DNA of 64,000 nt from Paenibacillus massiliensis 2301065 = DSM 16942 (GTDB lineage: Bacteria; Bacillota; Bacilli; Paenibacillales; Paenibacillaceae), in contig NZ_KB898191.1 of the NCBI RefSeq assembly GCF_000377505.1, positions 1 to 64,000 of the forward strand, given 5' to 3'. Below the pieces are notes generated by a model. It searched no databases. It was not told where the DNA came from and was given only the letters and a program-made list of their open reading frames with translations. The stretch's first letter is position 1, and every line of letters begins with the position of its first letter. Both the position numbers and the translations under genes were made by a program. Positions 1 to 64,000 of the stretch are shown piece after piece.

Positions 1-131
1 CGTTTGAAGATTTCAATTAAATCTCTTCTCACTTGATTATAGATTTCTTTCCGTCTATACTTCGGGGTGAACACAATATGGTATTTGCACATCCATTTTG
101 TGTGAGCTAGGCTGTAGCTCTTGGTTGCCAT
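1..131 (-). CDS. tnpA: IS200/IS605-family transposase TnpA, N-terminal fragment (cut by window edge)
   Basis: The minus strand reads 43 codons from ATG at 131 to the window edge. It opens MATKSYSLAHTKWMCKYHIV, followed by an FTPKYRRK segment and an IEIFK segment, which is the typical start of the Y1 HUH single-strand transposase of IS200/IS605 elements. The HUH and catalytic Tyr would lie outside the window. A GAGAGG ribosome site sits about 11 bases upstream of the start. The gene reads out of the window, so an accessory tnpB cannot be assessed. TnpA of this family excises and inserts single-stranded DNA using terminal hairpins instead of inverted repeats. Confidence 0.93.
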   Translation of the reverse strand, partial: MATKSYSLAHTKWMCKYHIVFTPKYRRKEIYNQVRRDLIEIFK

Positions 132-209
132 TGATGACCATTCCTCTCTTTTGAGCCTGAACATCTCAATTTTATTGGAATGGTCATGGTGGTCAAACCC
201 TCAATCCCT

Positions 210-228
210 CCACCCGCATAGCGGGTGG
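210..228. repeat. Hairpin at the left end of the IS200/IS605 element
   Basis: A perfect 8-bp stem CCACCCGC/GCGGGTGG with a three-base ATA loop lies about 80 bases upstream of tnpA and is followed on the plus strand by TTTTTT. IS200/IS605 elements carry subterminal imperfect palindromes recognised by TnpA, so this is read as the left-end hairpin; the T run could also let it insulate the element from outside transcription. The exact element boundary cannot be fixed from this window. Confidence 0.65.
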
Positions 229-273
229 TTTTTTGTTTCGCGCGCTTCACGCACTCAACTGGCTAAAGCCATA

Positions 274-301
274 ACAAAAAAACCTGCTTTCTGAGCAGGT
301 T
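274..301 (-). terminator. Rho-independent terminator, minus strand
   Basis: An 8-bp stem AACCTGCT/AGCAGGTT with a five-base loop (281-301) is followed on the minus strand by seven T residues. It would stop transcription coming from the right, before the transposon fragment. No minus-strand gene lies immediately upstream; the nearest is the GntR gene ending at 1064, so it may mark a gene lost when the element inserted. Confidence 0.7.
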
Positions 302-499
302 ACAATCATTTCAAATCCGTATGTATCCCTTTATTACAACATCTCTTCTTCCGCCCCTTACGCAGTACAGCACCTCGTCGTTGTTAAATTATGCAATCCG
401 TGTTTCAACAAATGCAACATATGGTAATACCAAGATGTTAACCCACGTATTTCACGTGTGAATACAGTCAGGTTTAGTTTCAAATAGGAGGCTAGACAT

Positions 500-724
500 A
501 TGCGAAAATTATTCCTTGGATGCACCTCGATCCTATCGGCTGTCATGATTATGTGTACTGGATTCCTGATCTCCGCCTTGAAGTCCGTAGAGCGGTCTGC
601 TGATATCAACAGTGGGGCTTTTCGGTATAGCATCTTCAATATTGAATTCTGGTGGTTCATCATCCCGCTTCTGCTCCTGATCCTTGGACTGTGGCTCGTC
701 TATTCCGCTGACAAGGACCAATGA
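500..724 (+). CDS. Small two-helix membrane protein, unknown function
   Basis: This 74-residue protein has an excellent ribosome site (AGGAGG, 8 bases before ATG). Two hydrophobic stretches, roughly residues 5-25 and 50-68, flank a short polar linker, and the C terminus is charged (SADKDQ). This predicts an integral membrane protein with two helices. No family was recognised. It stands alone between the transposon end and a long gene-free stretch, so context gives no clue to its role. Confidence 0.7.
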   Translation: MRKLFLGCTSILSAVMIMCTGFLISALKSVERSADINSGAFRYSIFNIEFWWFIIPLLLLILGLWLVYSADKDQ

Positions 725-1063
725 GACCAAGCTCATCTTTAATAATGAATAAACGAAGGCCTTAACCTCTAAGTCTTTTTGTGCTGTTCGGGAATTGACT
801 CCACTCCCTGAGTGTTAGCTACCTTTTAATCTCCCCAAACGCTATCCTCAACACCACTTGTATACAAGAACGAGAACTCAACCTATTATTTGAACACTGG
901 CTATTATTCAATCACAAAGTTACTCCACCTCCACTGTGTTAGGTTAGGACTGTTCTCCCCCTGCTCAACTCTCCCTCTCGAAGCGAGCTTTCGCACAGTA
1001 GCCCCCAAGCTTCATTCCATTCAAATGCACATACACTTATACTTACACCGCCACACCCAAATT
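725..1063. other. Gene-free stretch downstream of the GntR gene
   Basis: About 340 bases without a credible gene: the ORFs present lack ribosome sites and recognisable composition. The only clear structure is a palindrome at 857-868 that copies the core of the uxuA operator (separate entry). No terminator for the GntR gene is obvious here. Confidence 0.5.
857..868. promoter_or_regulatory. Second copy of the GntR-type operator (orphan)
   Basis: The 12-bp perfect palindrome CTTGTATACAAG contains the same TTGTATACAA core as the operator at the uxuA promoter (1828-1843). FCD-class GntR regulators bind short palindromes of this type. It lies about 200 bases beyond the 3' end of the gntR gene, with no start codon nearby that it would obviously control. 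It could be a decoy or loop-forming auxiliary operator, or the remains of a lost promoter. Confidence 0.55.
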
Positions 1064-1717
1064 CTATTTCTTAATATAATCCGCGAACTGGCGCAAAAAA
1101 TCTAACGAATGGATATCCTCGCGGAGATGATGATGAACGAGATCATCTATGCGGGAGGTATCTTTGTTCACCATACACTCCAGCATAGTCTGGTGCTCGT
1201 GCCAGATGTCCATCAGCTTGCCCGACTCCAGCATATGCAGCTTACGATATCGGATATAGTGAACGTTCGCCTGCTGAATCAGCTGCCACAGATATTCCCG
1301 GCCCGCGATCTGGAACATGGTCTGATGGAACTCATCATCCAGCTGCAGAAATGCATCCGTCGCATCTGCCTCCTCAATCACTGCACGCTGCTGATCCAGA
1401 ATGCGACTCAGCCTTTGAGTATCGCTTAACGAGAGCTGTGTGGACAGCTCCTTCATGATTTCTTTTTCCAATGCGCTTCTTAAATAAATCATGTGCTCCA
1501 CGGACTCGAGATCAATATAGGAGACGATATTCCCCTTCTTCGGATAAATATCAATATAGGACTCGAGCGCAAGCTGCTTCAGCACGTCGCGCAGAGGGGT
1601 TCTCGACAGCTGGAAGCGCTCAGACAAGGTAGTCTCACTGAGCAGCGTCCCCGGCTTCAGGGCCAGTGATAGGATATCATTCTTGAGCATCTGCTTAATT
1701 TCTTCCTTCGTGAACAT
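1064..1717 (-). CDS. GntR-family regulator, FCD (FadR) subclass, of the uronate genes
   Basis: This 217-residue protein has an N-terminal winged helix (about residues 8-65, with LSERFQLSRTPLRDVLKQL as the recognition region) and a C-terminal FCD domain. FCD metal-ligand positions are visible: DDEFH near residue 127, then HEHQ and HHHL toward the end. FCD-GntR proteins such as UxuR and ExuR sense sugar acids. It is divergent from uxuA across 170 bases that hold a perfect palindrome at the likely transcription start. The inference is that it represses uxuA-uxuB until a hexuronate intermediate binds. Effector identity is not shown by the sequence. Confidence 0.87.
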   Translation of the reverse strand: MFTKEEIKQMLKNDILSLALKPGTLLSETTLSERFQLSRTPLRDVLKQLALESYIDIYPKKGNIVSYIDLESVEHMIYLRSALEKEIMKELSTQLSLSDTQRLSRILDQQRAVIEEADATDAFLQLDDEFHQTMFQIAGREYLWQLIQQANVHYIRYRKLHMLESGKLMDIWHEHQTMLECMVNKDTSRIDDLVHHHLREDIHSLDFLRQFADYIKK

Positions 1718-1791
1718 GTCATTCCTGCCTTCACTGTATGAATTCTTTTATTATAGAGTATTTTACAGAGATGGCTCTCTCGAAATATCAT

Positions 1792-1820
1792 TGACAAGAA
1801 CAATTCCTATCATATATGAT
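1792..1820 (+). promoter_or_regulatory. Sigma-A promoter of the uxuA operon
   Basis: TTGACA at 1792-1797 and TATGAT at 1815-1820 are separated by exactly 17 bases. The start of transcription would fall inside the palindromic operator that follows. A near-consensus promoter with an overlapping operator implies negative control. Confidence 0.85.
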
Positions 1821-1827
1821 CGACTCG

Positions 1828-1843
1828 ATCTTGTATACAAGAT
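1828..1843. promoter_or_regulatory. GntR-type operator overlapping the uxuA transcription start
   Basis: This is a perfect 16-bp palindrome, ATCTTGTATACAAGAT, starting 7 bases after the -10 box. Its core is repeated at 857-868. Position and symmetry suit a dimeric FCD-GntR repressor, most likely the divergently encoded neighbour. Confidence 0.8.
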
Positions 1844-1887
1844 GAATGATGCATATGTAATCCACTACAATCAGGGAGGGTATTGTT

Positions 1888-2964
1888 ATGAATATGACCT
1901 GGAGATGGTATGGGGAAGGCAATGACAACATTACACTCGATCATATCCGGCAGATTCCGGGCGTGATGGGCATTGTCTGGTCTTTGCATGATAAGGTAGC
2001 CGGGGAAGTATGGGAAATGGAACGCATTCAGGAGGTAGCGGATCAGATCACGAGCAAGGGCTTCAGCACGGCGGTCGTTGAGAGTGTGAACGTCCATGAT
2101 GATATCAAGATCGGCCTCCCCTCCCGCGATCAGTACATTGATATTTATATCGACACCATTCGCAAGCTCGCCACAGTCGGCGTCAAAGTTATTTGCTATA
2201 ACTTCATGCCTGTCTTCGACTGGACTAGAACCGAGCTGTACAAGGAACTGCCTGACGGGTCTAACGCCCTCTTTTATGAAAAGGCTGCCATTACGGATAA
2301 TCCTCGCCAGATGGTCGACCGTATCCTCAAGGGAGCCGGGAAGTTCACCATGCCAGGCTGGGAGCCGGAGCGGCTCGCCAAGCTTGATGATCTGTTCGCA
2401 GCTTATGCAGATGTCAATGAAGACAAGCTATTTGAGAATCTGAAGTATTTTCTGGAGCGGATCATCCCGGTATGTGAGGAAGTGGACATTAAAATGGCAA
2501 TTCATCCTGACGATCCGGCATGGCCTATCTTCGGCTTGCCGCGAATCGTCCGCAGTCGGGAGACCATTCAGCGAATTCTGGATGCCGTAGACAGTCCGTA
2601 TAACGGCCTGACCTTCTGCACAGGCTCGCTCGGTACCAATCCTGAGAATGACTTGCCAGCGATGATTCGGGAATTCCACGAGCGTATTCATTTTGCACAT
2701 ATCCGTAATGTAAAAGTATTTGAAAATGGCGACTTCATCGAAGTCTCTCATCGTGGACAGGATGGCAGTGTCGATGTGCCAGAAGTGGTCAGAGCCTATC
2801 ATGAGAGCGGCTATCAGGGATATGTGCGCCCGGATCACGGTAGACATCTATGGGGAGAAGAGCAGAATTGCCGACCAGGCTACGGCTTGTACGATCGGGC
2901 ACTTGGCATCATGTACCTGCTGGGCGTATGGGATAGTCTCTCGCAAGGCAAAGGAGTGAGCTGA
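1888..2964 (+). CDS. uxuA: Mannonate dehydratase
   Basis: This 358-residue enzyme dehydrates D-mannonate to 2-keto-3-deoxygluconate in cytoplasmic hexuronate catabolism. The N terminus (MTWRWYG..., then PGVMGIVWSLHD), the HPDDPAWPIFGLPR segment in the middle and the RPDHGR segment near the C terminus are typical of UxuA. The length matches the roughly 360-residue Bacillus form. GGGAGG lies 8 bases before ATG. Its stop TGA directly precedes the ATG of the reductase, indicating one transcript from the promoter at 1792. Confidence 0.95.
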   Translation: MNMTWRWYGEGNDNITLDHIRQIPGVMGIVWSLHDKVAGEVWEMERIQEVADQITSKGFSTAVVESVNVHDDIKIGLPSRDQYIDIYIDTIRKLATVGVKVICYNFMPVFDWTRTELYKELPDGSNALFYEKAAITDNPRQMVDRILKGAGKFTMPGWEPERLAKLDDLFAAYADVNEDKLFENLKYFLERIIPVCEEVDIKMAIHPDDPAWPIFGLPRIVRSRETIQRILDAVDSPYNGLTFCTGSLGTNPENDLPAMIREFHERIHFAHIRNVKVFENGDFIEVSHRGQDGSVDVPEVVRAYHESGYQGYVRPDHGRHLWGEEQNCRPGYGLYDRALGIMYLLGVWDSLSQGKGVS

Positions 2965-4578
2965 ATGCTTCAGCTTAACCGGAAAGGCTTATTAGACACG
3001 TCAGGCTGGGAAGCAGCAGGCATCGAATTGCCGACCTTTGATTTGGAGCTTGTCGCCCACAATACAAGGGTCAAGCCGCAGTGGGTACATTTCGGTGCAG
3101 GCAATATTTTTCGGGGACTGGTCGCTAATGCACAGCAACAGCTGCTGAATAACTTGCAAGCGGATACAGGGATTATTGCCGTGGAGACCTTTGACTTTGA
3201 AGTCATTGATAAGGGCTATAAGCCGTATGACAGTCTTACGCTGCTCGTGCTGATGCGGGCAGACGGAAGATTTCAGAAGCGTGTGGTGGCAAGCATCGTC
3301 GAGGGGCTAGTAACAGAGGCAAGTCGCCCTGACGACTATCATCGCCTGATTGAAGTATTCGAGAATCCGAGTCTGCAGATGGCCAGCTTCACCATTACAG
3401 AGAAGGGCTACTCCCTAACGGGACCTGACGGCAAGTATCTGCCTGTCGTGGAGCAGGATATGACGAAGGGGCCTCAGCAGCCGCTGCATGTGATGAGCAT
3501 TGCCACCTCCCTGGCGTATCGGCGCTACCTGAAGGGCCAGTATCCCATGACCTTTGTCAGCATGGATAATTGCTCACATAACGGTGATCTGTTAAAGGCC
3601 AGCATGACCACTATTGCCAAGGAATGGGCTACCCGAGGTCTGGTGGAGAAAGGCTTCATGGACTATCTGGAGGATGAGGGGAACATCACGTTCCCTCTCA
3701 CCATGATTGATAAGATTACTCCAAGGCCCTCCTTGGAGGTGCAGGCTGCTCTGCAGAAGCTGGGCATAGCCGACATGGAGCTGATCGTCACCTCCAAGCA
3801 TACGTATACTGCCCCCTTCGTCAATGCGGAGGTTAGTGAGTATCTGGTCATTGAAGACAAGTTCACGAACGGACGACCCGCTCTGGAGAAGGCGGGCATC
3901 ATCTTCACGGACCGGGATACGGTGGATCAGGTAGAGACGATGAAGGTCACAACCTGTCTCAATCCGCTGCATACCGCTCTCGCTCTCTCCGGGTGTCTGT
4001 TAGGCTATCAGCTTATTGCCGATACTATGAAGGACCCAGCCTTGCGTCGTCTGATCGAGACCATTGGCTACAAGGAAGGGCTGCCTGTTGTCGTTGACCC
4101 TGGCATTATTCAGCCTACGACATTCATTGACGAGGTGCTGCAGGAACGCTTCGCTAATCCTTATATCCCGGATACACCGCAGCGGATTGCCACCGATACT
4201 TCACAGAAGATGAGCATTCGCTTTGGCAAAACGTTAAAATCCTATGTGGACACCGCAGGACTCGATCCCGGAGATCTGACGGCAATTCCCTTGACTATTG
4301 CGATCTGGTGCCGCTATTTGCTTGGAGTAGATGATCATGGAGTCCCCTTCACGCTCAGTCCTGACCCGCTAATGGATACGCTACAGGGATACTTACAGCA
4401 TACGAAGCTAGGTGATCAGACCTCCGAGGTTCGCCGCCTGCTTGCGGATGAAAGGCTATTCGGTGTCCCACTATATGAGATTGGGCTGGGTGACAAGATT
4501 GAGGGGATGTTCCATGAGATGCTCGCCGGCCCTGGTGCAGTGCGCAGTACGATCGAGAAGTATGTGTGCGGGGAATAG
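2965..4578 (+). CDS. Mannitol dehydrogenase-family oxidoreductase, probable fructuronate reductase
   Basis: This 537-residue member of the polyol-specific long-chain dehydrogenase family has an N-terminal nucleotide-binding motif (HFGAGNIFRG, about residues 42-51) and the C-terminal mannitol dehydrogenase domain with CLNPLHTALA. Together with UxuA it would reduce D-fructuronate to D-mannonate (UxuB reaction, EC 1.1.1.57). AAGGAG lies 8 bases before ATG, and the gene abuts uxuA. Tagaturonate reductase is an alternative within the same family, but the pairing with uxuA favours fructuronate. A second, unrelated SDR-type candidate for the same reaction is at 37512-38366. Confidence 0.85.
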   Translation: MLQLNRKGLLDTSGWEAAGIELPTFDLELVAHNTRVKPQWVHFGAGNIFRGLVANAQQQLLNNLQADTGIIAVETFDFEVIDKGYKPYDSLTLLVLMRADGRFQKRVVASIVEGLVTEASRPDDYHRLIEVFENPSLQMASFTITEKGYSLTGPDGKYLPVVEQDMTKGPQQPLHVMSIATSLAYRRYLKGQYPMTFVSMDNCSHNGDLLKASMTTIAKEWATRGLVEKGFMDYLEDEGNITFPLTMIDKITPRPSLEVQAALQKLGIADMELIVTSKHTYTAPFVNAEVSEYLVIEDKFTNGRPALEKAGIIFTDRDTVDQVETMKVTTCLNPLHTALALSGCLLGYQLIADTMKDPALRRLIETIGYKEGLPVVVDPGIIQPTTFIDEVLQERFANPYIPDTPQRIATDTSQKMSIRFGKTLKSYVDTAGLDPGDLTAIPLTIAIWCRYLLGVDDHGVPFTLSPDPLMDTLQGYLQHTKLGDQTSEVRRLLADERLFGVPLYEIGLGDKIEGMFHEMLAGPGAVRSTIEKYVCGE

Positions 4579-4620
4579 CTAGATTTTTTTACATGCAGGA
4601 TTCATAATAGGCTTGTGTTC

Positions 4621-4675
4621 AATCAGTGCTCAATCAGTGCTCAATCAGTGCTCAATCAGTGCTCAATCAGTGTTC
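4621..4675. repeat. 11-bp tandem repeat, five copies
   Basis: Five consecutive units of AATCAGTGCTC, the last with one substitution (TGTTC), lie 42 bases after the reductase stop. Copies one to four are identical, suggesting recent slippage expansion. The unit is not palindromic and encodes nothing obvious. Confidence 0.95.
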
Positions 4676-5179
4676 GGTCTGAGAGCTATACGTCCTCGAT
4701 ATCTATACCTGTGCCTATTCGCCCTTAATTTCTGTAGCCTTCGGTACGAAGCACGCTGGCACATAAACGAAGATGTGTAACTGTTCATTCGGCAACGAAA
4801 GTGAAATATATCACAAAATTTAAGTATTCACTTGTAACTCAATCCTTTTTAAAGCTTCATACTGCTGTTAATGCTTATTTTAGTACTTGTTAATGCTTCT
4901 TCTTGAGGTTATCCATAGTTCACTTCATAATGCACTTGATCGTAATTTTCTTGCTACATTTACAAAAAGAACCTTCATGGTCAATGCAAAAGTGGCACGA
5001 AGGTTCTTTCTCTGATCCGCTGTTCTCTCCAGCAACTACGCTTCTATTTCTTCATTGATTCTATTTCTTCTACAACATCTACTTAATCCATTGCATCATT
5101 TGCATCTTCTACTTAATCCGTTATAAACTTTCCATCTTTTACTTCTGTGTGCTCTATTGCTTCTATGCCCAGTACTCTC
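4676..5179. other. Convergent intergenic region
   Basis: The gene-free stretch between the uxu operon and the malic enzyme gene holds AT-rich sequence, one hairpin terminator (separate entry) and, at about 5040-5130, low-complexity sequence with a repeated tctacttaatcc motif. No credible gene was seen. Confidence 0.5.
4961..5009 (-). terminator. Terminator of the malic enzyme transcript
   Basis: An 11-bp perfect stem AAAGAACCTTC/GAAGGTTCTTT (4966-4976 and 4999-5009) has a 22-base loop. On the minus strand it runs into TTTTTG, so it suits termination after the malic enzyme gene. It may also slow plus-strand read-through from the uxu operon. Confidence 0.75.
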
Positions 5180-6607
5180 TTAGTTCACCTGCTCCAGCAC
5201 ATTCCTGCGCGCGACGCCGCTATCTATGGCCGCCTTGGCTACAGCAAGCCGGATTCGCTCTACCACCCTTGGGTCAAAGGCATCCGGGATAATGTAATCC
5301 TCGCGCAGCTCAGAGGGCTCGATGACCGAAGAGATCGCCTCGGCTACAGCCAGCTTCATCTCGTCGTTAATATCACTAGCCTCACAATCGAGCGCCCCAC
5401 GGAAAATGCCTGGGAAGCACAGCACGTTATTGATCTGGTTCGGGTAATCGGAACGGCCAGTCGCCATGACTTTCACATAGGGAGCTGCCAGCGCTGGATC
5501 AATCTCGGGCATCGGATTCGCCATTGCAAATACAATCGGATCAGCAGCCATGTTCTTGAGATCCTCGACGGTAAGTACATTCGGTGCGGATACGCCCACG
5601 AATACGTCTGCTCCCTTGATGACCTCGGACAGCACACCCTGCTCATTGTTCGGATTGGTCAGCTCTGCGAACTCGCTCCAATGTGGCTTATCGTAATTCG
5701 TCGCACGGTTAATCGCGCCTTCCCGATCCACGCCGATCAGATTCACCGCCCCTGCTCGCAGGAGCATTTTGGAGACGGAGATGCCGGCTGCACCGATACC
5801 GTTCACAACGATCTTCGCTTCACCAATGGACTTGCTGCACACCTTAAGTGCATTCAGCAGACCTGCGAGCACGACGATTGCTGTACCATGCTGGTCATCA
5901 TGGAAGACAGGAATGTCCAACTCTGCTCTTAGACGAGCTTCAATCTCGAAGCAACGGGGTGAGGAGATATCCTCCAGATTAATGCCACCGAACGTAGGAG
6001 CGAGTGCTTTTACAATGGCAATAATCTCTTCTGTATTCTTCGTGTCAAGGCAGATCGGTACAGCGTCCACACCCGCGAACTGCTTGAACAAGGCTGCTTT
6101 CCCTTCCATGACAGGCATGGCTGCGCGAGGCCCAATATCCCCGAGTCCCAACACGGCTGTACCATCCGTGACGACAGCTACCGTATTTCGCTTTGTCGTT
6201 AATTGGTATGCCTTGCCCTGGTCCTTCGCAATCGCCTGGCATACCTTGGCCACACCAGGGGTGTACACCTTAGACAGATCCTCTTTGTTGCGGATCGGAT
6301 GCTTCAGTGTGGTCTCCAGCTTCCCACCGTCATGCAGCTGCATAATCTCCAGCAATTGCTCTACTACATCCCCCCCACGCAGTTGGGAGACGGCTTTCTC
6401 GATCAGCACACGATCCTCGACATGCTCTACTTCGATTCGAACCTCCGCTTGCGCGAGATCGTCTTCCTTCGGGTCCTCCATGTGTGCGACGACTACGGTT
6501 CCATGATAACTCTCTACGATATGAATCAAGTCCGCCATATAGTTGCTTCCGCTTCCGTACTGTACTCGCAATGAGAACTGATGGGTATTATCCAATACCT
6601 GACTCAT
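5180..6607 (-). CDS. NAD(P)-dependent malic enzyme with N-terminal ACT-like domain
   Basis: This cytoplasmic enzyme oxidatively decarboxylates L-malate to pyruvate. The 475-residue protein has an ACT-like regulatory segment (about residues 10-75), the malic enzyme N-terminal domain with YTPGVA, and the HDDQHGTAIVVLAGL active-site region preceding the NAD-binding domain (NGIGAAG). ATG at 6607 (MSQVLDN) is preferred over an upstream in-frame TTG because GGAGG lies 8 bases before it. It follows the malate symporter by about 260 bases and completes a malate-uptake and conversion module. Which cofactor it prefers cannot be read from the sequence. Confidence 0.93.
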   Translation of the reverse strand: MSQVLDNTHQFSLRVQYGSGSNYMADLIHIVESYHGTVVVAHMEDPKEDDLAQAEVRIEVEHVEDRVLIEKAVSQLRGGDVVEQLLEIMQLHDGGKLETTLKHPIRNKEDLSKVYTPGVAKVCQAIAKDQGKAYQLTTKRNTVAVVTDGTAVLGLGDIGPRAAMPVMEGKAALFKQFAGVDAVPICLDTKNTEEIIAIVKALAPTFGGINLEDISSPRCFEIEARLRAELDIPVFHDDQHGTAIVVLAGLLNALKVCSKSIGEAKIVVNGIGAAGISVSKMLLRAGAVNLIGVDREGAINRATNYDKPHWSEFAELTNPNNEQGVLSEVIKGADVFVGVSAPNVLTVEDLKNMAADPIVFAMANPMPEIDPALAAPYVKVMATGRSDYPNQINNVLCFPGIFRGALDCEASDINDEMKLAVAEAISSVIEPSELREDYIIPDAFDPRVVERIRLAVAKAAIDSGVARRNVLEQVN

Positions 6608-6864
6608 CTTAATCGCCTCCAAAATAATAACTACCTAATGAAATGAATGACACTTGCACAGTCGACCCCTTGGTCATGTAATGTCATAATCATTTAATCT
6701 CAACAATCATTGAACACAATACAAACAATCATTACGTACAAGTATTCATTTACTGCAAACAATACGTTGTTATATGAATTAATCGAATTCTATTTACAAC
6801 CTTGCCTATCTGTTGAGCCCCTAGATCCGTAACTGAATACAGAATGCTAGCTAGCGGACAGGCC

Positions 6865-8229
6865 TTAGCCTCCCCAGACCGAAATCAGCAGGGTAGCTGC
6901 CACAATCGTAAGCGCTCCACCAATCCGCGTGGAGATCTGTGCGAACGGCATCAGCTCCATCCGACCCGAGGCCGAGAGAATCGCTACGTCGCCCGTGCCG
7001 CCTAATCCGCCGCGACATCCTGTGACGATCGCTGCTTCTACCGGGTACATACGAACCCATTTGCCGACAAAATAGCCTGTGATAATCATGGCCGCAATAA
7101 CGGAAGCACAAGTAATGACGTAAGGTACGGAGAGGAGCGCTGCCACATCCTCCAGCGGAATGTACAGGATGCCCAGACCGACCATAAGCGGCCAGGTCAG
7201 CGTACCCGATACGAATTTATACAGCTGATAGGCACCTTGCTCGATTTTGTAAGGCAGCAGCTTGCAGATTTTGAGCAGAGCCGCACCGAAGATCATCAGG
7301 ATCGGACCTGGAATACCGACGAACGGGGACAACAGACTGCCCGTAATGAACAAGCTGCAAGCGAACAGCAGACCTGCTCCCATGAGCGGGAAATCAATTT
7401 TTTCCGAATCGTAGCTGCTGCCGCCGAGCTTCTGACCGTTCTTCTCCTTCACCAGAACACCGTTGCCGGTAATGGCAGGATTTTTGTCGGCCATTTTCTT
7501 AAGCAGACCTGCACCGATGATAGCGAAGACATTGCCGATGACAGCCGCCGGAATCATCTGGGCCACGTAACTGCCGGACTCCCCGCCAAGAATCTGTGAG
7601 AATGCGATGGATAACGGCAGAATGCCTTCCCCTACACCGCCACCGATGATCGGTACGATGATGTAGAAGAGCGTACGGTGCGCCGTATAGCCGAACATCA
7701 TGCCCACACCCAGACCTACAAGGACTGCTGCAGCCGTACCTGCCATCATGGGGATGAAAATACGGATGAACCCGCTAATCAGCGTCTGACGATTCATGCC
7801 TGTAATGCTGCCCGCCACCAGACAGGCGATGTAGAGGTACAGAAAGTTCGACGTCTTCATCAGGGTATGCACCGAATCCACGATGGGCGGATTCAAGACG
7901 TTCCAGAAGACAAGGAAGGACGGCACCATGAGGGACAGTATCGCAGGACCGCCGATATTTTTCAGCAGAGGCAGGTTGAAGCCCAGATAGCTCAGCAGTA
8001 CGCCCATAATCATAATAACTGCCAGACCACCGATCATATCATTGGGAAGCTGACCGAGAGCTGCGGCCGCGAAAATAATAATACCAAGCAGAATGTAAAT
8101 AGGTAGTGGAATGACGCCAATCTTGAAGCCAAGCACTTTGGATAACGGACGGACATAAGACTCCGACGATACGCTTGTCTGCTTCGGTACTTCCGTGGAG
8201 CCTACCGAAGTCTCCATTGCTTTTTGCAT
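6865..8229 (-). CDS. maeN: Na+/malate (2-hydroxycarboxylate) symporter
   Basis: This 454-residue integral membrane protein of the 2HCT family has about eleven hydrophobic segments. It has the two re-entrant-loop GGxG signatures: GGGVGEGILPLS in the middle and RGGLGGTGDV near the C terminus. In Bacillus subtilis maeN lies next to the malate two-component system, and the same association (malK-malR-maeN) is seen here, so malate is the likely substrate; citrate is possible within this family. AAAGGAGG precedes the ATG. The upstream region carries a 9-bp direct repeat and two cre-like sites. Confidence 0.9.
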   Translation of the reverse strand: MQKAMETSVGSTEVPKQTSVSSESYVRPLSKVLGFKIGVIPLPIYILLGIIIFAAAALGQLPNDMIGGLAVIMIMGVLLSYLGFNLPLLKNIGGPAILSLMVPSFLVFWNVLNPPIVDSVHTLMKTSNFLYLYIACLVAGSITGMNRQTLISGFIRIFIPMMAGTAAAVLVGLGVGMMFGYTAHRTLFYIIVPIIGGGVGEGILPLSIAFSQILGGESGSYVAQMIPAAVIGNVFAIIGAGLLKKMADKNPAITGNGVLVKEKNGQKLGGSSYDSEKIDFPLMGAGLLFACSLFITGSLLSPFVGIPGPILMIFGAALLKICKLLPYKIEQGAYQLYKFVSGTLTWPLMVGLGILYIPLEDVAALLSVPYVITCASVIAAMIITGYFVGKWVRMYPVEAAIVTGCRGGLGGTGDVAILSASGRMELMPFAQISTRIGGALTIVAATLLISVWGG

Positions 8230-8276
8230 GACGGGTGAACCTCCTTTAATGTTCTACAGCCCCATCATAGCGGTTT

Positions 8277-8290
8277 TGTAAGCGCTTTTG
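8277..8290. promoter_or_regulatory. cre-like site upstream of maeN
   Basis: TGTAAGCGCTTTTG matches the CcpA consensus TGWAANCGNTNWCA at 12 of 14 positions and has the palindromic AAGCGCTT core. It lies about 50 bases before the maeN start, where CcpA would block transcription when glucose is present. Confidence 0.55.
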
Positions 8291-8313
8291 TTGTTATGTA
8301 AATAATCAATGAA

Positions 8314-8331
8314 TTATTAAAGTTATTAAAG
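8314..8331. promoter_or_regulatory. 9-bp direct repeat, probable MalR binding site
   Basis: TTATTAAAG occurs twice head to tail with no spacer, about 85-100 bases upstream of the maeN start. CitB/DcuR-type response regulators bind AT-rich direct repeats upstream of transporter promoters, and the maeN -35 region is poor, consistent with an activator. Assignment to MalR is inferred from position. Confidence 0.6.
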
Positions 8332-8343
8332 TAAACGTTATCA
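8330..8343. promoter_or_regulatory. cre site overlapping the direct repeat
   Basis: AGTAAACGTTATCA matches TGWAANCGNTNWCA at 13 of 14 positions. It shares its first two bases with the end of the direct repeat, so CcpA and the response regulator could compete for adjacent DNA. Confidence 0.65.
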
Positions 8344-8449
8344 AAATGACTATTCCCTCTATTGTGTGACTATGGGATCATTGAATAACTTCTTTGTATA
8401 GCTGCTGTACCTTTAGTGTTCCGAGCAACTGCGAGATGTACAAGGGCTT

Positions 8450-9157
8450 TTACAAGTATTTGCTGATCCTCGTAGGCCCCTCTGCGGTCATGCGGTATTT
8501 CTGCACGGGCCTTCCTACCGTTCCATAGCTGAAATCCATCTCCAGCACCCCCATGTCCTGTAGCTCCGCAAGATACTTGCCGGACGATACACGCGAGATT
8601 CCAGCGCTACAGGCGATCTCCTCGCTAGTGAACCATTCGGAAGTCGTCGCCTCAATGGCTCTCCATACCGCGTGCAGAGTCTGCCGCGTGAAGCCCTTGG
8701 ATAACGGGGTACTTCGGGTCGTATCCTTGGCGATCTTCGTTAGAGAATCCAGTTCAGCTTGGGCGAGCGTATCTGAGCCGGTGAACAGCATCGAACGCTC
8801 GCGATACTGCTCCAACGCCGAACGCAGACGGTTGAACTGGAACGGCTTGATCAGATAATCGACAGCACCACCACGTAGCGCCTGACGGATACTCTCCTTG
8901 TCACTGGCTGCCGAGATGACGATCACGTCGGCTGCCAGTGCCTGACCACGAATATCCGACAATAGCTCCAGCCCACTGTTTCCTTTCATGTAAATATCAA
9001 GCAGGATGAGATCATAAGACCTTGATTCCAGCAGCTCAAGCGCACGCTCGGCGGATTCCGCCCAATCTTCAGCTTGGAAGCCCTCAACCTGCTCCACATA
9101 GAATTTATTCATCTCGGCGACCATCGGGTCGTCCTCTACAATTAGCACTTTAATCAT
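8450..9157 (-). CDS. malR: Response regulator, CitB/DcuR/MalR type
   Basis: This 235-residue protein has a receiver domain (residues 3-120: acidic pair D9/D10, phosphoacceptor D54 in LILLDIYM, conserved Lys in LIKPF), a linker, and a C-terminal helix-turn-helix (FTSEEIACSAGISRVSSGKYL) of the CitT/DcuR class. The start overlaps the sensor kinase stop by four bases (ATGA), so the two are translationally coupled. By homology and gene order it activates maeN in response to extracellular malate. Confidence 0.9.
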   Translation of the reverse strand: MIKVLIVEDDPMVAEMNKFYVEQVEGFQAEDWAESAERALELLESRSYDLILLDIYMKGNSGLELLSDIRGQALAADVIVISAASDKESIRQALRGGAVDYLIKPFQFNRLRSALEQYRERSMLFTGSDTLAQAELDSLTKIAKDTTRSTPLSKGFTRQTLHAVWRAIEATTSEWFTSEEIACSAGISRVSSGKYLAELQDMGVLEMDFSYGTVGRPVQKYRMTAEGPTRISKYL

Positions 9158-10758
9158 GTTTCCCCCTGTCCCCTCGCTTTGTACGGAATCCTGACGTGAA
9201 ATTCCGTTCCTGTTAATCTTGAGCTCTGACAGCTCAATCGACCGCCGAGCTTCTTGACGCTGCGCATCACCAGATACAAGCCAATGCCTCTGTCCTGTCC
9301 CTTCGTCGAGAAGCCTTGCTCATACATCCGCTTGATGATATCCTCCGGGATGCCTGTCCCGTTATCACGGACGGTAACGACGAGCTCCTGATCCCGATGC
9401 ACGAAGCCGACAGCGATCTCCTTGTCTCCTGGGCCACCTTCAGCCTCAAGCGCATTTTCCAGCAGATTACCTACAATAGTCACCAGTTCACGTGAGGTCT
9501 CTTCATCAGCACATTCCGGCAGTACTCCATCGTCCATAATGGTCATCTGAGCTCCCGTCTCACGCGCTCGGCTAAGCTTCCCTAGCAGGAACCCTGCCAT
9601 AACTGAATCCTTGACCTGTCTGACCAGCATTCCCGCCTCAGATTGAAAATGATTCACCGTACCATTAAGATATTCCTCCAGACGATCATAACGGCGCATA
9701 TGTGTGAGCCCGACCATGACATGAAGCTTGTTCATAAATTCATGAGTCTGCGCACGCAAGGCCTCCGCATATAAGGATACACCCGACAGTCGCTCCATGA
9801 GTATATCGATTTCGGTCTTGTCCCGGAAGGTTGCAATAGCGCCCTCAATCCGGCCATGCACGGTGACAGGAACGACATTGACCAGCAAGGTCAGGCCTTC
9901 CTGCTCGATCTCCATATCATTCAAAGCCTGCCCGCTATCCAGTACCTGATCCATTCGTAAGAGTGGGCTGAGCTCACGAGAATTCTGTCCTTCTTCTACT
10001 CTGGCATCACCTACCAGTCGCTTGGCCTCCGCATTAATCAGCGTAACGGTCCCTGCAGAATCAACAGCAATGATCCCTTCCTTGGCGGACTGCAGCATTG
10101 CGCTTCGCTCCTCCAGCAGCTTCGCAATCTCATCAGGCTCCATTCCAAGCATCAGTCGCTTGAGTCTACGAGCCAGCAGTACAGCACCAGAGATCCCAAG
10201 AACAGCAGCAATCAGAAGTCCCAGATACATAATCCAGCGATTATGTGCAACCGCCGAATTGACAGCATCCATCGACAGCCCTACAGCCACAGCTCCAAGC
10301 AGCTCTCCATCTACAATGACGGGGGCAAAGGCCCTAACCGAAGGCCCCATGCTTCCTTTTGCGATAGATATATGCTCCTTACCCTTCAACGCTTCAACCT
10401 CGTCCCCACCCATAAAGTGCTTGCCGATTCGCTCAGGCTCCGGGTGAGACAGTCTGATTCCTTCCGTATTCATGACCACAACAAATTGCACGCCGTTCAG
10501 TACACGAATCTCCTCGGCGAAGGGCTGGATCGCTGCAACATCCCCTTGCCCCGACAGTACCTGCTGGACTGTTGGGGTCCTCGATACTGTACGAGCGATT
10601 GAAATGGCCTTCTCCTCCAGATCCTCCCGAGTTAGCTCGGTAATCTTCATGTTGAACATCACATAGACTGTCAGCAGCACCAGTGCCAACACGGAACAGA
10701 CCATCAGCGTGATCGTTGTCTGCAGACGCAAACGTTGCCTACCATTTCTCACCAGCAC
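9154..10758 (-). CDS. malK: Sensor histidine kinase of the CitA/DcuS/MalK family
   Basis: This kinase of up to 534 residues has TM1 at about 14-35, an extracytoplasmic Cache/PAS ligand domain, TM2 at about 174-195, a cytoplasmic PAS domain (AKEGIIAVDSAGTVTLINAEA), an H-box (THEFMNKLH) and a C-terminal HATPase domain with DNGTGIP and GIGLYL. This is the classic layout for periplasmic C4-dicarboxylate or citrate sensors. GTG at 10758 is given, but GTG at 10752 has better spacing to AAAGGA and may be the true start. It forms an operon with malR. Confidence 0.9.
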   Translation of the reverse strand: MLVRNGRQRLRLQTTITLMVCSVLALVLLTVYVMFNMKITELTREDLEEKAISIARTVSRTPTVQQVLSGQGDVAAIQPFAEEIRVLNGVQFVVVMNTEGIRLSHPEPERIGKHFMGGDEVEALKGKEHISIAKGSMGPSVRAFAPVIVDGELLGAVAVGLSMDAVNSAVAHNRWIMYLGLLIAAVLGISGAVLLARRLKRLMLGMEPDEIAKLLEERSAMLQSAKEGIIAVDSAGTVTLINAEAKRLVGDARVEEGQNSRELSPLLRMDQVLDSGQALNDMEIEQEGLTLLVNVVPVTVHGRIEGAIATFRDKTEIDILMERLSGVSLYAEALRAQTHEFMNKLHVMVGLTHMRRYDRLEEYLNGTVNHFQSEAGMLVRQVKDSVMAGFLLGKLSRARETGAQMTIMDDGVLPECADEETSRELVTIVGNLLENALEAEGGPGDKEIAVGFVHRDQELVVTVRDNGTGIPEDIIKRMYEQGFSTKGQDRGIGLYLVMRSVKKLGGRLSCQSSRLTGTEFHVRIPYKARGQGET

Positions 10759-10824
10759 TCATCCTTTGGTCATTACGATCTCTTTCATCTTCCATCCTTA
10801 GCTTATAATGTAAGCATTGACTGT

Positions 10825-10843
10825 GCAATATTTATCATATTGC
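10825..10843. promoter_or_regulatory. Inverted repeat upstream of malK
   Basis: GCAATAT and ATATTGC form a perfect 7-bp inverted repeat around a 5-base spacer about 70-90 bases upstream of the malK start. A weak cre-like match (TGTAAGCATTGACT, 12 of 14) lies next to it at about 10810-10823. Function is inferred from symmetry only. Confidence 0.4.
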
Positions 10844-10880
10844 TCACATGGTGAGGACACCTGTTCGCTCACACTCATCC

Positions 10881-10916
10881 AGAAAAAAACCTTGCAGGAG
10901 CAACCCCTGCAAGGTT
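10881..10916 (-). terminator. Terminator of the Gfo/Idh-ThuA operon
   Basis: An 11-bp perfect stem AACCTTGCAGG/CCTGCAAGGTT with a 7-base loop is followed on the minus strand by TTTTTC. It lies just beyond the stop of the last gene of the operon at 10938. Confidence 0.92.
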
Positions 10917-10937
10917 AGTACATTGCCTATGCTCTAT

Positions 10938-12080
10938 TTAATCCAGCGTGTACAGCTCTTGTTCCAGAGGCAGCGGTGCTGGCCGTGTACAGCTGCTCTC
11001 CATCTCGTAAAAGGCCTGGCGATCCGAGGAATAATGGCAGGCCCACATCGCCTCCAGCACATGGTATGCCAGCTCGCCGCTGGCCCGATGCGGACGTTTA
11101 TTCAGCCATGCAGCAGCCAGATCAGCCGGACCGATACCACGCGTATTCTCTGTGTACCCCTCTACTAGTGGTACCTCGCTCCATTCTCGTTCACCCCGTC
11201 TGCGATAACGGACAGGCCCGCCGAATGTATTCGGGTCCGGCACCTCCAGTGATCCTTCTGTACCATAGATCTCCATACGCGGCAGTGAGCTGCCTCCGAA
11301 GATGTCGAAGCTCGTAATCATGGTGCCGATGGCCCCCGACTCGAATTGCAGTAGCCCCGTTACATGTGTCGGGATCTCCACCGGAATCTTTTGCCCGCGC
11401 TTCTTCTCGCTGGTAATCGTCCGTTCTTCCAGAGCTGCGCCAGTCATTCCGGCAATACTCCGAATCGGGCCTAGCAGCTGCACCAGCGCCGTCAGATAAT
11501 ATGGACCCATGTCGAACATCGGCCCGCCGCCTGCCGCATAATAGAATTCCGGGTCTGGATGCCAGCCCTCGTGGCCACCTGACATCATGAAGGCCGTGGC
11601 ACCCACAGGACGCCCGATTGCACCGCTCTCAATCAGACGCAGCGCCGTCTGAATGCCTGCTCCCATGAACGTTTCTGGAGCACAGCCGACGAGAAGACCA
11701 CGCGAACGAGCCAGGTCCAGTACTTGACGTCCTTCCTCCAACGACACGGCTAGCGGCTTCTCCACATAGACATGCTTCCCGGCCTCCAATGCCTTGAGAT
11801 TAATCTCGGCATGCACGGCAGGAATGGTCAGATTAATGATCAGGTCGATCTCGGGGTCCGCCAGTAACTCGTCTGGGGAGTAGACCTTAGCAATGCCATA
11901 ACGCTCCGCTTGCTCCCTGGCTCGCTGCAGATCAAGGTCTGCACAAGCCGTCAGCTCCATAGAGCTGAACTTATTGCCATTTTCCATGTATATGCCACTG
12001 ATCTTGCCGCAGCCGATAATGCCAGCTCTCAGCTTGCTTCTGTTACTATCATTACTTCTGCTACTTGCTTCGCTTCCCAT
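10938..12080 (-). CDS. Gfo/Idh/MocA-family NAD(P)-dependent oxidoreductase
   Basis: This 380-residue protein has an N-terminal Rossmann fold (AGIIGCGKISG, about residues 19-29), the EKP motif (VYVEKPLAV) that contributes the family's catalytic lysine, and the C-terminal alpha/beta domain. Residues 1-17 are a Ser/Asn-rich tail before the fold. GGAGGA precedes the ATG. It is the last gene of a three-gene operon with a ThuA-like protein and a second Gfo/Idh enzyme, an arrangement linked to oxidation of sugars or inositols via keto intermediates. The substrate cannot be deduced. Confidence 0.88.
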   Translation of the reverse strand: MGSEASSRSNDSNRSKLRAGIIGCGKISGIYMENGNKFSSMELTACADLDLQRAREQAERYGIAKVYSPDELLADPEIDLIINLTIPAVHAEINLKALEAGKHVYVEKPLAVSLEEGRQVLDLARSRGLLVGCAPETFMGAGIQTALRLIESGAIGRPVGATAFMMSGGHEGWHPDPEFYYAAGGGPMFDMGPYYLTALVQLLGPIRSIAGMTGAALEERTITSEKKRGQKIPVEIPTHVTGLLQFESGAIGTMITSFDIFGGSSLPRMEIYGTEGSLEVPDPNTFGGPVRYRRRGEREWSEVPLVEGYTENTRGIGPADLAAAWLNKRPHRASGELAYHVLEAMWACHYSSDRQAFYEMESSCTRPAPLPLEQELYTLD

Positions 12081-12102
12081 AGCCCAGCACTCCTCCGCCT
12101 CG

Positions 12103-12837
12103 TTATTGGCTATCTCCCATGCCTGTATATGCGCCTGAAGCAGAGGCTCCGGACGACTTGCCTGCCTGTTGAGTCAGCCCCTTGCCCTCGGCTGCCCACA
12201 GGAAGCCGCGCCGCATTAGTTCCTTGACCTGTGCAATCTCCACGATATCCGCATGATGCCCCAGGGAATTGTAATAGACACGCCCGACACCCCAGCGCTT
12301 CGTCCAGGCGACAGGCATATCAACAGCCTTGTTCAGCCGGTGTGGTCCGTCCACCACGGGGAATCGTGTCGTAGCCAGCACCTCGACCGCAGGGTCCACA
12401 TGCAGGTAGTAGTGCTCTGACTGTACAGTGAAGTCCTGTAATCCCGTCACCAGGGGACTTGAGCTCTGCTTGATCTCCACCGTGTAGAGCACGCCGTCAT
12501 TTCCCGGATGAGCAACCCATTGCCCACCTGTCATGAACTGCCAATCTACATTTTTGCGAAATGCATCGCACATCCCACCATGGCAGCCTGCAAGTCCCGT
12601 ACCGTGCTGCACGGCTGCAGACACGTTGTTCACTAGCTCCTGCTCAATCTCACCCATCGTCCAGACCGGTACGATTAGATCCAATCCCAGCAGCTTCTCT
12701 GCATCTGCAAAAGCCTCAAGCGTATTAGACACCTCAACCTCGAATTGCTCCTTACGCAGCATGCGGGCAAATATATTGGCCACCTTCTCCGGTTCGTGTC
12801 CGTCCCAGCCTCCCCACACAATGAGCGCTTTCTTCAT
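12103..12837 (-). CDS. ThuA-domain protein
   Basis: This 244-residue protein of the ThuA superfamily has a class I glutamine amidotransferase-like fold. Visible features are MKKALIVWGGWDGHEP at the N terminus, GLAGCHGGMCDAF in the nucleophile-elbow position and the final RVYYNSLGHH. ThuA proteins accompany Gfo/Idh/MocA dehydrogenases in disaccharide keto-sugar metabolism, as here on both sides. The C-terminal 25 residues are Gly/Ser/Ala-rich and probably disordered. GGGAGG precedes the ATG. Confidence 0.87.
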   Translation of the reverse strand: MKKALIVWGGWDGHEPEKVANIFARMLRKEQFEVEVSNTLEAFADAEKLLGLDLIVPVWTMGEIEQELVNNVSAAVQHGTGLAGCHGGMCDAFRKNVDWQFMTGGQWVAHPGNDGVLYTVEIKQSSSPLVTGLQDFTVQSEHYYLHVDPAVEVLATTRFPVVDGPHRLNKAVDMPVAWTKRWGVGRVYYNSLGHHADIVEIAQVKELMRRGFLWAAEGKGLTQQAGKSSGASASGAYTGMGDSQ

Positions 12838-13036
12838 GAAGACCGCCTCCCTTGATCAATTCAGTTCCTCGCCTCATGGGTAGCAGCAGCTTCTGCCGCT
12901 TGCCATGGGCATCCAAGATTACAACGACAGTAGACTCCTTGCGCACCCCACCCTGCATTCAGCATCGGGGCTGCTTCATTATCTAATACGTGTGATGATA
13001 TGGAATGATGAGTAGGTGTGAATGATCAAGCTTCAA

Positions 13037-14203
13037 TTACATATCAGCAATGCGTACCCAGCGCTTCTCCGCAACCGACTTCTCGACCGCCTCCAGCACA
13101 GCCTGACACTTCACACCGTCCCGGAAGTTCGGCTCAGGCTGGCGCCCTTCGCGAATCGCTGAAGTCAGCTCCAGCATTTCATGAATGAAGGTATGCTCGA
13201 ACCCGATCGTATGGCCTGGGGGCCACCAGCTACTGGCATACTCATGCGCAGGGTCCGTCGCCAGTACCCGCCGGAAGCCTTGTACATCCTCGTCATCCGA
13301 GGTAAAGTATACCTCCAGCTCATTCATCCGTTCAAAGTCAAATCGCACACTGCCGAGGCTCCCATTAATCTCGAACGCATTCGTTGATCGGTGTCCTGCG
13401 GCAAAGCGAGTCGCCTCGAAGCTACCGATGACACCGTTTTCAAATCGAGCCATGAATAATGTCGCATCATCGACTGTGACGGGCCCGCGAGGGGCGTCCT
13501 TGCTCTGTCCAGCCTTAGCACTCAAGCCTGTCATCTCGCTAGCAAGCGGTCTTTCCTTCACGAAGGTCTCACTCATGCCTACGACCTCCTCAATATCCCC
13601 GACAAGATCATGGGCCAGATCAATCAGGTGTGCTCCGAGATCACCGAGCGAGCCTGAGCCAGCTACATCCTTCTGTAACCGCCACACCAGCGGGAACTCC
13701 GGGTCCAGAATCCAGTCCTGCAGGAACCAGGCCCGAAAATGATACAGCTTGCCGAGTCTTCCACTCTGTACCAGCTTCTTGGCCAGCTTGACGGCAGGTG
13801 AGAACCGATAGTTGAACCCCACCATGTGCTTGACGCCTGCTTGCTCGGCTGCCTCCAGCATTTCCCGCGAATCCGCCAGATTCAGCGCAAGTGGCTTCTC
13901 ACAGAAGATATGCTTGCCAGCCTTCGCCGCAGCCAGTGCAATCTCCTTGTGTGCGTCACTGGGGGCGTTGATGTCAATGACATCAATGTCATCCCGAGCA
14001 ACCAGCTCTCTCCAATCGGTCACACTCTCGTCCCAGCCCAACTGACCTGCTGCCTGCTGCACAGCCATTGCATCCCTTCCGCAAATGACGGACATCCGTG
14101 GATATAAGGCCTCCGGGAAAAACATTGGCAGACTGCGATAAGCGTTGCTGTGCGCCTTTCCCATGAATTTGTACCCGATCATGCCGATTCTTAGTTGTTG
14201 CAT
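13037..14203 (-). CDS. Gfo/Idh/MocA-family oxidoreductase (first gene of operon)
   Basis: This 388-residue protein has a Rossmann motif (IGMIGYKFMGKAH) and a FCEKPLAL catalytic motif. ATG at 14203 (MQQLRIGMIG) is chosen because AAGGAGG lies 6 bases upstream; the in-frame ATG at 14221 has no such site. YKFMGKAH is characteristic of the group often annotated as inositol 2-dehydrogenase-like. It is about 30 percent similar in style to the gene at 10938 by eye, so the two are paralogues with distinct roles. A promoter is visible at 14359-14387. Confidence 0.88.
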   Translation of the reverse strand: MQQLRIGMIGYKFMGKAHSNAYRSLPMFFPEALYPRMSVICGRDAMAVQQAAGQLGWDESVTDWRELVARDDIDVIDINAPSDAHKEIALAAAKAGKHIFCEKPLALNLADSREMLEAAEQAGVKHMVGFNYRFSPAVKLAKKLVQSGRLGKLYHFRAWFLQDWILDPEFPLVWRLQKDVAGSGSLGDLGAHLIDLAHDLVGDIEEVVGMSETFVKERPLASEMTGLSAKAGQSKDAPRGPVTVDDATLFMARFENGVIGSFEATRFAAGHRSTNAFEINGSLGSVRFDFERMNELEVYFTSDDEDVQGFRRVLATDPAHEYASSWWPPGHTIGFEHTFIHEMLELTSAIREGRQPEPNFRDGVKCQAVLEAVEKSVAEKRWVRIADM

Positions 14204-14533
14204 AAGCAACCTCCTTGTCATCTGTGTATGATCTGCATAACTTGAGATGGTAGTTCGAACTTGATGCCGGCTCTGCTCCCTTGATGCACTCGATCTTCAA
14301 GAACCTTATTACGCAGGAAGCATTATTATGGAAAATAAGACCTAATACAAACAATGTAAGTATATTCAAAAATCTCCTGATATACAAACGTTCTATAGCA
14401 CGAAAAAACGGAGCGGGCCTCCTAGCCTACTCCTCATACGGGGAATGTCTCCCGAATGCTTCAGTTATCACCAACGCTGTATCCCACAGATGAATGATCT
14501 GATTGTCGAGAGCGCCTTCAAAAAAAGAAAGGC
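14204..14533. other. Intergenic region with the operon promoter
   Basis: No gene was seen. The region holds the minus-strand promoter listed separately and AT-rich sequence; GC-rich imperfect inverted repeats near 14410-14440 may form weak hairpins. Confidence 0.4.
14359..14387 (-). promoter_or_regulatory. Promoter of the Gfo/Idh-ThuA operon
   Basis: On the minus strand TTGTAT (14387-14382) and TATACT (14364-14359) are separated by 17 bases. This is a fair sigma-A promoter about 155 bases upstream of the first gene. Confidence 0.6.
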
Positions 14534-14842
14534 CTAGCACTCATGATCCGTGCCCCTCGTTCCTTCCGTCCACTTACGCTTCAGTAACCATAGGCCATGA
14601 AGGATGGCATAGATAATCATGACATTCAGGAAATAACTGAGCAAATTAATACTCAAATTATGAATAAACCATTCGCTATCACTGGGGCGCAGCCGATATT
14701 CCGTCAAAAAGGTGAAGGGAAATCCGAATTCCGCACGAGCGGCCCCCTCTCTAGGAATTTTACCTGGGAACACAAATACAGTCAGCAGCGCGATCCACAC
14801 CGACAGGTGAAATATTCTGGTATTCAACACCCCTGCTGGCAT
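14534..14842 (-). CDS. Small membrane protein, unknown
   Basis: This 102-residue protein has hydrophobic segments at about residues 10-27 (VWIALLTVFVFPG) and 62-86 (LLSYFLNVMIIYAILHGLWLL), and a basic and acidic C terminus. ATG at 14842 is preferred because AGGAGG lies 7 bases upstream; the longer reading frame lacks a site. The topology suggests two helices around an external loop. No family was recognised. Confidence 0.65.
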   Translation of the reverse strand: MPAGVLNTRIFHLSVWIALLTVFVFPGKIPREGAARAEFGFPFTFLTEYRLRPSDSEWFIHNLSINLLSYFLNVMIIYAILHGLWLLKRKWTEGTRGTDHEC

Positions 14843-15013
14843 TCGGCAGCCTCCTCTCTGCAATCTCTTGGCCTCATTCCAGTGTCAGGTCCAGCAATCT
14901 TTCCCATCGTAGCATGATTTGGTATAGTCTAGAACCTTCCTTTTTTGTCATAGCTCGCCCCAGATTAGCTTGTGTAAACAAGCTACTGCTGTATCATTTA
15001 CTTCTATTAACAG

Positions 15014-15727
15014 CTACTCCGAGGCACGCTCTCCCCCGTGCTCCACCACCATGCTCGTTATGTTCGAGAGCAGCTCTCCCGGGAGCGCATAGCTTACAGC
15101 TACCTCACGCCCGTAGGCATAGTTGAATCTGACATAGCCCCCTATAGCGCGGTAGAAGAGCTTGCAGGTGTATTCATTTTCCACACACAGCTCTGGTGCA
15201 AAGGTAGCTCTCAGTGTCTCGGCCAAGCTCTTCAAGGACCCCTTATCTGCATCCATCAGATAGAACTCATGCTGGCCCTGCTCCTGCCAAGGCTCATAGT
15301 ACCGCTCCGGGTCAGCCTGTGGATAGAACGCTTCGAGCCAGTGATCCATGGACTGGGTGAAATCTCCCTCCATTACAGACAGCACACAGATCTCATCCGC
15401 ATGACGAGGGAACCACAGCAGCCCTTCCACATGGCGACTCACAGCAATGAAGTCACCATCAATCGTACTGGCCAGCACACAGCAGTCCCGAATCTGCTCA
15501 CGAGTGATCGGCCCCTCCGCAGGATGCTCCCACAGCTCATAATCCGCGAATTCTCGCAGTCTGTCCTCATCCGGTAGCTCCACCTGAAGCAGCCCGCGAT
15601 AGGTACCTGGACCGAAGGTCTGTATAAATTGGCTATACGAGTCAGGCAGTCTCAGTCCCTGCTCCGCTTCCCATGCTTGCAGCCACTCTTGGGACACGGC
15701 TTGTGTGATGTCTGATGCGATGTACAT
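15014..15727 (-). CDS. SMI1/KNR4 (SUKH) family protein
   Basis: This 237-residue protein has the SUKH signature in its first 130 residues: Glu-rich helix, LRLPDSYSQFIQTFGPGTYRGLL, then LWFPRHADEICVLS. Bacterial SUKH proteins are often immunity proteins against polymorphic toxins or house-keeping orphans. No toxin gene adjoins it here. AAGGGAG precedes ATG. It is divergent from the phosphodiester glycosidase gene, and the 91-base gap must hold both promoters. Confidence 0.75.
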   Translation of the reverse strand: MYIASDITQAVSQEWLQAWEAEQGLRLPDSYSQFIQTFGPGTYRGLLQVELPDEDRLREFADYELWEHPAEGPITREQIRDCCVLASTIDGDFIAVSRHVEGLLWFPRHADEICVLSVMEGDFTQSMDHWLEAFYPQADPERYYEPWQEQGQHEFYLMDADKGSLKSLAETLRATFAPELCVENEYTCKLFYRAIGGYVRFNYAYGREVAVSYALPGELLSNITSMVVEHGGERASE

Positions 15728-15818
15728 ATGAATCTCTCCCTTTCGCTAACATTCAATTCTGGTCACTCTTACCCGATATTAAATAGAGATCTTTACTACA
15801 TAAAAGGGGACTTTTGGA

Positions 15819-17150
15819 ATGATGCAGCACTTTTTGAAGCAACGCAAGCGACTAGAACGACTAAAACACCTGGGAATATTCCAGCACTCGAAGCCTTCCC
15901 TACACCTGAACAAATCAGCGGAGCCTGCCCAAGTGGAGGGACCATGGCCACAGCTGGATGCCACAACAACTCAGAATGGGCCAATACGAAAAACAAGCCG
16001 CCTAGCCCTCTCACTACCCTTACGCATACTGACCGCTACCGTACTTGTACTAAGCTTGGCAGCCACTCCACTTTACGCAGCCGCCCCACCCAAAATGGTT
16101 GTCATTATGGATGATATGAACCGCTCCTACCTTCCGATTCGGCTCTTGAACGGGTTCGATGGAATGAGTATGAGCTACGATGCTTCCAGTAAGCAGATCC
16201 ATATCACCAAGGGAGACAAAGAAATAATCCTTACGACAGGAAGTAAGACAGCCCTAGTGAATCAGGAGCGTGTAGAGCTGCCAAGTGCCCCGTTCACCGA
16301 GCAGGGGAACACATACGTACCTATACAGCTCATGAAGGAGCAGCTAGGACTTGCTATTACGTGGAATCAGGATGCTTCCTCTGTCCGCATTCAATCCGGC
16401 GAGCACAAGACTACGCTGCCGTTCATCAAAGGTACGAGTGCGCTGTCTTCCTCCAAGCCTGTCGAGAGCTCCGCACGAACCTTCAAGGTTGGCTCACGCA
16501 GCTTCTCGACTCAGATCGTCACGGTATCACTGCTCCATCCGAAGGTTCAGCTCGATGTAGCTCTGGCAGGGAATACGGTCGGCAAGGTACAGGACCTCAA
16601 GCAGATTGCCAAAGCTAATCAAGCTGTGGTAGCAATTAACGGTACCTTTTTCGATGCCTACACCACTAGCTCCTTCAAGACCCCGTACGGCTATATTGTT
16701 AGCGGTGGCGAGGTGCTGAAGGCAAGCTCCGGAGACCGAAGAACGATCTTCATGTACGATAAGAACCACTTGGCTGAGCTGATTCCTGGTCTGGAATTGG
16801 GCGAGCGCTTCAAGCAAGGAACCATGGAAGGCGCCCTGCAGGCGGGCCCCCGTCTTGTAACCAATGGTAAAGTATCCATTGATGTCACGAAAGAGGGCTT
16901 CAAGGACCCGAAAATACTGACAGGCGGTGGAGCCAGAAGCGCGCTGGGTATTACCAAGGATCACAAGCTTATTCTGTTGACAACCGGGGGAGCCACTATT
17001 CCGCAGCTCGCAGAGATTATGAAGCAAGCGGGTGCTTACCAAGCGATGAACCTGGATGGCGGAGCATCCAGTGGCCTGTATTACAACGGTAAGTACCTCA
17101 CGACACCAGGTCGTCAGATTAGCAACGCGATCATTGTGACTACCAACTAG
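15819..17150 (+). CDS. Exported phosphodiester glycosidase (NAGPA domain) with copper amine oxidase-like N domain
   Basis: This 443-residue protein starts with about 65 polar, basic residues, then a hydrophobic segment (about 66-88, ending PLYAAAPP) that is a signal anchor or signal peptide. Next comes a copper amine oxidase N-like cell-wall domain (about 92-180), then a NAGPA domain with VVAINGTFFDAY, GGARSALGI and MNLDGGASSGLYYNG. NAGPA-type enzymes hydrolyse sugar-phosphodiester bonds, so a role in wall teichoic acid or exopolysaccharide turnover is inferred. AAGGGG lies 9 bases before ATG. The long N-terminal extension before the signal is unusual. Confidence 0.82.
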   Translation: MMQHFLKQRKRLERLKHLGIFQHSKPSLHLNKSAEPAQVEGPWPQLDATTTQNGPIRKTSRLALSLPLRILTATVLVLSLAATPLYAAAPPKMVVIMDDMNRSYLPIRLLNGFDGMSMSYDASSKQIHITKGDKEIILTTGSKTALVNQERVELPSAPFTEQGNTYVPIQLMKEQLGLAITWNQDASSVRIQSGEHKTTLPFIKGTSALSSSKPVESSARTFKVGSRSFSTQIVTVSLLHPKVQLDVALAGNTVGKVQDLKQIAKANQAVVAINGTFFDAYTTSSFKTPYGYIVSGGEVLKASSGDRRTIFMYDKNHLAELIPGLELGERFKQGTMEGALQAGPRLVTNGKVSIDVTKEGFKDPKILTGGGARSALGITKDHKLILLTTGGATIPQLAEIMKQAGAYQAMNLDGGASSGLYYNGKYLTTPGRQISNAIIVTTN

Positions 17151-17477
17151 TTGTGACTATAAACTAATGTAGCTATTAACTAATTGTAATCATCAATTAG
17201 ATCGTGAAGGAGCCACATCATGAGACACAGCACAAGCTCCTACATTAATAAGGGTAGTTCGAAATAAAGTAGCAGTATGGACAGTAACAGGAAAGGATGC
17301 ACCAGGACAGTATACGCGACTAATATAGCGTAGATCGTAACAGAGCCGCTCATATTGACCACGAGCGGCTCTGTTACTTATGTTCACATTTTACTCAAGC
17401 CTATAGGCTGCTATGCTGACTTTCACCCTAGTTCCAGTCTACCCTCTTCATTTCCTGACTTTTCAAATTCGAGCCGT
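17151..17477. other. Convergent intergenic region
   Basis: The region between the phosphodiester glycosidase and Nudix genes holds degenerate ctaattg/taactaat repeats (17150-17205) and one strong hairpin (separate entry). No gene was seen. Confidence 0.5.
17337..17377. terminator. Strong hairpin, probable bidirectional terminator
   Basis: A perfect 15-bp stem GTAACAGAGCCGCTC/GAGCGGCTCTGTTAC with an 11-base loop lies between two convergent genes. The plus-strand tail is only moderately T-rich, so termination efficiency is uncertain, but position and stability support the call. Confidence 0.75.
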
Positions 17478-17915
17478 CTAGCTCCAGCCTACGCTTTCGA
17501 ACCACAACTGCTCATGATTCTTGAGCAGAGCATTACGAATGTACGGAACCGTGTTCTCCGGCAGCTCGCTCAGTCGGAACCAGCGTAGCTCCCCACACTT
17601 ATGCGGCTCGCAGTTCACAATCTCTCCACTCCAGCTGTGGGCAATCAGGTAAAAGTCGATCCACTCACTGCGTGTGTTTTTACGATGGTAAACGCCCACA
17701 AGCTCTAGCTCCTCTGGTTCTATATGTACACCTGCTTCTTCTCTAGCCTCCCGAATGGCAGCGGTCTTGACCTCTTCACCACCGTCAATCCGGCCTGCTA
17801 CCACACTCCAGCTTCCATCTGCGAAGCCAGTATTTTGTCTTAACAATAACAATACTTCATCAGGCGCACGGTAGAACAAGATATGAACTGCGCCGTAAAA
17901 TACAGGTTCTCTCAT
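17478..17915 (-). CDS. Nudix hydrolase
   Basis: This 145-residue protein has a complete Nudix box: GRIDGGEE, then REAREEAGV, matching G-x5-E-x7-REUxEExGU. Such enzymes hydrolyse nucleoside diphosphates linked to another moiety. ATG at 17915 overlaps the stop of the upstream DUF523 gene by four bases (ATGA), indicating translational coupling. The substrate is unknown; residues after the box (SEWIDFYLIAHSW) are typical of small general Nudix proteins. Confidence 0.9.
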   Translation of the reverse strand: MREPVFYGAVHILFYRAPDEVLLLLRQNTGFADGSWSVVAGRIDGGEEVKTAAIREAREEAGVHIEPEELELVGVYHRKNTRSEWIDFYLIAHSWSGEIVNCEPHKCGELRWFRLSELPENTVPYIRNALLKNHEQLWFESVGWS

Positions 17916-18373
17916 ACTTCCTCCAATTCCAGCCACGCCGTCTCCGACATGACCTCTATTCCTTCCTTAATAAGCAAGGCTGCTGTTACGCCGCTGCCGG
18001 CAATCCGCTCGTTGCTGAACTGTCCGTTATAGATCTGCTTCGTGCCACAAGAGGGACTATACTCCTTAAGCACCACCAGCTTGACTCCAAGCTCTCTGGC
18101 TATCTCCAACGTCCTCATGGCCCCTTGAATGTACATCTCGCTCACATCTGCTCCAGTCTTGTCCATTACCTTCGCTGTGCCATTCAGCACATCCAGACCG
18201 CTGCCCCCAACGATCTCAGCCGGAGGCCTCGGTGTCGTAAAGCCGCCCAGTAACTCAGGACAGACCGTAACGGCCTGTCCAGTCTGCACCAATCGTTCCA
18301 GCTGATCCTCCAGACAATCTGAACCGTTATACCGTACCTTGTGCCCCGCCAGACAAGCACTTACCAATATCAA
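17912..18373 (-). CDS. DUF523 family protein
   Basis: This 153-residue protein has the DUF523 pattern: ILVSACLAG, VRYNG, VCPELLGG, PRPPAEI, then the SPSCG cysteine motif. Members (Bacillus YbbK type) are of unknown function; conserved Cys residues suggest metal or thiol chemistry. Start is placed at TTG 18373 (LILVSACL), the usual N terminus of the family, with GGGAG upstream. A longer frame would run into the hexanucleotide repeat. It is coupled to the Nudix gene. Confidence 0.8.
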   Translation of the reverse strand: MILVSACLAGHKVRYNGSDCLEDQLERLVQTGQAVTVCPELLGGFTTPRPPAEIVGGSGLDVLNGTAKVMDKTGADVSEMYIQGAMRTLEIARELGVKLVVLKEYSPSCGTKQIYNGQFSNERIAGSGVTAALLIKEGIEVMSETAWLELEEV

Positions 18374-18414
18374 TTCCTCATCTCCCAACCAGGCAGGACA
18401 AATCCAAGTACACA

Positions 18415-18581
18415 CTGCACCTGCACCTGCACCTGCACCTGCACCTATACCTATACCTATAGATACCTACTCCTTGTACCTGTACCTGTACCTGTACCTG
18501 TATCTGTATCTGTACTTGTATCTGTATCCTTGTATCTGTACTTGCACCTGTACTTGTACTTGCACCTGTACCTGTATCCAA
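18415..18581. repeat. Degenerate hexanucleotide microsatellite
   Basis: About 165 bases are built almost entirely from 6-bp units: CACCTG and CACCTA first, then variants of CTGTAC and CTGTAT. It starts about 40 bases upstream of the DUF523 start codon, in the place where that operon's promoter is expected. Both strands encode dipeptide repeats (Tyr-Leu, Cys-Thr, Val-Gln) but no frame has a credible start. Confidence 0.95.
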
Positions 18582-18691
18582 TTCTTGCTTCCATTCTTGC
18601 TCTATCCTTTACTATACTCTTGCTGTATTGTCATGCCAATACGTATCAGGCGGATATCGTTATACTTCACTCACAGTATCGTAGGCTGCTC

Positions 18692-19576
18692 TTACAGGAT
18701 GTCCTTCAAGGTCTGCTTCAGCGTGGGATATGTGAATGCAAACCCTGCTCGCTCCAATCGCTCAGGAATAACCCAACGGCTCTTGAGAATCAGCTCTGTC
18801 TCAGTACCAATCAGACCAGCCCCCATTTCCAGAAGCCAGGCAGGAGCCGGCAATCCGATGGGTGCCCCCAGTCCAGAGCGTAATTCTCTCATCAATTGTG
18901 TGTTGGAGACAGGCTGCGGAGAAGCACAATTGAATACTCCATCCAATTGCTCATGATCTTGCAGGAACCGGACAATCCGATACAGATCCTCCACATGAAT
19001 CCAGCTGAACATCTGCTTACCCGAGCCTTGTGGACCTCCCAGGCCCCATTTCACCAAATTCCGATAAGGTCCCATCACACCACCGTCTGGGCCCAGCACA
19101 ATCGAGATTCGTAGTGCAATCTGTCGTGTATCAGGACAATCGCATGAGAAGAAGGCATGCTCCCATGCCTTGGCTACCTCCACAGAGAAGCCGCTGCCCA
19201 GCTCCCCATGCTCCTCCGTCATAGGCCGATCCTCTGCATGTCGATAGATTGTAGCCGTGCTCGAATTGATCCATACAGGCGGCAGCTTCTCACAGCCTGC
19301 GATCGCAGCGCCAAGCTTCTCTGTCGTCGTTGTCCGAGAATTGAGGATTTCTGCCTTGTTACGCTCATTATAGCGGCAGTTCACCGATCTGCCCGCCAGA
19401 TTTACCAGTAGCTCTGCTCCCTCTAGCGCAGCAACTATTCCATTTGTGTCATCCCAGGAAATATGTCCTTCCTGCCGGGAGATGATCTTCACGGTATATC
19501 CCTGCTCTTGCCATCGCTGTGCAAAATACTGTCCAATGAAGCCTGTACCGCCAGCCAAGACAACCTTTCCATTCAT
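18692..19576 (-). CDS. TIGR01777-family NAD(P)-dependent epimerase
   Basis: This 294-residue extended-SDR protein has an N-terminal KVVLAGGTGFIGQYF motif, NLAGRSV, NSSTATIY and a C-terminal segment ending in the FAFTYPTLKQTLKDIL motif diagnostic of TIGR01777 (YfhF type). The substrate of this family is not established. AAGGGG lies upstream of ATG. It ends about 110 bases before the hexanucleotide repeat and starts 35 bases after the lipoprotein gene, with which it may be cotranscribed. Confidence 0.88.
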   Translation of the reverse strand: MNGKVVLAGGTGFIGQYFAQRWQEQGYTVKIISRQEGHISWDDTNGIVAALEGAELLVNLAGRSVNCRYNERNKAEILNSRTTTTEKLGAAIAGCEKLPPVWINSSTATIYRHAEDRPMTEEHGELGSGFSVEVAKAWEHAFFSCDCPDTRQIALRISIVLGPDGGVMGPYRNLVKWGLGGPQGSGKQMFSWIHVEDLYRIVRFLQDHEQLDGVFNCASPQPVSNTQLMRELRSGLGAPIGLPAPAWLLEMGAGLIGTETELILKSRWVIPERLERAGFAFTYPTLKQTLKDIL

Positions 19577-19610
19577 GAGTAGCAGCCCCTTTTCCGAAAA
19601 AATATCAAGC

Positions 19611-20297
19611 CTACTTATACTTCAGGTTCCAGTCCTTCGTCCATTCAGCAAATGTCATATCCGTCACCTCTTCCAACGTCTCGCCCTGAAGACTATATAC
19701 AGAGCCGACATGTGGTTCATCATAATCTGGCCAGCTGTACCCGCCGATTACCTTACCCTCCGACAGCATAATAGAGACGAATGTCTGATGTCTGCTATTG
19801 CCCTTCATCTCATCCAGTGGATGATTGGTGACCGTGAACACGACTGTGCGAATCTTTTGACCGATATAATCTAGGGGCTCCACCTTCAGTGTGCTCCAAT
19901 ACTGCACGTAGGGAAGCTCGGTAAGCATGGGGCGTTCCAGCGTATACTCATAACCAATTTCTTCGTAATCAACAACTGTATAGCCTTGCTGTTGCACATA
20001 ATGCTCTGCCTCCTGCAGCTCCGCCTTGGTCATGGTGGCGTTCCCACGATGTCGCTCAGCTTGCGGCCCATCAGCAGTGCAGCCCGCCAGTAAGCTCAAG
20101 ACCAGCAAGCCCCATACGATGCACGCGGTATATTTGAACGACTTTATAGGTTTCATGGGCCTTGTAGGTTTGGTCATCATGGTCATACTGGGCTTCGTAG
20201 GCTTCATGGACTGTTTTATGGACTTGATGATCCTCATGGGCAGTATGGGCGGCATGATGTACATTAACCGTGGAAAGCTTGTGATTCGATGCTTCAT
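19611..20297 (-). CDS. Putative lipoprotein with repeat-expanded N-terminal extension
   Basis: The 228-residue product from ATG 20297 (AAGGAG upstream) carries a lipobox, LSLLAGC, at about residues 66-72, much further in than normal. The preceding 55 residues are rich in Met, Lys, Pro and Thr with repeated MKPTKP/MTKPTRPMKPIK units, encoded by degenerate tandem repeats at about 20150-20250. Translation from an internal ATG (MKPIKSFKY) would give a normal lipoprotein signal peptide, but no good ribosome site is there. The mature part (about 155 residues) resembles no family known to me; GGYSWPDYDEPHVGSVYSLQG suggests a small beta-rich domain. Confidence 0.7.
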   Translation of the reverse strand: MKHRITSFPRLMYIMPPILPMRIIKSIKQSMKPTKPSMTMMTKPTRPMKPIKSFKYTACIVWGLLVLSLLAGCTADGPQAERHRGNATMTKAELQEAEHYVQQQGYTVVDYEEIGYEYTLERPMLTELPYVQYWSTLKVEPLDYIGQKIRTVVFTVTNHPLDEMKGNSRHQTFVSIMLSEGKVIGGYSWPDYDEPHVGSVYSLQGETLEEVTDMTFAEWTKDWNLKYK

Positions 20298-20482
20298 CAG
20301 CTCCACTCCTTTTCCTGTCATGCTCCAAGTGTACCATCTGCTGATTGCCTATAGACGATAAAATATGGAAATGTGCCCAGAAAATCAAAACAGCGACCGT
20401 CAAGAACGAGATAGCTACGTCCTGGACTGCCGCTGTATTATTGAACCTGCGTACCTGGGCAGCATGGGCTCATTCGGACGCC

Positions 20483-21229
20483 CTATACTGCGGTCACAAT
20501 CATTGGCTGATTCTTTGTAATGATAATCGTGTGCTCATGCTGTGCCACAAAGCTATTGTCGGGTACACATAATGTCCATCCGTCCGGTTGCTCATCCACA
20601 TACCCTGCACCAGTTGATAAGAAGGGCTCAATGGTAATGACCATCCCTTCTTTCAAAGTCCTTTTATCGTGCTTGTTATATACAGGTAAAATCTCTGTTG
20701 GGGCTTCATGCAGAGATTTTCCTACACCGTGGCTACATAGATTCTTAATGACGTTGTAGCCGCCTTTTTTAGCTTCACTTTCAATAATTCTGCCGATCTC
20801 GTTCAATTTGACTCCATGCTTGAGCGATGAGATGACCTTCATCATCGTATCGTGTGTGTATTGACACAAACGCATTAATGTCGGGTTGTATGGAGCGATC
20901 GGAAAAGAATGGCCCGCATCCGCATAATAGCCTCCCAGTTCCGCTGAGACATCAATATTGACTAAGTCCCCCGGTTGAATGATTCGATTTCCTGGTATTC
21001 CGTGGGCAACCTCACGGTTAACACTAATACAAGTGTTGCCAGGGAAATTATAGGTTGACTTGGGAGCTGGTACGGCCCCATGCTTCTCCATGAACTGCCC
21101 CCCAATATCATCTAATTCCTTTGTCGTAATTCCGGGACGTGTGTGATTTTTCATTTCATGAATCGTCAGTGCAACGATTCTGCCTATTTCCTTCAGACCA
21201 TCAATATCTTTTTGTGATCCTATTGTCAT
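20483..21229 (-). CDS. map: Methionine aminopeptidase, type I
   Basis: This 248-residue enzyme removes initiator methionine from nascent proteins. The metal ligands are visible: Asp in NIDVSAELGG and ADAGHSF, His in HGVGKSLHEAP, Glu in ITIEPF and QHEHT. GGAGGAG lies upstream of ATG. It is not in a ribosomal-protein operon, so it is most likely the accessory enzyme (Bacillus YflG/MapB type), with the main copy elsewhere. Confidence 0.95.
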   Translation of the reverse strand: MTIGSQKDIDGLKEIGRIVALTIHEMKNHTRPGITTKELDDIGGQFMEKHGAVPAPKSTYNFPGNTCISVNREVAHGIPGNRIIQPGDLVNIDVSAELGGYYADAGHSFPIAPYNPTLMRLCQYTHDTMMKVISSLKHGVKLNEIGRIIESEAKKGGYNVIKNLCSHGVGKSLHEAPTEILPVYNKHDKRTLKEGMVITIEPFLSTGAGYVDEQPDGWTLCVPDNSFVAQHEHTIIITKNQPMIVTAV

Positions 21230-21369
21230 AATAGCTCCTCCGCTTTTCAGATGGATTTATTATAACATATCACAGAATGGTCCATTATTCGGTCTACGAA
21301 AAGAATCGCTCACCACCGCCTTAGCCAAGCAGCTAGGCCCGTAGAACTTCCACATAGAATGTGGAAAAA

Positions 21370-21396
21370 AAGACCGCTCTACGCAAGAACGGTCTT
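21370..21396 (-). terminator. Terminator downstream of the siderophore binding protein gene
   Basis: A 7-bp stem AAGACCG/CGGTCTT with a 13-base loop runs into TTTTTTCC on the minus strand, about 80 bases past the stop of the gene at 21479. Confidence 0.8.
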
Positions 21397-21478
21397 GTCT
21401 TTGAACAGCCTGTATCAACTAAATAATGGTCATATCGTTATGCTTCCCACAAAAGCAGAGTTACTTAACTCAGCGTAT

Positions 21479-22471
21479 CTATTTACGCTCCAGTAGGCAA
21501 TCTAGTATGAATTCAAGCTGGGCTTCCAGCGACACCGGATCGTTGAACAGATCTCCCTTGCGGTTCGTTGTGAACACCATACCATTCTGAACGGCAGGGA
21601 GACCCTTCCACACACTGCTCTCATACACTGCTGATGGATCTGCATCATCACCACTCCAAGCGTTGGTGAAAATATAATCACCTGCATAATCCGGCAGCTT
21701 CTCCATGGATAAATCCGCCCAGCCCTGACCACTATCAATGGCTTCCTTCTGAATCAGCGGGGGTGCCTTCAGATGAAATTCACCATACAATATATCTCCG
21801 CCACGGGCAAAGTTATGGCCGAAGGCATAGATTCCCTTGGCATAAGGCTGGAGAATCGATACCGTCTTATCACCGACAGCAGCCTCCACCTCTGGCTTCA
21901 CCTCAGCGATCTTCTTGTCCCAGGACGTGATCCAAGCTTCAGCCTCGGCTTCCTTGCCCGTGATTTTACCGAATTCACGCAGTTGCTCACGCAATGGCAG
22001 CTCGCCATACTTGATCGCCACAGTTGGGGCAATCTTCGAATAGTTCTCAATCACTGCTGCGTCAAGCCAGCCCGGCGCAATGATCAGATCCGGCTGTAGC
22101 TCCAGAATCTTCTCGAAGGACTGTCCGTCCCCCAGGTCGGCAACGCCGTCCAGCTTTCCTTCAAAATATGGATTCTCCAGCGCCTGCTGCTTCACGCCGA
22201 TGGGCTTGATGCCCAGCACCAGTAGATGTCCAACATAGCTATCCGCTACCTCTACCACTCGCTGGGGATTGCGGGGAAGCTGAACCTCTCCGTTCGAGGC
22301 CTGATAAGTAATCGTCTCGGATTGGCCACTCTCGCTTCCGCTTGCTGTTCCGCTAGTATCGCTTGAGCCTGTTGATGAAGATGTAGCTGCATTGCTGCAT
22401 GCGGCCAACACACCAACGAGCATAAATGTTAACATGAGCATGGCCCATTTTCGAATTGAATGCACGTGCAC
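21479..22471 (-). CDS. Iron-siderophore ABC transporter substrate-binding lipoprotein
   Basis: This 330-residue protein has a lipoprotein signal (LVGVLAAC, lipidation Cys about residue 25), a Ser/Thr/Gly-rich linker, and a class III periplasmic-binding domain with NPQRVVEVADSYVGHLLVLGIKPIGV and LQPDLIIAPG. The GTG start has AGGAGA 7 bases upstream. No permease or ATPase gene adjoins it, so partners must be encoded elsewhere. A Fur box lies 32 bases upstream, consistent with induction under iron limitation. Confidence 0.9.
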   Translation of the reverse strand: MHVHSIRKWAMLMLTFMLVGVLAACSNAATSSSTGSSDTSGTASGSESGQSETITYQASNGEVQLPRNPQRVVEVADSYVGHLLVLGIKPIGVKQQALENPYFEGKLDGVADLGDGQSFEKILELQPDLIIAPGWLDAAVIENYSKIAPTVAIKYGELPLREQLREFGKITGKEAEAEAWITSWDKKIAEVKPEVEAAVGDKTVSILQPYAKGIYAFGHNFARGGDILYGEFHLKAPPLIQKEAIDSGQGWADLSMEKLPDYAGDYIFTNAWSGDDADPSAVYESSVWKGLPAVQNGMVFTTNRKGDLFNDPVSLEAQLEFILDCLLERK

Positions 22472-22502
22472 AGTCTTCTCTCCTGCCTAGTTATATTGGT
22501 AA

Positions 22503-22517
22503 TGAGTATCATTATCA
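22503..22517. promoter_or_regulatory. Fur box
   Basis: On the minus strand the site reads TGATAATGATACTCA, which matches the 7-1-7 Fur consensus TGATAATNATTATCA at 12 of 14 fixed positions. It lies 32 bases upstream of the siderophore binding protein start, where it would overlap the promoter. Confidence 0.82.
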
Positions 22518-22715
22518 ACAGGATTATAGCAAGGATGTCACCGTCTGTCCACAAGCCTTTCCAATCGCCAGCCACTCTACTACAATATAAAAATGAGCCA
22601 ATGAGCCGTTGTGTCCCAAAGTTACTGATGCGGATAGAGTTACGGATACTGAGCCTGAACAGCTGAGCGTGAACACACGACTTTAAACAGGCTCATTTTG
22701 TAAGGAGGTAAACCT

Positions 22716-23096
22716 ATGGGCTGGGAATATGGAATCAAGCTTCCACAAGTCGAAGCCGACACAACTATAGACAGCAATCAACTTGTAGACAACAATCAAC
22801 ATGAGCAGCTAATTGAACGGATCTATGAAGAGCTAAGAGCAGAATTTCATGCTGCCTACCGAATAACCTACGAGCACGGGGAGATGATCGTATGGAATGA
22901 TGAATATCCTGAGTGGCCTCATGTCTTGAATATACAGGTTGATCACCCCAGCACACCGCTGGACATCGTCGCTGCCGGAGAAGCATACATTCTGCTGCTC
23001 TTCCATACTGGAGGCAAGCAAGCCCGCGAGCTCAAGCTACAGCTGGAGCACATTGTGGCCCGCTACGCCCCAACAGCCGTCTGGTGGGAGCTGTAA
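22716..23096 (+). CDS. Hypothetical acidic protein
   Basis: This 126-residue protein has an optimal ribosome site (AAGGAGG, 7 bases before ATG) and codon use like its neighbours. A Gln/Asn/Asp-rich patch at residues 17-30 precedes a helix (LIERIYEELRAEF), then a beta-rich section with WNDEYPEWPHVLNIQVDHP and a final helix ending AVWWEL. There is no signal peptide or membrane helix, so it is predicted to be cytoplasmic. No family was recognised. It stands alone between oppositely oriented genes. Confidence 0.65.
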   Translation: MGWEYGIKLPQVEADTTIDSNQLVDNNQHEQLIERIYEELRAEFHAAYRITYEHGEMIVWNDEYPEWPHVLNIQVDHPSTPLDIVAAGEAYILLLFHTGGKQARELKLQLEHIVARYAPTAVWWEL

Positions 23097-23219
23097 TGCA
23101 CTGAGTTGCTACCTCTTGTTCTGCAACTGGGGCTGTCGAATGGCATAGCTATGGGTACATATCCTCGTAAGCGAATCCCTGCATGTCGCCAAGATCATAC
23201 GACATAGTACGAAGATACC

Positions 23220-24086
23220 TTAACGTAACGCTCTCGCAATGATCAGCTCCAGCCACTTCCAAGGTAAAATAGCTTTTGCCCAGCACATCAACCCGGCTCC
23301 TTGGCCCACCGCATAACGAAGACGAGGGGAACGTTTGGAGACAATCCGTGCAATTAGGTCCGCCACTTGCTGTGGATCAGGCGCTGTCTTCGCAGCTTGT
23401 CTGGAGTAGCTCAGCACGGCATTTAACCTGTCCCGGTAAGGTGAGTCTTGGGCCATGCGGATTCGTCCCAGCCCCTTGTTCCAGATCGCCGTGCGGAATG
23501 CCCCAGGCTCCACGATGACGACCTTCACCCCGTAAGGTGCCATCTCATGACGGAGACTTTCGCTATATCCCTCGACGGCGAACTTGGAGGCTGCATAGGG
23601 CCCGTAACCTGGGAATCCCACCAGTCCGCTCACACTGCTGACATTGATGATGGAGCCGCTGCCACGCCGTCTCATATGAGGCAGTACCTCTCTTGTCATC
23701 GCTACAAGCCCGAAAAAATTCGTCTCCATCTGCTCACGCCAATCGGTGAGCGTCAGTTCCTCCACATAGCCGCCCAAGGCGAAGCCTGCATTATTTACCA
23801 GCACATCAATCTGTCCAAAGCGTCCAAGCACCTCGGCTACTGCCTGCTGAATGGATTCGCTATCGGTCACATCCAATGGAAGAAGATGTATTCGATCGGC
23901 AACTCCTTTTTCCCGTGCCAGAGCCATCAGTTCCCCCGCTCTAGCCGTATTTCGCATCGTCGCAGCTACCTGGTAGCCAATACTGGCCAACCTGACGGCA
24001 GTCAGCAGCCCAAAGCCACTGGACGTACCTGTAATCAAGGCGACTGGCCTATGCTTAGGTGCGCCCGAGCTCATTTGTGAATCCAA
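23220..24086 (-). CDS. Short-chain dehydrogenase/reductase
   Basis: This 288-residue classical SDR has TGTSSGFG for cofactor binding, NNAG, catalytic Ser in NVSSVSG and YAASK. The TG-x3-GFG motif and C-terminal extension place it with the ketoreductases often found beside regulatory genes, similar in layout to the gene at 51202. A TTG start at 24086 is 9 bases from AAGGAGG; the internal ATG at 24074 is further away. It is 33 bases downstream of a small unknown gene and probably cotranscribed with it. The substrate is unknown. Confidence 0.88.
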   Translation of the reverse strand: MDSQMSSGAPKHRPVALITGTSSGFGLLTAVRLASIGYQVAATMRNTARAGELMALAREKGVADRIHLLPLDVTDSESIQQAVAEVLGRFGQIDVLVNNAGFALGGYVEELTLTDWREQMETNFFGLVAMTREVLPHMRRRGSGSIINVSSVSGLVGFPGYGPYAASKFAVEGYSESLRHEMAPYGVKVVIVEPGAFRTAIWNKGLGRIRMAQDSPYRDRLNAVLSYSRQAAKTAPDPQQVADLIARIVSKRSPRLRYAVGQGAGLMCWAKAILPWKWLELIIARALR

Positions 24087-24118
24087 TTACCTCATCCTCC
24101 TTGATGAACGCTGCCACT

Positions 24119-24472
24119 CTAGTGGCAATAATACAGCACCACGATGATGCCTCCAGCGTCACGCTCCCACAGCTCGGCAAAGTAACAGTAGCCGCTCGGG
24201 AACTCCGTCAGATCAGCCTCATCGGACAAGCAGATATGATGCCTATAGGCTGCATCCCACTTCGAAGTAACCTCTTGAAAAGGCGTATGCTCCAGCTGTG
24301 CGACATCACTCGTCTGATAACTGCAGATGAATATGTCCTGAGCCTCTTCCTGTTGCAACATGCGCTCAAGCTCTTCCAAGCTCGCAAGCTGCCTTCCAGC
24401 TCGGGAGATGATCGCGTCGCCATCATAGATTGCCTGCTGTTGCCTGTCTATGAAATACCTTGGTCTCGCCAA
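24119..24472 (-). CDS. Hypothetical protein
   Basis: This roughly 118-residue protein starts at TTG 24472 (GGAGGG 10 bases upstream; a TTG at 24490 is possible). Features include YFIDRQQQAIYDGD, a helix SLEELERMLQQEEAQDIFICSY, and a beta-rich end GYCYFAELWERDAGGIIVVLYY. No signal or membrane helix is present and no family was recognised. It lies between the six-gene biosynthetic operon and the SDR on the same strand, with no terminator seen on either side, so it could be the seventh gene of that transcript. Confidence 0.6.
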   Translation of the reverse strand: MARPRYFIDRQQQAIYDGDAIISRAGRQLASLEELERMLQQEEAQDIFICSYQTSDVAQLEHTPFQEVTSKWDAAYRHHICLSDEADLTEFPSGYCYFAELWERDAGGIIVVLYYCH

Positions 24473-24558
24473 GCCCTCTTGACCCTCCAATAGTCTTAGT
24501 ATTCAATCGCATTATGGTTTAGATGCTGTGCAGGCACTCGGCGTACACTCGCTCAAGG

Positions 24559-25731
24559 TCATAGCTTCAGGCGCTGAATGATCGGCACTCCGATCCGATA
24601 GAGCAGCTTCTCCAGCATGGACCAGCACATCCGAGTACCAAGAGGCAGATGCTTGTCATAGACGGCCATGACCTCCAGCTCGGCTACAGCTCCGCGATTA
24701 CGCTTGAACTGTCCGACACCAGAGCTCTCATGTAGCAGCAATCCCCTCTCGTCCGCAATTCCGATCAGCACTGCAGACAGCATTCGATACAGTCCCGTCT
24801 GCTGCGGCAGCTCCGTATCATAGCCAAAGAGCGGCGCAGTCATGATCCCATCTCTGACAAAAAAGCCAAGAATGGCGTCCAGACGGCCATCCTTGCGCAG
24901 CCCATGCAGCTCCAGTGTCCCTGATTGGATAGCCGTCTGGATGTACAGCTCCGTGAACTGCGGGTTACATGGCGAATATTTATGAATGTACAGCATGTCG
25001 TACAATTCCTTAATACGGGGCGCATCCGCAAGGCGCATGTCCTGCGGCCCTGCGACAGTGTAGCCATGCTTGTCGATAAGTCCACGATCTCGCTTCACAA
25101 GCCATCTGGCCTTCGCATTTATGGATAGGCCTGCTGGCTTCGAGGCTGCTTGCAGCAGATAAATCTGACGGCTGGGGATGAGCTTGCACCCATACTTGCG
25201 TACGGTCTCCAAAAAAGTGCCACTTGTAACGTCATTCAACGATCGGCACACGATAGCATGTTCTGGATAACGTCTCTGCAGTTCAGTTATGAGTGCTTCC
25301 AGCCCTGCGGGGCTGATGGCGGGAAACACGTTCGTAGATAGCAGCCAGTTATTCACCTGTACCACCTGATTGAAGTGAGCCTTCCGCAGCAGCAGACCGT
25401 TGCCACTAAGCAAGCTGCCCAAAATAGCCTCAGCAGGCCGATTATGGAGCAAAGCAAGCTCTTCTCGCGCATAGGTCACAAAATGAGTGTATGGCGAGCA
25501 GACATAGGAATTGTCATACTCCATCTCGTTGATAGTCAGTGGGATGGGAATACCGTCTACCGTAGCCACAAGCAGACGAGTGCGCACATTGTGAACATAC
25601 AGCTGGATTGACGGGGCGAGCAGTAGCGGCAGGAGATAGGTTTTGGCATCGTGCCCATACGCTGTCTCTGGCCAGCTCAGGTCCTGAATATTCGATTCAT
25701 CGTAGAAGACGATTGATGCGCTATTGCTCAT
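24559..25731 (-). CDS. FemAB/BioF2-like GNAT acyltransferase (last gene of biosynthetic operon)
   Basis: This 390-residue protein resembles the Acetyltransf_6/FemAB fold: an N-terminal half with YSYVCSPYTHF-like features (here NSYVCSPYTHF) and a C-terminal half with HGLRKDGRLDAILGFFVRDG and LLLHESSGVGQFKRNRG. Enzymes of this fold transfer acyl or aminoacyl groups from CoA or tRNA. ATG at 25731 overlaps the upstream ligase stop by four bases (ATGA), with AGGAG 9 bases upstream. In this pathway it is expected to acylate an amine or hydroxyl of the intermediate. Confidence 0.72.
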   Translation of the reverse strand: MSNSASIVFYDESNIQDLSWPETAYGHDAKTYLLPLLLAPSIQLYVHNVRTRLLVATVDGIPIPLTINEMEYDNSYVCSPYTHFVTYAREELALLHNRPAEAILGSLLSGNGLLLRKAHFNQVVQVNNWLLSTNVFPAISPAGLEALITELQRRYPEHAIVCRSLNDVTSGTFLETVRKYGCKLIPSRQIYLLQAASKPAGLSINAKARWLVKRDRGLIDKHGYTVAGPQDMRLADAPRIKELYDMLYIHKYSPCNPQFTELYIQTAIQSGTLELHGLRKDGRLDAILGFFVRDGIMTAPLFGYDTELPQQTGLYRMLSAVLIGIADERGLLLHESSGVGQFKRNRGAVAELEVMAVYDKHLPLGTRMCWSMLEKLLYRIGVPIIQRLKL

Positions 25732-27290
25732 GATCTCCATCTCCTCTCTACCCGTCTTAGCTTCAGCGCTCCCGAATTGTGCTCATAGGTGACGAAACGA
25801 AGCTCAGGCACCAGACAACCAATTTTCCCGCACAGGGCTGTAATTTGTTCAGCAATCTGATTCTGCACCATGGCTCGCTCTTGTGAAAGAACACCGCTCT
25901 GTAACTGCCCACCATTTTGTACCTGCCCATCATTCTGTAGGTCCATACCATTCTGAAGCTCCATATCATTCTGTGACGTCACATCCTTCTGATGACCTAC
26001 ATTTTGTAGCTCCTCATTATTTTGTAGTTCCTCATTTTCTTGAAGCACTTGCCCCATAGTGGCAGAGGAATCTGCGTATAAAAAGGATATCTCCAGCTGA
26101 AGCGGTCCCGTCTGCACGACACGATAGTGCTCAATGTTCGGGGATGCTGCGATCACTGCACGGCTGATAAAATCAGGGAACACGGCAGCTGGCTCACGGT
26201 GCTCCACATGCGGCAGATAGATAATATCATCACAGCGGCCTTCAATCCGCTCAATGGCGGTGAATACCGAGCCGCAAGAACAGGGAGCTGCCGCCTCTGT
26301 CAGAATATCGTTCAGACGATAGCGAACAATGGGCTGGGATGTACGCGAGAAATCCGTAATAATCGGCACAAAGCGGCGCGTATCCGGGTCAAGGTATTCT
26401 TTTTCGATATGAACAAGATCTTCATTCAAATGAATCGTGCCCTGCTCACAGGTTGTCCCAAGGAACCCTTCCGTACATTGGTATGCCTGGTGCACCGTCT
26501 GTCCGAAGGCTTCCTCGATGTAGTGGCGATCCAGTGGGTCGAGCACTTCTGCTACAGAGATCAGCTTGTGAGGACGGGCTGTGAGACTGCCTGCCACGCA
26601 GGCCTCAGCCAGAAGACGTAGCATGGATGCAGGAGCAATCCAGATCCCTGGTCGATATGCCTCCATCCGCTGCACCAGCCTCTCCAGTGGCTCCAGCAGA
26701 TCGAAGTATTCGAACTGCAGCCGCCCCCGCTTCACCGACTCATATAGGTTGCTGTTGGCCCGGAGGAAGAAAGCAATCTTCTCTTCCTGCAGCAGACTTC
26801 CCGGAAGTAGCTTGGCCAGCACCGTTCCACTCCAGGCTGCCTGCTCGCGATCGCTCACGATGAATAGACCACGATTGCCTGAGGTACCAGACGACAGACC
26901 GACCGTTATGCCATTCAGCAGCGGCTTGAAATCACGTGTCTGCTCCGCCTGGGAGGCCATCTCGAAGGCTTGATCACGGCTGAGACCAACGGTGTTCAGC
27001 TCGTCAAAGTGCTCCATCATGTTTTGCTTGTCGATTATGGGGAAGCTGCGCCAATCTTCAGAAGCTGTCCCTTCCCATAGCTTGCGATAAAAAGACGAGG
27101 CCTGCCGCACACGATGCACATGACGGATAATCTGTCTCTCCTGCCACGCTTCAAGCTTACGGCGAGCACTTTGTCTACGTATATCCACTGATTGTGATGC
27201 AGCATGGCGTTGCTGGGACAGAGACTGCCGGAAGCGCCACTGATAATACAAAGTACGAATATAATAATACAAGACCAGATGCAGCTTCAC
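25728..27290 (-). CDS. CapK/F390 synthetase-like adenylate-forming ligase with inserted repeat
   Basis: This 520-residue protein starts at GTG 27290, overlapping the MBL gene stop (GTGA), with AAGGGG upstream. The phosphate-binding loop VGLSSGTSGNRGLF and the IVRYRLNDI segment are typical of the PaaK/CapK/F390-synthetase branch of adenylate-forming enzymes, which activate carboxylates as acyl-AMP. About 50 residues in the C-terminal domain (about 415-470, DNA 25885-26045) are Gln/Asn/Leu-rich repeats of ELQN, DLQN and QVQN type absent from ordinary members. The extreme C terminus (LRFVTYEHNSGALKLRRVERR) is family-like, so the repeat is an in-frame insertion. Confidence 0.8.
   Translation of the reverse strand: MKLHLVLYYYIRTLYYQWRFRQSLSQQRHAASQSVDIRRQSARRKLEAWQERQIIRHVHRVRQASSFYRKLWEGTASEDWRSFPIIDKQNMMEHFDELNTVGLSRDQAFEMASQAEQTRDFKPLLNGITVGLSSGTSGNRGLFIVSDREQAAWSGTVLAKLLPGSLLQEEKIAFFLRANSNLYESVKRGRLQFEYFDLLEPLERLVQRMEAYRPGIWIAPASMLRLLAEACVAGSLTARPHKLISVAEVLDPLDRHYIEEAFGQTVHQAYQCTEGFLGTTCEQGTIHLNEDLVHIEKEYLDPDTRRFVPIITDFSRTSQPIVRYRLNDILTEAAAPCSCGSVFTAIERIEGRCDDIIYLPHVEHREPAAVFPDFISRAVIAASPNIEHYRVVQTGPLQLEISFLYADSSATMGQVLQENEELQNNEELQNVGHQKDVTSQNDMELQNGMDLQNDGQVQNGGQLQSGVLSQERAMVQNQIAEQITALCGKIGCLVPELRFVTYEHNSGALKLRRVERRWRS
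25885..26045. repeat. Coding minisatellite inside the adenylate-forming ligase gene
   Basis: The segment consists of degenerate in-frame units of about 15-24 bases around a cattctg(t/a)ag core, giving repeated LQN-type peptides. The unit length keeps the reading frame, so copy changes would lengthen or shorten a loop without breaking the enzyme. Confidence 0.85.
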
Positions 27291-28153
27291 TCCAGCACCC
27301 CTTTTCCCCATGCTGCAAGTGCTTCACGACAGTGACTTGGCACAATACGCAGTGTCGGAACCTCCTTATGCAGCTGCCGCAGCAGGTCATAACTCTGCTT
27401 GTATTGTTGTCGATCAGACATGATGAGGCCAGCAGCCGGATGTGGGAGGCGATCCTCAAGATAAGCCCGGCTTGACCAGACTGCATCCGCACACAGCAGG
27501 TAATCCTCTGTTGCCGTGGATACGAATAGGCCGATCATCCCAGCAGCATGACCAGACAGCTCAATGGCCAGCAGACTGCCGTCGCCGAATAGATCATAAC
27601 CTTCTGTACAAGGAAAGGCAGAATCCTTCCCTGCATTGAACGGCTGTACGATGTCCTTCTCCCGGATCGGCAGTGAGCGCTCTGCAAAATCCTCAGGCAG
27701 CAGCCCTGGCAGAAAGCCTGCCCGCACACTCGCTAGCGGCCCTAGATGCTTGACGGCACGATATGCTTTATCCAAGTAAATGTAGCGTGCATTGGGAAAA
27801 TCCCGAAGGCCCCCGATATGGTCCCCGTGAAAATGAGACAGAACAATATATCTCACATCATCTGGCGCGATGCCCGCTGCCCCTAGCTGGCTGGCGGCAC
27901 TATCCTTATCCTGATAAACTACTGGCGTAATGTACCGATACAGTGCGCTCGGCAGGTGAGCCGTCTCCTCGAAAAAGCGCTGACTATAGCCCGTATCGAA
28001 TAGCACAGGACCGTGCTCAGGATGAAGAATGCAGGCGAAGCCAGCGGGAAAAGCCACCGAACGAAGTGACCCGCCGCGCAGCGTCAGCCATTCAGGATGT
28101 GCACAATAGCCTGCCGCCCGGAGCATGAGCTTGATTGGCATCGTTGTCATCAT
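27287..28153 (-). CDS. MBL-fold metallo-hydrolase
   Basis: This 288-residue protein has a complete HxHxDH zinc motif (H107, H109, D111, H112 in LSHFHGDHIGG), a second His in ELSGHAAGMIG and an Asp in LLCADAVWS. It starts at ATG 28153, overlapping the epimerase stop (ATGA), with no strong ribosome site, so it probably relies on coupling. The family includes lactonases and thioesterases; in a ketosynthase operon without a thioesterase, release of an acyl product is a plausible role (inference). Confidence 0.83.
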   Translation of the reverse strand: MMTTMPIKLMLRAAGYCAHPEWLTLRGGSLRSVAFPAGFACILHPEHGPVLFDTGYSQRFFEETAHLPSALYRYITPVVYQDKDSAASQLGAAGIAPDDVRYIVLSHFHGDHIGGLRDFPNARYIYLDKAYRAVKHLGPLASVRAGFLPGLLPEDFAERSLPIREKDIVQPFNAGKDSAFPCTEGYDLFGDGSLLAIELSGHAAGMIGLFVSTATEDYLLCADAVWSSRAYLEDRLPHPAAGLIMSDRQQYKQSYDLLRQLHKEVPTLRIVPSHCREALAAWGKGVLE

Positions 28154-29142
28154 GATGGCTTCACCCACCAATCAGCAAAGCGTGTCAGCCCTTCTTCGAT
28201 TCCCACGCTGGGGACGTAGCCCAGCCGCTCCCGAGCAAGTGATATATCCAGCGTCTGCGTCATCCCTACCGAGCCGACCGTATATCGAGTCAATGGCGGC
28301 TCCCCCTGTAGTGGCAGCACACGATAGGCGAGCTCCAGTGCTCCAGCCAGTCCGTATGCGACCGGATAGGGAATCGAGCGGGTCCGCAACGGAATCTCCA
28401 GCATAGTGAACAGCTTGTGCAGCAGCTCACGGAAGCCGAACGGCTCTCCGTTCGAGATGTTATAGGCCTGGCCCATAGCTTCCGGTGCAGCGCTGCATCC
28501 AAGCAGCATGGCGTCCACTACATTGTCCACATAAGTAAGATCAATCATGGCCTGTCCACCATTCAGCATCGGTACGCCACTCTTCCGATTCGCTTCCAGT
28601 AGCCTCGGGAACAAGGTCTGATCCTCTGGTCCGAAGATGGCACGTGGACGCAGAATCAACGCAGGTAAGCCCTCCTGGCAGGCCCGGAGCACCTCTTGCT
28701 CTGCCAGCAGCTTCGTAGCTGCGTAGGTATTGGCAGGACGCAGGGGAAGCGGCTCGGATTCCCGAATCATGCGACGTGGCTTATAATCGAAATAAATGCT
28801 TGGGGTTGAAATATGTATGAGACGCTTAGTGCCGTGTCTCTGACAACCAGCAATGATATGACGAGTTCCTTCTACATTGCTGCCATAGAACTCATCGTAA
28901 GCCCCCCATGGAGCTGATAATGCACCGCAATGAAATACATAATCCTGCCCTGCACACGCCTGTGCAACGCCAACAGCATCACGCAGATCTGTCTGTACGA
29001 ACCGGACGCCTTCCTGCTCGAGTAGATTGCCAGCAGTGCTCGACCGCCCCATACCACTGACCTCCCAGCCCAGCTGAACCAGGCGCCGGGCGGCATGGCG
29101 GCCGAGAAATCCGGTGGCCCCTGTTACTAATGCTCTTGTCAT
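28150..29142 (-). CDS. NAD-dependent epimerase/reductase, 3-beta-HSD (OleD-like) group
   Basis: This 330-residue extended SDR has ALVTGATGFLG at the N terminus, HISTPSIYFDY and the YAATK catalytic motif. The STPS(I/V)YF segment and 3-beta-hydroxysteroid-dehydrogenase layout recall OleD, which reduces the beta-keto acid made by OleA in long-chain olefin synthesis. It starts at ATG 29142 (or the adjacent in-frame ATG at 29145) overlapping the ATP-grasp stop, with GGAGAG just upstream. It is predicted to reduce the product of the KAS III enzyme of this operon. Confidence 0.82.
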   Translation of the reverse strand: MTRALVTGATGFLGRHAARRLVQLGWEVSGMGRSSTAGNLLEQEGVRFVQTDLRDAVGVAQACAGQDYVFHCGALSAPWGAYDEFYGSNVEGTRHIIAGCQRHGTKRLIHISTPSIYFDYKPRRMIRESEPLPLRPANTYAATKLLAEQEVLRACQEGLPALILRPRAIFGPEDQTLFPRLLEANRKSGVPMLNGGQAMIDLTYVDNVVDAMLLGCSAAPEAMGQAYNISNGEPFGFRELLHKLFTMLEIPLRTRSIPYPVAYGLAGALELAYRVLPLQGEPPLTRYTVGSVGMTQTLDISLARERLGYVPSVGIEEGLTRFADWWVKPS

Positions 29143-30395
29143 CATGTCTCTCCGTTCCATTCGATATCCTGAGTCAACGCCTCGGTCACTGTGATACCCA
29201 GCCGTCTGCTCAGGCGCCAGGCTTGATGTACCATGTACAGCTGCTCGACAGCAGGCCCCCTGTCTTCTCGGTGCCAGATGACGTCGCGTGCTCCGCGCAG
29301 CGCTATCATCCATGTGCGCCAATCCTGTCTGCTCCGATTCTCCTTGAGCCCACATCCCAGCATGGCCAGGCTGATCATTGCTGCAGCCCCCGAAGTTGGT
29401 GTCACGGTGCGCCCGGCCTCCAGCAGCGAGTGCGGGTCTGTTAATGCAACAGCTAATTCGCCCTTCGCTGTGAACAGATGAGTGCCGCTCGTGGCGCGTG
29501 GATTGCACTCCAGCGGATATAGTGTCCCATCCTCTGCTTGTATGAAATCAAAGCTGATCTGACCCGAATAGCCAACAGCCGCGACGAACTGCTGTACCCA
29601 TGCATATGCCTCTGGCTGATCTGCCTGCTGGAAATGCACGCTGGCACCTGCATCGCCTGTGCGATAGCGGCATTCATAATTGGCGTGGGCCACGATGCTC
29701 CCCTCATAAGCTACACTGTATGTACACCAGGCTGTTCCCTGTATGTACTCCTGAGCAATCCATGGATTGAATGGACTTATTTGTGCCCATGCTGCTTCGC
29801 GCAGTGCTCGATCGGCAGATTGTCTCTTCCGCGGCGCTCCAGCAGAAGACGGCAAAATAACCCGTGACGCGAACCTGGAATAAGCCGGCTTGTACACAAG
29901 TCCTGATCCTATGCCAAGCGCTTCCGCACTTCGCCATGCTTCCTCGCTCGTAATAACCTCCGTATGCGGCACCTGAAGCCCGAGCTGCTCTGCTAAGCGG
30001 ATGAATTCTCCCTTATGATGCAGCTGGTGCAGTATGTCCAGCTCTGGTGCCAACACTCGGCAGTGGCGCTGCAGCCGCTCCCGTTCGCGAGCAATGTGAA
30101 ATATTTCCTCACAGGTCGGAATCAGCAGATCAATCTGCCAGCGTACAAGCAAGCTTTCCAGCGCTTCCACAAAAGCCTGTGGCTGTTGTCGTGGCGGCGG
30201 CAAGACAGCTGCCTCCTTCACTGCACTGGAGGCTCGGCACAAATAACGTGATATGCTGTCCGCCGCATACACCTGATGACCCGCATAATGAAGCTGTCTA
30301 GCCAGCTCCAGCGCGACAGGTGCTCTGCCACCAGTGATGAGTATGTTCAGCGGCCTTGCAAGCGGCGGTAGAGCTGCAGCCTCCTTAATAATCAA
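29142..30395 (-). CDS. ATP-grasp ligase
   Basis: This 417-residue protein has an N-terminal Rossmann-like preATP-grasp domain (NILITGGRAPVALELARQL), a central ATP-grasp with GLVYKPAYSRFASRV and WIAQEYIQGTAW, and the Mg-binding QISFDFIQAEDGTLYPLECNPRATSG. It joins a carboxylate to an amine, hydroxyl or thiol through an acyl phosphate. TTG at 30395, inside the KAS III gene end, is chosen because GGGAGG lies 8 bases upstream; the AAGGAGG right after the KAS III stop has no in-frame start at a useful distance. Confidence 0.82.
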   Translation of the reverse strand: MIIKEAAALPPLARPLNILITGGRAPVALELARQLHYAGHQVYAADSISRYLCRASSAVKEAAVLPPPRQQPQAFVEALESLLVRWQIDLLIPTCEEIFHIARERERLQRHCRVLAPELDILHQLHHKGEFIRLAEQLGLQVPHTEVITSEEAWRSAEALGIGSGLVYKPAYSRFASRVILPSSAGAPRKRQSADRALREAAWAQISPFNPWIAQEYIQGTAWCTYSVAYEGSIVAHANYECRYRTGDAGASVHFQQADQPEAYAWVQQFVAAVGYSGQISFDFIQAEDGTLYPLECNPRATSGTHLFTAKGELAVALTDPHSLLEAGRTVTPTSGAAAMISLAMLGCGLKENRSRQDWRTWMIALRGARDVIWHREDRGPAVEQLYMVHQAWRLSRRLGITVTEALTQDIEWNGET

Positions 30396-31386
30396 GAACC
30401 ATGCCTCCCAGCGACAGCCCAGCCGCCGTACCGAGTAGCAGCATCCGCTCCCCGCGCTGAATACGTCCTTGCTGGATGGCTTCATGCAGCCCCATGGGAA
30501 TGGAGGAAGCTATCGTGTTCCCATGGTTCGGCGTAATGTTCATTAGCTGCTCCTGCGAGATCCCCAGCTTCCTGCACAGCAGACGCATCGCCATCGCACT
30601 TCCCTGATGGGGAATGACCACCTTGAAGTCCTTCATCCTCGTTCCTGAACGAGTGAACAGCTCTTCCATGAATTCAGGCAGCAGTCTGGAAGCCATACGG
30701 AATATTCCTTGCCCGTCCATATGGAATCTGAACGGCTCTTCGACAGGAATATGCGGCAGATCAGGATGATACTTCGTTCCTCCACCTGGTATTTCCGAAT
30801 AATGAGCCCCTTGACTATAGGTGCGCAGCGAGGTGTGGATAATCTGCGACGCATCATTCGTATGGGACGGTCCGATCACAACGGCTGCAGCTCCATCGCC
30901 GAACAAAGCAGCGCTCTCCTTGTCCTTCCAGTTCAGGCCAACCGAGGCAACCTCTGTCGCTACGAGTAGCACATGCCGATAACGCCCCGCATCGACCATG
31001 TAAGACAGCACATCCAATCCTGTCAGAAAACTCAGACACGTAGCATCTATATCAAAAGCAGGAACCCCTGACATCTCCTGCCCCATCGCTTTCTGAATCC
31101 ATACCGCAGTGGAGGGTAACGGCTGCTCCTTCGTACCGCTCGTACACACCAGACAGTCGATATCTGAGAACTGGAGCCCTGCATTCACAAGGGCAGCCTC
31201 CGCCGCTCTGGCTCCCATATAAGAAGCGGTCTCTCCTTCGCCCACATAATGCCGAACACCGACGCCTGTAATTGTATTTACCCAGCCAGCAGGCACACCA
31301 AGGCGCTCATCCAGCTCTTCATCCGTTACGTTGCGACTAGGGAGGTATTTCCCCGTACCCAATATTTTCACTCTACGTAATTGCAT
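30385..31386 (-). CDS. 3-oxoacyl-ACP synthase III-like ketosynthase
   Basis: This 333-residue FabH/OleA-type thiolase-fold enzyme has an intact triad: Cys117 in DIDATCLSF, His260 in IPHQGS and Asn290 in NHGNTIASS. It catalyses decarboxylative or non-decarboxylative Claisen condensation of acyl thioesters. It is the first gene of the operon; ATG 31386 (MQLRRVKILGTG) has GGGAG 9 bases upstream and the family-typical N terminus. The absence of fatty acid synthesis genes around it argues for a specialised pathway and not the housekeeping fabH. Confidence 0.9.
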   Translation of the reverse strand: MQLRRVKILGTGKYLPSRNVTDEELDERLGVPAGWVNTITGVGVRHYVGEGETASYMGARAAEAALVNAGLQFSDIDCLVCTSGTKEQPLPSTAVWIQKAMGQEMSGVPAFDIDATCLSFLTGLDVLSYMVDAGRYRHVLLVATEVASVGLNWKDKESAALFGDGAAAVVIGPSHTNDASQIIHTSLRTYSQGAHYSEIPGGGTKYHPDLPHIPVEEPFRFHMDGQGIFRMASRLLPEFMEELFTRSGTRMKDFKVVIPHQGSAMAMRLLCRKLGISQEQLMNITPNHGNTIASSIPMGLHEAIQQGRIQRGERMLLLGTAAGLSLGGMVLDY

Positions 31387-31444
31387 CTCTATCCACTCCC
31401 GGTTATCTAGCTGACCTACCGCATCTGTACTTGATACTCTATCT

Positions 31445-31453
31445 ATTATAACA
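31445..31453 (-). promoter_or_regulatory. Extended -10 promoter of the biosynthetic operon
   Basis: The minus strand reads TGTTATAAT, a consensus -10 box with the upstream TG extension, 60 bases before the KAS III start. The -35 region is poor. An inverted repeat GCCTTGATTCAAGGC lies just upstream of the -10 (31467-31481), in the place of a -35 element, so regulated initiation is likely. Confidence 0.6.
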
Positions 31454-31481
31454 GCACTGTACACCGCCTTGAATCAAGGCA

Positions 31482-31523
31482 AAAAAACACCGTTCCTTCC
31501 CAGGGGGAGAAAGGCGGCGTTCG
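31482..31523 (-). terminator. Terminator of the PP2C transcript
   Basis: On the minus strand an imperfect GC-rich hairpin (CGCCG-CCTTTC paired with GAAGG-A-CGGTG) is followed by TTTTTTT. It insulates the biosynthetic operon from the upstream phosphatase gene. Confidence 0.7.
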
Positions 31524-31736
31524 ATCATACTCTCATGCTAACGTTATCTTGTATTACGGTACTCTGGCTACAGTGCTATAGCTGAGGTGCTTAATCTATC
31601 ATTTTATGCATTTTAATACTATGCTATTTCATTCTATTCTATATCGTCATATTTCTATAATGTTATCCTTCTGTGATTCTTGTGATTCTTGCCATTCCAG
31701 TTATTCCTGTCGTTCTTTCGTCCCTGTCGTTCCAGT

Positions 31737-32627
31737 CTAGGTAAAATCAAGCCACATCGCAGTCTTGTCATCACTCATCTTGAAGCGCGGATAGCTTACA
31801 CATTCCGGATCACGCTGTTCCTCAGCTACCAGCCAGTGTGTATATGCCTCCAACCCCTTCTCGATCATCTGCCTCAGCAGGGTTTCTTCTCCTACATCCG
31901 GCTTCTCAGCTCCAGCCTCGGCAGTGGTCTGTGAATCATCTCCTGGATTGAAGCTGGATGGCACATACAGCCCATCGGTGTGCAGCAGCAAGCCTTTGAG
32001 GCGGATACGGTTGATGATACCGTATTCCATGAAGTGCTCAGCCTCGGGCCGCCCATTAAGTACCGCATATCCATAAGGGGTATTCATGCTCGCTCTGTTG
32101 CCTGTCATGCGATGTCTGACCCGATCCCACAGCTCCTCCCGTGTGCGAACCCCCTCACGAATAGCCTCCCTCCAGATCTGCTTGGCTCCTTCATCCATAT
32201 GGGCCACATGATCCCGGGTCAAGACTCGTACACGATCATCCTCATAGAGTGCGATGATCATGCAATCACCAGACTGGACGTACTCCACCGTATGCTCTGT
32301 TACCCGTACAACCGCTACACCCGTGGTCCATAGCTGCTCCTTGGCCTCCAGTGGAACACCAGCAGCCAGCATCTCCGCTCCGAGCAGCCGATTCGCTTCA
32401 CAGGTCATTTGTAGCAGATTGCGTTCATCCCCAGCAGTCAGTTGACCAAAATACCGCGTCAGCAGCTGTGAAGCCATTCGCCCTCCAGTCTCACCCTGCG
32501 GCCCGTGATAAGGAACCAAAGACGTTGCTCCATCTGCTACACCATAGATATGAAGTGCTTCATTCTGAATGAGGGCATCCTCATTCCATGTGCTGCTTCC
32601 CTGTACGGATACACTTTGCACTAACAT
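31737..32627 (-). CDS. PP2C-like serine/threonine protein phosphatase
   Basis: This 296-residue cytoplasmic protein has the metal-binding PP2C motifs: NEDA, GVADGATS, SGDCMIIAL, LLLHTDG and a final SDDKTAMWL. ATG 32627 is preferred over the ATG at 32678 because AAAGGA lies 10 bases upstream and the domain begins at once. No partner kinase is adjacent. The gene follows the DUF4303-like gene by about 100 bases and may share its transcript. Confidence 0.8.
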   Translation of the reverse strand: MLVQSVSVQGSSTWNEDALIQNEALHIYGVADGATSLVPYHGPQGETGGRMASQLLTRYFGQLTAGDERNLLQMTCEANRLLGAEMLAAGVPLEAKEQLWTTGVAVVRVTEHTVEYVQSGDCMIIALYEDDRVRVLTRDHVAHMDEGAKQIWREAIREGVRTREELWDRVRHRMTGNRASMNTPYGYAVLNGRPEAEHFMEYGIINRIRLKGLLLHTDGLYVPSSFNPGDDSQTTAEAGAEKPDVGEETLLRQMIEKGLEAYTHWLVAEEQRDPECVSYPRFKMSDDKTAMWLDFT

Positions 32628-32724
32628 ACCATCCCAGTCCTTTCTTGGCTGTGGCTCTCCACCTAATTCACTGTTCATAACATCATAACTAGATTAGCAC
32701 TCGACCGTGTAATAGCACATTCCA

Positions 32725-33777
32725 TTAGAGCTTGTAGGCATCGAAATTCGTTAATCTCGTCCTATTCTCATCATGCTCCTCCTCAGGAAAACGAGTGGCA
32801 TCCAGCGCATGAAGTGTTCTGGCGATATTAATGCATTCCTGGTATGCCTTGTCCACCTCATATTTATGGCTCAGCACCTTGTGCAATTGAGTTAAGACCA
32901 TCTCATCCGCTTCGCCAATATCAATGAGGATACTAAGACATGTCCAGCTATCCCCCTGCAAGATCGAGCCGTCTTCTGTCGGCGTGTAACCGCAAAGTTT
33001 CTGGTAGAGATTAACGATCTCACCAGCTGCTGGAGCGCCAAGCTGAATCAGTTCGCGCTCAACATCGAACTCATCCCGGTACATGGCTTGAAATATCGTC
33101 GCTTCCTCGCTTGATTGCTTCAGCAGGATATCCTTCAACAGACTGCACCAATGCTCCACTTGTTTTGCTTCAGGCCATTCACTGATGTTCACCTTATACA
33201 ATTCAAATTCCCGGATTTCCGGAAATGTCTTATAGTAATCTTCCTCTGACACAGTTCGACGCATATAGGCCATGTGATGCTCGTCATGCTCCACTATATA
33301 GGCGATAAAGTTATCTGTCTTGTTCAGTAATTCGAACGTCGGTCGCAGCTCCTGAATGACCTCCACAAGCATATTAATGAAGGTACCTGTCATTTCTTCA
33401 CACGCAGCAAACGCAGCATCATCCGTTTCATCCTCATCATCATACAGATTTGACAACTTATCGGCATACCAGACAACAAAATCGTCAATTTCCTCAGGTG
33501 CATTGGAAGCATCGTAGCTGAAACCACCTACACTATACTTCACACCCTTGAAGCCATGAATTCGATCTAGTGAATAGGAGCTGTAGTGTTTCTGTACTGC
33601 CTGGTCTAAGGAATCCAACGTGTTCCACATCAGATTCACCCAGCCGTAGGCTGCACTTACATCCAATGCAACCGCATATACTTCCTTGTTATCCGCTGTT
33701 GCAGCGAATTGCTCCAGATTGACGCGACAATAATCTATTAATACTGGCTTGAATGTATCGAAGCTAATGCTACTCAT
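32725..33777 (-). CDS. DUF4303-like protein
   Basis: This 350-residue acidic soluble protein has an N terminus (YAVALDVSAAYGWVNLMWNT) resembling DUF4303, a family common among bacterial immunity-type orphans. The middle has acidic runs (YDDEDETDD) and the C-terminal half is helical with SWTCLSILIDIGEADEMVLTQLHKVL. GGGAG is 11 bases before ATG. It has no signal peptide. The family assignment is tentative; the C-terminal half was not recognised. Confidence 0.6.
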   Translation of the reverse strand: MSSISFDTFKPVLIDYCRVNLEQFAATADNKEVYAVALDVSAAYGWVNLMWNTLDSLDQAVQKHYSSYSLDRIHGFKGVKYSVGGFSYDASNAPEEIDDFVVWYADKLSNLYDDEDETDDAAFAACEEMTGTFINMLVEVIQELRPTFELLNKTDNFIAYIVEHDEHHMAYMRRTVSEEDYYKTFPEIREFELYKVNISEWPEAKQVEHWCSLLKDILLKQSSEEATIFQAMYRDEFDVERELIQLGAPAAGEIVNLYQKLCGYTPTEDGSILQGDSWTCLSILIDIGEADEMVLTQLHKVLSHKYEVDKAYQECINIARTLHALDATRFPEEEHDENRTRLTNFDAYKL

Positions 33778-33885
33778 AATTAGTCAGTCTCCCGCCATAA
33801 GATGTATTCATTTCCCTTGTAGCATATAGCAGAAGAAACGAGACTGACAAGTCTTGGGATTTTATATGAGCTCTCATCCAAATGC

Positions 33886-33922
33886 AAAAAGGCAGAAGGC
33901 ACCCGCCCTCTACCCTTTTTTA
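33886..33922. terminator. Hairpin terminator, VOC gene
   Basis: An imperfect stem with A and T runs on both sides (AAAAAGGCAGAAGGC pairing with GCCCTCTACCCTTTTTT) lies just past the VOC gene stop. It can act in both directions. Confidence 0.7.
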
Positions 33923-33926
33923 TACG

Positions 33927-34490
33927 TTATAGCTGCTGCTCGCTCCACTCGGCTACCCGGCGATAGCTTTCTTCCTCTGACAGATCCTCGATACGAGTCA
34001 TGATCGACCACCGGACACCATACGGGTCCAAAATGCTGCAAAAGCGATCACCTGACACAAAGCCAGCCACGGGCTCTCGTACGGTTGCCCCATGGGCTAC
34101 TGCCAACTCAGATGTATGATCAACGTCGGGGACGTAGATTCCCATTGAATAGCAAGCTTGTCCACCCCCTGGTGCCTCCACTAATCCATAGGCAGGTGAA
34201 GCTGCCCCGAGCTGCAGGAAGCCATTACCGAAATCCAGCTCTGCATGCACAATTATTTTATTCCCTTCCTCACCAAATTCCGTTACGCTCTTGGCTGTAG
34301 CTTCAAAGACGGCTTCATAGAAGGCAATCGCCTCAGCGGGTCTGTCTACTACAATAAAAGGTGTAAGAGTTGTATAGCCGTTAGGCTTACCGTTGGTGGT
34401 ATACTGCCCCTTCACCCCAGCTTGCCCTCCTTGATGCTGTTGATTGTGCTGTTGTGCTTGATGCTGCTCTGGTTGGTTCTGATTCGACAT
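33927..34490 (-). CDS. VOC-family (glyoxalase/PhnB-like) protein
   Basis: This 187-residue protein from ATG 34490 (AGGAGG 8 bases upstream) has about 35 residues of Gln/His/Asn-rich low complexity and then a VOC fold: LTPFIVVDRPAEAIAFYEAVF, AELDFGNGFLQLG and FCSILDPYGVRWSI. The catalytic role is unknown; PhnB-like proteins include fosfomycin-resistance and dioxygenase relatives. The low-complexity head is unusual. It is divergent from an AraC regulator, a common pairing that suggests control by it. Confidence 0.85.
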   Translation of the reverse strand: MSNQNQPEQHQAQQHNQQHQGGQAGVKGQYTTNGKPNGYTTLTPFIVVDRPAEAIAFYEAVFEATAKSVTEFGEEGNKIIVHAELDFGNGFLQLGAASPAYGLVEAPGGGQACYSMGIYVPDVDHTSELAVAHGATVREPVAGFVSGDRFCSILDPYGVRWSIMTRIEDLSEEESYRRVAEWSEQQL

Positions 34491-34631
34491 ATACGTATCC
34501 TCCTCTTTCCCTGACACTTCCATATTGCACTGCTCTCAGCCATCTGCTAGGCTCCATTATAGATAGACCGAGACCTTCACGTATTGTAAAAAAGCGACGA
34601 GCCTATCACATCATCGGGAGGCGAAATCACC

Positions 34632-35459
34632 TTGAAGGAAAAAGACAGCACGTCAACACGCGGCATCGTGCATGCCGAGGCCGGACGGGACAAGTTCAGT
34701 TTATCCCGATTTGAGCCCAATCTTGCGCTCCAGCCATTTGTAGAGCATTACTGGATTATTCGTTACAATCTGCCCGCCGGGATCATTCACACGCAGACAG
34801 TGCTATCCTATCCGAATGTCAATCTGGCGTTCGAGCAGGATGAAGAAGGTCGCCGTGGACTGTTATATGGTATTCCCGGCCGTCCATTTATTCGTAAGCT
34901 ATGCGGGTCGGGTCTTGTGCTTGGTGTCAAATTTCGTGCGGGAGGATTCCATCCCTTCTGGCAACACGATATCTCTCTGCTGACAGGAACGACCGTGCCT
35001 GTTACAGATATATTTGGCCAAGGAGCAGCTGCATGGACTGATACTGTGCTGGATGCTGACGTCGAGGAGAAGATGGCCGAGATCGCTGAAGCCTATTTGC
35101 TGGAACATTTGCCCGAGCGAGACCCTCAGGCACAGCTAGCCACTCGCATCGTGCAAGAGATCATGGATAACAGAAGCTTGGTGAAGGTAGAGCAGCTTAG
35201 CATACGGTTTCAGCTTTCCCTGCGCCAGCTCCAGCGTCTTTTTCGCAAATATGTCGGTGTCTCACCCAAGTGGGTCATCAAGCGTTTCAGGCTGCAGGAG
35301 GCAGCAGAGCGTCTGGAGCGTGACGAGCAGATCGCGTGGGCCGACATCGCAGCACAGCTTGGTTATTTTGATCAGGCTCATCTGATTAAGGACTTCCAGT
35401 CCGTCCTCGGCCAATCCCCAGGTTCCTACCGGAAGCAAGCCTCAATTGGTGATTCGTGA
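34632..35459 (+). CDS. AraC-family regulator
   Basis: This 275-residue protein has an N-terminal sensing domain (LALQPFVEHYWIIRYNLP, VKFRAGGFHPFW; the DUF6597-like type) and a C-terminal double helix-turn-helix (VEQLSIRFQLSLRQLQRLFRKYVGVSPKW, then DIAAQLGYFDQAHLIKDF). The TTG start is 10 bases after GGGAGG. It is divergent from the VOC gene (141 bases between starts) and probably its activator. The effector is unknown. Confidence 0.88.
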   Translation: MKEKDSTSTRGIVHAEAGRDKFSLSRFEPNLALQPFVEHYWIIRYNLPAGIIHTQTVLSYPNVNLAFEQDEEGRRGLLYGIPGRPFIRKLCGSGLVLGVKFRAGGFHPFWQHDISLLTGTTVPVTDIFGQGAAAWTDTVLDADVEEKMAEIAEAYLLEHLPERDPQAQLATRIVQEIMDNRSLVKVEQLSIRFQLSLRQLQRLFRKYVGVSPKWVIKRFRLQEAAERLERDEQIAWADIAAQLGYFDQAHLIKDFQSVLGQSPGSYRKQASIGDS

Positions 35460-35472
35460 AATTCTGGAGGGA

Positions 35473-36045
35473 TTAACGCGGACGTATCACCTTGGCCATC
35501 TCAATCATCTGCTCCGTCATATACTGTGCCGAATACATGAAATTAGAGCGCACCCAGTACGAGATCAGGCCCAGCACGGAAAATACATTGTTATTAATAA
35601 AGAGGTCCCGATTAATATGTGAAGGGATATGCGGAAATAGAAAATGAAGCTCTCTGTCGAAAATCTCGCGAATCGCTTCTCCCAGCCTCTCCTGAAAGCC
35701 CGTGTTCCTTCCTTTGAACAATACGCTGAAGACCGCTTTATTCTCATGTATGTATTCAAAAATAATGACCGTCGAGTGTGTCAGTTGCTTGACATCAAAC
35801 TCCTCCCTGCTTCTCTCATATGGCTCTACAAAGGCTTGGGTGAACCCGTCAATCGTCTCCTGAATCAGCTCGTCCAGCAGCTCCTCCTTATACTGATAGT
35901 GGGCATAGAAGGTACCTCGCGCGTAACTAGCTCGCGTTACAATCTCCTTGATGGTGATCTCTCTTAATTCCTTTTCGCTCAGTAAAGACACCAATGCATG
36001 CTTGAGTGCTCTTTTCGTGCGGATGACCCCGTTGTTCTCCTTCAT
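35473..36045 (-). CDS. TetR-family repressor
   Basis: This 190-residue protein from ATG 36045 (GAGAGG 8 bases upstream) has an N-terminal HTH (ITIKEIVTRASYARGTFYAHYQYKEELLDEL) and an all-helical ligand domain with the TetR_C-like segment LGLISYWVRSNFMYSAQYM. It is divergent from the SDR at 36239 and most likely represses it; the intergenic region holds a repeated AACAAATG motif. The inducer is unknown. Confidence 0.88.
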   Translation of the reverse strand: MKENNGVIRTKRALKHALVSLLSEKELREITIKEIVTRASYARGTFYAHYQYKEELLDELIQETIDGFTQAFVEPYERSREEFDVKQLTHSTVIIFEYIHENKAVFSVLFKGRNTGFQERLGEAIREIFDRELHFLFPHIPSHINRDLFINNNVFSVLGLISYWVRSNFMYSAQYMTEQMIEMAKVIRPR

Positions 36046-36097
36046 AGACAAATCCTCTCCATATGTATAATCTTCTGACGAATCTGAACAGATTATA

Positions 36098-36123
36098 AAC
36101 AAATGTCCGACTTTGAACAAATG
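36098..36123. promoter_or_regulatory. Direct repeat AACAAATG, candidate TetR operator
   Basis: AACAAATG occurs at 36098-36105 and 36116-36123, 18 bases apart, upstream of the SDR promoter (TTGAAG 36139-36144, TATACG 36161-36166, spacer 16). The position between the two divergent starts suits an operator, but the repeats are direct and not palindromic. Confidence 0.4.
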
Positions 36124-36238
36124 CACATCTTTTGTAAATTGAAGACGATGCCACCCTTCCTATACGATGAAAGTGTCTAAAAATTAAATCAATGCACAGT
36201 ACGACACCACACACCTCACAAAAAGGAGCGTCTCTCAT

Positions 36239-37000
36239 ATGAAACTTCAAGGTAAAGTTGCCATTGTCACAGGTGCAGGCTCTGGTATGGGCAAAGCCAT
36301 TGCAATGCTGTATGCACAAGAGGGAGCTAAAGTCATTCTGGCCGACATCAATCAGCCTCATGTAGATGCCGTTGTAGACGAGATCAAGGCACAACGCGGT
36401 GAAGCTATTGGCATCGTGGTCAATGTAGCTCAGAAGGATGATGTAGAACAAATGATTCAGACCGCCGTATCGACTTACGGCTCTGTAGATATCCTTGTGA
36501 ATAATGCAGGTGTCCTAGATAATTTCACTCCTGTTGGCGACATGTCGGACGAGCTGTGGGATCGCCTTCTTCAGATCAACCTCACGGGTCCATTCCAGGC
36601 GTGTCGTGCAGCCATCAATATTATGAAGGATCAGGAGCATGGCGGGGTCATTATCAACAATGCTTCAGTAGGAGGTCTATTCGGTGCACGGGGAGGGGCT
36701 GCTTATGTGGCTTCCAAGCATGGGCTTGTTGGTCTTACCAAAAATATAGCGACTACCTATGGTCGTGAAGGCGGCAACATTCGCGCCAATGCCATCGCAC
36801 CGGGTGGCGTTCATACGAACATTCAATCCACGATTACCGCTCCGCACCCGCTGGGTGCTGCTGCCATTGGGGACACAGGACGTGCAAGAACGGCCGATCC
36901 CATGGAAATCGCTCGTGTCGCTCTCTTCCTCGCTTCTGACGATTCGAGCTTCATCAATGGTCAAGTCATTGTAGCGGATGGCGGATGGACTGCGCGTTAA
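36239..37000 (+). CDS. Short-chain dehydrogenase, glucose/3-oxoacyl reductase type
   Basis: This 253-residue classical SDR has TGAGSGMG, NNAG, the catalytic Ser in NNASVGG and YVASK, plus the C-terminal INGQVIVADGGW typical of the group. AAAAGGAG precedes ATG. It is probably under the divergent TetR repressor. The substrate is not predictable from the sequence. The transcript ends at the hairpin at 37143. Confidence 0.9.
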   Translation: MKLQGKVAIVTGAGSGMGKAIAMLYAQEGAKVILADINQPHVDAVVDEIKAQRGEAIGIVVNVAQKDDVEQMIQTAVSTYGSVDILVNNAGVLDNFTPVGDMSDELWDRLLQINLTGPFQACRAAINIMKDQEHGGVIINNASVGGLFGARGGAAYVASKHGLVGLTKNIATTYGREGGNIRANAIAPGGVHTNIQSTITAPHPLGAAAIGDTGRARTADPMEIARVALFLASDDSSFINGQVIVADGGWTAR

Positions 37001-37511
37001 TGAGCCTGAGCGAGCTGTCTGGATCTGTGAGATCGTAACAGCCTGAGTAACAACCTGAGTAGCAGGCAATATAATCTCAATACATGTAAATTATTTCAGT
37101 CCACGGAAATATTGCGGTCTATGGGCATAATCGCAGTAAAGGAAGCAGCGGGCTTAAGCTCCGTTGCTTTTTTCCTTTCTGTCTTTCTGTACAATTCCCG
37201 TTATCCCCTCATCTTGTCTCTTACGTATCTTCCGTATCCTTCCTGGCTTGTGTTCTCCTCGCCTTGTTGTCCTGTCCGTCCTGTCCTTCCTATGCTTCTG
37301 TTAATTCTCCTATGACTTCCGATCTGTCATCACAGTTCCATCCACCATTGCTGGATGCATTTCATTCCACGTAAAATTGTCCATCCACACCGGCAAAATA
37401 TATGACCTTCATCACACTTATGTGGTAGTATGGTAACGTGAACATTGAATGCGCTATCATTTCGTCTACCTATTCGAATCTAGCTTCTACTCAACCCAGG
37501 AGGGATATACC
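37001..37511. other. Intergenic region with pyrimidine-rich tract
   Basis: No gene. After the SDR terminator a strongly pyrimidine-rich run (about 37165-37320) has repeated ccttcc/cctgtcc/cttgtctc motifs. The last 150 bases upstream of the next SDR are AT-rich with an inverted repeat CACACTTATGTG near 37415; no clear promoter was identified. Confidence 0.5.
37143..37173 (+). terminator. Terminator of the SDR gene
   Basis: The hairpin AAGCAGCGG...CCGTTGCTT, with an inner GCTTAAGC palindrome, is followed by TTTTTT. It lies about 140 bases past the SDR stop on the same strand. Confidence 0.85.
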
Positions 37512-38366
37512 ATGACTAATCTCCCAATACATTCAGCTCTATCTGGCAAGGTAGCTGTCGTCACAGGCGGCTCCGGTGTGCTGTGCAGTGCCATGGCTAG
37601 CGAGCTTGCAAGGCAAGGTGTCAAGATAGCCATCCTCAATCGCACGGCCGACAAAGGAGAAGTCACCGCCAGGGAAATCCGTGGGAACGGTGGTGAGGCT
37701 ATTGCAGTAGCCTGCGATGTGACGGATCCCGAGAGTATGAAGGAAGCAGAAGAGTCTGTTCGTCGCTTGCTCGGTCCCTGCGATATTCTGATCAACGGAG
37801 CTGGAGGCAATCATCCAAGCGCCAATACGAGCAAGGAGACCTTTCAGCTTGAAGATCTCGACCAGACAGACCTGACGACCTTCTTCGATCTCAGTGTACC
37901 AGGCTTCCGCCAGGTATTTGATTTGAATTTCATCGGGACCTTGATTCCGACTCAGATCTTTGCCAAAGGGATGATCGGCCGTTCTGGCGCCGTAGTCCTC
38001 AATATTTCCTCCATGAGTGCACCGAGCCCGATGACCAAGGTGCCCGCCTACAGTGCTGCCAAGGCAGCCATTAACAACTTTACCCAATGGCTCGCTGTCC
38101 ATCTGGCCGAATCCGGCATACGAGTGAACGCCATTGCACCGGGCTTCTTCCTGACGGAGCAGAATCGCCAGTTGCTGACCAACGAGGACGGCTCGCTTAC
38201 CGAGCGCTCAGCCAAGATTATTGCCCATACCCCGATGCGCCGCTTCGGCGTGCCTGAGGATCTGCTTGGCACCCTTCTCTGGCTGGTGGATGAGACGGCG
38301 TCCGGCTTCGTGACTGGCACCGTCATTCCGGTAGATGGTGGCTTCATGGCTTATTCCGGCGTATAA
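37512..38366 (+). CDS. SDR-type fructuronate (mannonate) reductase, YjmF-like
   Basis: This 284-residue SDR carries [15 protein letters not shown] in the cofactor loop, [10 protein letters not shown] after the NGAG motif, the catalytic Ser in [11 protein letters not shown] and YSAAK. The GGNHP insertion and VLCS loop are hallmarks of the Bacillus YjmF/UxuB mannonate oxidoreductase group. ATG 37512 has GGAGGG 8 bases upstream. It stands alone, away from uxuA, so the genome appears to hold two unrelated enzymes for the same step. Confidence 0.82.
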
Positions 38367-38412
38367 ATTATTATGTCCTTAAATGTTCACTTTTTCTTGA
38401 CACATTATCCTG

Positions 38413-38428
38413 TTGTCAACCATGACAA
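38413..38428. promoter_or_regulatory. Inverted repeat in the response regulator promoter
   Basis: TTGTCA-ACCA-TGACAA forms a perfect 6-bp inverted repeat; another TTGACA lies at 38397-38402. TTGTCA could also serve as the -35 of a promoter with GTAATA 18 bases downstream. It is a candidate autoregulatory site of the two-component system. Confidence 0.5.
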
Positions 38429-38471
38429 TCTGTGAGGTAATAGATACAAATAGTTTTAATGGAGGGATTTT

Positions 38472-39206
38472 GTGTCAGGAAATCGTGTGCTGTTAGTTGA
38501 AGATGATCGCTCAATCAGTGAAATGGTGGGACCCTATCTTGAGAAAGAAGGATACCAAATCTCATATGCCTACGATGGTGTAGAAGCAGTGCAAATGTTC
38601 TCCGAAGAACCTCCTGGATTCGATCTGGTTATCCTCGACCTTATGCTCCCGCGCAAGAGCGGTATGGAGGTATTACAAATAATCCGAGGGAGCAGTCTGG
38701 TACCTGTTCTAATCCTGTCTGCCAAGGACGGTGAAGTAGACAAAGCGCTTGGCCTCGGATTAGGTGCAGATGATTATGTAAGCAAGCCCTTCTCGCTAAT
38801 TGAGCTGACAGCACGCGTGAAGGCCGCCATTCGCCGCTCCAATTATGCGATACCTACAGAACAAGCTCCACTAGTTACAGACTCGGCAGAGCAGGACAAC
38901 ATCATTCGTGTCGGTGAGATCATCATGAACCTTGAGACATATGATGTGGAGCGAGATGGACAGCCTGTTAAGCTCACCTCCAAGGAATTCGGCATTCTAC
39001 GGCTCCTAGCCGCGCATCCAGGCCGAGTGTATACGAAGAACCAAATCTATTCATCCGTCTGGAATGACGCTTATTATGGTGATGACAACATCATAAATGT
39101 ACATATGCGTCGCTTGCGTGAGAAACTTGAAGTAGATCCCTCCAACCCTAAATACATAAAAACTTTATGGGGCATTGGTTACAAGCTCGAAGCTGGTCAA
39201 GCATGA
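38472..39206 (+). CDS. OmpR-family response regulator
   Basis: This 244-residue protein has a receiver domain (D11/D12, phosphoacceptor D56 in VILDLMLP, Lys in VSKPFSL) and a C-terminal winged helix (SKEFGILRLLAAHPGRVYTKNQIY, then VHMRRLREKLE). The GTG start has GGAGGG 5 bases upstream. Its stop overlaps the kinase ATG by four bases. With the downstream ABC transporter it resembles peptide-antibiotic sensing modules. Confidence 0.93.
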   Translation: MSGNRVLLVEDDRSISEMVGPYLEKEGYQISYAYDGVEAVQMFSEEPPGFDLVILDLMLPRKSGMEVLQIIRGSSLVPVLILSAKDGEVDKALGLGLGADDYVSKPFSLIELTARVKAAIRRSNYAIPTEQAPLVTDSAEQDNIIRVGEIIMNLETYDVERDGQPVKLTSKEFGILRLLAAHPGRVYTKNQIYSSVWNDAYYGDDNIINVHMRRLREKLEVDPSNPKYIKTLWGIGYKLEAGQA

Positions 39207-40135
39207 TGTGGTTCTTTATCTCTTCTACAGTAGTGCTGTTCATTATCGTAATTGTCATGGTATTTCGCCAGCATGCACGGAACCGTCAATTAGCGTATAT
39301 TCATGAGAAGTTGAACTCGATAATGGATAAGGACACTTACGAGCGCTTGCTTGTGTTCAACAGCGATGCACAGATCGGACAGCTCTTGATCGATATGAAC
39401 CGACTTCTTGACCATGCACACCGTGCCGGAGCACGCTTCGCTAATCAGGAGATCGAGATTCGTCGCATGCTATCCAACATTTCGCATGATCTGAAGACTC
39501 CGTTAACGGTGGTACTTGGCTATAGCGAGACGCTTCTTCATAGTCGTCGACTTGAAATGAAGGAGCGCGAGGAAATGACGGCTAAAATCCACGACAAGGC
39601 ACAAGAGGTGCTTCGTCTTGTTCATTCCTTCTTCGATCTAACAAAGCTGGAGGCAGGCGATGCCGAGATGGTACTATCTCGCGTAAACGCCAGTGAGCTA
39701 TGCCGCCTGAAGCTGTTGTCTTTTTATGACATGCTTGCAAGCCTGGGTATGGATCTCGAGCTGTCCATGCCTGACGAAGACCTGTACGTGAGAGGAAATG
39801 CAGAGGCACTTGAGCGCGTGCTGGATAACCTGATTACGAATGCAATGAAATACGGAATGGATGGCAGAATGCTGGGGTTAACTCTAGAGCCAGCGGATGA
39901 CAGGAAAGTAATGATCCATGTCTGGGACAAAGGTAAAGGTATTCCTGAAAAGGAACACCATCGCGTCTTTGAGCGAATGTATACGCTGGAGGATTCACGC
40001 AATCGTCTCTATCAGGGGAGTGGACTCGGGTTAACGATCACCAAGCGGCTTGTGGAGCATATGGGAGGGCACATCGATCTACGTAGTGTGCCTTACGAGA
40101 GAACGGTGTTCACAATCTCCCTAACCTCCGCTTAA
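39203..40135 (+). CDS. Sensor histidine kinase without an extracytoplasmic sensor domain
   Basis: This 310-residue kinase has one N-terminal hydrophobic segment (about residues 2-22), a short linker, HisKA with NISHDLKTPLTVVLGY and HATPase with NLITNAMKYG, DKGKGIP and GSGLGLTITKRL. The lack of a loop domain suggests it senses inside the membrane or through a partner such as the adjacent transporter. ATG 39203 overlaps the regulator stop (ATGA). Confidence 0.92.
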   Translation: MMWFFISSTVVLFIIVIVMVFRQHARNRQLAYIHEKLNSIMDKDTYERLLVFNSDAQIGQLLIDMNRLLDHAHRAGARFANQEIEIRRMLSNISHDLKTPLTVVLGYSETLLHSRRLEMKEREEMTAKIHDKAQEVLRLVHSFFDLTKLEAGDAEMVLSRVNASELCRLKLLSFYDMLASLGMDLELSMPDEDLYVRGNAEALERVLDNLITNAMKYGMDGRMLGLTLEPADDRKVMIHVWDKGKGIPEKEHHRVFERMYTLEDSRNRLYQGSGLGLTITKRLVEHMGGHIDLRSVPYERTVFTISLTSA

Positions 40136-40181
40136 CGGAGGCCAACTTTCTCTGCTTAAGTAATTTGTAATAACGTGGTAA

Positions 40182-40209
40182 GAGAAATGAAGATTTCTCC
40201 TAGTATAAT
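40182..40209 (+). promoter_or_regulatory. Inverted repeat replacing the -35 of the ABC transporter promoter
   Basis: GAGAAAT-GAAG-ATTTCTC (40182-40199) lies 4 bases before a consensus TATAAT (40204-40209), in the -35 position. The -35 hexamer itself is poor. This layout suits activation by the upstream response regulator. Binding is inferred. Confidence 0.6.
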
Positions 40210-40255
40210 GCAGATATGTCCTCGTCAGGGACTGTAAGAAAGGAGAAAATGAACC

Positions 40256-41179
40256 ATGACATATATTGCACGCACTTTTGAGCTAACGAAGGCATACGAG
40301 GGCGTTGAGGTGGTCTCCAATGTTAGCATGAGCATCAGACAAGGTGAAATCTATGGGTTCCTGGGGCCTAATGGAGCTGGAAAAACAACGATTATGCGAA
40401 TGCTCACGAATCTGGTAAAGCCAACTACAGGTGAAGTCGAGCTTTTTGGTGAGAAGCTTACTCCTCGTTCGTATGAGGTGCTTAAACGCATGAGCAGCAT
40501 TATCGAGTATCCATTCTTCTACAATCATTTGTCAGCTAGTGAAAATCTCGAGTTGCACTGCGAATATATGGGGTTCACGAACAAAAAAGTAATTGGTTCC
40601 ATGATGGAGCAAGTGGGACTCAAAGATACAGGATGGAAGCCTGTACGGGAATTTTCACTAGGCATGAAGCAGCGGCTAGGGATCGCGCGTGCGCTGATTA
40701 CGACCCCCGAGCTACTTATTCTGGATGAACCTATCAATGGTCTGGATCCTGTTGCTATAAAAGAGATGCGTGACTTGTTTAAACGTCTGAGCACCGAATA
40801 CCGGATCACAATTCTCATCTCCAGCCATATCCTGGGTGAGATTGAACAGATTGCCGATACTGTTGGCGTCATCCGTGAAGGTCGGCTGATTGAGGAAGTC
40901 TCCATGGAGCGTATTCGGAGACAACACTACGAATTCATTGAGCTACAGCCAACCGACGTACGTAAGGCTGCTTATATTATGGAGCATCATCTTGGGCTAC
41001 GTAATTACAAGCTGATCGACGAGTGTACAATGCGGGTCTATGATCCAGGAATGAGTCCATCAGAGCTGACTGTAGGGCTCGTTCGCAATGGCGTATCCGT
41101 AGAGTCAATCTTCAAGCGAGCGCACTCCTTGGAGGAACACTTTATGAACTTAATGAAAGGGGATGGCGATGTTGCTTAA
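40256..41179 (+). CDS. ABC transporter ATP-binding protein (BcrA-like)
   Basis: This 307-residue protein has Walker A GPNGAGKTT, signature FSLGMKQRLGIA, Walker B LLILDEPINGLDP and the switch His in ISSHILGEIEQ. The C-terminal 80 residues are the extension found in bacitracin/lantibiotic export ATPases (BcrA, LanF). AAAGGAG precedes ATG. Its end overlaps the permease start by 11 bases. Confidence 0.92.
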   Translation: MTYIARTFELTKAYEGVEVVSNVSMSIRQGEIYGFLGPNGAGKTTIMRMLTNLVKPTTGEVELFGEKLTPRSYEVLKRMSSIIEYPFFYNHLSASENLELHCEYMGFTNKKVIGSMMEQVGLKDTGWKPVREFSLGMKQRLGIARALITTPELLILDEPINGLDPVAIKEMRDLFKRLSTEYRITILISSHILGEIEQIADTVGVIREGRLIEEVSMERIRRQHYEFIELQPTDVRKAAYIMEHHLGLRNYKLIDECTMRVYDPGMSPSELTVGLVRNGVSVESIFKRAHSLEEHFMNLMKGDGDVA

Positions 41180-41870
41180 GCTGATCTCCCTTGAATTACG
41201 GAAATACCAGTTCGCGCGTTACTTCAGCTATGCTGTAATTGCTAACATAGCTATCTTTTTTATACTAGTAATGATTGGATTCATTGACTATGGGGCAAAA
41301 GACTATGCTTACGCTACCTACGCGCAATCCATAATATTGATCGATTCCTGTGTTCGTGCAACCTTTATTGTTTTTGCAGGTGTTCTGCTCTCCAAGATGA
41401 TTATCAGTGAATACAAGAACCAAACGATGAACGTACTATTCACATATCCAATACCACGACATAAGCTAATCGCCGCAAAATTAATCATTATTTTCTTCTT
41501 TACATGTAGTATGATTCTGCTCTCTGACGTGATCCTTGCTATCCTGCTAGTCATCGCCGCCTACTTCTATCCCTTCATTTCCGATACACTGACCATGGAA
41601 CAGGTTCCGGGGTTGCTACTAAAGTACACCATCAGCGCACTGTCAGCTGCATCAATGGCTCTGATTCCTTTGTTCTTCGGTATGCGAAAGTACTCAGTTA
41701 CAACTACTATAATATCTTCGGTCCTGCTAATGTTGATCGTATGCTCGGGCTTCAACGGTCCGGCTGTGTCCATTAATTCCATTATCGTAATCCCATTAGT
41801 GTTGGGAATGGTTGGACTATGGATTGCCTGGATGTCTTTACGTCGTCTTGAGACTAGTGATGTGAGTTAA
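41169..41870 (+). CDS. ABC-2 type permease
   Basis: This 233-residue protein has six predicted membrane helices, the ABC-2 layout used with BcrA/LanF-like ATPases. ATG 41169 is preferred over ATG 41163 by its spacing to AAAGGGG. Together with the ATPase, regulator and kinase it probably exports or detoxifies a membrane-active peptide. Its last 17 bases overlap the 3' end of the convergent acetyltransferase gene. Confidence 0.85.
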
Positions 41871-42435
41871 GTTCGTCGACTTCAATCTCCTTAATCACCT
41901 TCGCCGGATTGCCGCCGACAATGACGTTATCTGGCACATCCTTGGTGACTACAGCTCCTGATGCGATTACGACGTTATTGCCAATAGTCACACCAGGATT
42001 GATAACAGCACGTCCGCCTACCCATACATGATTACCAATCGTGACGGGTTTGCCGTACTCTGGCCCCTTGATTCGTTCATAAGGGTCCACCGGGTGGGTC
42101 GCGGTGTACACATGAACACCAGGGCCAAATAGACAGTGATTGCCAATGCGTACCTCGCACACATCCAGGATGGTGCAATCAAAATTGGCATAGAAATGGT
42201 CTCCAACATGAATATTGTAGCCATAGTCAAATCGAATATTGGGCTCCATGGACAGGTGTTCCCCTGTTGAGCCCAGTATTTGCTTCAACATCTCCACGCG
42301 CAGCTCCTCGTCTTCCTCGGTGGTCTGGTTATACATACGCGTCAGCTTCCTGACATGGGCCCGATCCCTTGTCAGCTCAGTATCCCATGCTTCATACAGC
42401 TCGCCTGCTAGCATTTTTTGTTTCTCCGTCTTCAT
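41854..42435 (-). CDS. maa: Maltose/galactoside O-acetyltransferase family
   Basis: This 193-residue left-handed beta-helix acyltransferase has an N-terminal [14 protein letters not shown] Mac domain, hexapeptide repeats from about residue 60 on, the active-site region [12 protein letters not shown], and the C-terminal [19 protein letters not shown] and [13 protein letters not shown]-type ending (here [13 protein letters not shown]). It acetylates sugars from acetyl-CoA. ATG 42435 has GAGGAG upstream. Convergent overlap with the permease means both stop codons are shared over 17 bases. Confidence 0.92.
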
Positions 42436-42754
42436 CTTGATTCTTGCTCCTCTCCTACAAATGAAACTCACGACAGCTAATTTGATTACAGTTATACAAC
42501 TACAACTCACCAATTTATATCTTTTTAATTATGACTCTTTTAATAAGTACTATATTTAATAACGTTTGTCTACTCCTTTAATGTTCTTTACCTACTTATT
42601 GGACTCCGAGCTTGCTTGATTTATCAATGATTTTTCTTCATAAAAGTCAGCTAAACCACGATACAATATAAGGCATAGGATCCTAATAATAGAATAGGAG
42701 TCCCTGCCTTATATTTTTCTACTGTTCTATTCCGTTGTTCTATGAAGTGTCTAG
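42436..42754. other. AT-rich intergenic region
   Basis: No gene was seen in these 320 bases. They hold the maa promoter region (AT-rich) and one hairpin near 42690 (separate entry). Confidence 0.5.
42665..42719. terminator. Hairpin terminator near the DUF5107 gene end
   Basis: An 11-bp stem AATATAAGGCA/TGCCTTATATT (42665-42675, 42705-42715) encloses an inner TAGGA-type inverted repeat and is followed by TTTTCT on the plus strand. Located 40 bases past the stop of the minus-strand DUF5107 gene, it is most likely that gene's terminator, though the T run favours the plus strand. Confidence 0.55.
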
Positions 42755-45700
42755 TCAATCATTCGAATTCACTGATATAATCGGTCGCTCTGTACAGAAG
42801 GCCTGATGAATCCGGGCGCCCTGGTGATTAGGGTTCAGCTGTAAGGCTTCTGCAAAGCGCTCCTTCGCCTCATTTGTTCTACCCAGCCCCAACAATCCCA
42901 AGCCGAGCATGAATAGGCAGTGAATCCGATTGCGCAGGTTCAGATCATCCTCGAATACAAGGAAATCAGGAAGCGATACGGCGAAGTAATCGAGCTTCAC
43001 ATCGTCAAAAAGATGTCTCTCTGCAAAGTCTATTAGCTTGTTAAACCGGCGCTTGGCTTCCTTGACATTGTCCAATTGCAGCCAGGCCAGGCCCTGGTAG
43101 AAGATCATCTCTGGCGGCTGGTCATTATAGTACATGGCGCTAGCTGGCTCCTCCAGTCCTTGGGAGGCAATCGTCCAGTGGGAGGCCGCCTCATCGGCTC
43201 GGCCTAAGCCCTTCCATGCCATACCCAGCTCGTAATACACATTATTCTCCTGCGCCCCATCCAGCTTGCCCTCGCCCAAATTCTCAGGATAATGGAGGGC
43301 ACGCTGTAAGAGCGAAATGGCTTCCTGATGCGCGCCCTGCTGGTTGGCTTGCTTGCCTAGCTCCACCAGTGCCAGTACATACTGCCCCGTAGCTTTACCC
43401 TCTCCGCCTTCCCATGGATGGAACTGCCGCTTCAGCAGGGCAGACAATGCCTCCTCATGCTGGTCCAGAGTATTGAGCAAGGTCACATATTCCAGATAGA
43501 GATCATCCCGCTGCTCGACGAGCGGCATATACTGAGCTAGATTCGTAATGCGCTCCTGAGCGGGCATGCCCAACTTCTTATGCAGCTGATCCAGCTCATA
43601 CAGGACACGGGCATCCATCTTATTGCATTCAAAGGCCTGTTCGAGTGAACGCTGCGCTTCGGCTGCATCGTGCTTTTTGTTATAATACGCCAAGGCGAGA
43701 TTACGGTGGGCTGTCGGGAAGCGATCATCCAGCGCAACCGATTGCTCCCAGTGATGGATCGCATTCTCCGCTCTTTTTTTGTCATAATAGAGGTTACCGA
43801 GATAATAATGCGCTTTGCTGTCTGCTGGATTTACTGTAATGATGTACTCCAGTAACCGCATCTCAAACAGGCTGTTTGGGAAGCAATAATCAGCAGGTGC
43901 CTGCTGTCCCAGCTGAAGCTGCGCTGCTGCTTCCTCCCTCCGTCCCAGCTTCTCATAGGCATAAGCCAATGCATAATGCACGATAGGATATACTTGCCCC
44001 TCGTGTGTTGCCCGAATCTGCTCCAACAGATCTATAGCTTCGCCAAGCATACCGCTGTCCATATAGTCTGAGGCCAGATTGAGATAGTTGTGTACATCAT
44101 TACGCATGAATTGCCCAAGTCGCGCACGAGCCTCGTCTGCCTCCTCCTGTCTTCCCAGTGCTGCTAGAGCCATAGCTTGCTCATGGGCTGATCCGAAATC
44201 CGCAACATCCAGCTGCAGCGTCTCTTCCGCCCACGCAATAGCTTCCGCGTAGCGTCCAAGCTTGCGCAGCAATGCCGTCTTTACCAGTCGTGACTTATAG
44301 TTCCTCGTGTTGCGTACCAGTGCCCGTTCCACAAGCTCTAACGCTTCCGAATAGGCTCCGCGCTTGCACGCTATCTGACTTAACGCATAATAGCCACTGT
44401 CCTGACATGCGGCAGACCAGACCGCCTTGTACAACGCAGCATAGGCTTCCTCATCCCGATCCTGCATACGTAGCGCCACCCCAAGCTGGTAGTAGGCTTC
44501 GCTATCATATGGATTCGGATTCCTCCACGTCAGGGAGCTGATTGCTGTGCGGAAATGCTTCTCCGCCAGCTTGAACAAGCCACGACGGAGCAATAAGGTC
44601 CCGTAAGCTACATTGAGACGGATGTCTGAGGCATCTCTTCGTAAGCCCTCTTCATAATAGTGCTCAGGCTCGAATGTGGCATGTCGATACTGCTCAAGAT
44701 GTAATCCTGCCAGATATAGCTGCTCCGTACTTGTTAATTCCTCTGGTAAAGGAAGCGGCTGGGCCGCATCTGGAACCTGTTCAATGTCGGGCTGCGCTGG
44801 ACGATAAGAGATGAGTACGTTCCCTTGTGTATCATACACCGTGATGAGCAAGTGATGAGCTTGGTCCTCTGGCTCCAGGTTAGCTGTGACCTTATAGGTT
44901 AATTCAGGAGATATCGTTACGGTATCTTGGACATACGTTCTTTGCTGACCTTTGAGTACAACGACAGCATCCTCGAATACTGAAGTGGCATAAGCCATGA
45001 CGGTCGCTGTGCGAACTGTCTCGTCAACCTCCAGATTCACGGCGGCATCAATGGATGCATTTTTCACGACCCCGATATTCTTGTAAGGCATGAAGTATTG
45101 TGTGAACGTCTTCTCCTCATAAGGCTGTAGCCAAGTGAAATCCGGCTGGTTGTCCGTAAACACGCCTGTCATGAGCTCAATATAAGGTCCATCCTCATCC
45201 GTCAGATTGCGATCCCACGCTTGGCCAAATTCGCCGTGCCCCCACGTCCACTGCTTCTTTCCTGGAGCTATATGATGATTGGCTACATGCAGCAGACCTG
45301 CCTGAACGCCGTGATCGTAACCACCTACGAAATTATAATCCGATTTGTACGCCATATAGGACGTTGGCACAGGTATATTTTTATAACGGGAAATATCCAC
45401 ACCCTCGGAATAATCCATTTTGTAATAAGTTCCTGTAGCGATGGGGAAGCGGGATACATCTCGCTTGCCATGATCGAACACCGCAGTGACATCAGGCGGA
45501 AATACGGACTGAGTATGGTCATTGACGGCAACCGCCGGGTTGGCCCACCAGAGGAAAGTCTGCGGCTCTTCAGTTCGGTTGTACAGCTGTGCCTTGATTT
45601 CGAGATAAGCCTTCCCCGGGTACAATGTGAAGCCTGTGGTGACCTTGGTTCCATACATCCGGTCTATTTCGCTGACCCACACGGTAGCACTGCCGTCTTC

Positions 45701-46144
45701 ATTCTGAGTGATAGCGTGCTCCACGGGGCCGAAGGTGTTCGGACGATGATGCTGAGGCCAATTGAATTCAATGCCCCCAGATATCCAGGGTCCTGCAAGC
45801 CCTACCAGTGCTGGCTTGATGACACGATTATAATAGACAAAATCATAGTTATTCGTCTTATCCAATGCACGGTAGACCCGTCCACCGATTTCGGGCATGA
45901 TCTCGATTCGAACATATTCATTCTCAAGCATGACCATGTGATAGGACTTGAGTTCCTTCTCATCCATAATTTTATCTATGACAGGGAGAGGATACACGCG
46001 CCCTGAGCTCCCCTGATACACTCTCTTTTCCAAAAACATAGGATTCTTGTCTGGTATGCCAACTCCATACGTCGGAATCTCGACCTGCTCTGCCCATACG
46101 CGTACAGTGCCAGACCCATTCTCCGAAGATTCTCTCATACTCAT
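42755..46144 (-). CDS. DUF5107 domain and tetratricopeptide repeat protein
   Basis: This 1129-residue cytoplasmic protein has an N-terminal DUF5107/galactose-mutarotase-like beta domain (about residues 40-390, with YVRIEIMPEIGGRVYRALDKTNNYDFVYYN-type start and GGIEFNWPQHH) followed by many TPR units (about 490-1110; for example SEAYYQLGVALRMQDRDEEAYAAL). DUF5107 proteins occur in carbohydrate loci and probably bind or process sugars. GGGGAGAG precedes ATG 46144. A cre-like site is upstream, and an AraC gene is divergent, so carbon-source control is expected. The enzymatic role is unproven. Confidence 0.85.
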   Translation of the reverse strand: MSMRESSENGSGTVRVWAEQVEIPTYGVGIPDKNPMFLEKRVYQGSSGRVYPLPVIDKIMDEKELKSYHMVMLENEYVRIEIMPEIGGRVYRALDKTNNYDFVYYNRVIKPALVGLAGPWISGGIEFNWPQHHRPNTFGPVEHAITQNEDGSATVWVSEIDRMYGTKVTTGFTLYPGKAYLEIKAQLYNRTEEPQTFLWWANPAVAVNDHTQSVFPPDVTAVFDHGKRDVSRFPIATGTYYKMDYSEGVDISRYKNIPVPTSYMAYKSDYNFVGGYDHGVQAGLLHVANHHIAPGKKQWTWGHGEFGQAWDRNLTDEDGPYIELMTGVFTDNQPDFTWLQPYEEKTFTQYFMPYKNIGVVKNASIDAAVNLEVDETVRTATVMAYATSVFEDAVVVLKGQQRTYVQDTVTISPELTYKVTANLEPEDQAHHLLITVYDTQGNVLISYRPAQPDIEQVPDAAQPLPLPEELTSTEQLYLAGLHLEQYRHATFEPEHYYEEGLRRDASDIRLNVAYGTLLLRRGLFKLAEKHFRTAISSLTWRNPNPYDSEAYYQLGVALRMQDRDEEAYAALYKAVWSAACQDSGYYALSQIACKRGAYSEALELVERALVRNTRNYKSRLVKTALLRKLGRYAEAIAWAEETLQLDVADFGSAHEQAMALAALGRQEEADEARARLGQFMRNDVHNYLNLASDYMDSGMLGEAIDLLEQIRATHEGQVYPIVHYALAYAYEKLGRREEAAAQLQLGQQAPADYCFPNSLFEMRLLEYIITVNPADSKAHYYLGNLYYDKKRAENAIHHWEQSVALDDRFPTAHRNLALAYYNKKHDAAEAQRSLEQAFECNKMDARVLYELDQLHKKLGMPAQERITNLAQYMPLVEQRDDLYLEYVTLLNTLDQHEEALSALLKRQFHPWEGGEGKATGQYVLALVELGKQANQQGAHQEAISLLQRALHYPENLGEGKLDGAQENNVYYELGMAWKGLGRADEAASHWTIASQGLEEPASAMYYNDQPPEMIFYQGLAWLQLDNVKEAKRRFNKLIDFAERHLFDDVKLDYFAVSLPDFLVFEDDLNLRNRIHCLFMLGLGLLGLGRTNEAKERFAEALQLNPNHQGARIHQAFCTERPIISVNSND

Positions 46145-46185
46145 GCTAACCTCTCCCCTTCCTGATCTTATCTCTACGATATCTC

Positions 46186-46199
46186 TGTAAGCGCTATAA
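46186..46199. promoter_or_regulatory. cre site between DUF5107 and AraC genes
   Basis: TGTAAGCGCTATAA matches TGWAANCGNTNWCA at 13 of 14 positions. It lies 42 bases before the DUF5107 start and 119 bases before the AraC start, overlapping the likely promoter (TTGTATTATAG on the minus strand), so catabolite repression of the DUF5107 gene is likely. Confidence 0.7.
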
Positions 46200-46317
46200 T
46201 ACAATTGACGAAACTCGGCTGTTCATGGATTATATTCTTAGATTGCTTATGAAATATTCGCATGAAGTGGATCATTATATGCTATAAATAAATTATATTC
46301 TCAAAAAGGAGACCATC

Positions 46318-47211
46318 ATGCCAGAGCAGACATTAAAGCCAGATGGGTTCAATGCGCAAAAGCTGTTCGTACAGCCAGAGTTCATCATGAGTGAACTACA
46401 TGGGAATCCATTAACGAATACCTTCTACGTCAGTGACATTGGATATTTTCCGCAGGCGCAGTTCCATTACCGTGAACGTCCCTCGGGCTGTGACGCCCAT
46501 ATTCTCATGTATTGTGTAGAGGGCAAGGGCTGGGTAGAGAGTAATCAAGGCAAGATGGTGAACATTAAGCCAAGACAGCTAGTCGTTATTCCTGCTGGAA
46601 CTCCACATCGCTATGGAGCCTCCCATGAAGAGCCCTGGACGATCTACTGGATGCACCTGAAGGGATCAAATGTAGCAGAGCTTCTCCACATCTATAATTT
46701 GGACTCGGAGCCGCTCAGCTTCTCCATGAATCTGCACACCCAATGGATCAATGATTGTGAGCAATGCTATGCACTCTTAAATGACAGACCCTATGCCATG
46801 ACCAATCAGATCCATGTATCCCAATGCATTCGCCATCTGATTAGCCATGTCGGCCTAAGCATCATGAACTCGCTTCAGGATCGCAAGAGCGAACGTTATC
46901 TGGACCAGGCCATCCGCTATATGACAGATCGAGTCCATGCCTCGCTCACCCTGCCTGAGCTATCCAGGCATATGGGGTTATCGAAGCAGCACCTCATTTA
47001 TTTATTCAACAAAGAGACCGGCGTCCCGCCCATTGAGTTCTACTTGCGACTCAAGATGCAACGGGCCAGTCAACTGCTGGCTTTGAGCGATTGGAATGTA
47101 AAAGAAGTAGCAGGCTCCGTAGGAATCAAGGACCCTTACTACTTCTCCAGGCTGTTCAAAAAAATAATGGGATGCTCTCCGACAGAATATCGGAACATCC
47201 CTAAAGGTTAA
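46318..47211 (+). CDS. AraC-family regulator with cupin sensor
   Basis: This 297-residue protein has an N-terminal AraC-type cupin (HILMYCVEGKGWVE, VVIPAGTPHRYGA) and a C-terminal double HTH (LTLPELSRHMGLSKQHLIYLFNKETGVPP, VKEVAGSVGIKDPYYFSRLFKKIMGCSP). AAGGAG precedes ATG. It is divergent from the DUF5107 gene and probably activates it in response to a sugar. Confidence 0.92.
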   Translation: MPEQTLKPDGFNAQKLFVQPEFIMSELHGNPLTNTFYVSDIGYFPQAQFHYRERPSGCDAHILMYCVEGKGWVESNQGKMVNIKPRQLVVIPAGTPHRYGASHEEPWTIYWMHLKGSNVAELLHIYNLDSEPLSFSMNLHTQWINDCEQCYALLNDRPYAMTNQIHVSQCIRHLISHVGLSIMNSLQDRKSERYLDQAIRYMTDRVHASLTLPELSRHMGLSKQHLIYLFNKETGVPPIEFYLRLKMQRASQLLALSDWNVKEVAGSVGIKDPYYFSRLFKKIMGCSPTEYRNIPKG

Positions 47212-47262
47212 TGGCTTTCAAGTCTATGACTCTTCTATATAGGAAATCATGGCTGCAGCAAA

Positions 47263-48148
47263 TTACGTTGTAGAGGCTGTTCCTTGCAGATCACGAGTCA
47301 TGATCCCTTTCTTCATTGTCTCAAGCAAAGCCTCCTCCATTCGCTCGCTGACATGTTTCAGTTGCTCGTCGCTATGGCGTGCACTCAGCCATTCCATGAG
47401 CATGACGGTAGAGAGAATGATTCCTACGGGATTGGCTATGTTCTGACCTGCAATATCCGGTGCAGAGCCATGGGCTGCCTGCGCCATTGCCATCTTGTCA
47501 TTCGTATTAATGGACGGAGCAAGGCCCAGACTGCCCACCAGCTCACCTGTCAGATCCGATAAAATATCACCGAACATATTCTCGGTTACAATGACGTCAA
47601 AATCCTTTGCTCTGCGTACCAGATGGGCAGTCATTGCATCAATGTGATAATCATCCACCTGTACCTCTGGATACTGGCTGGCTATTTCCAAGACATTCTT
47701 GAAGAGCCCAGTCCCCAGCTTAATCACATTGGCTTTGTGAACGATTGTTACCTTCTTGCGCCGCTGCATCGCCATTCTAAAAGCCTCATGGGCAATTCGC
47801 TCAGTCGCTGTACGGGTAAATACACCTGTCGACACCACAATATCTTCTGTAATCTGCCATTCGCCAGTTCCACTGTACATATTGCGGTCGCAGTAAAATC
47901 CTTCTGTATTTTCACGAAAAATAACCAGATCCGTATCCTCTACGACACCCTTGATGCCGACCCTGTTTTTTGCGGGACGAACATTGGAATACAGATCGAA
48001 ATAGTGTCGAAGCTCACCACTCGGATTGCGCCTGTTTCTATACTGTTCTGGATAAGCAGCCGAATCATGAGGACCCATGATTGGCTGCCTTCGTAATCTC
48101 CGGTCCAATGCCATCGCCTTGCAGGACGCCTAGATTATATTGGCTCAT
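47263..48148 (-). pseudogene. Isocitrate/isopropylmalate dehydrogenase-family pseudogene (internal deletion and frameshift)
   Basis: The minus strand starts at ATG 48148 with MSQYNLGVLQGDGIGPEITK, a perfect family N terminus, then runs into a stop within ten codons. From about 48085 the next frame takes over at IMGPHDSAAYPEQYR and continues intact to 47263 (RENTEGFYCDRNMY, NVIKLGTGLFK, MFGDILSDL, HGSAPDIAGQ). About 60 residues between the two parts, including the first substrate-binding segment, are missing. The remaining frame has no proper start. The likely original role was oxidative decarboxylation of a malate-like acid, linked to the SDR just upstream. Confidence 0.9.
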
Positions 48149-48268
48149 GATGCATTCTTCCTTTCCCTAAAATGAAGATTATTTACACCAAACTCTATCC
48201 GTGTGTACCCCACATTCCCAAGCAAGCATATTCCCTAATTCATGTGAGCATATCCCTGTCGAATATAA

Positions 48269-49042
48269 TTAAAAACCATAGATGCTGAAACCACCGTCCA
48301 CCAACAGAGTCTGTCCCGTCATATAGCTTGATGCATCCGAGGAGAGGAAGACTACAGGCCCCACTACTTCTTGTAACTGCCCAATTCTCCCCAGCGGTGT
48401 ACGGCCTTCAATTTCCTCTAAATAGTCCTTGTCACTGAGCAATTTCTCGGTCAAAGGTGTACGAATATACCATGGTCCAACGGAGTTAACCTGAATTCCG
48501 TATTTCCCCCACTCCAATGCCAGCACCTTGGTCATATGGATCATGGCTGCCTTGGTGGCGCCATACACCACCCCAGTTCTCAGCGCAGTATGTCCACCCA
48601 CGGAGGATATATTGATGATTCTTCCTCCACCTTGCGTCTTCATGACTTTACCCACGATTTGCGAGGTCAAGAAAGCCGACTTGAGATTGGTCTGGACAAT
48701 CGTGTCCCATTCCTCATCAGTTACATCAAGAGCCGGAGTCCTGATGTTCATCCCAGCATTATTCACCAAAATGTCCAGGGTGCCTGCCTTGGCAATGACT
48801 TCTTCTATAGCCCCTTCGACACTCGCACGCTCCGTAACATCTGCTGGTATGACGTAGGCTTCTGCAACCGTGTGTTCCCGTATCAACGACGCAGTCTCCT
48901 CAAGACCTGATTGGGTCCGTGATACAAGTGCCACATTCGCACCTGCCTCAGCTAATCCAATAGCGATAGCTTGTCCTATGCCTCTTCCAGCCCCGGTCAC
49001 CAAAGCCGTTTTCCCCTGTAAGTTAAACGAAGGCAGATACAT
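48269..49042 (-). CDS. Short-chain dehydrogenase, gluconate 5-dehydrogenase-like
   Basis: This 257-residue classical SDR has TGAGRGIG, NNAG, the Ser in NISSVGG and YGATK. The N terminus (YLPSFNLQGKTALVTGAGRGIG) and PLGRIGQLQEVVGPVVFLSSDASSYMTGQ resemble gluconate 5-dehydrogenases. AGGGAGG precedes ATG. The broken isocitrate/isopropylmalate dehydrogenase homologue follows on the same strand, suggesting a once functional sugar-acid or hydroxyacid operon. Confidence 0.88.
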   Translation of the reverse strand: MYLPSFNLQGKTALVTGAGRGIGQAIAIGLAEAGANVALVSRTQSGLEETASLIREHTVAEAYVIPADVTERASVEGAIEEVIAKAGTLDILVNNAGMNIRTPALDVTDEEWDTIVQTNLKSAFLTSQIVGKVMKTQGGGRIINISSVGGHTALRTGVVYGATKAAMIHMTKVLALEWGKYGIQVNSVGPWYIRTPLTEKLLSDKDYLEEIEGRTPLGRIGQLQEVVGPVVFLSSDASSYMTGQTLLVDGGFSIYGF

Positions 49043-49217
49043 GATCGCTTCCTCCCTTTCTTCACGCTACACATTCCTGATTAGTTGTGCATATATATTC
49101 AGTCTTCCTTACAGTATAAAAACTCGGCAGGCATAAATAAAATTAAAATGAAGATAAATATTATCGTATTTTTCGATAGTATGCCTTGTGAATTAACAGG
49201 GTAGCATGTGCTATCTA

Positions 49218-49550
49218 TTAAGATCCAAATATGAACTGAACCAAGAACATGTACAGCAAGGTTCCTCCAGCAATGGAGATCAACATATTTCCCCTCCACT
49301 TATGCAGCAAAACAATAGCTGCAATGGCGATGAGTTCAGGCAGACCATGGCTGCCAGTAAGGAATGAGATGTCCTTAATACTGTAGACTACGAGCAGGCC
49401 CAAGGCCGCTGCGGGAAGCATGGCACCTAGATATTGGACATATCTAGGTGTAGGTCGTCCTGATGGAAACAGGATGAACGGGATAAAGCGGGTTAACATG
49501 GTCCCTAATACAACCATGCCGATCGTAATGATTTGTTCTGACAGCGTCAT
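49218..49550 (-). CDS. azlD: Branched-chain amino acid exporter small subunit AzlD
   Basis: This 110-residue membrane protein has four hydrophobic segments and the AzlD pattern ([29 protein letters not shown], then [17 protein letters not shown]). With AzlC it forms a branched-chain amino acid transporter (export). ATG 49550 overlaps the original azlC stop by four bases (ATGA). Since azlC is frameshifted here, translation by coupling may be impaired. Confidence 0.9.
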
Positions 49551-50163
49551 GAGTGAGCTCCTTCTTCTTTGTTGAAGTCCAATTGGCTACGAAGGACGGA
49601 CAGAACCAGAAGCAATCCCAGCATGGATGGAATGATAAAGCTATCGCGACCAAAACCTCCATGTTCATTTGCACCAGAGAGCCAAATATTCCCCCAATGG
49701 CTGCTCCTATGACCCAGTAGGCATGATTCAGACGTGTTACGAAGAACATGTACCATCCTTTGTCTACCTCTTTGGAAATGTCAGCCGTGTAATTAATTGA
49801 GAAGGATTCGTCACAGAGACCAAAGATCAAATAGAACTTTTTGATCCCTGTTCCTTTATATTTCTCAAGCATGGATATGCCATAGAACAAATGGCGGGCA
49901 TTGACCATTAACGTCATGAATAGGGCACCTAGCGGATGGAATGGGCCCAACAATAGATGAACCGCCACAAATTCCATGGAGCCGGCAAATACAAGTAACG
50001 CCATAAGAACGGCATAAATGGCATTGAAGCCAGAAATATTCATTAATATCCCATACGCAATCCCCAGAAATAAAAAACCAGCCATGATCGGAATCGTGGG
50101 CGGGAAGGTAGCCTTTAATGCCCTCGGTAGTGTAAATCTTTGTAGTGTGATTCTTCTAGTCAC
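49547..50163 (-). pseudogene. azlC: azlC with a frameshift
   Basis: From GTG 50163 (AGGAAGG upstream) the frame reads a normal AzlC through TRLNHAYWVIGAAIGGIFGSLVQMN. Near 49660 the continuation is in another frame: [25 protein letters not shown] and on to KEEGAHS, whose TGA overlaps the azlD start exactly as expected for the intact pair. The original frame instead runs on past the azlD start to 49444 with nonsense sequence. A one-base deletion near 49640-49662 fits. Either the gene is broken in its last helix or the sequence has an error. Confidence 0.85.
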
Positions 50164-50169
50164 GGCTCA

Positions 50170-50670
50170 TACCTTCCTGAACACACCATTTATATATACA
50201 GCACTGCCAAATCCATCTGCACAGGGCTTCGGGTCGCCTATGTCGTCTTCCATGAAAGATTCAAAGACAGGCTGACCAGAGCAATCTATAACGTCAATGT
50301 CAAAACCTCCTCCTTGGATGTAGAAATTATCACCCAATTGATACTGTCAGGGGACGCCCATACCATCGTTGCCCGTAAACAAGAATTGGCTCACACTGCC
50401 AATACTATCCTTAACGACGTATTCCCAGACGCTCCCCGGGCTGGACACCCTTCGAGTTTTTTCAGATGGTTACCACTTCTCAAAGAACAGGTTCACACTT
50501 ATTCTGAAGAATACTTCAGGTCCAAAGGCGTGCAGGTGTACCACTCGAATCGATTTCTAAGTGGTGCCCAGACAGGAGAAAGCTTCTTAAGAGTTGCTCT
50601 TTCCTCTACCAGCACCTTGGAAGAGCTACGAGCTGCCTTAAGTCTGTTAAAGAGGATACTTGATGAATAA
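50170..50670 (+). pseudogene. 5'-truncated PLP-dependent aminotransferase (MocR-like) remnant
   Basis: From about 50186 the plus strand reads an open frame with IYSTAKSICTGLRVAYVVF, which fits the PLP-lysine and GLRVAY region of class I aminotransferase domains, then the C-terminal domain (SNRFLSGAQTGESFLRVALSSTSTLEELRAAL) to the stop at 50670. No start codon, winged helix or N-terminal half is present; the sequence upstream is the azlC start. MocR or GntR-aminotransferase regulators often lie divergent from azlCD, so this is probably the remains of the pair's regulator. Confidence 0.82.
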
Positions 50671-50713
50671 GCCCTACAGTTATGACAATATAGGATAGCT
50701 TGATGTAGAATTA

Positions 50714-50731
50714 CTTAAAGTACACTTTAAG
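50714..50731. promoter_or_regulatory. MerR-type operator, autoregulatory
   Basis: An 18-bp near-perfect palindrome CTTAAAGT-AC-ACTTTAAG lies 20 bases before the merR start. The sequence TTCACTTTAAG recurs inside the spacer of the SDR promoter at 51141, so both sites share a half-site and are likely bound by the same regulator. Confidence 0.78.
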
Positions 50732-50750
50732 AAAGAAAGGGGCATTTACC

Positions 50751-51131
50751 ATGTATAGTATCGGCGAGATCGAAAAGATCACCGGCATCCGCGCTTCCAC
50801 TCTTCGTTATTATGAGCAAGAGGGGATATTGCCTGATATCCCACGCAATGCAATTGGAAGAAGAGAGTATACGGACGAAGTGTTGGAATGGCTTGAACTG
50901 GTCATTGCTCTAAAGGACACCGGAATGTCCATTGAAGATATCAAAGCTTATACAGAGCTGATTCGGCAAGGAGATGAGTCGCTGCTCGCACGAAAGGCTT
51001 TTCTGTTGGAGCATAAGGTTAAAGTGGAGAAATCCGTAGCACAGACGCAATTTCACTTGGAAAAGATCATTCGCAAGATTGCCATTTACGAGGTTCTCAT
51101 GCATAAGAAGACACAATCACATCATCTATGA
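50751..51131 (+). CDS. MerR-family regulator
   Basis: This 126-residue protein has the MerR HTH (MYSIGEIEKITGIRASTLRYYEQEG) and the dimerisation coiled coil (LLEHKVKVEKSVAQTQFHLEKIIRKI). AAGGGG precedes ATG. It resembles the group that controls stress-inducible oxidoreductases. No Cys-rich metal site is seen at the C terminus, so metal sensing is unlikely; a small-molecule or electrophile signal is more probable. Confidence 0.92.
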   Translation: MYSIGEIEKITGIRASTLRYYEQEGILPDIPRNAIGRREYTDEVLEWLELVIALKDTGMSIEDIKAYTELIRQGDESLLARKAFLLEHKVKVEKSVAQTQFHLEKIIRKIAIYEVLMHKKTQSHHL

Positions 51132-51140
51132 AAGCTAGTG

Positions 51141-51171
51141 TTGACATCAAGTTCACTTTAAGATTTAGAGT
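51141..51171 (+). promoter_or_regulatory. MerR-type promoter of the SDR gene (19-bp spacer)
   Basis: TTGACA (51141-51146) and TAGAGT (51166-51171) are separated by 19 bases, the overlong spacing diagnostic of MerR-activated promoters. The spacer holds AAGTTCACTTTAAG, a degenerate copy of the operator at 50714. Confidence 0.85.
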
Positions 51172-51201
51172 GTAGTTATCAACTTGAAGGAGTGATAACT
51201 G

Positions 51202-52047
51202 ATGTCTCAACAAGTAAAAGTCTGGTTCATAACAGGATGCTCAACAGGATTTGGCCGTTACATCGCGAAGCAAGCCATTGCTTCTGGATATAAAGTAGTG
51301 GTAACCGCTCGGAATGTCGAGCAGATTAAGGATATTACCGCAGGGAATGAAGACAGCACACTCGCTCTGCCTTTGGATGTCACGCGCCAGGATCAGATCG
51401 AAAGTGCAGTAGCTGCAACGATGGAGAAATTCGGTCGCATTGATGTCCTTGTTAATAATGCAGGGATTGGATACTTCAGCTCTGTAGAGGAAAGCGTAGA
51501 AGAAGAGACTCGCAAAATGTTCGAGATTAACTTCTGGGGGCTCATGCATGTGACGAATGCTGTGCTGCCTTATATGCGAGCGCAAAAAAGCGGGCACATC
51601 ATCAACTTTTCCTCTATTGGCGGCCTGACCTCATTCCCGACGCTCGGTTATTATCACGCTACCAAATATGCTGTTGAGGGCATCTCTGAGTCCCTCTCTC
51701 AAGAGCTCGCCCCTTTCAATATCCATGTCACGCTAATTGAACCGAGCAGCTTCCGTACCGATTGGGGCGGTCGTTCCTCCGTCAAGACGGATACAACTAT
51801 CCCGGAATTGAAAGAATCCATTGTTGGACAAATGCTACAGAGCATTGATCAAATGGCAGGGCAGGAAGCTGGTGATCCTGCCAAGGCAGCAGAAGCGGTG
51901 ATCCAAGTCGTAGAGACACCTACTCCCCCACTTCGTCTGCTACTCGGACAAATGGCTTATCAGGCGGCTACACATAAGTTTACGAATCTGCTTGCTAGCA
52001 TTGAGGAATGGAAAGAGACGACGATTAACGCTGATTTCAAAGAATAA
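51202..52047 (+). CDS. Short-chain dehydrogenase controlled by MerR
   Basis: This 281-residue SDR has TGCSTGFG, NNAG, Ser in NFSSIGG and the YHATK motif. AAGGAG precedes ATG. Its sole promoter is of the MerR type, making it the regulator's target. The TG-x3-GFG loop and C-terminal length match the SDR at 23220. It probably reduces an aldehyde or ketone whose presence the MerR protein senses. Confidence 0.9.
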   Translation: MSQQVKVWFITGCSTGFGRYIAKQAIASGYKVVVTARNVEQIKDITAGNEDSTLALPLDVTRQDQIESAVAATMEKFGRIDVLVNNAGIGYFSSVEESVEEETRKMFEINFWGLMHVTNAVLPYMRAQKSGHIINFSSIGGLTSFPTLGYYHATKYAVEGISESLSQELAPFNIHVTLIEPSSFRTDWGGRSSVKTDTTIPELKESIVGQMLQSIDQMAGQEAGDPAKAAEAVIQVVETPTPPLRLLLGQMAYQAATHKFTNLLASIEEWKETTINADFKE

Positions 52048-52080
52048 GTGTAAGATTACCTCCATAAATATAGAATCGAC

Positions 52081-52117
52081 AACAAAGGTGGACGCCCCTA
52101 TGGCATCCACCTTTGTT
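52081..52117. terminator. Terminator of the SDR gene, possibly bidirectional
   Basis: A 12-bp stem AACAAAGGTGGA/TCCACCTTTGTT with a 13-base loop lies 34 bases past the SDR stop. The flank TTAATTT is weakly T-rich. It may also close the minus-strand transporter operon. Confidence 0.8.
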
Positions 52118-52246
52118 AATTTACATATAACCGTAGTCACTTACATGAATAGATAGCATTAACCCTCCATGTGCTCCATCTGAAGTGAAGCAAGTAGTAG
52201 CGGGGCAACACCACCAGCTCTCCTTCATCAGAGTACCTCCACTTCA

Positions 52247-53128
52247 TTATCCTTTAATGCTCCCCAGCAAAGCGCCTTTCGCGAAATGCTTCTGAAGAAA
52301 TGGATACACGATCAGAATTGGCACGGTTGCGACTACAATGACAGCCATTTTGACCGTCTGTGCCGGAGGAATGACATCCTCTGCTCCCCAACCGGAAGTA
52401 TCTGAGGTTAATGCACCAGCAAGAATAACGATCTGGCGCAGTATCACCTGAATAGGCCATTTGTCTGCATCGTTGATATACATGACCGCCTGAAAGTAAG
52501 TGTTCCAGTAGTTAACGGCATAGAATAAGGAAATCGTTGCAATAGCGGGCATGGACAAGGGAATCACGATACGAAACAGAATATTCCAGCTCCCTGCACC
52601 ATCAATTTTGGCTGATTCCTCCAGACCCTCCGGCAAATTCTGAAAGAAGTTACGCATGATGATCAGGTTAAATGCACTCATCGCCGATGGAATAATCAAG
52701 GCACCATAGCTATCAATTAACCCCAGACTCTTCACCACCAGGAACGATGGAATCATGCCACCACTGAACAGCATTGTGAACACAACCATGAACATAATTA
52801 AGCCACGTCCACGTAGATCTTTTTTGGACAATCCATAGGCCATCGGGATATTCAGAGACATGCTGAAGATGGTTCCGATCAAGGTCACCCCAATCGATAC
52901 ACCCATCGCGCGAATGACCGTATCCGTCGAGAACACATATCTATACGCATCCAGTGTGAATTCCGTAGGAATAATGACGAATTGCTTTTGTGAGAGCTCT
53001 CCGACCGTAGCGAAGGAGCCTGCCAACACATGTACAAACGGAAGCACCGTAATGATACCGATTAGGGCAAGCAGGAATACATTGATCCCATCAAACAACC
53101 GACTGCCCCATGATTTATCTTGAGTCAT
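52247..53128 (-). CDS. Carbohydrate ABC transporter permease (LplC/YtcP type)
   Basis: This 293-residue membrane protein has six helices and the EAA loop of CUT1 permeases (LEESAKIDGAGSWNILFRIVIPLSMPAIATISLF). It is the third gene of a transport operon whose ATPase is missing, as usual for LplABC-type systems that share MsmX. GGAGAG lies upstream of the start. Confidence 0.92.
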   Translation of the reverse strand: MTQDKSWGSRLFDGINVFLLALIGIITVLPFVHVLAGSFATVGELSQKQFVIIPTEFTLDAYRYVFSTDTVIRAMGVSIGVTLIGTIFSMSLNIPMAYGLSKKDLRGRGLIMFMVVFTMLFSGGMIPSFLVVKSLGLIDSYGALIIPSAMSAFNLIIMRNFFQNLPEGLEESAKIDGAGSWNILFRIVIPLSMPAIATISLFYAVNYWNTYFQAVMYINDADKWPIQVILRQIVILAGALTSDTSGWGAEDVIPPAQTVKMAVIVVATVPILIVYPFLQKHFAKGALLGSIKG

Positions 53129-53156
53129 GACCTTCGTCCGCCTCTCCTTGCGTGCA

Positions 53157-54110
53157 TTAATAGATTCCTTCTTCGCCGAATTTTTTTGAGAGCCAATTGG
53201 CTGTCACCACAAGAGCCAGCCCCACAAACGATTTAAAGAAACCAACCGCTGCGCTATAGCTGAATTGCCCCTGCTGCAAGCCGGCCAGGTATACATAAGT
53301 ATCAAATACTTCACCGACCTCACGGTTCATGGCGTTCAGCAGCAGGAAGATATGCTCGAAGCCGACCTCTAGCACATCCCCAATCTTGAGCAGGAGCAGA
53401 ATGACAATGACGCTTCGTATGGAAGGAAGGGTGATATGCCATATTTGCCGAAAGCGCCCCGCTCCATCCATGCGGGAGGCTTCATAAAGCTGTGGATCAA
53501 TGGAGGCCATCGCCGCCAGATAAATAATGGTTCCCCACCCTGCCTCACGCCATATAATTTGTAAAATATACGTGGGACGGAACCAATCGGGGTTCAACAG
53601 AAAGTTCACTTTCTCAAATCCACCGGCAACCAGCAGCTCGTTAACTAATCCGCGATCCATAGAGAGCATGACAAAGGAAATGGATACGATAATGACCCAG
53701 GACATAAAATGGGGAATATAGACCATCGTCTGGATGACACGCTTGAACGCCTGCTGCCGCACTTCATTTAGCATCAGAGCCAATAGAATCGGTACCGGGA
53801 AAAAGAAAATCAGATTCATGAAAAATAACACAAGGGTATTAACTAAAATATTCAAAAACATCGGTTCAGCAAATAATCGCTCAAAATGGGCGAGTCCAAC
53901 CCACCTGCTGCCTAATATTCCTTGATAGGGCTTGTAGTCCTGGAAAGCGATGACTAACCCGAACATAGGAAGATACTTGAAGATGACAAAATAGAGGAAT
54001 CCAGGCAGGATCATAAAATATAGTGCGCCATTTTTCAGAATACTTTTGGACAGACTCTCTTTTTGCGACAAAGGCTTCAGTCTTTTCGTGGGTACACTAA
54101 CCTGATTCAT
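53157..54110 (-). CDS. Carbohydrate ABC transporter permease (LplB/YteP type)
   Basis: This 317-residue permease has the IAFQDYKPYQGILGS segment and the EAA motif YEASRMDGAGRFRQIWHITLPSIRSVIVILLLL. The roughly 30-residue basic N terminus is typical of LplB. The gene spacing (28 bases to the next) indicates one operon with its partners. Confidence 0.92.
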   Translation of the reverse strand: MNQVSVPTKRLKPLSQKESLSKSILKNGALYFMILPGFLYFVIFKYLPMFGLVIAFQDYKPYQGILGSRWVGLAHFERLFAEPMFLNILVNTLVLFFMNLIFFFPVPILLALMLNEVRQQAFKRVIQTMVYIPHFMSWVIIVSISFVMLSMDRGLVNELLVAGGFEKVNFLLNPDWFRPTYILQIIWREAGWGTIIYLAAMASIDPQLYEASRMDGAGRFRQIWHITLPSIRSVIVILLLLKIGDVLEVGFEHIFLLLNAMNREVGEVFDTYVYLAGLQQGQFSYSAAVGFFKSFVGLALVVTANWLSKKFGEEGIY

Positions 54111-54131
54111 AATCGCCCTCTCTCCTTCATG

Positions 54132-55622
54132 CTATTTCGAGGCATTGTAGTCAGCAGTGTATTCATCAATAATTCGCTGTCCTCCGTCGTCCAGCCATTT
54201 GTCCACAACCTTCTGGAATCCCGCTTCATCAATTTCGCCAAGAATAAATTTGAAGGTCGCATCGTTAATCAACTGCTGTAAGCGCGCACCCATTTCGGTA
54301 AAGGTTTTGGATTCGAGGGCAGAGGCCGGATTTTCAATCAGAAATTCATTGTTATCCAGCACCAGGTCCTCTGCTTTTTGCTTAACCGGGTCCTCCCATT
54401 TGGCTCTAAGACGATCTGGAATCGTCATCTCGCCACCGACGGCAATGGACACATACGGCTTCACTTCGCGATTCAGCTTTTTGGTATCCTCAATGGGCTT
54501 GGCTAGGCCGTCTACGACGGTATAATGCTCACCTTCTACTCCCCATAGCGCCAAATTGGCCACCTCCGGCGACATCAGCTGGTCGAAGAAAGACAGGACC
54601 TCCTTCAGCTGATCCTCGGATTGTATGGCGGATTTCGGGAATAGCTGTACTTCTCCTCCGCCTTGTGTGGCCATCCAGATCCCCAGCCCATGCGGTCCTT
54701 CTATACGGTTCTGTACATCCAGTACACCATTCGGATTAACCTCAGCCATATCGGTCTGCAGCCCCCAAGCGTCCGGCATGGAGCCGATGTAGGCTCCGGC
54801 CTTGCCGCTGACCATCAGAGCCCGCTGATCCTCCTTGCTCGTCACGGGGAAGTCTTGATTAATCAAACCTTCGGCGTGCAGTTTCTTGAAGAATCTCATC
54901 GTCTCCATGTATTCAGGGAACATGAATTCAGGAAGGAGCTGCCCATCCTTTTCTCCCCAGTAATTAGGCGTACCATGCCAGGAGGCAACCGTCTTAAAAG
55001 CCCCAAATACCATGTCGCTGCGATCCGTTAGCCCGATCGTATCGTCTTTGCCATTTTGATCAGGATCGTTATTTTTGAATTGCCTAAGCAGCTCATATAG
55101 CTCATCCAGATTCGTGGGTGCGGATAGACCCAGATTGTCTGCCCAATCCTTGCGGAAGATGAGACCCTGACGAGACAATGGGCGCTCAGCATAAAGGGAA
55201 TACAATTTATCCTCTACTTCCATGTTCTTAAGCACACCTGGGTCCAAATTCTTGAGGTTGTCGAACTCTTGCAAATAAGGACCTATCTCCCAAAATTGTC
55301 CGTCCAGAATGGCTTCCCGGAACTTATTGATATCACCGGAAAAGGCCATGGGAAGTGCCCCGGTAGCAAAGGCCGCATTGATCTTATCCTCGTAGATTGT
55401 ATTCGGCACCCACTGAATATCCAGCTCTGTGTTGGTTTTTTCTTCGAGTAGCTTCTCGAGTCTGTCTGATGGTGCTTCCGCGACGTGAAGCTTCGCTATC
55501 ATCGAGATTCTCGTCGCCCCATCGGATGAGGATGAATTTTGTGAGTCACCTCCAGAGCAACCAGTAACCAGAGCAACAGCTACCCCGAGCGACAATAGAG
55601 ATTTCAACTTCCAAAGTTTCAT
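54132..55622 (-). CDS. Extracellular sugar-binding lipoprotein (LplA/YtcQ type)
   Basis: This 496-residue protein has a lipoprotein signal (VALVTGC, Cys about 22), a short Ser/Asp-rich linker and a solute-binding domain with long helices. ATG 55622 (GGAGG 7 bases upstream) gives a normal signal. It binds an oligosaccharide outside the membrane for import by the two permeases. The substrate is unknown; adjacent genes encode a GH116-like enzyme, suggesting a glucoside or xyloside. Confidence 0.92.
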   Translation of the reverse strand: MKLWKLKSLLSLGVAVALVTGCSGGDSQNSSSSDGATRISMIAKLHVAEAPSDRLEKLLEEKTNTELDIQWVPNTIYEDKINAAFATGALPMAFSGDINKFREAILDGQFWEIGPYLQEFDNLKNLDPGVLKNMEVEDKLYSLYAERPLSRQGLIFRKDWADNLGLSAPTNLDELYELLRQFKNNDPDQNGKDDTIGLTDRSDMVFGAFKTVASWHGTPNYWGEKDGQLLPEFMFPEYMETMRFFKKLHAEGLINQDFPVTSKEDQRALMVSGKAGAYIGSMPDAWGLQTDMAEVNPNGVLDVQNRIEGPHGLGIWMATQGGGEVQLFPKSAIQSEDQLKEVLSFFDQLMSPEVANLALWGVEGEHYTVVDGLAKPIEDTKKLNREVKPYVSIAVGGEMTIPDRLRAKWEDPVKQKAEDLVLDNNEFLIENPASALESKTFTEMGARLQQLINDATFKFILGEIDEAGFQKVVDKWLDDGGQRIIDEYTADYNASK

Positions 55623-55895
55623 TGTATGACCTCCATTATGGTTGGAAATATGTGACCTCACAATCAGCTATCTGCAATACAGTTGCCACCTTCACAACAG
55701 ACCCTATATCCTCTACCTCCCCCTGCATGTAGTTATCCAAGCTGATGTAAGCGGCATCAACTCATAGGATAGACACTTCTCTAATTACATTTCGAGTGTA
55801 AGCTGTAGCATCGCCCTACGCCTATAATCAGGATATTTGGTCGGAGCACAATGAACTGCGAGCCTTTATGGAATACGGGCTGGCGAATGATCATC

Positions 55896-55927
55896 TAATC
55901 AATTGATTACTCCCACAAAATTGATTA
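55896..55927. promoter_or_regulatory. Palindrome with repeated half-site, candidate regulator site
   Basis: TAATCAATTGATTA is a perfect 14-bp palindrome and its right half AATTGATTA recurs 18 bases on, just upstream of the sensor gene's likely promoter. Autoregulation is possible; no binding protein can be named. Confidence 0.45.
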
Positions 55928-55967
55928 TTGTCTCAACAAGCATCCAAAAGCTAAAATAAATATAAAA

Positions 55968-55981
55968 TGTAAGCACTTTCA
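55968..55981. promoter_or_regulatory. cre-like site at the AraC sensor gene
   Basis: TGTAAGCACTTTCA matches TGWAANCGNTNWCA at 13 of 14 positions and lies 20 bases before the ATG, just downstream of the likely start of transcription. Roadblock-type catabolite repression is inferred. Confidence 0.68.
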
Positions 55982-56001
55982 AAAAAGGGAAGGCGGATCG
56001 G

Positions 56002-58308
56002 ATGAACAGACACAGCATTTATACCAAGATCGTTGTATTCGGTTGTGTGGCTAGCATTATCCCTTTAATATTCCTGGGGTACTTCTCATATCAGAAGTCC
56101 TCTGCCTCTATCCAGAACCATGTCAACGAAAGCAGGATGGATACATTAACACAGCTGAATTCCAGCTTAGAGCAGCTATTGCGCACGCTCGACTACACAA
56201 TGAGCTACCTCGTGAACACAACTGTAGTTCAAGAATCCATTTATCAAGAGCTGAACTACAAAGAGTTCATTCGATTCAACACGTTGAGCAGGGAGCTGTC
56301 ATTGCTTAAATCTCCAGTTACCAAGGTGGACGATGTCATTCTGGCCAGCCACATGTCTAATTGGCTTATTAACAATCAGGGTCTCTCCACATTCGAATCA
56401 TTTAAAAATAAAGATTTATTAACGAAGTTAATGGATAAAAAAGAAGTGACTTCATGGGTGTTTGTGGAAACGAACCAAATCAGTTCTACATATAATTCCA
56501 GCTATAATTGTAAATATTCCATCATGCTTGCCAAGAAAATACCTTACATATCGGCTGAGAAGCGAGGAATTGCTGCCGTAACCCTCCCCATCTGCAGTAT
56601 GGCTGATATCATTAATGAGCCTTCAGCGAGTGATATTATGGTGCTTGATGAGGCCCATCGCGTCATCATTCATCCAGAGCAAGACAAAATCGGTGCTCGA
56701 GTGGATGAGCTGGGATATTTGGCTGCTTCGGAGCTTCCTCTGCTTGTAGGGGAAGCTGGACAGTTCTTATCACAGGATTCCAATCTTTCAATCACCTACG
56801 TCAAGTCTTCCTTCAATCAATGGACCTATATTTCCTTTACCAAGCTGTCGGAGGTCTCTAAGGAAGCGCGCGCCATCGGCTGGTTTACCTTTTATGTATG
56901 TCTTTTCATCGTCGCCTGCTCTATTTTTTTCGTGTGGTTGGGTAGCCGCAAGGTCTATTCACCCATTCGTCATTTGCTGCAGGATATCGTAAAGCGAGTG
57001 CCTGAAGGTAAGAAATCAAAGACTAACGAAATCCAGCTAATCAGTGATCATATCATGGAGATGTTTACTTCTATCACCGCGTTAACCACCGAATTAAGTC
57101 GACATCGCGAACAGACCATGAGTCTTTTTTTATACAAGCTGTATCTGGGAACCCATAGCACTACCGAGATCAAGGACCACTTCGAACGCTTTATTCCTGA
57201 TGACCGACTAGCTGACTGCCATCATTTCGTTGTGCTCACTCTGCAGATTGATTTATTAGAGGATACACGCTATGAGCAGACAGATCAGGATCTACTGCTG
57301 TTCGCCATTCATAACATCATTGAAGAAATGGTCTCGCAGGATGTACGATTGCCCACGATCATTATCGATCAGACGCATGTACTATTACTGGGGAGCGAGG
57401 AAGCACAGCTGGATGCCTTTAACGACTACATCTACAGATTGACAGAGCAGATGCAGCGGAATATGCGAAGCTATCTGGACCTGGACGTTAGCATTGGCAT
57501 CAGCCTGCCTTTCCACAATGTGCTCCATGCCCCCCGAGCATATCGGGAAGGCATCGAGGCATTAAAGCATAGAATGAAGCTGGGCAAGGGGGTCATCATT
57601 CCTTATCACAGCATTAACTCGGGACATCACAGCAATGTCTACTTCTACCCCAAACAGATTGAGAATGAGCTGATTGATGCCATACGACTTGCAGACGAGC
57701 ATAGGGCACATGAAGTGTTAGATCAATGGTTGACTGAAGTGTTCAACAAAGAAAGGGAGCCCCATGAATATCAAATTTCACTCATCTGCTTGTTAAATGA
57801 GCTCATGATTCTCATGCAGGAAGCGGGAATACCACACAAGCAACAAGCAGATGGTGAGCCTTCACTCTATGAGCAGTTGTTGCAGCTGTACATTAGTTCC
57901 GAGATTCAAAGCTGGTTCCGGAAAAAGATAATTTCTCCGATTATAGATGTATTTCGTGACCGCCAGAAGTCACAATACTCTAATCTAAGCGAGCAAATCA
58001 TCCATATTATTCAGAATGAATATGACAAGGATATATCACTGGATGAATGCGCATCCCGGCTACACTATAACTTATTTTACTTAAGCAGCATCTTCAAAAA
58101 GGAGACCGGTCTGTCCTTCAGCGAGTACTTAGCGATGTTTCGACTGAATAAGGCAAAAAAGCTGTTAGTTGAAACGGATCTACCGATAAAAGACATTGCC
58201 GAGCAGCTTACCTATAACAATCCACAAAATTTCATTCGCTATTTCCGTAAATGGGAAGGCATTACTCCAGGTCAGTATCGCAAAAATCATCGCAATAGAC
58301 AGGAGTAG
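56002..58308 (+). CDS. Membrane-anchored AraC-family regulator with Cache domain
   Basis: This 768-residue protein has TM1 at about 11-30, an extracellular Cache-like domain, TM2 near 290-312, a cytoplasmic GGDEF-like/helical section and a C-terminal AraC double HTH (ISLDECASRLHYNLFYLSSIFKKETGLSFSEY, IKDIAEQLTYNNPQNFIRYFRKWEGITP). Such one-component sensors (YtdP/YesS type) activate adjacent polysaccharide-uptake operons. It is divergent from the transporter operon. AAGGGAAGG precedes ATG. Confidence 0.92.
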   Translation: MNRHSIYTKIVVFGCVASIIPLIFLGYFSYQKSSASIQNHVNESRMDTLTQLNSSLEQLLRTLDYTMSYLVNTTVVQESIYQELNYKEFIRFNTLSRELSLLKSPVTKVDDVILASHMSNWLINNQGLSTFESFKNKDLLTKLMDKKEVTSWVFVETNQISSTYNSSYNCKYSIMLAKKIPYISAEKRGIAAVTLPICSMADIINEPSASDIMVLDEAHRVIIHPEQDKIGARVDELGYLAASELPLLVGEAGQFLSQDSNLSITYVKSSFNQWTYISFTKLSEVSKEARAIGWFTFYVCLFIVACSIFFVWLGSRKVYSPIRHLLQDIVKRVPEGKKSKTNEIQLISDHIMEMFTSITALTTELSRHREQTMSLFLYKLYLGTHSTTEIKDHFERFIPDDRLADCHHFVVLTLQIDLLEDTRYEQTDQDLLLFAIHNIIEEMVSQDVRLPTIIIDQTHVLLLGSEEAQLDAFNDYIYRLTEQMQRNMRSYLDLDVSIGISLPFHNVLHAPRAYREGIEALKHRMKLGKGVIIPYHSINSGHHSNVYFYPKQIENELIDAIRLADEHRAHEVLDQWLTEVFNKEREPHEYQISLICLLNELMILMQEAGIPHKQQADGEPSLYEQLLQLYISSEIQSWFRKKIISPIIDVFRDRQKSQYSNLSEQIIHIIQNEYDKDISLDECASRLHYNLFYLSSIFKKETGLSFSEYLAMFRLNKAKKLLVETDLPIKDIAEQLTYNNPQNFIRYFRKWEGITPGQYRKNHRNRQE

Positions 58309-58337
58309 CCCAATAATCGACATGCTGGAGCTTATGT

Positions 58338-58418
58338 GAGGCTGGTTTGGATCTGAGCTGGTTTGGATCTGAGCTGATTTGGATCTGAGCTGATTTGGAT
58401 CTGAGCTGATCTGGAGCC
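58338..58418. repeat. 16-bp tandem repeat, five copies
   Basis: Five units of GAGCTGATTTGGATCT (the first two with GG in place of GA, the first one base longer, the last diverging at its end) lie between the convergent sensor and GH116-like genes. The copies are nearly identical, so the array is young. Confidence 0.95.
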
Positions 58419-58476
58419 TATTTGACCGAGTCAATGCCTTAACAATACCAAGGCAGGAATGATATGCTCATGCACC

Positions 58477-61400
58477 TTATGATTGGCTTGAGCGCCACAC
58501 GTTGACTTCCTGAACGGTCCAAGGAGTTTCAGCCTGGGATTGCAGCAATATGAGCTTCAAGAACTGCGCTTGCTGAAGACCAAATGATATACGCGTCATT
58601 ACATCCGTCGTCTCGCCTTGGCCCGTCGCAATACACGCTGTGACATTCTGAACATCATCACCGACATATACAGCATATTGCTCGGCGTGCTCACCTCTTG
58701 GATGCAAAAGGGTGATATGGTCGAAGGTCTGGATCGTCTTCATATCAATGAGCAGATAATCCCCCTCCTTTTGGGGGTTGGCACTCCAGCCTTCGGCCGT
58801 ATTTTGCAGGATCAGAGGTGCGTTGAGATTGCCTCTGGACGCTCTTACGGTCCATCCGGTCCGATCCAGTCTTCCATCATCCTGGACAAATTTGAACTTA
58901 TCGATATTGAGTAAGTTCCCTTCGGATTGTCCAAAGAATTTTAGAATAAGATTATGGATTCCCGTCGTTTTCTTCAGCCTGCACTCTACCATGGTCCATG
59001 CTTGCTCACCGCCCGTATTGGGAATTGGGCAGCTGCCAATCACATCTCCCCCTACGCGATCCAGTACAATGTCGATGCGTGAATGATCGACCGAGCTGGA
59101 CACTCTCGCCAGAAATAGTTGGGTGCCTACCTCTTCAAATACAACATTATTGAATTTAATATAGTCAAAATTATGGCAGTCACTTACGTACCATGCTCCT
59201 CCTACCGGCGTAACCAAGGTAACACCAGCAGATTCTGAGGCACTCTCAGCCTCTATATACTCATAGGCCGTCATTTGTTCGCCAGCGGATTGTGCTCCAT
59301 CAGCTCCGATTGCAGGCTTGGGAGGAGATGCTGGCATTTCGTAACCCACGTCACCCCTACTGACAATGCGTATCCCGTCATTACCAATGATTCCATTCCA
59401 ATCGATTACCAGCTTCCTGCCATAACCATCGCCGATTCGGGTGAACTCAACCGACTCTCCATTCATCAAGACCTCCACTTGTTCACCGTAATGGTCTGTC
59501 AAATAAATGGAGCTAACCTCTGTTGGCTGATCGTAGGCGAGCATAATTTCTTTGTTCTGATGACATGCCCCGCTTTCTATGCAACTAATCGTACCGTATC
59601 CTTCCGTTGTTATGAGCATTGCATCAACCATGCTGTGCTCCATTTCAGCTAGTAGAATAGGTTCAACCCAGATTTCACGGGTATGCTGATTACGGCGGTA
59701 CCCTACAATATCATAATAATTTCGCCATATGCCAGGCATGCTTATGTATTGATTTCCACCAGAAATGTGGGTAGCAGGATAGACGGGTTCAGCTACGGCT
59801 GGTAATATATCCAGCGGATGGTCGAACACATAGTTCCTATTCGCATATTGCCTTCGATACGCATCCCTCTGCATCGTTTCCCAATGAGAAGCTCTTCTCG
59901 TATTCAATAGAAGTCCTCCATAATGTATTAGCAAATAAGGAGTCCATTCGTTATAGGTTCCGTCGATATGGCCTAGCCCCCAGTAGCATGGATGATAATA
60001 GTCATCCAATCTTGCCAGCACCCTGTCTGTCTCTTCAGCAGTCCATACTTCACCCAATTTCAAATGGAGCGCTAACCATTGCCCCGCAAAATACGACTCA
60101 CAGCCTCTTCCAATCGGAATTTCCTCATGCAGATAGCGAGCTCTGAACGAAGCCACCACTGTATCGTAGGCTTCCTGATAACGTGCTACGGTCATGTCTT
60201 CACCGAGCAGTGCTCCCAGTCTGATCATAATCAGATAGGCCACAGCCGTAAGTCCGGCATTATACGGATTAGGGTCCCCGCCTGCATCGTAGGAATTCTC
60301 GGAATGCTCAAACGTATATGGATAACGCGAGCTCCCGTACATCTCGACCTGCTCCAATATTCTTCGTGCTGCTTGCTTCATGAAAGGCCAGAAGTAGCCT
60401 AATTGCTCCTGATCCGCTGTTGCCTCGAAAGTCTCATGCACCGAAATGATAAATCCAGCATTCAGATCCACCCATTTCTCAATATTCCTATAATCCAAAT
60501 GCTCTTGATCGTCCCAGCCTACCAGCACGGATTTATCTGGTCCCCTACTATTGAAATCGTGATGGATCTGGCCATTGGCTTTTTGCGTTCTTGCCCAATA
60601 CCGTAGCTCTTGCCATGCAAAGTAGGGAGCAATGTAATTCACAATTTGTCTGGCATGCCACATTTGATCCATCGTTCCAAAGCATGTCCACTCACCTTCT
60701 GCAAATGCAACTCTACCATCTTTTTTATACATCGAGTTATTCGTCAGATTCACAAGCGTATTCAGCGTTTGATTGGTAAGCCAGCTAGGCAGGTTAGATT
60801 GTCTCATTCGCGTTACGAGTCGGTCGGCATTTGATCGTAGCGCATCAAAGTGAACTAAGCCGAATTCAGCAATACTTCCAGAGTCATGGTGATCATTCAA
60901 ATAAAAGGCACGCTCCGGATCGGTATCGTCATACCAGGCAATCACGAATCTAATCCTCTTGGTATCATGGGCAGCCAGCTTAATCGTAACAGCAACCTTA
61001 GCTACACCTTGGCTAAGTGCACCATGACACTCGCCGTTCTCACATATTTCTTCCTCACGAAAGCCCTCCTCCCCATCTACGGTGATTGCAGCATGAGTGG
61101 CATCACTATCGGCCAAGATGGACCAGCCCTTCGAGATGAACCCATGGCCTGAGCTGTGTACCGTGACATGATCCGTAACGGCATCAATCTGAAAAGAGTA
61201 TGTGACTGTCGCTTCATCATCCCCATCGTTGCACAAGACAAACTCATAAAATGCATAGGGCAAGGACATGAGTACATGATTCGAGTGATCCAGAGGAGCA
61301 AAAGCCATCATATGGGTATCAATACCATTAACCTCTTCAAAACGAACCCTGTGCACAGGCCATATGGCATCATCCTCAAAGAGTCCGTCAGTTCGGCGAG

Positions 61401-61632
61401 CTTTCATCCTCGTCATGCTTTGCGTATTCCCAGCTCGCGTAGTGAACATCTGGAACTTGGTTTCAGGCATGGGCGTGTAATCATTTTGATCTGCTGGCGC
61501 CTGAGTGATCGAGCTAAAGGTGCCCTGATGCGCACAAAACTTGATGGCCCCAGTCCCAAAGCCTCCAAGTGGAACACCTGTAGTCCCATCCACTGCTACT
61601 GAAGAATCTATACCTTGATGCATATCTACCAT
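58477..61632 (-). CDS. GH116-like glycoside hydrolase with CBM6 and F5/8-type C domains
   Basis: This 1051-residue protein begins with GVPLGGFGTGAIKFCAHQGTF, the N-terminal signature of the GBA2/GH116 (DUF608) family. A catalytic (alpha/alpha)6 part follows (about 320-680, with WTCFGTMDQMWHARQIVNY and NEWTPYLLIHYGG), then a CBM6 domain (about 795-925: YIEAESASESAG, IDKFKF) and a C-terminal discoidin-like domain. No signal peptide is visible, so it probably acts on imported oligosaccharides. ATG 61632 is preferred by its spacing to AAGGA. Beta-glucosidase or xylosidase activity is typical of the family; catalytic residues were not verified. Confidence 0.82.
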   Translation of the reverse strand: MVDMHQGIDSSVAVDGTTGVPLGGFGTGAIKFCAHQGTFSSITQAPADQNDYTPMPETKFQMFTTRAGNTQSMTRMKARRTDGLFEDDAIWPVHRVRFEEVNGIDTHMMAFAPLDHSNHVLMSLPYAFYEFVLCNDGDDEATVTYSFQIDAVTDHVTVHSSGHGFISKGWSILADSDATHAAITVDGEEGFREEEICENGECHGALSQGVAKVAVTIKLAAHDTKRIRFVIAWYDDTDPERAFYLNDHHDSGSIAEFGLVHFDALRSNADRLVTRMRQSNLPSWLTNQTLNTLVNLTNNSMYKKDGRVAFAEGEWTCFGTMDQMWHARQIVNYIAPYFAWQELRYWARTQKANGQIHHDFNSRGPDKSVLVGWDDQEHLDYRNIEKWVDLNAGFIISVHETFEATADQEQLGYFWPFMKQAARRILEQVEMYGSSRYPYTFEHSENSYDAGGDPNPYNAGLTAVAYLIMIRLGALLGEDMTVARYQEAYDTVVASFRARYLHEEIPIGRGCESYFAGQWLALHLKLGEVWTAEETDRVLARLDDYYHPCYWGLGHIDGTYNEWTPYLLIHYGGLLLNTRRASHWETMQRDAYRRQYANRNYVFDHPLDILPAVAEPVYPATHISGGNQYISMPGIWRNYYDIVGYRRNQHTREIWVEPILLAEMEHSMVDAMLITTEGYGTISCIESGACHQNKEIMLAYDQPTEVSSIYLTDHYGEQVEVLMNGESVEFTRIGDGYGRKLVIDWNGIIGNDGIRIVSRGDVGYEMPASPPKPAIGADGAQSAGEQMTAYEYIEAESASESAGVTLVTPVGGAWYVSDCHNFDYIKFNNVVFEEVGTQLFLARVSSSVDHSRIDIVLDRVGGDVIGSCPIPNTGGEQAWTMVECRLKKTTGIHNLILKFFGQSEGNLLNIDKFKFVQDDGRLDRTGWTVRASRGNLNAPLILQNTAEGWSANPQKEGDYLLIDMKTIQTFDHITLLHPRGEHAEQYAVYVGDDVQNVTACIATGQGETTDVMTRISFGLQQAQFLKLILLQSQAETPWTVQEVNVWRSSQS

Positions 61633-61879
61633 TCTGATCACATCCTTCATGTTGATGTAAGCCGATGGTCACATTATATTCCTGCATCTCATGCACAAGA
61701 TAGCCAAAGCTTGCGCGAATGTAGACAAAAGTTGCTTGATTCTTTTATAAGCTTAACAGTGGGTTCCCCGCTTGGAGTATCCCTACATTCATACTTGCCG
61801 CAAAGAAGGCCCACCTACAGCAGACATGCTTTTAGTATATAGACATAAAATGATATTCTTATTGTATAAAGAGGAGCTG

Positions 61880-62731
61880 ATGGTATTGAAGGTACAGTAT
61901 GAAAATCGCTCATATGCAGGAGACATTCCCCTGAGAATCTATAAGCATACACAGTTTTCATTTCATGCTCATTGGCACACGGACATAGAATTTGTGTGGG
62001 TACGAGAAGGGACTTTAAGAATGGGGATCAACGGTGACATGAGGACCCTAGAGGAAGGCGACATGGCCATATGCTGTAGTGGCGACACCCATGTATATGT
62101 CAGTACAGGACCAGCAACCACGATCTATATTCTGGTATTCAGACCGACCCTGATCGGCAATCACGGCAATTGGCCAGAGAAGCTTCGCTTTCAGAGCTCC
62201 TTTATCACCAGAAAATCACTAGAGCAGCAGGCGATCAGCCCTGTCATTATGGACGATATAGTAAGATTGATTGAGCACATTTATGAGGAAATGAGGGCGC
62301 ACAAGCCCCACTACCAGATGTTTGTCACTAGCAAAGTAATGGAGCTATGCGGAATTACGCAGCGATATTTACCTACTACACCTATTGATCCAAATCAAGA
62401 AAATAAGAGGATTGCACGCCTCAAAACCATGCATGATATTCTTCAGTATATTGAGAATAACTATAGTAGGCCCCTGACTTTAGAGACGACTGCAAGTCAC
62501 TTTAATCTAAGCTCTTTTCATTTCAGCAGACTACTTCAAGGGATTACAGGGACTAATTTCAGATATCATTTGAATGCTGTGCGGATTGAGATCGCAGAGG
62601 AGATGATTAAATCCAGCGAAGAGACTATTACCCAGATTGCGTTAGCGTGTGGCTTCAATAATGTCCGGACCTTTAATCGGGCTTTTAGACAAATTAAAGG
62701 CTACACCCCTTCTGAGCTTAGATGTGTATAA
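61880..62731 (+). CDS. AraC-family regulator
   Basis: This 283-residue protein has an N-terminal cupin (FHAHWHTDIEFVWVREGTLRMGI, DMAICCSGDTHVYV) and a C-terminal double HTH (LTLETTASHFNLSSFHFSRLLQGITGTNFR, ITQIALACGFNNVRTFNRAFRQIKGYTP). ATG 61880 is very close to GAGGAG, and TTG at 61886 has better spacing, so the start is uncertain by two codons. It is divergent from the GH116-like gene and a likely regulator of it. Confidence 0.88.
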   Translation: MVLKVQYENRSYAGDIPLRIYKHTQFSFHAHWHTDIEFVWVREGTLRMGINGDMRTLEEGDMAICCSGDTHVYVSTGPATTIYILVFRPTLIGNHGNWPEKLRFQSSFITRKSLEQQAISPVIMDDIVRLIEHIYEEMRAHKPHYQMFVTSKVMELCGITQRYLPTTPIDPNQENKRIARLKTMHDILQYIENNYSRPLTLETTASHFNLSSFHFSRLLQGITGTNFRYHLNAVRIEIAEEMIKSSEETITQIALACGFNNVRTFNRAFRQIKGYTPSELRCV

Positions 62732-62761
62732 GGACTGCCCAGACGCTACACAATGAGAGAA

Positions 62762-64000
62762 TTATCTCCCACGTTTGAGGAATAAACTAAACAGCGCTCC
62801 AACTAATGCTACGCCAGCAGCAAGTAAGAAAGTATCAGAATATGCTCCGGCAAGCCCTATTGCTGGTGTATTAATGCCTGTTTCTACTGTTCGAGTCGTG
62901 ACTCGTACAGCGTGAAACTGACTCAAGCTCAGGATGGCCAGAGATATAATTATATTAGCCGCAGCAGAGGTCAATGGTGTGACTCGATGGATGGATTCGG
63001 GCGGGGCAGATTGAAGAATATACGTGTTGAGTGACATCATACAAAGACCCATTCCAGTTCCAAGTAACCCTACGATCCCCCCAATGAATACTCCCCCTAT
63101 ACTCTCATCAATCCTTGATAAAAGTAGTAGTGCGATAGCAATTATTGCAAGACCTGAGCTTGCAAGAGGTCGGATACCAAAATGATCAAATATTTTCCCT
63201 CCCAATGGCATCAATAGTCCAGAAGTGATTGCAAGCATGCTCATGACTAATCCTGCATCAAAAGGACTGTAGCTCATAGAATTTTGTAAATATTGCGGGA
63301 TGAAAATAAGTGAACCGTTAAGAGCTGTGTATTGAATCCAACTTACAAATATTCCTCTTCGAAATTGGGCGGATCGGAAAGCACGCAGTTCCAGGAGAGG
63401 ATTAGGGTGCTGCAGTTCATGGAACCATAACCATAACAGTAATACCAACCCGAAAAATCCCACCACCCATGTCATCCATGTGGCACTTAAGTTAAAACTT
63501 AACGTCAACAAAACAAAAGCAGTGGGCGCTAATATTAAACCAAGGATATCCAAGGGCATTTTTTCAGTGGCAGTAGTTTGAAGTAACTCTAACTTACGTA
63601 GAAATCGCATTCCCAATCCTATAGTAATCAAGCCTATGGGTACATTAATCCAAAAGATCCACTGCCAGCTACTAGATTCCAGTATCCATCCAGACAAGAT
63701 TGGCCCTGAAGCAGGAGCAATCAACATTGGAATGCCCAGCCACCCCATGATCTGTCCCTTTTTATTAGGCGGAGCTAAGCGGAAGACCATGGCCATACCC
63801 ATAGGCTGAATCATTCCTCCTCCCAGACCTTGAATAATCCGAAAAGCAATTAATTGGTTTGCATTCTGAGCTACTGCACAAAGTACGGAGCCAATTAGAA
63901 ATAATAGGACTGTAATCATATATGCATTTGCAGCACCTACTCTATCTGAGAACCAGCCTGCAAGTGGGATAGTAACGGACATCGCTAGCATGTAACCGAT
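62762..64000 (-). CDS. MFS exporter, DHA2 (EmrB/QacA) family, N terminus outside the window
   Basis: Over 410 residues are visible, still open at the window edge (IGYMLAMSVTIPLAGWFSDRVGA), which corresponds to the second helix of 14-TM drug exporters. Motif GFxG-like loops and the segment RIIQGLGGGMIQPMGMAM are typical of EmrB. The C terminus is ALFSLFLKRGR. Substrates of such pumps are amphipathic drugs; specificity cannot be told. Confidence 0.9.
   Translation of the reverse strand: MGYMLAMSVTIPLAGWFSDRVGAANAYMITVLLFLIGSVLCAVAQNANQLIAFRIIQGLGGGMIQPMGMAMVFRLAPPNKKGQIMGWLGIPMLIAPASGPILSGWILESSSWQWIFWINVPIGLITIGLGMRFLRKLELLQTTATEKMPLDILGLILAPTAFVLLTLSFNLSATWMTWVVGFFGLVLLLWLWFHELQHPNPLLELRAFRSAQFRRGIFVSWIQYTALNGSLIFIPQYLQNSMSYSPFDAGLVMSMLAITSGLLMPLGGKIFDHFGIRPLASSGLAIIAIALLLLSRIDESIGGVFIGGIVGLLGTGMGLCMMSLNTYILQSAPPESIHRVTPLTSAAANIIISLAILSLSQFHAVRVTTRTVETGINTPAIGLAGAYSDTFLLAAGVALVGALFSLFLKRGR

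Follow-up and report, generated by a model that had tools for sequence, protein, structure and literature searches.

The PQS operon (PqsA-E) contains a ketosynthase III (KAS III), an MBL-fold hydrolase and an adenylating ligase. The OleABCD pathway brings together condensation, reduction, adenylation and hydrolase classes, and OleA, like PpyS, requires a catalytic glutamate (PMC4578411). No glutamate of that type occurs in MxnB or CorB, the C-H-N-triad ketosynthases of the myxopyronin and corallopyronin pathways, of which MxnB condenses two acyl chains (PMC5724707). An operon in the window (the whole 64,000-nucleotide stretch of Paenibacillus massiliensis DNA analyzed here) resembles each of these systems in part. 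It keeps KAS III, MBL-fold hydrolase and adenylating ligase together as the PQS operon does, but has no anthranilate genes, and does have a reductase and amino-acid genes. All four enzyme classes of OleABCD are present, with a reductase related to OleD, but the ketosynthase lacks the OleA glutamate, the ligase and hydrolase come from other families, and there are extra tailoring genes. That ketosynthase belongs to a sister clade of MxnB/CorB, with the same triad and likewise no OleA-type glutamate; its clade is nevertheless its own, and the operon contains no PKS or NRPS modules, encoding instead a reductase, a hydrolase, a ligase and head-group genes.

The open reading frame list and the sequence show six overlapping, co-oriented minus-strand genes running from 31386 to 24559, as the first-pass annotation had placed them. 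In the direction of transcription they are KAS (stand-alone ketosynthase III, 30385..31386), GRASP (an ATP-grasp enzyme, 29142..30395), OLED (an NAD(P)-dependent, OleD-like reductase of the extended SDR type, 28150..29145), MBL (an AHL-lactonase-like metallo-hydrolase, 27287..28153), F390 (a PaaK-like adenylate-forming ligase of the F390-synthetase-related family TIGR02304, 25728..27290) and FEM (a FemX-like dual-GNAT transferase, 24559..25731). Start codons checked in the sequence give successive overlaps of 11, 4, 4, 4 and 4 bases; the earlier description was right that all five junctions overlap, one of them by 11, and the junction it gave as 1-4 bases measures 4, like the remaining three. 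GRASP starts at a TTG at 30395, preceded by GGGAGG and overlapping KAS by the 11 bases, while the overlap motif is ATGA at GRASP/OLED, OLED/MBL and F390/FEM and GTGA at MBL/F390. This architecture supports the co-expression originally proposed.

A scan with one genome per species located the ligase gene at no fewer than 584 sites, and the best 80 of these were used for gene-order counts. The order KAS-GRASP-OLED-MBL-F390 occurs in 68 of these best 80 loci, speaking strongly for the conserved synteny that had been put forward as a check, and the 11-base KAS/GRASP overlap is retained, with its start codon, at 66 of the 72 junctions found among them. FEM is an optional member of the gene set (present in 50 and absent from 30 of the best 80), and a short-chain dehydrogenase gene downstream on the same strand (SDR, 23220..24086), conserved in 46 of the same 80, also belongs to the conserved unit. 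The six genes first annotated as the unit are thus all there, but conservation reaches beyond their coordinates, to the SDR gene, and is not uniform within them. ORF8 (24119-24490) was considered as a further member and rejected, being present only in the nearest species with a dN/dS of 0.46 (weak constraint).

Every operon gene is under purifying selection relative to the nearest species (dN/dS 0.06-0.26), and pairwise core-gene distances among 24 divergent loci correlate at 0.89-0.93, as expected of genes that travel together. With the gene order and the retained overlap, these values show that the conserved arrangement is not chance. Many of the best 80 loci are from Paenibacillaceae and are not independent, so loci from other phyla weigh more. 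The ligase is carried by 67 of 398 sampled Bacilli species (17%), in 21 of 145 genera; the genome search was centred on Bacillota, and shares outside that phylum rest on plasmids, E. coli and the best 80 of the at least 584 loci. A scan of viral contigs found no relatives.

Profile searches bore out the enzyme classes first assigned. KAS and F390 pass curated NCBIfam models (PRK07204 and TIGR02304), while none of the other four operon proteins reaches a curated NCBIfam cut-off for a named function, and their Pfam matches are at superfamily level only. Catalytic residues are intact in the operon enzymes and, for KAS, OLED, MBL and F390, conserved across about 60 to 105 relatives. KAS scores 431 bits against NF005541 (beta-ketoacyl-ACP synthase III PRK07204; cut-off 402) but 238.7 against FabH TIGR00747 (cut-off 292.1). 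Its best PDB matches are MxnB (4v2p, 233 bits) and CorB (4yuc, 230 bits), ahead of FabH (185) and far ahead of PqsD (93). The C117/H260/N290 triad noted at the outset is indeed intact, C117 occurring in 105 of 105 relatives and H260 and N290 each in 103, the remainder being gaps. A maximum-likelihood tree joins all 105 operon KAS in a single clade (support 93/77), and the union of this clade with MxnB/CorB, apart from FabH, is supported at 100/100 with only three FabH sequences as outgroup. The column of OleA Glu117 and PpyS E105, located in the alignment through MxnB V94 (PMC4578411), holds Leu or Ile in every one of the 105. KAS is therefore neither OleA, which that column rejects, nor the housekeeping FabH, which is rejected by its tree position outside the FabH clade and by the presence of two FabH genes at other places in the genome. 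By likeness to the sister clade, KAS may condense two beta-ketoacyl chains as MxnB does. Because its relatives FabH and MxnB take ACP- or CoA-bound chains (PMC5724707), KAS likely uses a housekeeping carrier, and "carrier-free", the term first applied to this pathway, is best dropped although the operon has no carrier gene.

OLED conserves the Ser-Tyr-Lys set (S113/Y141/K145) among its relatives. Its best-scoring models are those of OleD, so that "OleD-like" holds at family level, but the OleD equivalog NF042422 scores it at 267 bits, well under the cut-off of 580; its top PDB match is a decarboxylating sterol dehydrogenase. MBL has the HxHxDH motif and further metal ligands conserved among relatives, and scores below both AHL lactonase (AttM/AiiA) equivalogs (88.7 against a cut-off of 390, and 47.6 against 375). 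F390 clearly exceeds the TIGR02304 cut-off (507 bits, cut-off 251.9) but falls below those for coenzyme F390 synthetase TIGR03335 (33.5 bits, cut-off 458.7) and the PaaK phenylacetate-CoA ligase TIGR02155 (25.6 bits, cut-off 646.3). Its motifs SSGTSG, YQCTEG and CxCG and a C-terminal lysine (K517 when counting from the start of the ORF at 27311) are conserved among relatives. No operon protein has a Pfam match of the kind expected for the OleB alpha/beta hydrolase or the OleC AMP-binding ligase; this and the missing OleA glutamate agree with the earlier view that the operon is not for plain olefin synthesis.

GRASP and FEM were modelled with AlphaFold at good confidence (pLDDT 90.6 and 93.5). 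The best fold match of GRASP is the L-amino-acid ligase BL00235, at 16% identity and with other ATP-grasp enzymes close behind. FEM has a FemX/MprF-type dual-GNAT fold, and its nearest solved folds are the aminoacyl-tRNA-dependent Sbb17 (an antibiotic-tailoring enzyme, and the best match), FemX and MprF, with Z of 14.2-18.1 over 246-290 residues; it differs from these three in sequence (8-14% identity) and in having no membrane domain, and its use of tRNA is a prediction from the model. CoA-dependent dual-GNAT enzymes (mycothiol synthase, NMT) score lower, at Z 13-14. The two predicted folds suggest that GRASP and FEM attach amino acids, a refinement of the two amide- or ester-forming steps first envisaged.

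Relatives of the operon are found in other Bacillota, in proteobacteria, in cyanobacteria and in Fusobacterium, a distribution that is conserved but horizontally patchy, and across these phyla a core of KAS, reductase, MBL and ligase recurs with interchangeable partners. The Pseudomonadota cluster reads KAS-OLED-MBL-F390, with GRASP not in that place; Fusobacterium and one Bacilli genus whose genomes measure about 2 Mb have the order OLED-MBL-F390-KAS; and a contig from a Parachlamydiaceae MAG has KAS-GRASP-OLED-MBL-F390. GRASP and FEM are the partners in Bacillota, in Paraburkholderia and in rhizobia, where a Rieske protein is often present too, whereas two other Rhizobiaceae plasmids pair DUF3419 with FEM. 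GT21 and/or GT28 glycosyltransferases accompany the core in Fusobacterium, Paenibacillus caui, another Bacilli genome, the Bacilli genus with 2-Mb genomes and a cyanobacterium. PAP2, FA_hydroxylase and FA_desaturase are the partners in Burkholderia stagnalis and in E. coli, where a seven-gene version lies between narI and the tyrosine tRNA pair in 672 of 5426 complete genomes (12%), nearly always complete; its carriers include ABU 83972, Nissle 1917 and an ST131 isolate. Most of these partner enzymes are known from lipid chemistry, the main ground on which we call the product lipid-like, although in other lineages they may be working on another compound.

In our judgment the chances are evenly balanced that the operon makes a metabolite of the acyl-lipid type, its core building and activating a long hydroxy-acyl chain to which the partners add a head group. 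We infer the substrates, the lipid nature of the product and its amino-acid head, and have guessed the order of steps from the enzyme classes. KAS would take acyl thioesters from housekeeping ACP or CoA and condense them to a beta-ketoacyl chain, OLED would reduce this to the beta-hydroxyacyl form, MBL would release the acid by thioester or lactone hydrolysis, and F390 would convert the carboxylate to acyl-AMP for transfer. The polar part would come last: in the Paenibacillus strain GRASP and FEM would supply it as one or more amino acids, and elsewhere this job would fall to glycosyltransferases, the DUF3419 transferase, or PAP2 with hydroxylase and desaturase. The gene order, the kept overlap, the cross-phylum core, the correlated distances and the lipid-type partners support this pathway, as do the chain-joining activity of the sister MxnB, the GRASP and FEM folds and the separate provision of two FabH genes. 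It is weakened in that MxnB is a sister of the operon KAS and not a member of its clade, and in that FEM is missing from 30 of the best 80 loci; the amino-acid head in particular is weakened by a dual-GNAT fold common to CoA-dependent acyltransferases (Z 13-14). That no exporter or dedicated carrier was seen also counts against the pathway. A broader proposal, plausible but to be held tentatively, makes the core the builder of the backbone in a class of bacterial lipids not yet described, spread by gene transfer over at least four phyla and into commensal and pathogenic E. coli, with interchangeable modules giving amino-acyl, glycosyl, aminocarboxypropyl or hydroxylated/desaturated head groups.

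The product could instead be a secreted small molecule (a signal or antibiotic of pyrone, butenolide or lactone type) and not a membrane lipid, with KAS carrying out an MxnB-like fusion of two beta-ketoacyl chains and the remaining genes serving to trim and reduce the result and conjugate it to amino acids. The pyrone synthases MxnB and CorB as sister group of KAS, the lactonase-like MBL and the antibiotic-tailoring Sbb17 as best fold match of FEM would all suit such a molecule; the membrane-lipid enzymes that serve as partners in other lineages would not, nor would an operon that lacks a PKS to supply the beta-ketoacyl chains and any conserved gene for export, resistance or regulation, and we regard this as unlikely, if far from negligible. 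It is improbable that the operon is a version of the Ole pathway in which some parts have been exchanged (KAS acting as OleA and OLED as OleD, with F390 in place of OleC and MBL of OleB), leading to a beta-lactone or olefin, since the glutamate column is Leu or Ile throughout, OLED lies under the OleD equivalog cut-off, OleB and OleC homologues are not in the operon and the head-group genes would have no role; what speaks for it is the presence of all four Ole activity classes in one operon and the preference of OLED for OleD models.

Catabolic roles are common among PaaK-type ligases and lactonases, and the top PDB match of OLED is a decarboxylating dehydrogenase, so that the core might be imagined to degrade or detoxify an acyl compound, the ligase activating it, the reductase acting as a dehydrogenase, KAS as a thiolase-like cleaver and MBL as a lactonase. 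The relatives of KAS condense, however; among the partners, the desaturase, the hydroxylase and those of glycosyl and aminoacyl type belong to biosynthesis; and transport and oxidation genes do not accompany the operon, which leaves breakdown quite improbable. There is hardly any likelihood that the locus is a variant of ordinary fatty-acid initiation, with KAS an accessory FabH and its neighbours in unrelated roles: the NCBIfam name of KAS (beta-ketoacyl-ACP synthase III) and its intact triad fit, but the genome already has its two FabH genes, the KAS clade is set apart from FabH at 100/100, and the four core genes travel together across phyla.

As far as can be tested, all the enzyme families are known and it is their conserved combination, with modular partners, that is undescribed, in keeping with the first-pass annotation. 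A search of PMC literature, which covers a minority of subscription papers and so leaves an earlier description possible, found no paper that names the ligase family or describes the operon; the one mention of F390 found, in a ladderane study (PMC2649909), names a Desulfotalea psychrophila gene resembling an acyl-CoA ligase and does not concern this gene set. The intact pathway, followed through its ligase in 17% of sampled Bacilli species and, in its seven-gene form, present in 12% of the complete E. coli genomes, thus has no product described in the literature found. Should the product prove to be a lipid, or a signal resembling one, it would add a new class of compound to much-studied bacteria. 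The exchange of modules between phyla offers a direct route to learning which genes set the head group.

Upstream of KAS on the same strand, a terminator-like hairpin with a T-run (31481..31520), read by eye, precedes the operon; its stem is changed in the nearest species, and it is missing from the output of a consensus scan. Next to it is a perfect 15-base palindrome, GCCTTGATTCAAGGC (31466..31480), a candidate operator by sequence match that also occurs in the nearest species and was not found in the other relatives. An extended -10 promoter-like element, TGTTATAAT (31445..31453), is a pattern match whose spacing is the same in the nearest species. With hairpin, palindrome and extended -10 all directly upstream of KAS, the operon is probably transcribed from a promoter of its own.

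In the gene for the adenylate-forming ligase (F390; TIGR02304 family, 25728-27290, minus strand), imperfect 18-base repeats follow one another at 25898-26036, between the two ligase domains, and encode about 60 residues of LQNxxE type. Sequence comparison shows this tract to be 24 residues longer in the nearest species, and the ligases of the other relatives compared are without it; on these grounds the repeat is lineage-specific and expanding. Distant relatives of the ligase are found in two loci (with partner, L070 12553-15151 and L072 9252-11871) with no KAS beside them, the partner being an integral-membrane acyltransferase-like gene (HGSNAT/Acyl_transf_3).

The operon's OleD-like reductase is closer to the product of the E. 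coli gene ybjS, at about 40% identity, than to the reductase encoded within the E. coli cluster, at 35%.

Core genes of the set (KAS, reductase, MBL, ligase), which form a tight operon in other loci, are found scattered, with many hypothetical genes interspersed, on two Pseudomonas megaplasmids: they span about 10 kb on the Leaf58 plasmid (L161), and ligase and reductase lie about 16 kb apart on P. amygdali pMPPla107 (L055).

A 123-residue ORF (24119-24490) in the gap between FEM, the dual-GNAT transferase gene, and the short-chain dehydrogenase gene matches no family, has a counterpart in the nearest species only, and is under weak constraint. Elsewhere, a protein of about 200 residues, with no Pfam match, occurs together with the GT21 glycosyltransferase in Fusobacterium and two Bacillota (L155 5151-5798, L190 12410-13045, L153 11893-12297), with a weak likeness in one cyanobacterium (L136 2455-3051).
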